Of a stretch of 23,976 nucleotides of DNA, positions 1 to 23,976 are shown piece by piece. The position numbers were made by a program, and so were the translations under genes. The stretch is from IMG/VR virus record IMGVR_UViG_3300009412_001249, positions 1 through 23,976 of that record. One strand, 5' to 3'. The stretch comes from a virus. Under the pieces are notes generated by a model. It did not search any database and was not told the origin of the DNA. It worked only from the letters and a program-made list of their open reading frames with translations. Numbering within the stretch: the first letter of the stretch is position 1; every line of letters starts with the position of its first letter.

Positions 1-261
1 GTTCTGGTAGCATTTAAGTTCGGCACTAACAAGGCGGACGCCGTATGGAAGATTATCACCAAGGTTACGGAGTGGCTTACAGATGGTGTTCTGGTAGCAT
101 TTAAGTTCGGCACTAACAAGGCGAACGCCGTATGGAAGATTATCACCAAGGTTACGGAGTGGCTTACAGATGGTGTTTGGGTAGCATTTAAGTTCGGCAC
201 TAACAAGGCGAACGCCGTATGGAAAGTCATCACAATGGTTACGGAGTGGATAGATGACGGG
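1..261 (+). repeat. Three 87-bp tandem repeats in the tape measure gene
   Basis: Units lie at 1-87, 88-174 and 175-261. Each encodes 29 residues beginning VLVAFKFGTNKA or VWVAFKFGTNKA and ending near TEWLTDG or TEWIDDG. Units 1 and 2 differ by a single base (GAC/AAC, Asp/Asn). Unit 3 matches in its first half and diverges in its second. The array runs off the left edge, so more copies may exist. The near identity points to recent unit duplication, which in a tape measure gene would lengthen the tail in fixed steps. Confidence 0.93.
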
Positions 262-603
262 GTCGAGATCGCGATTAGCTTCATTGAGGGAATCATCCCC
301 GACTGGCTCAAGAAGATCATCAAGATATTCACTGGCGTAAGCCCGTTCGCCTCCTCCGGGCTTGGCGCCGCTACCGTTCCCGGCTTCCATGCTGGAGGAA
401 TCGTCACCAAGCCCACCCTTGCCATGATCGGCGAAGCTGGCCCCGAGGCCGTCATACCCCTCGGCAAAGGCAAAGGTATGGGCGCCGGCAACTCGTATAC
501 GTTCATTTTCAACGAGGCCCACATCCAGGACGAGGTAGCCGCGAACGACCTGGCCCGCGACATCGCTAACCGCATCGACATCAACGAAAGACGGGGGACT
601 TAA
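1..603 (+). CDS. Tape measure protein, C-terminal part (gene starts before the window)
   Basis: The frame is open from base 1 and ends at TAA 601-603, so this is the last 200 residues of a longer gene. The C-terminal segment reads GGIVTKPTLAMIGEAGPEAV followed by IPLGKG, the signature found near the end of many siphovirus tape measure proteins. These proteins line the tail tube, set tail length and are needed for DNA entry. The first 87 residues are three copies of a 29-residue repeat, described separately. The ATG at 235 is internal and should not be taken as the start. The next tail gene follows with no gap. The family call is firm; total length cannot be judged. Confidence 0.88.
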   Translation, partial: VLVAFKFGTNKADAVWKIITKVTEWLTDGVLVAFKFGTNKANAVWKIITKVTEWLTDGVWVAFKFGTNKANAVWKVITMVTEWIDDGVEIAISFIEGIIPDWLKKIIKIFTGVSPFASSGLGAATVPGFHAGGIVTKPTLAMIGEAGPEAVIPLGKGKGMGAGNSYTFIFNEAHIQDEVAANDLARDIANRIDINERRGT

Positions 604-2913
604 GTGCCCACGCCACTAACAAGGGTCCGGGCCGACTTCGACCAGGACGGCGACTTCACGGACGCGAACTCCGACATCACGACGTACGTGCGGACTCAGG
701 GCCGCGGTATGAAGATAATCGAGGAAATCAACCTTCGGAAGCGCCGGTCCCCCGCGACGATCCTGGAGCTATATCTCAAGAACGACGATCACCGCTTCAG
801 CCCACCGAAGGCGACGAGCGTGCTCTACCCCCTGCAACTACCCGGCCCGAACATCTGGGTCCAGGTAGGCTACCCGGTAGACACCTTCGACGTGGCCGAT
901 AACACCACGCTGGCCAGCCGTAAGCCCGACTACGACAGCGAGTTCGACGCCTGGGCCGGGGACGTCACTCAGTTCAAGGCCCAGTCCAACCGCATGATAC
1001 CCGTCACCGCCGGGAACTACTCAGCGGTCCTCGACTTTGGTGAGACGGACTGCTTCGTGGGCGTCAAGTACGTCCGTGGAGGCACCCGGAGTGGCCTGAT
1101 AGTGCGCTACTCTGACGCCAGTAACTATCTGCTTGTCTACAACGACGGCACGAATATACGGCTTGGAGAGGTTGTCTCCGGCACCCTCACGTCCATAGCC
1201 GAAGCCGCCTTCACATGGACCGCTTCCGACGAAAAGATCATTGGCGTCGAGACTCACGGGGATGTGATTCGTGTCTCTGTCGACGACACGCTCCAGTTCT
1301 CCCACACGACCACGAGGTTTAACACGGCGACTAAGTACGGCATCGGCGGTAGAGGAACCCACGCGAGCGACAAGTGGGACGACTTCGGAGGCTGGCGGTC
1401 CCTATTCTTCGGGCGCATCGACAGGATCGAGCCGAAGCCCGAGGCCCATAACCAGTTCTGCCTGATTCGGGCAATGGACGACCGCGAGCGCATGGGTCAA
1501 CACCTGGTGTACCGGACTGCCCCCGAAGTCGACAACACGACCGCTAAGGCCATCCTCGACCGCATCCTGGACGCCGTGGACGCTTCATCTGCGAACCGGA
1601 TTCTGGACACCGGCACCACCCTCGCGATCGAGAAGGAGCACGTCAAGAGCATGGGGCGGGACGGCCTGACCGAGGCGTACCAGCTTCAGGACGACGATGT
1701 GGGCATATTCACCGTCGATGGGGCGGGCTACTACCGCTACGAGGACTCCGACCACCGGAAGTCAGCGCCCCATACGAAGGCGCTCAAGACGTGGCGTGGA
1801 GACCCTGCTGGCGGTGGCGAAGCGGCGGCCACGGATATGATCGTGTCCCAGGACCTTTTCAGGTGGGACGACGGCAAGGAGAACGTCGAGAACGAGGTCT
1901 ATTACCAGTACCACCGGATCAGCCGTACGGCAGCCGTCCTCGTCTGGCGCCTGGAAGTCGATGATCGGCCGTCCCTTAACAACGGTATCACCAGGAAGTT
2001 CACCGCTGTCGGCGACGAGGACCATATAGCGAACGAGATATGGCCCGTTCATACGACCGACTTCACCGTCAACACCCTGGAAACTGGCGGCGGGACGGAC
2101 CTCCTAGGCGCGGTGGACACTCAGCAGGGAACGGTGGTATCGGCTACAGGGAGTTCCCTTTACCAGCTAGACGACATCAGCCAGGACTTCACAGACTGGA
2201 ACGACGGGAAGCACCAGGTCCGGATTACCGACGCGTCCGGGACCACGGCGCTCGCCTGGATAGGAACGTCGGATGTCGACGGCGACGGCACCCGGGTAGC
2301 TCTGTTCACCGCCCCTGACCTCGTCACAGTTGGTTACGCCCAGGCGGACACCGGCTTCGACGAGACGGACACCCCCCTGACCTATAATGTCTACAATGTG
2401 ACCGTAGAGGTGGTGACCGGGTTCGACGGCAACTTCCGGCGCATAGACCTATACAACGGCTCGGGGACGAATGGCTTCATCACGTTCCTGCGGCTAAGGG
2501 CGGACAAGGGACAGCAGTCGAGCAAGACCTTCGGTCGGGCCGAGAATAGTAAGAGCCAGACGGACGTCGGGCGCCGACGGATCGAGCACAAGGCCCTCCA
2601 CATCGACAAGTTCGCCACGGCCCAGGGCCGTGCTGAGAAGCGGGTCGAACTCCGCCAGATGCGTAAGGAAGTCGTCACCTGCACGATGCCCAACAAGACA
2701 CGGGCCGCGCTTATGCAGGCTATCCACCGCTCCATGAGCGACCGGGTGAACCTCGTCTACACGGACATGGGTATCGACGACGAGTATCACATCGAGGGCC
2801 GGACCCTGGAGTTCAAGCAGGGGAACAAGTACGTCCAGTGCCAGTGGACTCTCCAGCAGACCATCGGCGGGGTCTGGGGCAACGCGCGGTGGGGGTTCTT
2901 CCAGTGGGGTTAA
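604..2913 (+). CDS. Large minor tail / baseplate hub-like protein with lectin-like insert
   Basis: A 769-residue protein starting at GTG 604 directly after the tape measure stop. Its position and its start (VRADFDQDGDFTD, then a segment on lines, end points and coordinates of the kind seen in tail hub proteins) fit a distal-tail or tail-associated protein of siphoviruses. Residues about 140-260 form a beta-rich stretch (FVGVKYV, GLIVRYSDASNYLLVYND, later DKWDDF) that resembles a concanavalin/LamG-type carbohydrate-binding domain. The last 120 residues return to a tail-like fold. The likely role is at the tail tip, possibly touching host glycans. The family call rests on context and general resemblance; the lectin-like domain is inferred. 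Confidence 0.75.
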   Translation: MPTPLTRVRADFDQDGDFTDANSDITTYVRTQGRGMKIIEEINLRKRRSPATILELYLKNDDHRFSPPKATSVLYPLQLPGPNIWVQVGYPVDTFDVADNTTLASRKPDYDSEFDAWAGDVTQFKAQSNRMIPVTAGNYSAVLDFGETDCFVGVKYVRGGTRSGLIVRYSDASNYLLVYNDGTNIRLGEVVSGTLTSIAEAAFTWTASDEKIIGVETHGDVIRVSVDDTLQFSHTTTRFNTATKYGIGGRGTHASDKWDDFGGWRSLFFGRIDRIEPKPEAHNQFCLIRAMDDRERMGQHLVYRTAPEVDNTTAKAILDRILDAVDASSANRILDTGTTLAIEKEHVKSMGRDGLTEAYQLQDDDVGIFTVDGAGYYRYEDSDHRKSAPHTKALKTWRGDPAGGGEAAATDMIVSQDLFRWDDGKENVENEVYYQYHRISRTAAVLVWRLEVDDRPSLNNGITRKFTAVGDEDHIANEIWPVHTTDFTVNTLETGGGTDLLGAVDTQQGTVVSATGSSLYQLDDISQDFTDWNDGKHQVRITDASGTTALAWIGTSDVDGDGTRVALFTAPDLVTVGYAQADTGFDETDTPLTYNVYNVTVEVVTGFDGNFRRIDLYNGSGTNGFITFLRLRADKGQQSSKTFGRAENSKSQTDVGRRRIEHKALHIDKFATAQGRAEKRVELRQMRKEVVTCTMPNKTRAALMQAIHRSMSDRVNLVYTDMGIDDEYHIEGRTLEFKQGNKYVQCQWTLQQTIGGVWGNARWGFFQWG

Positions 2914-3164
2914 GCAACAGAGAGCAACGAGCCCGAGCGACGGACGTTACCATCGAACCGATCGCCCCCCGGTGCTGCTGGCATCCCGACCAGGACGCGG
3001 CCAACCCAAACTTCCGCCAGATATGCTGCCACTGCCGGGATCGGGACGTGATCACGAAGGGCGAGTATACTGGCGCCCACGGCAAGCTACCCTGGCTTTA
3101 CGACCCCATCCATAGCATCGAGGACTACCAGACGCGGGCCTGTGAGGTAGGACATGGCGAATAG
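2904..3164 (+). CDS. Small Cys/His-rich protein, possible zinc-binding tail-region protein
   Basis: An 86-residue protein if GTG 2904 is the start. It overlaps the end of the tail protein gene by 10 bases and the fiber gene start by 11. It carries a CCWH cluster at residues 24-27 and a CCHC cluster at 41-44, spacing that could bind one metal ion. The open frame extends upstream to 2838, but that would overlap the tail gene by 76 bases, so the shorter start is preferred. Dense packing between two tail genes supports translation. No family was recognised. It may be a virion component or an assembly factor; the function is unknown. Confidence 0.5.
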   Translation: MGLSNREQRARATDVTIEPIAPRCCWHPDQDAANPNFRQICCHCRDRDVITKGEYTGAHGKLPWLYDPIHSIEDYQTRACEVGHGE

Positions 3165-4302
3165 CTCAACAGTCGACACCGGCGATACCGCTACGGCGGC
3201 CCAGTACAACAACCTCCGCGCGGACGCGATAGACACGTCGACTGGCCACCTTCACGACGGGAGTAACGGCCGCAACCTCGACTCGGCCGTCGTCTCGACC
3301 GGCCACCTCACGTTCAACGACAACCAGCGGATCAGCTTGGGAACCGGCGGCGACTCTATTCTCTCCTACAATGGCACCGATACGATTTGGGACCTCCAAG
3401 CCGTAGGTTCAGGGGTGCTCAAATTTACCGGAGCGACGACGGTCAACACCAGCGCGGGCAACCTGACCCTGGGCGCTGCCGCGGGTTCTAACGTCTTACT
3501 CGGAGACAACGTTACCATTGTCTACGTGGACGGTACTACCGGCACGGTTGGCGTCAACGTGGCAGCGGCCAGCAACGCACACTTTCGCGTTGGGGGTTCT
3601 CTCTCTACAAATGGTGCCAAGGCCATTCTCGTTGCCCCCGCGTTGACCCAAACCACCACCAGGGCGGACGCGGAGATAGTAGATTTTACTGGCGGGGCAG
3701 TCACGGTGCAGACTGGCGTGACCATTACCGACCTTCAGACGCTCAGGGTAGCCGAGCCGGTCATCACACTAGCGGGCAGTGGGGCAGCCACAAATGCACA
3801 AAACATCCTTATGACCACTGCCCCTACGGAGGGAGGCAGTAACTTCTTCATGCGTGAGAACGTCAACGGTGGGAACCTCTCTACCTCTGGTGTCTGGACA
3901 GATGGGTCCTCCCGTGACATCAAGCGAGGCGTTATCCCCATCGCAGACTTGTCGATATTCAGTCGGCTCCTCGCAATGGTAGAAGTGAATGAGTACCGGC
4001 GAGAGAATGGCAGGCAGGACGACCCGTACCTACGTTACGGGATGATCGCCGAGGACGTGCCTGACTTCCTTGCTTCGGGCAACCGTAAAGGCATCGCTGC
4101 TGGCTACGTAGGCGGCTTTTTGATGGGTGTGGTCCAGTGGCACGAATTTCGGCTCAACGATATCGAACCGCGAGTGAACGGCGTCGAGCTGGCCGTCGAC
4201 GAGATACACAAGACGGCCTCTACGAAATGGACCGAGCTCGATAAAGTGAAGGCTGATCTGGCGGCTGCCAACCGGAAGATAGCGGCGCTTGAGGCGAGGT
4301 AG
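3154..4302 (+). CDS. Tail fiber / receptor-binding protein with C-terminal S74 intramolecular chaperone
   Basis: A 382-residue protein with a good ribosome binding site (GAGGTAGGAC) before ATG 3154. Residues 1 to about 250 are rich in Gly, Thr, Asn and Val with short beta-strand repeats, as in trimeric fibers. From residue 252 the protein matches the S74 chaperone/peptidase domain: SSRDIK puts Ser252 five residues before Lys257, the spacing of the self-cleaving Ser/Lys dyad in endosialidase-type chaperones. It is followed by an I-A-E-D-V motif (MIAEDVPDF) and a C-terminal helical segment. In known members this domain folds the trimer and then cuts itself off after the dyad. Here that would release about 130 residues. 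Receptor choice cannot be read from the sequence. Confidence 0.82.
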   Translation: MANSSTVDTGDTATAAQYNNLRADAIDTSTGHLHDGSNGRNLDSAVVSTGHLTFNDNQRISLGTGGDSILSYNGTDTIWDLQAVGSGVLKFTGATTVNTSAGNLTLGAAAGSNVLLGDNVTIVYVDGTTGTVGVNVAAASNAHFRVGGSLSTNGAKAILVAPALTQTTTRADAEIVDFTGGAVTVQTGVTITDLQTLRVAEPVITLAGSGAATNAQNILMTTAPTEGGSNFFMRENVNGGNLSTSGVWTDGSSRDIKRGVIPIADLSIFSRLLAMVEVNEYRRENGRQDDPYLRYGMIAEDVPDFLASGNRKGIAAGYVGGFLMGVVQWHEFRLNDIEPRVNGVELAVDEIHKTASTKWTELDKVKADLAAANRKIAALEAR

Positions 4303-4306
4303 CAGG

Positions 4307-4753
4307 ATGGGATTCAAAAAAAAGCACTTGGACGAGGGCACCGGGACTGCGCGAGAGCACGCGTATATCAATGTTGAGTCCTATGTATACCACCGGAAGG
4401 ACGCTGCTGTTAGCGTGTACTGGGACTGGTGGAATAGCCTTGAGGACTACCAACGTGGGGAAAGAGAACCCTTCCTGCGGCGCCAGCACAGTAGGATCGA
4501 GAACATTGATGCGGTAGTGGAGCCGGACCGGGACGCCGACGGTAATCAGATGGCGGACGAGGCCGGGAACTTCATCATGGTTGTCGTGGAGCCTGCGCAG
4601 CCTATCTTCGACGATTACCTGGATACCCCAGTCCTAGTGGGCGCGGGAATGGAGCCGATCAAGGCGATTTACCTTTGGGCCAGGGCGCACCATCCTGAGT
4701 TCAAAGACGGGCAGGCGACAAACGTATTCGAGGAGGGGCAAGATGTCGTCTAA
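4307..4753 (+). CDS. Hypothetical protein next to the fiber gene
   Basis: A 148-residue protein. ATG 4307 follows AGGTAGCAGG and is preferred over an upstream in-frame codon at 4289 inside the fiber gene. The N-terminus is basic (MGFKKKHLDEG), the middle is aromatic (VYWDWWNSLEDYQRGE), and there is an acidic stretch around EPDRDADGN. No membrane segment or signal is visible. It overlaps the next gene by 11 bases. It was not recognised. Fiber-adjacent genes are often fiber assembly factors or small tail proteins, but nothing in the sequence decides this. Confidence 0.7.
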   Translation: MGFKKKHLDEGTGTAREHAYINVESYVYHRKDAAVSVYWDWWNSLEDYQRGEREPFLRRQHSRIENIDAVVEPDRDADGNQMADEAGNFIMVVVEPAQPIFDDYLDTPVLVGAGMEPIKAIYLWARAHHPEFKDGQATNVFEEGQDVV

Positions 4754-5213
4754 CAGGCAGCAGCGGAAGGCAGCAGAGGAGAAGCGAAAGCACACCCGGC
4801 CTTTCGTCCACATCCCGGTGCCGGACGAATGGCTGGACTATGAGGGCGAGCCGTGGACCCTCACCAAGCGTGGCGAAGATCCGGAAGTCCTGGACTTCGT
4901 AGGCGTGCTCCAGCAGACCCGGAAGCTCATCCCCATCAAGGACTGGAGTGATACGGACAAGATCGTCGACATTGACGAGCGGCTGAAGGACTCGGACGGT
5001 TACGTTTCGCTGCCGCGTGCCAACTACGAATGGTTTGTAGCCCAGGTCAAAGAGTACGGGCCACCGAAGGTCGGGGCCAGCACGGGCATCTGGTCCTTCG
5101 CGCAGGACGTGTGGTTACTCGTCCACTACATGGAGACGAACAAGGTCGAGGCGCCAGGGGAGGACCCGCCTGACCCCAAGGAGGAAGCCGTTGCACCGCC
5201 CGCGGATTCGTAA
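4743..5213 (+). CDS. Hypothetical protein, acidic C-terminus
   Basis: A 156-residue protein with a strong site (GAGGAGGGG) ahead of ATG 4743. It begins with a basic helix (QQRKAAEEKRKH). A central region contains VPDEWLDYEGEPWTLTKR and WFVAQVKEYGPPKVG, and the tail is acidic and Pro-rich. There is no membrane segment. The charged N-terminal helix and soluble body are compatible with a chaperone- or connector-like role, but no family was recognised. It is probably co-translated with the preceding gene. Confidence 0.7.
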   Translation: MSSNRQQRKAAEEKRKHTRPFVHIPVPDEWLDYEGEPWTLTKRGEDPEVLDFVGVLQQTRKLIPIKDWSDTDKIVDIDERLKDSDGYVSLPRANYEWFVAQVKEYGPPKVGASTGIWSFAQDVWLLVHYMETNKVEAPGEDPPDPKEEAVAPPADS

Positions 5214-5237
5214 TCCCTGGCGCCGCAGGAGGCGATA

Positions 5238-5405
5238 ATGGAGAAGTTCTTCGGCAAGATACGACCGCAGATCATGGCCGCCATCGTGGGCCTATTCCTC
5301 TTGGGTATATACGGCCTTAAGATCGGTTCCATAGAGGTTACCACTGGCTCGGGAGCAGGTATTATCGCCCTGGCGAAGGACGTGCTGCAAAGTGACAATG
5401 ATTAG
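5238..5405 (+). CDS. 55-residue single-pass membrane protein, holin-like candidate
   Basis: ATG 5238 is preceded by GCAGGAGGCG, a strong ribosome binding site. The protein has a short basic N-terminus (MEKFFGKIRPQ), one hydrophobic helix at about residues 12-28 (IMAAIVGLFLLGIYG), a Gly/Thr-rich linker and a second mildly hydrophobic stretch. Its stop overlaps the next gene's start. Size, charge pattern and position after the tail genes fit a small phage membrane protein such as a holin, but this is inference and no endolysin is visible nearby. A virion-associated membrane peptide is an alternative. Confidence 0.6.
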   Translation: MEKFFGKIRPQIMAAIVGLFLLGIYGLKIGSIEVTTGSGAGIIALAKDVLQSDND

Positions 5406-6309
5406 GCTTTACGGGGCGGTCCGGGCCAAGCGTGACTGGCTTCTCGCTAAGATTGAATATCTCCAAGCAGAGTCGGCACGCTGGAGGATGCTCGGTACTC
5501 TCATCCTCAGCCCCTACAAACTCCTCCGGCTGACCGGGATTCCTCCTTCCGCTTGTATCGGCGTGTTATTGGCTCTCGTTGGAGGCGGCTCATACGTGGC
5601 TGCTGACGTGATGCTGGAGGAGCGGTCATTCTCCGCCGGTTCGGCTGGAATTTATGAAGCGCCTGGAGACATCCCCACGTTTTACGACTCTGCGGATAAT
5701 ACGCTCAGAGTCGATCTGGGTACGACCCCTGTGGGTGAGATCAGTATCGAGGACATTACCGTGGGAACGGCATTTGCAGGCAGCACCCTCCCAAGTGGTC
5801 AAACCAATGTCGTATATATCGGTGGACTGCCTACTAGCTCAGGATTCACAGCCACCTTTATAGAGGTGGGACACCTTATTATCGACCGACTCCGCTGCAC
5901 CAAGCTCACGCTCTCAACCATCGAAGCCCATGAGTTAAATGTTAAATGGAACGCCTCGGACGGCATGTCCATAGCCCCGACACCAGGCGTACCAAGGGCC
6001 AGGGCAATAGGAGGCGGGAACCGGGCTAATGCGATGACCACTTCGGGTGGCTATTATGACCAGCTTAAACTGCAAGCCCCGAATTCTGGGGTCAACGGGA
6101 AAGTGGACGTGCTGCGGCTATCAAACATCTACACTAAGGGCGGCCCCTGCGTCGTTACTAGAATCAAAGCTGGTACGGTAGACATAATCTTTAATGAGCT
6201 TGGGGCTGGAGACGGATTCGCCGCCAAAGACTTCATTATTGAGGACAGTGTAATCTATCAGACGTTCAACAACGTGGATAACGTCGAGGTCAGCATTAGC
6301 CCTCCGTAA
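5392..6309 (+). CDS. Hypothetical membrane-anchored beta-rich protein
   Basis: A 305-residue protein. GTG 5392 lies at a good distance from AAGGA at 5377; ATG 5398 is an alternative. Residues about 1-50 are basic and partly helical, residues 54-72 form one membrane segment (CIGVLLALVGGGSYVAAD), and the rest is a Thr/Ser/Gly/Val-rich domain without cysteine clusters. The domain looks like the parallel-beta or repeat folds of secreted or virion surface proteins. A type II topology (N-terminus inside, beta domain outside) would put it at the cell surface. It overlaps its neighbours on both sides. Superinfection exclusion or virion decoration are possibilities; no family was recognised. Confidence 0.7.
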   Translation: MTMIRLYGAVRAKRDWLLAKIEYLQAESARWRMLGTLILSPYKLLRLTGIPPSACIGVLLALVGGGSYVAADVMLEERSFSAGSAGIYEAPGDIPTFYDSADNTLRVDLGTTPVGEISIEDITVGTAFAGSTLPSGQTNVVYIGGLPTSSGFTATFIEVGHLIIDRLRCTKLTLSTIEAHELNVKWNASDGMSIAPTPGVPRARAIGGGNRANAMTTSGGYYDQLKLQAPNSGVNGKVDVLRLSNIYTKGGPCVVTRIKAGTVDIIFNELGAGDGFAAKDFIIEDSVIYQTFNNVDNVEVSISPP

Positions 6310-6584
6310 TGGAAGCACTCATCGGGACAATCGGCGGCCTTATCCTGACGGGCCTGACCATTATCGCTGCGATTTGTTGGCGGGCAAGCGGGATCTCTAC
6401 GACTGTTAAAAAGCTCGGTGTGGACTTTGCAGCAGCGGTCCAGAACAACCGTGGAGACCATGCCGAGCTTCATCGCCGCATAGACCAGACCGAGGAGAAG
6501 CGCGCAGGGTTCGCTGCTGACTTCAGCAGACACTTAGGCAGGATCGAGGGAAAGCTAGACAAGCTGAACGGCGACGGCGAATGA
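6309..6584 (+). CDS. Small membrane protein with C-terminal coiled coil, holin/spanin-like
   Basis: A 91-residue protein whose ATG shares bases with the previous TAA. The N-terminal 23 residues form one membrane helix (LIGTIGGLILTGLTIIAAIC). The rest is charged and helical (NNRGDHAELHRRIDQTEEKR and then a Leu-spaced stretch, IEGKLDKLN), typical of a coiled coil. This layout is common among phage holins and membrane-anchored lysis accessories, and also among tail-adjacent membrane proteins. The stop overlaps the next ORF start as ATGA. Confidence 0.72.
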   Translation: MEALIGTIGGLILTGLTIIAAICWRASGISTTVKKLGVDFAAAVQNNRGDHAELHRRIDQTEEKRAGFAADFSRHLGRIEGKLDKLNGDGE

Positions 6585-6688
6585 AGTTTGGTGGGACCAC
6601 CCTCATCATGTTGGCCTTCCTGAGTGTCCGGGCCTGCTTCCTGGACTGGCAGTTCACTCCGCCATGGAAGGTACCGGGGTTTAACTAA
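6581..6688 (+). CDS. 35-residue hydrophobic peptide at the end of the tail/lysis run
   Basis: ATG 6581 overlaps the previous stop (ATGA), so the peptide would be made by translational coupling. It starts MKFGGTTLIMLAFLSVRACF, a hydrophobic signal-like stretch with one Cys at residue 19, then a short aromatic/Pro tail. The residues before the Cys (VRA) are a poor match to a lipobox because of the Arg, so a lipoprotein (outer spanin type) is unlikely. Its TAA overlaps the stop codon of the converging minus-strand gene by two bases. Short and unrecognised. Confidence 0.45.
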   Translation: MKFGGTTLIMLAFLSVRACFLDWQFTPPWKVPGFN

Positions 6689-6933
6689 CGATTGCGTTCA
6701 CCGACAGCATCCCTGAGGGCGCGATAGAGCAAGTCCCAGGCGAGTAGCCGCTTCCTGGGGAAGCCCCTTACTTCAATGGCTCGCCAGAGCCGACCGGCCT
6801 TGTCTGAGAAGGTCGCGGCATAGGTTCCACGCGACAGCGTGCCAGTTCCTTCGTTGATGATCGCGGCGCGACCGAGGACCTGTGCCCTACTCTTGTCCCC
6901 ACCAGGCCATAGTTCAACGGTAACAACTATCAC
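6685..6933 (-). CDS. Conserved small phage/mobile-element protein (LWPGG...R family)
   Basis: An 82-residue protein from GTG 6933. It reads MIVVTVELWPGGDKSRAQVL, then GRAAIINEGTG, ending in GFPRKRLLAWDLLYRALRDA. I recall small uncharacterised proteins of this pattern (VELWPGG-x-SRA near the start, RG-WR and a WDLL-type end) from phages and actinobacterial or Chloroflexota mobile elements, where they often begin at this position. The frame is open up to 7038, but the added residues are unlike the family. GTG 6933 overlaps the TGA of a 17-codon ORF with a strong ribosome binding site, which explains how it can be translated. It lies directly downstream of the methyltransferase gene. Function unknown. 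Confidence 0.68.
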   Translation of the reverse strand: MIVVTVELWPGGDKSRAQVLGRAAIINEGTGTLSRGTYAATFSDKAGRLWRAIEVRGFPRKRLLAWDLLYRALRDAVGERNR

Positions 6934-6983
6934 AAAACCCGTCCCTGGCTCACGAGGTGCCCGTATCCGGGGCTTTGCACCAT
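6930..6983 (-). CDS. Possible 17-residue leader peptide coupled to the downstream gene
   Basis: On the minus strand, AGGAGGT sits four bases before ATG 6983. The ORF runs 17 codons (MVQSPGYGHLVSQGRVL) and stops at TGA 6932-6930. That TGA shares bases with GTG 6933 of the 82-residue gene in a GTGA overlap. The strong ribosome binding site has no other start at a usable distance. The simplest reading is a leader ORF that delivers ribosomes to the weakly initiated gene. A frameshifted longer N-terminus is the alternative. Confidence 0.42.
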   Translation of the reverse strand: MVQSPGYGHLVSQGRVL

Positions 6984-6992
6984 AACTACCTC

Positions 6993-7026
6993 CTGAACCA
7001 AAAGTCCTCATTCTGAACCAAAAGTC
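6993..7026. repeat. Two 14-bp direct repeats at the methyltransferase gene end
   Basis: CTGAACCAAAAGTC occurs at 6993-7006 and again at 7013-7026, spaced 20 bp start to start (close to two helical turns). The second copy overlaps the stop codon of the methyltransferase gene. The spacing is not a multiple of three, so it is not a protein repeat. It may be a protein-binding site ahead of the small downstream gene, or a duplication scar. Confidence 0.7.
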
Positions 7027-8284
7027 AGGCCAGGGCAACGCGCTCGTGTTCCAAAATCTCGTCTACAGTTAGCGGCACGATGTCGAGTCCATCGTCTACG
7101 TTGGCCCTTTTGATCTCCCGCATGGCTCCATCGGTGAATCCAAAGGCGACGAAATACCCGTGCAATCGTTTGTCGCGCCGCATGGCTGTCTCAAACTTGT
7201 CGATGTCTGGGCGGCCCACGCGGTCTACTTGCTTAACCTGAATCGGATACCACTTGTCGAGAGTCTCTAGGAAGTCCCCCTGATGGCTCTTTTCAATGTC
7301 CGCCAGATAGAGCCTGCCGTCTATTCCAAGATCGCCGACCTTCACGCGGTTCGGTATCCCTCCCAAGGCAACCACCGCCCAGTTCTCGAATTCGAAGTGA
7401 GGCATGTGGCGGAGTTCATTGGCCGTCTTGGGCAGGTCACGGATTTCAAAGGCTTCCCCAGCTTTCAAGCCCAGCCGGTCTTCCAGCCGTTGCGCCATCA
7501 CACGGCAAGCGGTGGGGGAAACGTCGATACCTATCCAGCCTCTCTTGTGAAGCGCCGAGGCTTCCAGGGTCGTGCCGCACCCACAGAAGGCATCCAAGAC
7601 AAGACCGTCTCGCGGGCAAAGGGTCTGAATAAGCCGCTCTAGTAGCGGTAAGGGTTTCTGTGTAGGCCACCCAAGCCGTACCTTTGCAGAGGGAGCTTCG
7701 GGCTGGATATCCGACCATACATCGTCGGGGTGCTTCCCTTTTGGATTCAACTTCTGGGGGCCATAGTCGTGCCCTTCACGGACATTGCCGATGTGGTGAC
7801 TGAACCGCTCAACGGTGGCGGCCGCGTAAGGCATGCGTGCGGGGTCAGGGTCGAAGTACCATGTCGAGCCTTTCGTATACCAAAGCAGGGCATCATGACG
7901 GCGCGCGAATCGCTTTGGGGATACCCCTGCGCCCCTGTAATACCAGATAAGTTCGTTCTGGAAGTTGTCAAAGCCAAATATACGGTCGGACTCTACCTTC
8001 ACGTAGTGGCTAGCATGCCAGTCACAATGATAGACAAAGCTACCGTCTGGCTTCAAAATGCGGTGGATTTCCTTTAGCCGAGGGCGCATCCAATCCAGAT
8101 ACGTCATAGCGTCCCCAAAACGGTCCGTGAATGATCGTCGTTCCTGGGCCTCGCCCCAAAAGACCTCGTAGTTCCGGCTACTGTTGAACGGAGGGTCGAT
8201 ATAGACGAGATCAATGGACTCATCAGGGACGTACTTTTGCAACACCTCCAGATTGTCTCCGCAGTAGATGACATTGCTGTCCAT
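7025..8284 (-). CDS. Beta-class DNA methyltransferase fused to a PD-(D/E)XK (Mrr-like) nuclease domain
   Basis: A 419-residue protein. Residues 1 to about 270 are a methyltransferase with motif IV DPPF at 30-33 before motif I DAFCGCGTT at 231-239, the beta-class order; DPPF suggests adenine-N6 or cytosine-N4 methylation. Residues about 295-419 form a second domain with FENWAVVALGG, GDLGIDG (Asp322) and PIQVKQ (Gln349, Lys351), then VGRPDIDKFETA and GYFVAFGFT. This is the D...QxK layout of Mrr-type restriction nucleases, seen fused to methyltransferases in other bacteria. It might act as a one-protein restriction-modification enzyme or as a methyltransferase with a DNA-binding tail. It abuts the 336-aa gene upstream without a gap. 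Target sequence unknown. Confidence 0.85.
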   Translation of the reverse strand: MDSNVIYCGDNLEVLQKYVPDESIDLVYIDPPFNSSRNYEVFWGEAQERRSFTDRFGDAMTYLDWMRPRLKEIHRILKPDGSFVYHCDWHASHYVKVESDRIFGFDNFQNELIWYYRGAGVSPKRFARRHDALLWYTKGSTWYFDPDPARMPYAAATVERFSHHIGNVREGHDYGPQKLNPKGKHPDDVWSDIQPEAPSAKVRLGWPTQKPLPLLERLIQTLCPRDGLVLDAFCGCGTTLEASALHKRGWIGIDVSPTACRVMAQRLEDRLGLKAGEAFEIRDLPKTANELRHMPHFEFENWAVVALGGIPNRVKVGDLGIDGRLYLADIEKSHQGDFLETLDKWYPIQVKQVDRVGRPDIDKFETAMRRDKRLHGYFVAFGFTDGAMREIKRANVDDGLDIVPLTVDEILEHERVALA

Positions 8285-9295
8285 TTATGCCCTGCCTCGG
8301 CTACTGTCCGCTAGGTCGTCAAGCTTGGTCCAAATCTGTTGGAACGCTGCCGCTTGTCCCTCTAGCCCAAGAATAAAGTCCCTCGCCACCGAAACCGGGG
8401 GTGGGATATTCTCTCGTCGGACATCCCATAGGGCAGGTTGCCAGTCTATAGGCCACGCCTGGGTCCGGGCCTGCTCCATTAAATATCGGTTGGCTTGCCT
8501 GTATTGGCGCGTCAGTCTTGGCGAATTCAGCCAAAGCTTAAGAACGTAATCGTCACCATCGTCTGTATGCATACCAACTTCGGGCCGCACCAAGATCGTG
8601 AGTCCAGCGACGTTAACTTCGACAGGCAGAACGTCAAATAAGGACGCGTTCAGGCGCTTCCAATGACGGATGTATGCCTCGCCTATCTGCCTGAAGTGTT
8701 CTTTCTTAAGGTTGTTTCTTTGGCTAGCAAGAAACTGTTCCAGAGCAGATTCAAACACCTCGATATCATTGGTTTGCCAATGTGTGCGCCGGAGGATATT
8801 TCGTAGGTCGTTATAGTAGTCTCGCCCTGCATACCCCTCAGGGTCGGATTGCTGAATCCGAATATCCCGGACGATACGCACCTTGTCAGGCGGCCTAGCT
8901 TCATAGAATCGAGCGAAGCTTGCTATCGGCACAGTCGGCATTGGACACCCTGAATTCTGGGGGGTATACTCTTGTGCGGGGGCATACGCCCCTATTTTAG
9001 GGGAGTATGCCCCAAATTTGCGGGCCTGTCTATCTCTCGTGGGGGCTAGGGGCTTGGGAAGAATCTCGAACATCTGCCGACCGTACAGGATGTCCTCCAA
9101 GTACAACTCTTTACATGAATTGCAAGGGGCATACGGGGTCGGGCCATCGTTGGGTTCTGGTTCTTCTGCCCAGGATGCGCCGTCACAGATACGGACCCGC
9201 TCACCAGTGGCTCGCTCAAACCAGAAGTGGGTAGTCGGATTCAGACCGCGTGGTCGGCCCGTTTCAATGTTCATCGCGGTGTTGTCCATAGCCAT
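8285..9295 (-). CDS. Uncharacterised partner of the methyltransferase-nuclease
   Basis: A 336-residue protein. ATG 9295 follows AAGGA at a good distance, and the gene ends one base before the methyltransferase start, so the two are surely co-transcribed. The N-terminal third has an HFWFERATGER opening, one CNSC pair at residues 58-61 and a GAYSP/GAYAP repeat encoded by a strong inverted repeat. The C-terminal two thirds (from about residue 125) are well-formed alpha/beta sequence: ASFARFYE, RDYYNDLRNILRRTHW, then VEVNVAGLTILVRPEVGM, DDGDDYVLKLWLNSPRLT. I recall similar sequences only as hypothetical proteins. The D-D-x-x-L-K strand pair could belong to a divergent nuclease-like fold, but that is a guess. 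Confidence 0.8.
   Translation of the reverse strand: MAMDNTAMNIETGRPRGLNPTTHFWFERATGERVRICDGASWAEEPEPNDGPTPYAPCNSCKELYLEDILYGRQMFEILPKPLAPTRDRQARKFGAYSPKIGAYAPAQEYTPQNSGCPMPTVPIASFARFYEARPPDKVRIVRDIRIQQSDPEGYAGRDYYNDLRNILRRTHWQTNDIEVFESALEQFLASQRNNLKKEHFRQIGEAYIRHWKRLNASLFDVLPVEVNVAGLTILVRPEVGMHTDDGDDYVLKLWLNSPRLTRQYRQANRYLMEQARTQAWPIDWQPALWDVRRENIPPPVSVARDFILGLEGQAAAFQQIWTKLDDLADSSRGRA
8979..9013. repeat. 35-bp near-perfect inverted repeat inside the 336-aa gene
   Basis: Arms at 8979-8993 (GGGGCATACGCCCCT) and 8999-9013 (AGGGGAGTATGCCCC) pair over 14 of 15 positions around a 5-base ATTTT loop. A related GGGGTATACT follows nearby at 8961-8970. The element lies in coding sequence and gives a GAYxP residue repeat. 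It has no T-run on either side that would make a good intrinsic terminator. It could be an inserted palindromic element or an RNA control hairpin. Confidence 0.88.
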
Positions 9296-9352
9296 CGGAA
9301 TCCTTGGCTCCAGGCCAACGCATACATGGGCTTGTCGGTGTAATCTGATCGG

Positions 9353-9601
9353 TCATTGCAACTCCTCAATCGGGCGCTCCAGGTAGACGTTACCCGGTCC
9401 GTCCGGTAACTCGATCGCGCCGAACCGTAGGTGCCGATCCCTTAGCATCTCTACCGTGACCCTAGCGGCCCGGAGACGCTTACCAGCTAGCTCGTTGTAC
9501 TCTGTTCTCGCCGCGAACTCGTGCTCCTCGGCGCACCCGCACGGGTATACGGCCTTGTTCTGGCCGCATAGCTCGCAGGTCTCGAAATGGTCGAGCATCA
9601 C
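9353..9601 (-). CDS. Small zinc-finger-like early protein
   Basis: An 82-residue protein whose ATG 9601 overlaps the stop of the preceding gene as ATGA. Cysteines at 9, 12, 21 and 23 (CELCG then PCGC) form a likely metal site at the N-terminus. The rest is a charged helix (AARTEYNELAGKRLRAARV). Such proteins are common in early phage operons and often act as small DNA- or protein-binding modulators. No specific family was recognised. A 57-base gap separates it from the 336-aa gene. Confidence 0.72.
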   Translation of the reverse strand: MMLDHFETCELCGQNKAVYPCGCAEEHEFAARTEYNELAGKRLRAARVTVEMLRDRHLRFGAIELPDGPGNVYLERPIEELQ

Positions 9602-10008
9602 TTCGGCTCCTTCGGGCGGATCGCCAGCACCGGAGGCTTAGGCTTCGCTGCCCCTTCGATGATAGCCTGCACCCTGTTGCCGTACTTCACCCACGTCTTC
9701 ACCTGCTGCATATTCCACGACTCCGCTACTACGACCGTCTCCTCGTGCTCGGGAGTATACCCCTTCGCCAACACCTCGGGCGGGATAAGCTCCCGAAGCG
9801 GGTGGAGCTTCGAGCGGTCCCACTCGTTCTTCGTAGCCAGTTCGACTACGTGCGTCGGGTGGTCGAGGGCGGTCGCGCCGTCCTCCTGCATCGACCGGGT
9901 GATCGCCCAGCCGAGGCGGTCCCGGTCCTCGGTGTCCTTCCTGATACGCTCGTCCAGGGCGCCCCACCGCCTTACCAATTCTTCCATGTCTCGGGTCCCT
10001 TCGTTCAT
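9598..10008 (-). CDS. Hypothetical early protein
   Basis: A 136-residue protein from ATG 10008 (preceded by a G-rich GGGGGGAG); ATG 9987 is an alternative. The first 50 residues are a charged helix (MEELVRRWGALDERIRKDTE), the middle contains HPTHVVELATKNEWDRSKLH, and the end is basic and Pro-rich (KPKPPVLAIRPKEPK). There are no cysteines, membrane segments or known motifs. It is the fourth gene of the leftward operon. Not recognised. Confidence 0.7.
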   Translation of the reverse strand: MNEGTRDMEELVRRWGALDERIRKDTEDRDRLGWAITRSMQEDGATALDHPTHVVELATKNEWDRSKLHPLRELIPPEVLAKGYTPEHEETVVVAESWNMQQVKTWVKYGNRVQAIIEGAAKPKPPVLAIRPKEPK

Positions 10009-10026
10009 TACTCCCCCCCTTTGGAT

Positions 10027-10668
10027 TTACCTATCCACTTGCAGCGGGCTCTTGCTGACGTATACCCGGAGGGCGTTCTGCGCCTCCTCGTGCTGGCGCT
10101 CCAATTCCAGCATCGCCTCGTGTAGTTTCGCCGCGTCCTTCAATGCGTTCATCGCCTTGTCGGCACGGTCTGCTAAGTCCATTGCCCCGTCGTGGACGAT
10201 CTGTAGCAGGTCAAGCGTTGGTAGTGAATCGGTATCGGTCCGCTTGTTTACCTTGGGCACCGGCGTTACGATATCGCCTGCCTCCGGCGCCGCGGTAAAG
10301 GTCCGTACGGGGTCCGGTGCGGGCGCCGTAGGTTTTGCCGACTGGCACGAGTTGCACCGGCGCTGGTGGTAGTCAAGCGTCTGAGCGCCGACGGCGTAGA
10401 GGCCGCATCGCGCCTTGAGTACGTCGCCCTCCGGGGCGGTATTGGTGGCCGAGCTTATGTTAAAGTCGCTGCGGACCTTGTCGAGCCACGGCGTGCCGAC
10501 CCCGTGATCCTTGCGGATGCGCGCGTAGGTGACGTAATTGCTATCTACCGCCAGGACGGCGACGCCGCCGTGCCGCAGGTGTGAACGCAACCGCGCCGCC
10601 TGTACCGCGCCCTTGCACTTGAGTCGAACCCATCGCATCGTCGCCGACTCTATTGTTAGGGTATCCAT
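10027..10668 (-). CDS. Hypothetical early protein with zinc-like motif and C-terminal coiled coil
   Basis: A 213-residue protein with AAGGAGGGG before ATG 10668. The N-terminal half holds a small alpha/beta region (TYARIRKDHGVGTPWLDKV) and a Cys/His group (ARCGLYAVG, then HQRRCNSCQ at about 99-107). A Pro/Ala linker follows, then a long charged helix (DLADRADKAMNALKDAAKLH, ELERQHEEAQNAL) typical of a coiled coil. The modular layout suggests a DNA- or protein-binding head on a multimerising tail. No family was recognised. Confidence 0.7.
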   Translation of the reverse strand: MDTLTIESATMRWVRLKCKGAVQAARLRSHLRHGGVAVLAVDSNYVTYARIRKDHGVGTPWLDKVRSDFNISSATNTAPEGDVLKARCGLYAVGAQTLDYHQRRCNSCQSAKPTAPAPDPVRTFTAAPEAGDIVTPVPKVNKRTDTDSLPTLDLLQIVHDGAMDLADRADKAMNALKDAAKLHEAMLELERQHEEAQNALRVYVSKSPLQVDR

Positions 10669-10688
10669 ATCCCCTCCTTGTTGAATGA

Positions 10689-10715
10689 GGGCCGGGGTTG
10701 TGGCGGCCCCGGCCC
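10689..10715. other. Perfect 9-bp GC hairpin between two early genes
   Basis: GGGCCGGGG (10689-10697) pairs with CCCCGGCCC (10707-10715) around a 9-base loop, in the 58-base gap after the 10727-11197 gene in the leftward operon. No T-run follows on the minus strand, so it is not a standard intrinsic terminator. It may tune mRNA stability or read-through within the operon. Confidence 0.7.
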
Positions 10716-10726
10716 CCAGGGTTGCA

Positions 10727-11197
10727 CTACGCTGCTTTGAAGCCAGGGCAGCTACATCGCGCCCGGCCTTCCATTGTCTCCGCCCGGCAGTTGGAGCCGA
10801 ACTCGTGGTCGTCGTAGTAGTGTTCGCACGAGCACTCCGCGTCGGCCGTCGGTCCTGAATTCGCCCTGCGGGTAGCCGCCCCGGCCTGGGCTCTATCCGA
10901 CCTCGCCGCCGCCATGATGTTGGCGGCGTGGTGGAATAGCTTCTCCACGACCTCGTGCGGCAGGGCGATCCGGTGGCCTACGTTGTCGAGGTCGACCCAC
11001 TGGACGACGAGCGACCAGCGCCCGTCCATGCGGTCCACATCGCCGACGTACGTTACTCGCTGGAGCAGGTCACCGGCCTGGCTCCATTCCTTGAGGGGCA
11101 TTCCATCATCGGCCTTCGCCGTCTTCCCGCTCGGGAGCGCGGTCGTGACCGTGAACCGTCGATGGTGGTGGCCCGGTAGCCGGGTTGTCTTCGTCAT
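10727..11197 (-). CDS. Hypothetical early protein with C-terminal Cys/His cluster
   Basis: A 156-residue protein; AAAGGAGGT precedes ATG 11197 at ideal spacing. The first 95 residues form a compact beta-rich domain (RRFTVTTALPSGKTAKADDG, VVQWVDLDNVGHRIALPHEV) that looks like a small binding fold. After an Ala-rich linker, the last 37 residues contain CSCEHYYDDHEFGSNC and CSCPGF, five cysteines and two histidines that could hold one or two metal ions. The end is a pattern I recall from short actinophage proteins. Role unknown. Confidence 0.7.
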   Translation of the reverse strand: MTKTTRLPGHHHRRFTVTTALPSGKTAKADDGMPLKEWSQAGDLLQRVTYVGDVDRMDGRWSLVVQWVDLDNVGHRIALPHEVVEKLFHHAANIMAAARSDRAQAGAATRRANSGPTADAECSCEHYYDDHEFGSNCRAETMEGRARCSCPGFKAA

Positions 11198-11280
11198 TCG
11201 CTACCTCCTTTGTTCGATTTGGCCCGCGCCTTGCCACGGGGCCGTGGGGTTTACGCCCGCCCGAAGGCGGACGGACTCAC

Positions 11281-11706
11281 CTAGCACCTCGCGCAGTGCT
11301 TCGCGTGCTCAACTATCACGTTACGAGGTTCGGGCTTCGGCTCGCCCTTGCAAGGCCCGTGCACCTCGAAGACGATCCCCATAAAGCCGTTGACCTTGAT
11401 GTACCGATGGGTGCCGTCGTGGAAATGGACGTACTGATACTCGCCCGGCCCTTCCCACGGAAGCGGGCGGATCATGTAGGCGTCTCGGTCGGTGGGCTCC
11501 TTGAGGATTTCCCAGAGCGCGTGGGCGTGGGCCTCGCCCGCCTCGATGGCTAGCTTCGCTTCCTTGAACCCGTCGCGGTTGAGCGAGCAGGCCCCGAGGT
11601 CGCCGATGGCCTCGTAGCGCCTCTCCGCTCGCTGCTGGTACTTCAACTTCACTTCAATGATTCGGTCTACTTCTAGTATCTCGCCGTTGTAGGTGTAAAC
11701 GTGCAC
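11281..11706 (-). CDS. Hypothetical early protein, first clear gene of the leftward operon
   Basis: A 141-residue protein starting at GTG 11706, six bases after GAGGAG. It contains YNGEILEVDRIIEVKLKYQQ, a stretch rich in His and Tyr (YQYVHFHDGTHRYIKVNGFM), and ends HAKHCARC. The fold cannot be assigned. It is the first well-supported gene downstream of the leftward promoter near 11945, so it is probably expressed early. An 83-base gap follows before the next gene, which has its own ribosome binding site. Confidence 0.65.
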   Translation of the reverse strand: MHVYTYNGEILEVDRIIEVKLKYQQRAERRYEAIGDLGACSLNRDGFKEAKLAIEAGEAHAHALWEILKEPTDRDAYMIRPLPWEGPGEYQYVHFHDGTHRYIKVNGFMGIVFEVHGPCKGEPKPEPRNVIVEHAKHCARC

Positions 11707-11916
11707 CGTCGTCTCCTCTAAGGTTTCGGCCCGGCTGGGGCCTCGTCAGCAGGGGTGTCCCTTTCATCCCCTGAACCTTTGCCGCCTCGTCGCCGGGTCC
11801 GGGTTCGCCGCTCTCGAAGCTCCCCCCTTGCACCGCCTGCCGGGCTTGGTTTGGGTTGGTTGTCGTCACCACCGTTTGTTGTTCGTACTCTCTAGCTACC
11901 TCCTGATTGTAAAGGC

Positions 11917-11945
11917 ATTGTCAGGCATAGAATCCCACTTGTCAA
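11917..11945 (-). promoter_or_regulatory. Leftward sigma-70-type promoter
   Basis: On the minus strand, TTGACA (11945-11940) is followed after 17 bases by GACAAT (11922-11917). The -35 is perfect and the -10 matches TATAAT at four of six positions. Transcription would start near 11910 and read the operon down to 6685. The first 200 bases of that transcript hold an AGGAGGT (11904-11898) with no start codon close behind it, then a poorly supported ORF from 11872. I see no convincing gene between 11707 and 11910. Confidence 0.62.
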
Positions 11946-11965
11946 CCCCTGCGGAGGGTATTGAC
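11941..11965. promoter_or_regulatory. Operator-like imperfect palindrome between the divergent promoters
   Basis: The 25-bp stretch starts GTCAA, has CC...GG inside, and ends TTGAC. Its outer five bases on each side are perfectly complementary and are themselves parts of the -35 boxes of the leftward (TTGACA) and rightward (TTGACG) promoters. A dimeric repressor bound here would cover both -35 elements. The adjacent XRE genes are the obvious candidates to bind it. Confidence 0.5.
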
Positions 11966-11990
11966 GAGGCAATGCAAGGCCGTTTATACT
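11961..11990 (+). promoter_or_regulatory. Rightward promoter giving a leaderless mRNA
   Basis: TTGACG (11961-11966), an 18-base spacer and TATACT (11985-11990). The next gene's ATG is at 11998, seven bases after the -10, exactly where transcription is expected to start. There is no room for a ribosome binding site, so the repressor mRNA should begin at or within a base of its AUG, as for λ cI from its maintenance promoter. Confidence 0.65.
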
Positions 11991-11997
11991 TCCGAGT

Positions 11998-12207
11998 ATG
12001 AGTATTCTCAAGGGACTCCGAGAAGCCAAACTACTAACCCAGGCTGAGTTGTCGGCCTTGAGCGGTATCAGCATCCAAGCCATCGCTTCCTACGAGAACG
12101 GGCGGCGTCACCAGATGCGTTTCCGTACCGCGAAGGCGCTGGCACCGCACCTGGGGATCGAAGCGGGGGACCTCCGCACTCAGTTGATGGCGGAGACGGT
12201 GGCGTGA
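11998..12207 (+). CDS. XRE-family repressor-type regulator (leaderless)
   Basis: A 69-residue protein consisting of one XRE/Cro-CI type helix-turn-helix: LTQAELSALSGISIQAIASY at about 13-32 followed by ENGRR, the hallmark of the family, then a helix ending in GIEAGDLR. It has no C-terminal dimerisation or RecA-sensitive domain, so it is Cro-like in size rather than CI-like. The ATG lies at the predicted transcription start. It probably binds the palindrome upstream and controls both divergent promoters. Its stop overlaps the start of a second XRE gene. Confidence 0.88.
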   Translation: MSILKGLREAKLLTQAELSALSGISIQAIASYENGRRHQMRFRTAKALAPHLGIEAGDLRTQLMAETVA

Positions 12208-12416
12208 CTTTCCGGCGCGCTCGGCAACTCGCCAATTATAGCCAGGAGTCTTTAGCAAGGGCAGCCGACGTGTCTCTTTCGACTATTGTCCGACTTGACC
12301 AGCGGCACCGTCGTCCCTATGGGCCTCACCCTACGACGGTTACTAAGGTCGCGACGGCTCTCGGGAAGACGGCAGAGGAGCTACGAGCAATCATCGAGAG
12401 GAACGGAGGGAGTTAA
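12204..12416 (+). CDS. Second XRE-like helix-turn-helix protein
   Basis: A 70-residue protein from GTG 12204, sharing bases with the previous TGA (GTGA). Helix-turn-helix residues are about 12-32 (YSQESLARAADVSLSTIVRL). The recognition region is followed by an unusual basic stretch, QRHRRPYGPHP, then VTKVATALGKTAEELRAII, a typical XRE end. Two XRE proteins translated in tandem could form a heterodimer or act in turn as repressor and antirepressor; which one sets lysogeny is not visible. Confidence 0.82.
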   Translation: MTFRRARQLANYSQESLARAADVSLSTIVRLDQRHRRPYGPHPTTVTKVATALGKTAEELRAIIERNGGS

Positions 12417-12418
12417 TC

Positions 12419-12997
12419 ATGGCGGAAGACCCGGTACGTCGAACCGTCGAGCTAGAGGTTCTGAGCGCGGCCGAGACGGAATCCAAGCGGGAGCCGTACG
12501 AGCCGCAGTGGGAGCTATCGGTCAAGATTCCGTCCATATCTAACTACCCGTCGAAGATGTGGATTCCCCGCAACCCGGATAAGGGCGCGCCGCCCCGGCA
12601 GACCTTCACCTCGATCATCGAGCGGGGCAAGCTCAAGCAGGACAAGGACGGGCAGTACGACAACCATTACCAGTGGAACCTCGTTAAGCTCAACGCTGGG
12701 CACGGCCACTGGAACCTCGTTAAGCTCAACGCTGGGCACGGCCACCAGGAGGCCCCAACAGGCCCCCAGCCCGACGTTTCGGCTCCTCGGATACCCGAGG
12801 ACACGATGAAGCCGGATCACCCCTCTAAACGGCGGAGTATCGAGCGCCAGGGGGCCGTCGACAAGGCGATAGCCTACTACAGCATCGGCGGCGGCGCGAA
12901 GGACGTGCGCTTAAATGAAGACCTCCTGGCGACGGCCGAGGCCATCTATCGGTGGATCAGCCAGGAGCCTACCCCGGCCGAGGAGTTAGGCTTGTAA
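12419..12997 (+). CDS. Hypothetical early protein, possible single-strand DNA-binding type
   Basis: A 192-residue protein with GGAGGGAG before ATG 12419. Residues about 28-90 (QWELSVKIPSISNYPSKMWI, later KDGQYDNHYQWNLVKLN) look like strands of a small beta barrel, and similar text occurs in phage proteins placed before replication genes. A Pro-rich linker follows, then a helical C-terminal part (AVDKAIAYYSIGGG, LATAEAIYRWIS). The first part carries an exact in-frame 12-residue duplication. A role as an OB-fold DNA-binding or replication accessory protein is suggested by context only. Its stop overlaps the initiator's ATG. Confidence 0.72.
   Translation: MAEDPVRRTVELEVLSAAETESKREPYEPQWELSVKIPSISNYPSKMWIPRNPDKGAPPRQTFTSIIERGKLKQDKDGQYDNHYQWNLVKLNAGHGHWNLVKLNAGHGHQEAPTGPQPDVSAPRIPEDTMKPDHPSKRRSIERQGAVDKAIAYYSIGGGAKDVRLNEDLLATAEAIYRWISQEPTPAEELGL
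12674..12745 (+). repeat. Exact 36-bp tandem duplication inside a coding gene
   Basis: The 36-base unit at 12674-12709 is repeated without change at 12710-12745, giving WNLVKLNAGHGH twice. Because no silent changes separate the copies, the duplication is recent or is maintained. It keeps the frame. Slipped-strand replication is the likely cause; an assembly artefact is possible. Confidence 0.93.
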
Positions 12998-13740
12998 TGT
13001 CGGCGCAAGCTACAGCGTGGGCCTGGGATCAGGAATTGCCAGCAGCCAGGAAGTTCGTCCTCCTAGCTCTTGCCAACCGTGCCGACGAGGTAGGGGTCTG
13101 CTGGCCGAGCGCCAGGGACCTCGGGCACCTCTGCGGGCTTTCGAGGAGTCAGGTATGGCGTCACGTCGACGCCATGAAGAACGACGGGCTACTAAGGGTA
13201 GCCAACCGTTTCGAGGGCGGGCGGCAGACCTCGAACGTCTTCGTCCTATCGCTACCCGGCCTTACCGAGGCCCAGGAGAGTCGCGTACACGCGACAGGGG
13301 GTAACGCATCTACGCGTCAGGGGGTGACGCGCCCACGCGTTAGGGGGAGACGCACTGATGCGTTACCCGAGGGGCGCACTGACGCGTCACCCGTAACTAA
13401 CAAAGGAACTAACAACGAACTATTACTACTAGAAGGGGTGCCCGACTGGGCTAACCGGTTATCTGCCCACGAGAAGTTCGACGCTGCTGCTCTCCAGAAC
13501 GGGTGGGTTGCGAAGATGGAGGAGGCGTATCCTCTCCTCAACCTGTCGCTAGAGGCTGAGGCAGCCCTAGAGTGGATCGAGAACGCAGCGCCTAGCCGGA
13601 AGCCGAAGGGCGTAAAGGGCTTCTTTATGCGCTGGTGCACAACGTCGGAGAGTAAGCGTCTAGCTGGGCTACAGTCAGGCCCGCAGAGCGAGGACGATCG
13701 ACGGGCCGCTGTCCGGGCCGCGAAGGAGGCGCACGGATGA
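12997..13740 (+). CDS. Winged-helix replication initiator (λ O-like organisation)
   Basis: A 247-residue protein. ATG 12997 overlaps the previous TAA and is preferred to an upstream frame opening at 12952. Residues about 15-85 are a helix-turn-helix/winged-helix domain (ARKFVLLALANRAD, CWPSARDLGHLCGLSRSQVW, then a GGRQTSNVFVL wing) found in phage initiators. Residues 100-150 are low-complexity Arg/Thr/Gly sequence produced by iterons in the DNA. The C-terminal 95 residues are helical (LSLEAEAALEWIENA, KGVKGFFMRW) and may contact the helicase loader encoded next, whose ATG overlaps this stop. It probably binds the iterons within its own gene and opens the adjoining AT-rich DNA. Confidence 0.82.
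   Translation: MSAQATAWAWDQELPAARKFVLLALANRADEVGVCWPSARDLGHLCGLSRSQVWRHVDAMKNDGLLRVANRFEGGRQTSNVFVLSLPGLTEAQESRVHATGGNASTRQGVTRPRVRGRRTDALPEGRTDASPVTNKGTNNELLLLEGVPDWANRLSAHEKFDAAALQNGWVAKMEEAYPLLNLSLEAEAALEWIENAAPSRKPKGVKGFFMRWCTTSESKRLAGLQSGPQSEDDRRAAVRAAKEAHG
13289..13404. repeat. Five 23-24 bp iterons: candidate replication origin
   Basis: Copies begin at 13289, 13312, 13335, 13358 and 13382. The first three share ACGCG followed by A/T, C/T, A and five Gs (for example ACGCGTCAGGGGG and ACGCGTTAGGGGG) and then a GACGC-type end. The fourth and fifth keep TGCGTTACCC/ACGCGTCACCC. Steps are 23, 23, 23 and 24 bp. This is not a codon multiple, so each copy is read in a different frame; conservation must be at DNA level. 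Position inside an initiator gene and next to an AT-rich tract matches the λ-type origin. Confidence 0.82.
13393..13436. other. AT-rich tract beside the iterons (possible DNA unwinding element)
   Basis: This stretch runs TAACTAACAAAGGAACTAAC and then a similar A/T-rich continuation with AACTATTACTACTA. It is clearly AT-rich in a GC-rich genome and repeats AACTAAC/AACTAT. It lies immediately after the last iteron, the place where strand opening occurs in iteron-type origins. Confidence 0.65.
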
Positions 13741-14558
13741 ACCCGCTCGTATTCGATACGACCCCTAGGACGCCAGTCCCTGACGAGTTCTTCTGTACTC
13801 CCCGGGAGGATTGCTTCAAGTGTGGCGCTGGCGGCGGTCTTCGGGCGGATAGGATCGCCAGCTTCGTCGAGTGGGCCAAGGAGCATCGGCCAGCCCTAGC
13901 TAACGGGTCGGCGGCCGGACTTTCCCCGTATATGTGCGGAATGGATCAGGCGGTGCTACAGCGCGAAGCGCAGGATCAGCAAAACCTCATAGCGGCTCAC
14001 CTTCCGATCCGCAATGATCCGGTCGGTCCTCGGACCTTCGACAACTTCAAGCCCACAACCGATACGCGGGAGATGTTCGGCGCCGTGGTCGCGCTAAGCA
14101 AGGGCGCTGGGCCGCGTCACCTCCTGCTCTCGGGGATTACGGGTGCGGGCAAGTCCCACATGCTAGAGGCGCTCTGCCGCACCGTCCTTACGGCGGGGCA
14201 CTCGGTCTACTACACGAACGCGTTAGACCTCCTAGACCGGCTCCGGGCGGCCGTAGGTTCGGGCGAAGGCGTTACCGAGCTAATGGACTTTCTGCGATCC
14301 GTTCACCTGCTCGCGTTGGACGAGATAGGCGTTGACTCAAACGTCACCCCGTGGGGCGTCGACTACCTGACGGACATCGTCGACCATCGCTACGCGGACG
14401 GGTCGTACATGATCGCGGCCACCAACGGGACCACCCCGGACCAGTTGGCCGAGAAGTGGGGCCACCGGCTCGCGTCGCGGTTGTTCGATCGCTCCTCGGG
14501 GATCGTCCGGGTGATCTGGTGCGTGGCGGAAGACTACCGGCTGAAGGTGCCAGCATGA
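13737..14558 (+). CDS. DnaC-type AAA+ helicase loader
   Basis: A 273-residue protein, overlapping the initiator gene as ATGA. It has Walker A GITGAGKS at 133-140, Walker B LLALDEIG at 191-198 (Asp195, Glu196), a sensor-1 AATN at 227-230 and an arginine-bearing SRLFDR at 248-252. The N-terminal 70 residues carry Cys20, Cys26, Cys29 and Cys67 (CFKCG), a possible zinc site in the part that would touch the helicase. Family members place the replicative helicase on DNA opened by the initiator. No helicase or primase gene is visible in the window, so it probably recruits the host's. Its last 20 codons resemble a remnant at 16063-16124. Confidence 0.88.
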   Translation: MNPLVFDTTPRTPVPDEFFCTPREDCFKCGAGGGLRADRIASFVEWAKEHRPALANGSAAGLSPYMCGMDQAVLQREAQDQQNLIAAHLPIRNDPVGPRTFDNFKPTTDTREMFGAVVALSKGAGPRHLLLSGITGAGKSHMLEALCRTVLTAGHSVYYTNALDLLDRLRAAVGSGEGVTELMDFLRSVHLLALDEIGVDSNVTPWGVDYLTDIVDHRYADGSYMIAATNGTTPDQLAEKWGHRLASRLFDRSSGIVRVIWCVAEDYRLKVPA

Positions 14559-15946
14559 CCCCAACCTACGACAACGGCGTGGTGCGGCTCTACCAGGGCG
14601 ACGCCCGCGACCTGAGCGGGGTCCCCGACGAGTCGGTGCACTGCATCGTGACGAGCCCGCCTTACTGGGGCTTGAGGGACTACGGGCTGGAACCGAGCGT
14701 TTGGGGCGGCGACGACCACGAGCACGAGTGGGAGAACGAAACGGTCGCCACTGAAATAGGCAAGGGCAACTGGGCACAGGGTGTCAACGGTCGTGGTGAA
14801 CTACAGCCTGGTGGGGTCGATGCGAAGCGAGAGCCGCTACGGTCAGCCTCGTCTAGGTCCTGCTGCCCCTGCGGCGCTTGGCGTGGCACCCTTGGCCTGG
14901 AGCCGACCATCGACCTCTACGTCGAGCACATGGTCGAGGTGTTCCGCAAGCTCTGGCGTGTGCTGCGGAAGGACGGGACGTGCTGGCTGAACATCGGCGA
15001 TTCCTATGCCTCGGCCTGGTCTACCTCTAGGCGCAACATCATTGGGAATACATCCCCAGCCCTTGCGGAACGGGTGGATCGTTTGTCTGGATGCTTGAAG
15101 GACAAAGACCTTTGCATGATGCCTGCCCGCGTGGCGCTCGCGCTCCAAGCTGATGGCTGGTGGGTGCGCAGCGACGTCGTGTGGTCGAAGCCCAACCCCA
15201 TGCCCGAGAGCGTGACCGATCGCCCGACCCGGAGCCACGAGTACCTTTTCCTGTTGACGAAGGCTGAACGGTACTACTACGACGCCGACGCGGTTCGGGA
15301 GAGCGCCATTCACGAGGGCCGCTTAGTTAGGGCGTCTGGCCACGATGCGAAGAACCTCGATGGCGCTACGCCTACCAACGATAGACGGACAGCAGCAGGA
15401 TTTGCAAAGCATGACACCCTCGTGAGTGGCCGCAACAAGCGGTCGGTGTGGGAGGTCGCCACGCAGCCCTACCCCGAGGCACATTTCGCTACATTTCCAG
15501 AGGCGCTGGTCGAGCCGTGCATCCTGGCCGGCACGTCGGAGCATGGCGTCTGCCCCGAGTGCGGCGCGCCGTGGGAGCGGGTCGTTGAGAAAGGGAAAGC
15601 GCAAACAGAACCAAATCACCGCAATCCACCGAAGCGGCTTGAACGCGGCCAAGCTGGAAATGTCGGTGCTGGCAATATGGGATTCCGTGCTTCGCGCTTA
15701 AGTGGGCAGGAACAAGCCCGGTGGAAGGCAGAACATCCGGATCAGACTCTCGGCTGGCGGCCCACCTGCGACCACGACCGAGCCCCGATAAGTGCCACAG
15801 TGCTCGACCCCTTCGCAGGCTCCGGCACCACCTGTGTCGTGGCTCAGAAGCTCGGGCGTCGAGCCATCGGCGTTGACCTCAATGCTGACTACCTGGCGCT
15901 GGCTGAAAAGAGGCTGGCCCAAGTGTCGCTACCGTTGGGGATTTAA
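14555..15946 (+). CDS. Beta-class DNA methyltransferase with SPPY motif (likely cytosine-N4)
   Basis: A 463-residue protein; ATG 14555 overlaps the loader stop as ATGA and is preferred to frame openings upstream. Motif IV TSPPYWGLRDYG (SPPY 34-37) precedes motif I DPFAGSGTT (418-426), the beta-class order; SPPY is typical of cytosine-N4 enzymes. Between them lies a long region with a possible zinc site, CPECGAPW, and a phage-typical tail of W-x-V-x-TQPYPEAHFATFP. The orphan enzyme has no matching nuclease nearby, so it most likely protects phage DNA from host restriction or alters gene control. Confidence 0.92.
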   Translation: MTPTYDNGVVRLYQGDARDLSGVPDESVHCIVTSPPYWGLRDYGLEPSVWGGDDHEHEWENETVATEIGKGNWAQGVNGRGELQPGGVDAKREPLRSASSRSCCPCGAWRGTLGLEPTIDLYVEHMVEVFRKLWRVLRKDGTCWLNIGDSYASAWSTSRRNIIGNTSPALAERVDRLSGCLKDKDLCMMPARVALALQADGWWVRSDVVWSKPNPMPESVTDRPTRSHEYLFLLTKAERYYYDADAVRESAIHEGRLVRASGHDAKNLDGATPTNDRRTAAGFAKHDTLVSGRNKRSVWEVATQPYPEAHFATFPEALVEPCILAGTSEHGVCPECGAPWERVVEKGKAQTEPNHRNPPKRLERGQAGNVGAGNMGFRASRLSGQEQARWKAEHPDQTLGWRPTCDHDRAPISATVLDPFAGSGTTCVVAQKLGRRAIGVDLNADYLALAEKRLAQVSLPLGI

Positions 15947-15969
15947 CCAAACACAGCAGGAGGTAAGCA

Positions 15970-16124
15970 ATGTCGACGAATGACGTTCCGGGATCGAAGG
16001 CGACTCGGTGATTATCTCTTTCGCGAAGACCACCCCGGCGCTGCTGGCATTCGACCGGACCAATCCCGAGTTCGTGCGGGTGATCTGGTGCGAGGCGGAG
16101 GATTACAGGTTGAAACGTACGTGA
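15970..16124 (+). pseudogene. Broken chimera: ASCH-like N-terminus joined to a helicase-loader-like C-terminus
   Basis: A strong AGGAGG lies six bases before ATG 15970, but that frame stops after 13 codons at 16009. An overlapping frame from GTG 16008 reads VIISFAKTTPALLA, which is the usual opening of ASCH-domain-type phage proteins (SFAxTTxALLAGRKT). It then passes directly into FDRTNPEFVRVIWCEAEDYR and ends at 16122-16124. The second part matches the C-terminus of the window's own helicase loader (FDRSSGIVRVIWCVAEDYRLK). The join, the frame change and the short length indicate a recombination scar. The TGA overlaps the next start. Confidence 0.65.
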
Positions 16125-16483
16125 AGACCGTAAGGCTGGTCCATATCGACGGCAAGTTGCCTAACCTGGCTCTGATGAAACTCGCCCATTGGCACCGGAA
16201 CCGTGGAGACCAAGTGGTGCTGGCCCGAACGCCATCGCCCAGTATGTTTGAACCCCGATACGACACTGTGTACGGGTCGTCTATCTTCCGCTGGAGTGAT
16301 CCTGTTGTTCACCGCTTGAAAGCGGCCTACCCCGAGGCTATCGTTGGCGGCACCGGAACTGGTGACTGGCGCACGGTCGAGCAGTTCATCGGCGATGAGA
16401 AGTACGAGTACTACGACTACTCGATTTACCCTGACTACCCGTTCAGCCTAGGCTTCACTCAGCGGGGCTGTCGGCATGGTTAG
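16121..16483 (+). pseudogene. Radical-SAM phage protein truncated at the iron-sulfur motif
   Basis: From GTG 16121 the 120-residue product reads VRLVHIDGKLPNLALMKLAH, then YDTVYGSSIF, AIVGGTGTGDW and finally FSLGFTQRGCRHG. This is the N-terminal, B12-binding-like domain of a radical-SAM family common in phages, in which GFTQRGC begins the CxxxCxxC cluster motif. Here the sequence stops three codons after the first Cys and the whole catalytic barrel is missing, replaced by the next gene's start. It cannot hold the cluster and is probably inactive. The frame open to 15980 upstream is chance. Confidence 0.72.
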
Positions 16484-17503
16484 TTTCGAGGACTATGACC
16501 AACTCTTGGCGGCGCGGGACCTGCCGGAAATGCAGCGGTTTATGGAAGCTGCACAGAACGATACGGCTGCGACGCAGCGCCTATTGGACCGGCTAGCCGA
16601 ACGCGTACGCTGCGATCCACTGTTCCAACAATACGCCCAATCGGCTCTGGCACATACACAGACTGGCCGCGACTTCCGCCATACCGCTCCCTGGATGGCT
16701 CAGGGGGAGCGGCTTTACACTGTGGCAATGCTGGCCTTTCCTGAAACGAGTGGTTTGCTAAAGTTAGACATCTTTGGTGGGCGCACTGAGCAGCCTCACG
16801 CATGGGTCAGGGCCACTATCGGGATGCTATTGATGATGGCGGCTACATACTACTGGAGCAACGAGATTGACGCGGTGGCGCGTGAACTACCGCTGCCGCG
16901 CCATGTGATCGGCCGGGCAATGCCCCACCCGATCATGTTTATGTCGACTGAAACGGCGCACCGCGTCCGGAACGCTGCGACCGGCGAGAGCCTGGGCGGC
17001 GATATGAATTGGATGCTGCTTGTGGACCGTGGCGATCAACTCGATATACTTAGTGATATCCAAGCACCGTCAGAGGACCGATACGCAATCGTCGGGGGCA
17101 CCATCAAATACGGCCAGACGTATCCCGACGATTTTCGGTCGGGGGGGATGATTCGAGGGACTGAAACAGTCCTTCGCAAGCTAGCGTTTATCAACTCGCC
17201 GTACATAGAAAAAGCATCGGTGCCGTTGCCTCGCACCATCCGCCGCCGTGTCGAGGCTGTCAGGAAAGAAGACGCCTCGCACAGCACGATCGTACTGAGA
17301 CGGGCGCTGCCGACTCCGAGCGGGGCTGCCCAACAAGCTACCGGTGGTGCTTCCGGCTTTAATCACCAGTGGTGGGTGAGTGGCCACATCCGGGCTCAGT
17401 GGTATCCTCGGAAAAAGCGCATCGGTTGATTTGGATCGCGCCCTATATCAAGGGGCCACCGGATAAACCGATGAAGCAGCAAACTTACGCGGTCGTCCGA
17501 TGA
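16476..17503 (+). pseudogene. AcrVA2-like or related phage protein with a one-base frameshift near the end
   Basis: The frame from ATG 16476 stops at 17429 (317 residues). Its last natural motif is WWVSGHIRAQWYP, after which it reads RKKRIG. In the next frame, from T17408, the sequence continues SEKAHRLIWIAPYIKGPPDK and ends AVVR at TGA 17501-17503. Together these make the W-x-V-x-GH-x-R-x-Q-W-Y-P...H-R-x-I-W-I-x-P-Y-x-K-G-P end I recall from a family in actinobacterial phages and mobile elements. One missing base near 17406-17409 (CCT-TCG become CCTCG) accounts for the break. The general plan and the RGHW-type C-terminus recall the anti-CRISPR AcrVA2, but that link is tentative. Confidence 0.7.
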
Positions 17504-17512
17504 AGGTGCGAG

Positions 17513-18310
17513 ATGGCTAATCTACGTATTATATCGCTCGGCTGGGGCGTCCAGTCCTGGACGCTGGCGGCCATGACGGCGCTCGGGGAGCTTGAGCCCG
17601 TGGACTACGCCATCCACGCCGATACGACCTACGAGCACGCTGGTACGTACGCCCATGCTAAGAAGTGGGCGCCTTGGCTGGGCGAGCAAGGCGTCAAAGT
17701 GGTGACGGTCACGGCTAGGCGGGTTGACGTTGTGCGCGAGGAATGGGCGAACGCAGTGTCAATCCCGGCCTTTACGACCGATACGCAGACGGGGGCAAGG
17801 GGCCAAGTTAGGCGACAGTGTACTCATGACTGGAAGATAGCGCCAATCCGGCAGTACCTCCGCCAAGTCATGACTGAACGGGGGATAAAGGCAACCCCAG
17901 GCGCCGTCCATAGCCTCCAGGGTATTAGCCTCGACGAGTGGACGCGGATGCGGGACTCGGACGTGAAATATATTGAGAACGTCTACCCGCTTATCGACGC
18001 GCGCATGACGCGGGCCGAGTGCAAGGCGTGGCTAGAAAGAAACCACCTGCCCGTCCCTGTTAAGTCGTCGTGTGTGTTCTGCCCCTATAAGAGCATCCCG
18101 GTGTGGAAGGATATGAAGCGTCGGGGTGGCCCTGATTGGCAGGTGGCCGAGGCCGTCGACGCGAACATCCGGGATCGGCGGGCATCTGCCGGAAATCTCC
18201 TGTACGTTCACCCTAACCGCAAGCCGCTGTCGGAGGCCGTAAAGATTCCAGAGGACGAGGGGGCTCAGCAGCTAGAGCTGCCTTGCGACTCCGGGTTCTG
18301 TATGACATGA
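17513..18310 (+). CDS. PAPS-reductase-like (adenine nucleotide alpha-hydrolase) protein
   Basis: A 265-residue protein; GAAGGTGCGAG precedes ATG 17513. It belongs by pattern to the phosphoadenosine-phosphosulfate reductase-like PP-loop family common in phages: SLGWGVQSWTL at 8-18 (PP-loop position, with Trp in place of the second Gly), HADTTYEHAGTYAH at 35-48, RQCTHDWKIAPIR at 101-113, and CVFCPY at 187-192. Such proteins activate a substrate with ATP, often ahead of sulfur or base modification. Its neighbours are a methyltransferase and a resolvase. The substrate is unknown. The PP-loop change may reduce ATP binding. Confidence 0.82.
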   Translation: MANLRIISLGWGVQSWTLAAMTALGELEPVDYAIHADTTYEHAGTYAHAKKWAPWLGEQGVKVVTVTARRVDVVREEWANAVSIPAFTTDTQTGARGQVRRQCTHDWKIAPIRQYLRQVMTERGIKATPGAVHSLQGISLDEWTRMRDSDVKYIENVYPLIDARMTRAECKAWLERNHLPVPVKSSCVFCPYKSIPVWKDMKRRGGPDWQVAEAVDANIRDRRASAGNLLYVHPNRKPLSEAVKIPEDEGAQQLELPCDSGFCMT

Positions 18311-18648
18311 CGCAACTTCCATTCGATCCGCAGGCAGCCGCCAAGGCAAAAACCGAGGCGATGGCCCAAGTAGAGGCTCACGCTCGCGTGGAGTGGAAGG
18401 ACGCGGCGCTAGAGGCGGTAAGGGCCGCTGCGTTGGCTAGTCCTAGTTTTATCGTCGATGAAGTATGGCCGCACCTAGACGACGATGTTCAAACCCACGA
18501 GTTAAGGGCTATGGGACCGGTGATGCGTCGGGCGGCTACCCTTGGCTATATAGCGCCCACCGACCGATATAGACTATCTAGCCGGATATCGGCACACAAG
18601 AATCCGCGTCGCGTCTGGCGATCGCTAATCTACGAGGTGGCACTATGA
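18307..18648 (+). CDS. Conserved phage protein, possible winged-helix
   Basis: A 113-residue protein from ATG 18307 (ATGA overlap with the previous stop; the frame opening at 18283 is an unlikely start). It reads DAALEAVRAAALASPSFIVD, DEVWPHL, THELRAMGPVMRRAA and GYIAPTDRYR, then a basic RRVWRSL end. I recall this pattern from many actinophage genomes next to RusA or methyltransferase genes. The helix-helix-strand order suggests a small winged-helix. Function unknown, probably DNA-associated. Confidence 0.78.
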   Translation: MTQLPFDPQAAAKAKTEAMAQVEAHARVEWKDAALEAVRAAALASPSFIVDEVWPHLDDDVQTHELRAMGPVMRRAATLGYIAPTDRYRLSSRISAHKNPRRVWRSLIYEVAL

Positions 18649-19577
18649 CGACGATGGCTAGGGTATGCCCGAAGTGCGGAGGGGACTTCTTCCACGACGA
18701 CGGGGAGTATTACACCTGCGCCTATTGCGGGCACGAGCCGTACGATAGCCCGCTCAACCCGCGGCGTATCTGGTTTAGCGGCGAGGACGAGAAGGGCGGA
18801 GCGCATCAGTCGACGTTCCGCCGTGGCTGGTGGCACTACCGAGACGACCAGTACCACATTGTCGTCGAGTTCTTCGTCGACGACCGCAGGAACCGTGCCT
18901 ATGCGCAGGAGATTTGGGCCTGGCCCTACAAGAACGAGACGCTGGTTGTGATGGCTGTCCGGGCGGCCTTCAAGAAGCGATTCAAAAAGACCCTGGAGCA
19001 AATAATGGACGTTGTCGCTACCTCGCCGACCCGCAAGCATCGTTGCCAAGCGCACTGTATAGGGCGGGACGATAAGAGGACCCTCACGGCGACGATTGAG
19101 CTAGGCTACCTGCCTCCTGAGCAGCTAAGGGGGAATAGCCGGGCGAATAGGTACGAGAAGGCTCGGTGGGCGAAGAAGGTTCGCGAGAGCGGTAACTGGT
19201 GGGGCTATATCGAGGGCGCCGAGTTTATCCGACACAAGCCCGACGTGGTTAAGGTAACCTATACGTTCCGAAATCAACAGAAGGTTGATCTGGACAATCT
19301 GATTATTGGGATGAAGCCCTTCCTCGACGGGCTTGTAGACGCGGGTGTCCTAGTAGACGATAGCCCGGACCACTGCGTCTTCGGGGAGCCGAAGTTCGTG
19401 AAGTGGAACTCGAATACGTCGGGGGCGGACAACCGGACCAACAAGACAATTATTACTCTGGAAGAATGGCATGACGACGACGATTTGACGTGCCAGCACT
19501 GCGACGCCGAGTTCGAGGAGCCTATCGAGGGGCCGTGTCCGCTATGTGGCCATGACGAGCTAGAAGATGCCGAGTGA
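18645..19577 (+). CDS. rusA: RusA-family Holliday junction resolvase flanked by two zinc ribbons
   Basis: A 310-residue protein, overlapping the previous gene by 4 bases. Residues 8-28 form a zinc ribbon (CPKCGG...CAYCG). Residues about 150-260 are a RusA domain: LRGNSRANRY, then KVDLDNLI (Asp215, Asp217) and LVDDSP (Asp238), matching the three catalytic aspartates of E. coli RusA. Residues 283-302 form a second ribbon (CQHCD...CPLCG). Known RusA proteins are about 120 residues, so roughly 190 residues are extra; residues 40-145 are unrecognised. It would cut four-way or branched DNA during recombination or before packaging. Confidence 0.88.
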   Translation: MTTMARVCPKCGGDFFHDDGEYYTCAYCGHEPYDSPLNPRRIWFSGEDEKGGAHQSTFRRGWWHYRDDQYHIVVEFFVDDRRNRAYAQEIWAWPYKNETLVVMAVRAAFKKRFKKTLEQIMDVVATSPTRKHRCQAHCIGRDDKRTLTATIELGYLPPEQLRGNSRANRYEKARWAKKVRESGNWWGYIEGAEFIRHKPDVVKVTYTFRNQQKVDLDNLIIGMKPFLDGLVDAGVLVDDSPDHCVFGEPKFVKWNSNTSGADNRTNKTIITLEEWHDDDDLTCQHCDAEFEEPIEGPCPLCGHDELEDAE

Positions 19578-19764
19578 CTGCGTCCACCATTTCCTCATCC
19601 CGCCACCTCGAGGTGAGGCGTTAACGATAGGCGTGTGCCGTAAATGCAACACGAAGCGGGACATGGACAACACTGTCCCGGAGGGGCAATTCAACGTTTC
19701 AGCACAGCACCGGCGTCGTGCCGCAGAGGGCCGGAGGCGGGCAATGAGGAACAAAAGGGAGTGA
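19567..19764 (+). CDS. Small Cys/His-rich phage protein
   Basis: A 65-residue protein overlapping the resolvase end by 11 bases. It has Cys5, His7, His8 and CRKC at 24-27, then KRDMDN and a basic tail. This matches a common short phage protein type with a C-x-H-H-W/F...G-x-C-x-x-C layout that usually precedes ParB/methyltransferase genes, as it does here. Probably metal-binding; function unknown. Confidence 0.75.
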   Translation: MPSDCVHHFLIPPPRGEALTIGVCRKCNTKRDMDNTVPEGQFNVSAQHRRRAAEGRRRAMRNKRE

Positions 19765-19776
19765 CCCACGATCGTC

Positions 19777-20013
19777 TTGAACGCCGCCATTATCTCAGCC
19801 CGGGAGGCCCATTCTGTTGTGGCTAACTGCCCTGGAGCTAACGAGCGCCCCCTATACATCGTTGCATACCCGAACACGCCGCTCCACGGCCGGTGTACTC
19901 GCTGCGATAGGGTCCTGGTACTTCGGATTATGAGCGCCCATAGAAGGTCGAGGATACGAGTATCGCCTGCTCGGTTCGACGAGGGCGTAATGCGGCGACA
20001 CGCGGGGGAATGA
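19777..20013 (+). CDS. Probable small protein with CxxC motif
   Basis: A 78-residue protein if TTG 19777 is the start; GGGAG lies about 16 bases upstream, which is far. It contains CTRC at 40-43, VLVLRIMSAHRRSR and an end RFDEGVMRRHAGE. Its TGA overlaps the ATG of the ParB-methyltransferase gene, a sign of real translation. The weak start leaves some doubt; the stretch could instead hold a shorter gene using an internal GTG. Confidence 0.5.
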   Translation: MNAAIISAREAHSVVANCPGANERPLYIVAYPNTPLHGRCTRCDRVLVLRIMSAHRRSRIRVSPARFDEGVMRRHAGE

Positions 20014-21230
20014 TGCAGATACGCAACAGAGTAAAGGAGCTACGCTCCGTCAAGGCGTCCGAGCTTCTGCCACACCCGGAGAACTGGCGCCAGCACCCAC
20101 CGGCTCAGCGTCGGGCGATTGAAGCGGTCCTCGGGGAGATAGGGTACGCTGATGCGATCCTCGCGCGGGAGACGCCGGACGGCCTACAGATACTCGACGG
20201 GCACCTACGAGCCGAGACCACCCCGGATACGGAAGTCCCGGTGCTCGTACTCGACCTCGACGACGACGAGGCCCGCAAGCTCCTGCTGACGCTGGACCCC
20301 TTGGCGGCGATGGCGGAGGCGGACACCGATGCCATCAAGACCCTTGCCGATGCAGCCGCATTCGACAGCGATGTCCTGTCGCAACTCGTTGCGTCCGTCG
20401 CAGATGGTGGGCTAGCAACGCTCACGTTGCCCGAGGACCCGAAAGAGGAAACCCACGACACTGGCGCCGCTATAGATGCAGCCGAGGCGGACGACTACGC
20501 TGCAACGGTGCAACGGGGCCAGGTGTGGCAGCTCGGCGAGCACCGGCTGATGTGCGGGGACTCGACCGACGAGGAGGACGTGGGGGCGTTGCTGGGTGGG
20601 GTGACGCCTAATCTCATGGTGACCGACCCGCCCTATGGGGTTAGCTATGACGCGATTTGGCGCGCCGACGCTGGGTTAACTGCCAGGACAGGCCCAAGAG
20701 TCGGCACCGTCACGAACGACGACCGGGCCGATTGGAGCGAGGCATGGGCGCTATTCCCAGGCGCCGTTGCTTACGTGTGGCATGACGCGACGGCGCAAGA
20801 GGTTCAGGAAAGCCTAAAGGCCAAGGGGTTCGAGACGCGATCCCAAATCGTATGGGCCAAGACACGATTCGCAATCGGGCGAGGTCATTACCATTGGCAG
20901 CATGAGTCGTGCTGGTATGCCGTCCGAAAGGGCAAGACCGCCGCATGGGCTGGCGATCGATCCCAGACGACGCTATGGGCTATCCCGCTAGACGCTAACG
21001 TCGAGGGAGGGCACAGCACCCAGAAGCCGCTCGAATGCATGGAGCGCCCGATACGCAACCACGAGGGCGATGTCTACGAGCCCTTCGTCGGATCTGGGAC
21101 AACCATCATCGCAGCGGAGCGCCTAGGGCGGCGGTGCTATGCTTTGGACATTGAGCCTCGCTACTGCGACGTCACAATCCGACGCTGGGAAGACTACACT
21201 GGCCAGAAGGCGGTGCTGGTCGATGGGTAG
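20010..21230 (+). CDS. ParB-domain / DNA methyltransferase fusion
   Basis: A 406-residue protein. Residues 12 to about 100 are a ParB/sulfiredoxin-like N-terminal domain (SELLPHPENWRQHP, then ILDGHLRAE at 61-69). Residues about 165-406 are a beta-class methyltransferase with DPPYG at 206-210 and motif I-like EPFVGSGTT at 357-365, suggesting adenine-N6. This fusion is widespread in phages just ahead of terminase genes, as here. The ParB part may bind DNA or hydrolyse nucleotide to guide methylation. DNA protection is the usual proposal. The stop overlaps the terminase small subunit start. Confidence 0.92.
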   Translation: MMQIRNRVKELRSVKASELLPHPENWRQHPPAQRRAIEAVLGEIGYADAILARETPDGLQILDGHLRAETTPDTEVPVLVLDLDDDEARKLLLTLDPLAAMAEADTDAIKTLADAAAFDSDVLSQLVASVADGGLATLTLPEDPKEETHDTGAAIDAAEADDYAATVQRGQVWQLGEHRLMCGDSTDEEDVGALLGGVTPNLMVTDPPYGVSYDAIWRADAGLTARTGPRVGTVTNDDRADWSEAWALFPGAVAYVWHDATAQEVQESLKAKGFETRSQIVWAKTRFAIGRGHYHWQHESCWYAVRKGKTAAWAGDRSQTTLWAIPLDANVEGGHSTQKPLECMERPIRNHEGDVYEPFVGSGTTIIAAERLGRRCYALDIEPRYCDVTIRRWEDYTGQKAVLVDG

Positions 21231-21801
21231 GATCGAAAAGTTCGACGCAGTAAAGAAGAAGGAGTACATCCGGCTCCTTACCGCCGGTGGGCGTCGGATG
21301 GCGTGCGCGGCTCAGGTAGGCGTCAACGCCCGGACCGTCGAGAAGCACATGCACAAGTATCCGGCCTTCGCCGAGGACGTATCCTATGCGGAGACTACGG
21401 CGAACGAGCGCGTCGAGGGGGCGATGTACCTCTCGGCGATCGGCGGCAACGTAACGGCGCAGCAGGTTTGGCTATACAACCGGAGCCCGGAGCGGTGGAA
21501 GAACGCACAGCGGCACGAGGTATCAGGTGAAATCGACCTCAACGTCTACGACGACCCCAGGAAAGCCCTCCTCGATAAGCTCGGTCTCCACTTTGGAAGA
21601 CTTGAGCAGGCTGAAGCAGAAGGACTCCTTGACGGCACTCGTGCTCTCTCTGCCGGAGGAGGAAGCGAGAGCCCTCCTATACGAGTGGACGTTCTGGGCG
21701 CGAACGGAGCAGATGCCGCCGCCGGGGGCATGGCTGACGTGGCTGATCCTAGCGGGGAGGGGTTGGGGGAAGACGAGGACGGGCGCCGAGACAGTCCGTG
21801 A
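21223..21801 (+). CDS. terS: Terminase small subunit
   Basis: A 192-residue protein; ATG 21223 lies 8 bases inside the end of the methyltransferase gene and is preferred over frame openings from 21139. Residues 1-60 form a helix-turn-helix (DAVKKKEYIRLLTAGGRRMA, GVNARTVEKHMHKYP), followed by a helical oligomerisation part (NERVEGAMYLSAIGGN, VWLYNRSPERWK). These features fit phage terminase small subunits that recognise the packaging site. The last 75 residues are Gly/Ala/Asp-rich and out of frame over the terL start, so they may be non-functional tail. Confidence 0.82.
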   Translation: MGRIEKFDAVKKKEYIRLLTAGGRRMACAAQVGVNARTVEKHMHKYPAFAEDVSYAETTANERVEGAMYLSAIGGNVTAQQVWLYNRSPERWKNAQRHEVSGEIDLNVYDDPRKALLDKLGLHFGRLEQAEAEGLLDGTRALSAGGGSESPPIRVDVLGANGADAAAGGMADVADPSGEGLGEDEDGRRDSP

Positions 21802-22894
21802 CGGCGTAGACTCTGGTCGCTCGGGCAGGTGGGCGCTGGTGGCTCGGACACCGGCGGACATCCGGGACACGATGATCGAGGGGGAGTCCGGCCTGATCGC
21901 TGTTTCACCACCGCATCAACGGCCAACCTACAACAAGGCCAACCGGAAGCTATCGTGGCCCAACGGTGCCTTCGCGCTTTGCTTTAGCTCCTATGAGCCC
22001 GACCAGCTACGAGGCCCCCAGTTCGACGAGGCATGGTGCGACGAGTTGGGATCGTGGAAATACCCGCGGGAGACGTGGAACAACCTGCAATTCGGCCTTC
22101 GCCTCGGGCAGGCACCGAGGGTCACCATCACCACGACACCGAAGCCCATCAAGCTCCTGAAGGAGATTATGAGGGAGCCGGGCACCGTGACCACCAGGGG
22201 CGCCACCTACGACAACATGGCGAACCTGCCCCCGTCCTTCTTCGCCGCCATCATCCGCAAGTACGAGGGCACCAACCTAGGGCGTCAGGAGATATACGCC
22301 GAGCTGATAGAGCAGTTAGAGGGGGCGCTATGGCAGCGGGCCTGGATCGACGATCGGCGCGTGGCGCTTGGTACACCTGAGCAGTACAATATCCGACGAC
22401 TTGTGGTAGCCATAGACCCGAACGTTACGACTTCCGAGGAGAGCGATGAGGCGGGAATCGTAGCGGCTGGGATCGGAGAGAACAGCCACGGTTACGTCTT
22501 CCGGGACGCCTCGGGCAGGATGTCGCCGCTGGACTGGGCTAACCGGGCCATCGACCTCTACCTGGAGCTAAAGGCCGACACCATCGTTGCAGAAGCGAAC
22601 AACGGCGGCGAACTGGTGGAGATTACCATCGGCGTCGCCGCTCGAAATCGTGGTATGGTGGTGCCGGTTCAGCTAGTCCACGCGAGTCGAGGGAAACGTA
22701 CCCGTGCGGAGCCGGTAGCGGCACTGTACCAACAGGGCAAGGTCCACCACGTCGGGGAGTTCCCGGACCTCGAAGATCAGATGTGCACCTGGGAGAACAA
22801 GCCGGGGGAAGCGTCGCCGGACCGCCTCGATGCTGTCGTGTGGGGCCTGTCCGAGCTTATGCTGGAGGGGGAGCCAAGCGTGAGGTTCGTTTGA
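21527..22894 (+). CDS. terL: Terminase large subunit
   Basis: A 455-residue protein if GTG 21527 (with GAGG six bases upstream) is the start; TTG 21602 and TTG 21629 would give 430 or 421 residues, closer to family norms. The ATPase has Walker A AGRGWGKT at 76-83 after PPPGAWLTWLIL, and an acidic FDEAWCDELG Walker-B region. The nuclease half starts near VVAIDPN (first acid) and includes DTIVAEANNGG and RLDAVVWGL, the RNase-H-like metal ligands. It cuts concatemers and powers packaging into the procapsid. It contains the first copy of a 33-bp sequence repeated downstream. Confidence 0.92.
   Translation: MKSTSTSTTTPGKPSSISSVSTLEDLSRLKQKDSLTALVLSLPEEEARALLYEWTFWARTEQMPPPGAWLTWLILAGRGWGKTRTGAETVRDGVDSGRSGRWALVARTPADIRDTMIEGESGLIAVSPPHQRPTYNKANRKLSWPNGAFALCFSSYEPDQLRGPQFDEAWCDELGSWKYPRETWNNLQFGLRLGQAPRVTITTTPKPIKLLKEIMREPGTVTTRGATYDNMANLPPSFFAAIIRKYEGTNLGRQEIYAELIEQLEGALWQRAWIDDRRVALGTPEQYNIRRLVVAIDPNVTTSEESDEAGIVAAGIGENSHGYVFRDASGRMSPLDWANRAIDLYLELKADTIVAEANNGGELVEITIGVAARNRGMVVPVQLVHASRGKRTRAEPVAALYQQGKVHHVGEFPDLEDQMCTWENKPGEASPDRLDAVVWGLSELMLEGEPSVRFV
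22155..22187 (+). repeat. 33-bp direct repeat, copy 1 (inside terL)
   Basis: The stretch beginning TCCTGAAGGAGATTATGAGG and ending GGGCACCG is found again without change at 23302-23334. Here it encodes LKEIMREPGT of the terminase ATPase, where it fits the family, so this is the source copy. Confidence 0.95.
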
Positions 22895-23037
22895 TTACGC
22901 TAGGGCTTGTCGACGGGCAAGCGGAGGTGGGGGCACCGATCAAAGCCACCCCACTCGCTTCTAAAACGAGTCCCTTCGGCCACTCGGGCAACTCTCCGCG
23001 AGGGGAGCCAAGTGCTTGACGTGTGGTACTCGTCTAT
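22895..23037 (+). other. Structured intergenic stretch after terL
   Basis: No convincing gene is seen. The stretch holds a run of short inverted repeats: GCTTG...CAAGC (near 22905-22922), ACTCG...CGAGT around CTTCTAAAA (near 22952-22972), and CTCTCC-GCGA-GGGGAG at 22992-23007, a stem with a GNRA-type tetraloop. A TTGACG at 23016 lacks a well-placed -10. It might be an RNA element, a promoter leader for the head genes, or the packaging site. Confidence 0.4.
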
Positions 23038-23262
23038 ATGAATGACGAAAGCCACGCCGCCCGTCTGAAGGCGTTTGAGCATACCCTTGGCGTGATCGAG
23101 GAGGGCTCACTGGTGCCTTCCCCGGAAATGCAGGAGGAGTTTGCGGCGATGTTCGCGGTGCTCCTAGCCGAGCACCCTATCGAGAGTTGCTTGAAGGCGG
23201 TCTTCCATTTAGGCCAAATCTACGAGCGGTCGGGCACTCTGCTCGACGTTGGGGAAGTCTAG
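23038..23262 (+). CDS. Small hypothetical protein after terL
   Basis: A 74-residue helical protein from ATG 23038 (MNDESHAARLKAFEHTLGVI, later EEFAAMFAVLLAEHPIESCL). It has no good ribosome binding site, and an in-frame GTG at 23023 is an alternative start. No motif was recognised. The following ATG comes two bases after its stop, which suggests an operon. Confidence 0.55.
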   Translation: MNDESHAARLKAFEHTLGVIEEGSLVPSPEMQEEFAAMFAVLLAEHPIESCLKAVFHLGQIYERSGTLLDVGEV

Positions 23263-23264
23263 CC

Positions 23265-23726
23265 ATGAAGCGTTGTCGATCGTGGCATTGGGCATACCAG
23301 GTCCTGAAGGAGATTATGAGGGAGCCGGGCACCGAAGCACGAAGGCCCCCACCAGACGCCGGGGCTGGTCGTGGGCGAGTCGGCACAGGGCGCGGCGATG
23401 GCGGCGGGGCTGAACGCATGAGGCGGCCGTGGCTGGTCAAGATGGTCGGGACGTCCATGACGCCGACGCTCCAGCCCGGTGATCGCTGCGTCGTGGTGCG
23501 GTACCGGCTCAGCTTTTGCGTCGTGATCGCTCGGCCTATCGTGGACCTCGACCTTGTCGTGAAGAGGATAACCACGTTCACCGTCGGCCGGGGACGGGGT
23601 GTTGTCGCCGACCTCCGCAGTGACAACCGGGACGTGGTCGACTACCCGGATGTCCCAATCGACAAGGTCCTTGGTCGCGTCTCGTTCCGCTACTGGCCGC
23701 CGCGCCGGGTCGGGTGGGTGCGATGA
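23265..23726 (+). CDS. S26 (signal-peptidase-like) serine protease, N-terminal region scrambled
   Basis: The frame from ATG 23265 (GGGGAAG upstream) gives 153 residues; ATG 23418 would give 102. The last 100 residues match S26 peptidases: VGTSMTPTLQPGD holds the Ser nucleophile, DLVVKR lies 36 residues later with the general-base Lys, then SDNRDVVD and KVLGRVSFRYWPPRRVG. The size and lack of a membrane segment resemble Ni-SOD maturation proteases more than true signal peptidases. The first 50 residues contain the terL 33-bp copy and a low-complexity stretch. Another frame ends in GLVVGESAQGAAMAAGLNA at TGA 23419-23421, overlapping ATG 23418, so the upstream part is probably a separate, broken gene. 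Confidence 0.65.
   Translation: MKRCRSWHWAYQVLKEIMREPGTEARRPPPDAGAGRGRVGTGRGDGGGAERMRRPWLVKMVGTSMTPTLQPGDRCVVVRYRLSFCVVIARPIVDLDLVVKRITTFTVGRGRGVVADLRSDNRDVVDYPDVPIDKVLGRVSFRYWPPRRVGWVR
23302..23334 (+). repeat. 33-bp direct repeat, copy 2 (in the S26 gene leader region)
   Basis: An exact copy of 22155-22187, in the same reading phase, giving LKEIMREPGT between WHWAYQV and EARRPPP. Flanking bases differ at once on both sides. It looks like a patch copied from terL into a gene that ended in another frame. Confidence 0.95.
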
Positions 23727-23842
23727 TGTACTGGTGCTCTATTCGTAATGGGACAAGGCGCCGAGGCTCAGGACATGAGGGACACCACCACGCCGCCATC
23801 GGGCTCCCGCGGGATAACGGCGCGGTGGACATCTACGCGTAA
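23723..23842 (+). CDS. Possible 39-residue protein
   Basis: ATG 23723 overlaps the S26 stop (ATGA); a second ATG follows at once. The product is basic and His-rich (MMYWCSIRNGTRRRGSGHEG, then HHHAAIGLP). No family was recognised, and its small size leaves doubt. Its end lies 12 bases before the stem that covers the next gene's ribosome binding site. Confidence 0.35.
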   Translation: MMYWCSIRNGTRRRGSGHEGHHHAAIGLPRDNGAVDIYA

Positions 23843-23853
23843 CTGCGGCGGCC

Positions 23854-23904
23854 CGGTCGCCTCCGCAACAACCTGAGAGGGGATTCGCAAGGGGGAGGCG
23901 ACCG
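23854..23904 (+). promoter_or_regulatory. Hairpin hiding the ribosome binding site of the next gene
   Basis: CGGTCGCCTCC (23854-23864) is perfectly complementary to GGAGGCGACCG (23894-23904), an 11-bp stem with a 29-base loop. The right arm contains GGAGG, the ribosome binding site for GTG 23907. Folding would block initiation unless ribosomes, a protein or melting opens the stem. Confidence 0.68.
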
Positions 23905-23906
23905 TC

Positions 23907-23976
23907 GTGCTAGAACGATCAGATAGCCTGGTAGGGCTTATGGGGCGCTACCTCAAGAGCCGTATCAGGGCAGCGA
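23907..23976 (+). CDS. Start of next structural gene, probably portal (cut by window end)
   Basis: GTG 23907 lies eight bases after GGGGGAGG. The 23 visible residues read MLERSDSLVGLMGRYLKSRI and are open to the window edge. Portal genes usually follow terL, and portal proteins often start with a short amphipathic helix like this. The identity is inferred from position alone. Confidence 0.5.
   Translation, partial: MLERSDSLVGLMGRYLKSRIRAA

Follow-up and report, generated by a model that had tools for sequence, protein, structure and literature searches.

AcrVA2, a Moraxella anti-CRISPR protein (PDB 7CI1, 7CI2), has been reported to recognise the nascent N-terminal peptide and then to cause degradation of cas12a mRNA while it is being translated (PMC13131331; PMC12908700). 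FinQ, a fertility inhibition protein of IncI1 plasmids, reportedly cuts tra transcripts short, with multiple termination sites in the F tra operon (PMC8744291). None of the papers that we searched names both FinQ and AcrVA2, although a preprint on AcrVA2 mRNA decay may already note a link. Sequence comparison indicates that FinQ is a clear homologue of AcrVA2. As an AcrVA2 homologue we took a protein from Moraxella phage Mcat5, which was checked against PDB 7CI1 (E 7e-127). A plasmid search with an AcrVA2-like protein returned 662 records, many of which are FinQ genes of enterobacterial plasmids. FinQ of plasmid pJIE174 (L195:1228-2319) aligns directly with AcrVA2 (L020:12810-13778) at 26% over 279 aa, with an E value of 2e-18 for this single comparison, and scores 196 bits against an AcrVA2-like HMM that was built without FinQ. 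AcrVA2 homologues form a large family of their own. AcrVA2-like proteins of the Erwinia phages RisingSun and Special G bear the annotations 'putative mycothiosynthase', which looks like a misannotation, and 'putative protein FinQ'.

Here we describe a gene that shares features with AcrVA2 and is interrupted in the window, by which we mean the whole 23,976-nucleotide stretch of viral DNA that was analysed (IMG/VR record IMGVR_UViG_3300009412_001249). As assembled, its product ends in ...QWYPRKKRIG, that is, ...FNHQWWVSGHIRAQWYPRKKRIG, and the -1 frame from about position 17408 continues as SEKAHRLIWIAPYIKGPPDKPMKQQTYAVVR up to a stop codon at 17501-17503, such that the C-terminal motif is split over two frames (Table 1). 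The stranded 32-aa tail by itself matches PHROG_15934, a family of unknown function, with an E value of 1.1e-5, and the intact protein encoded by a sibling contig (P0001, 342 aa) matches the same family over its C-terminal 73 residues (E 5e-13), its N-terminal two thirds being unmatched. Since both the tail and the intact protein match PHROG_15934, the split C-terminus is not a product of chance.

Table 1. Features at and around the interrupted gene (positions in the window)
Feature	Position	Strand	Remarks
Upstream ORF	15980..16483	+	167 aa; no Pfam match; overlaps the start of the gene by 8 bases
Truncated PHROG_15934-like family member	16476..17429	+	317 aa as assembled; intact in the siblings (L002 and L003)
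Private one-base indel	17406..17408	+	in a short homopolymer
C-terminal motif of the same gene	17408..17503	+	SEKAHRLIWIAPYIKGPPDKP...; -1 frame, open
A-rich slippery-like stretch	17411..17417	+	also present, and read in frame, in the siblings; conservation does not extend to other relatives
Strong RNA hairpin	17417..17476	+	z -4.06; not conserved in relatives
Downstream ORF	17513..18310	+	265 aa; resembles phosphoadenosine-phosphosulfate reductase on inspection by eye only; Pfam gave no match at E 0.001

The hairpin, which lies in the C-terminal coding region, is among the strongest of the window. Elsewhere on this 24-kb phage contig we noted three separate genes for DNA methylases of the N6_N4_Mtase family (7025-8284, minus strand; 14351-15946 and 20010-21230, plus strand), and a 36-nt segment within the terminase gene (22152-22187) that recurs with 97% identity 1147 bases downstream (23299-23334). 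A repeat whose period is about 87 bp is present in a sibling contig (L006, about 6500-7312); the start of the window cuts it off (1-249).

A scan of IMG/VR identified two contigs with the same gene (33.3 and 27.9 kb), and a second, exact-pattern scan returned only these two siblings. In both, the gene is uninterrupted and its product is 342 aa long. Across 1.2 kb, one base in a short homopolymer is the sole difference between the window and both siblings, and long overlaps are 99.90-99.97% identical. The original prediction, made from the letters of the window, was of a one-base frameshift in an otherwise whole gene; the continuous gene of the two siblings bears this out, which differs by a single base at about 17406-17408, and the predicted position of the break (about 17408) and restored length of 342 residues were right. 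Comparison with these intact homologues also indicates that the frameshift is private to the window. In the stretches where both siblings can be compared, the one-base indels at 11721 and 17408 and the substitutions at 11758 and 18423 are absent from both. The indel at 11721 splits a 196-aa open frame, and 15 bases downstream of it there is a GTG start that is preceded by a Shine-Dalgarno-like GAGGAG; with such a start so close its effect on coding is uncertain, and we did not retain it as a second broken gene.

We conclude that the frameshift is a one-off single-base difference, private to this one assembled sequence, and that as such it is ordinary and unimportant. The most likely source is an error left over from assembly or sequencing, or, with less likelihood, a very recent mutation that abolishes function, because the siblings are intact and need no slip, the split is unique, and the nearby A-run and hairpin are not conserved. 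That the indel is real and recent in this phage lineage, in a gene that is dispensable or selected for loss, seems rather unlikely. Short homopolymers mutate readily, and the small differences between the siblings and the window show that there is true micro-variation; the truncation would take away two predicted strands of the C-terminal domain together with its nearly invariant W, P and KGP residues, which would leave a truncated and probably inactive product. Yet no further difference has accumulated over 1.2 kb, the private indels are as many as the private substitutions (two of each), which is unusual for phage variation under selection, and in the exact-pattern scan of IMG/VR the shortened variant did not turn up in any other contig.

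The original prediction had also raised the idea of a slip-switchable gene. In such a case ribosomes would slip into the -1 frame on the A-run, as a programmed or an opportunistic event, and this allele would yield a full-length as well as a short protein. The arrangement is suggestive, with a run of five As ending in G followed two bases on by the strong hairpin, and a slip at the run would join the two frames. However, both siblings translate through the site without a slip, and the distance from A-run to hairpin is below that of most slippage signals, which usually have a longer spacing between site and structure. We also found the gene split at this site in 0 of 124 family ORFs, and viral relatives were collected by peptide patterns flanking the split on both sides, so that split members would have been caught. 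As the split frame, the slippery site and the stimulatory structure are not conserved in relatives, and the siblings are intact, we rejected programmed -1 frameshifting, and slippage of any kind on this allele is very improbable.

The intact sibling protein belongs to a large, widespread and unstudied family of phages and plasmids that is mostly actinobacterial. It carries, with substitutions, the family motif HRWxVRGHWRxQWYPSxxxHRxIWIxPYVKGPxDKP at its C-terminus. Across the family, the C-terminus is highly conserved, with GH.R.Q and WI.P..KGP as near-invariant residues of the C-terminal domain, and the N-terminal two thirds are variable. We identified members in 99 viral-contig stretches and 62 plasmid records, in 45 genome loci, of which most are from Actinomycetota and some from Acidobacteria and archaeal MAGs, and in a small number of isolate phages, Streptomyces phage Yara and Bifidobacterium phage BigBern1 among them. 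Together with the match to PHROG_15934, this distribution agrees with the earlier expectation of a C-terminal motif common to phages and mobile elements. All but 3 of 124 family ORFs from viral contigs and genomes are full-length, the three short ones all being at loci that start near a contig end; one member (L027:1126-1527), cut to 134 aa and without its N-terminal part, adjoins such an end. Every annotated homologue that we fetched is labelled as a hypothetical protein. Searches of Pfam and NCBIfam gave nothing of use for the gene, a phage tblastn search with the truncated 317-aa protein gave no match, and a search for a conserved gene neighbourhood across the family loci revealed nothing informative. 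An AlphaFold2 model of the intact protein, with an only moderate pLDDT of 76.5, predicts that the N-terminal part is helical and is followed by an alpha/beta middle and, at the C-terminus, by a small domain of four strands.

AcrVA2 follows the same general plan as this prediction, with its C-terminal domain likewise of four strands. Ordinary profile searches do not join the two families: neither PDB phmmer nor PDB profile searches with the window family had 7CI1 among their matches, and searches of the family with an AcrVA2-like HMM, and the reverse, gave nothing above noise apart from one match at E 0.007, on which we do not rely. The C-terminal motif of the AcrVA2 family, PHIRRGHWHxxWxG...WxPPxxVN, is absent in that form from the window family, which has the variant VRGHWRxQWYPS...WIxPYVKGPxDKP, aligned in register. 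Profile-profile alignments made without structure span between 33 and 98 columns at the C-terminus, place RGHW and W.P in register, and are weak; with deeper profiles, P values range from 6e-4 (hhalign) to 2e-3, and the hhalign score was equalled by none of 300 column shuffles and by one of 300 local shuffles. When secondary structure predicted in two AlphaFold2 models was added, the alignment extended to 220 collinear columns with a probability of 44%, compared with 14% for the best of 400 decoys and 0.1% for a reversed profile. The collinear alignment over the middle and C-terminal domains thus exceeds the decoys, at an absolute probability that is modest (27-44%).

Comparison of structures gives a mixed picture. 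By eye, the helices and strands of the two AlphaFold2 models, from about residue 109 of P0001, follow a similar order. A Foldseek search of the window protein against the PDB returned only noise, with 7CI1 absent among the matches listed. Against predicted viral structures, the 15 best matches to the window protein include 6 of the 10 neighbours that are significant for the AcrVA2 model (A0A384ZW45, A0A8S5RIP2, A0A6J5LC33, UPI001F12D096, A0A8S5NHI0 and UPI001E764E49), three of them at E values below 1e-4. TM-scores of these shared neighbours against the window model are low, at about 0.21-0.35. At least one of them comes from Dickeya phage JA13, whose genome has an AcrVA2-like protein by sequence.

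These comparisons suggest that the window family is probably a remote sister of the AcrVA2/FinQ superfamily. A relationship to AcrVA2 as originally predicted thus stands in a distant form, from the RGHW-type end in register, the similar order of elements and the common fold neighbours, and not as close membership. If the RGHW-type end were convergent or generic, the family could instead be unrelated to AcrVA2 and have another role, for example as a DNA-metabolism accessory or an early-region regulator. Such an outcome would fit the lack of significant matches in ordinary profile searches, the lack of a match in the PDB fold search and the low TM-scores; we consider it distinctly unlikely, given a collinear alignment that tops all 400 decoys, strands and helices in matching order, and six fold neighbours in common with the AcrVA2 model. 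On remote kinship with AcrVA2, FinQ also comes into the comparison, as a mobile-element gene like those of the window family and a member of the AcrVA2 superfamily. Its C-terminal ...IWLPPVPVN resembles the ...IWIAPYIKGP of the window family, to which it is tied only via AcrVA2-like proteins, and its target, the F tra operon, is not relevant here.

Since the reports on AcrVA2 and on FinQ both describe a reduction of target mRNA, we propose that the intact protein may lower the expression of a specific gene of the host or of a rival, and that it would do so, by analogy, at the mRNA level. Taken by itself, such a mechanism is tentative for the window family, and we rate it at somewhat below an even chance. 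Cas12a seems unlikely as the target, because the family is mostly actinobacterial. The explanation that we favour overall, and regard as fairly likely, combines a gene that is a remote sister of AcrVA2 and FinQ, a private indel that is most likely an error, and mRNA-level silencing by analogy.

A broader and more doubtful possibility is that a single superfamily, widespread in phages and plasmids, has AcrVA2, FinQ and the window family as its three branches and silences specific genes of hosts or rival elements via their mRNA, perhaps through recognition of nascent peptides, with Cas12a as one target of many. This superfamily view, with FinQ included, is the most interesting product of our analysis. 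It would remotely tie a family of over a hundred proteins of phages and plasmids, all uncharacterised, to a superfamily that has AcrVA2 and FinQ as its two characterised members. The link between these two also makes it testable whether the termination of the tra operon ascribed to FinQ may really be translation-coupled mRNA decay, as for AcrVA2.
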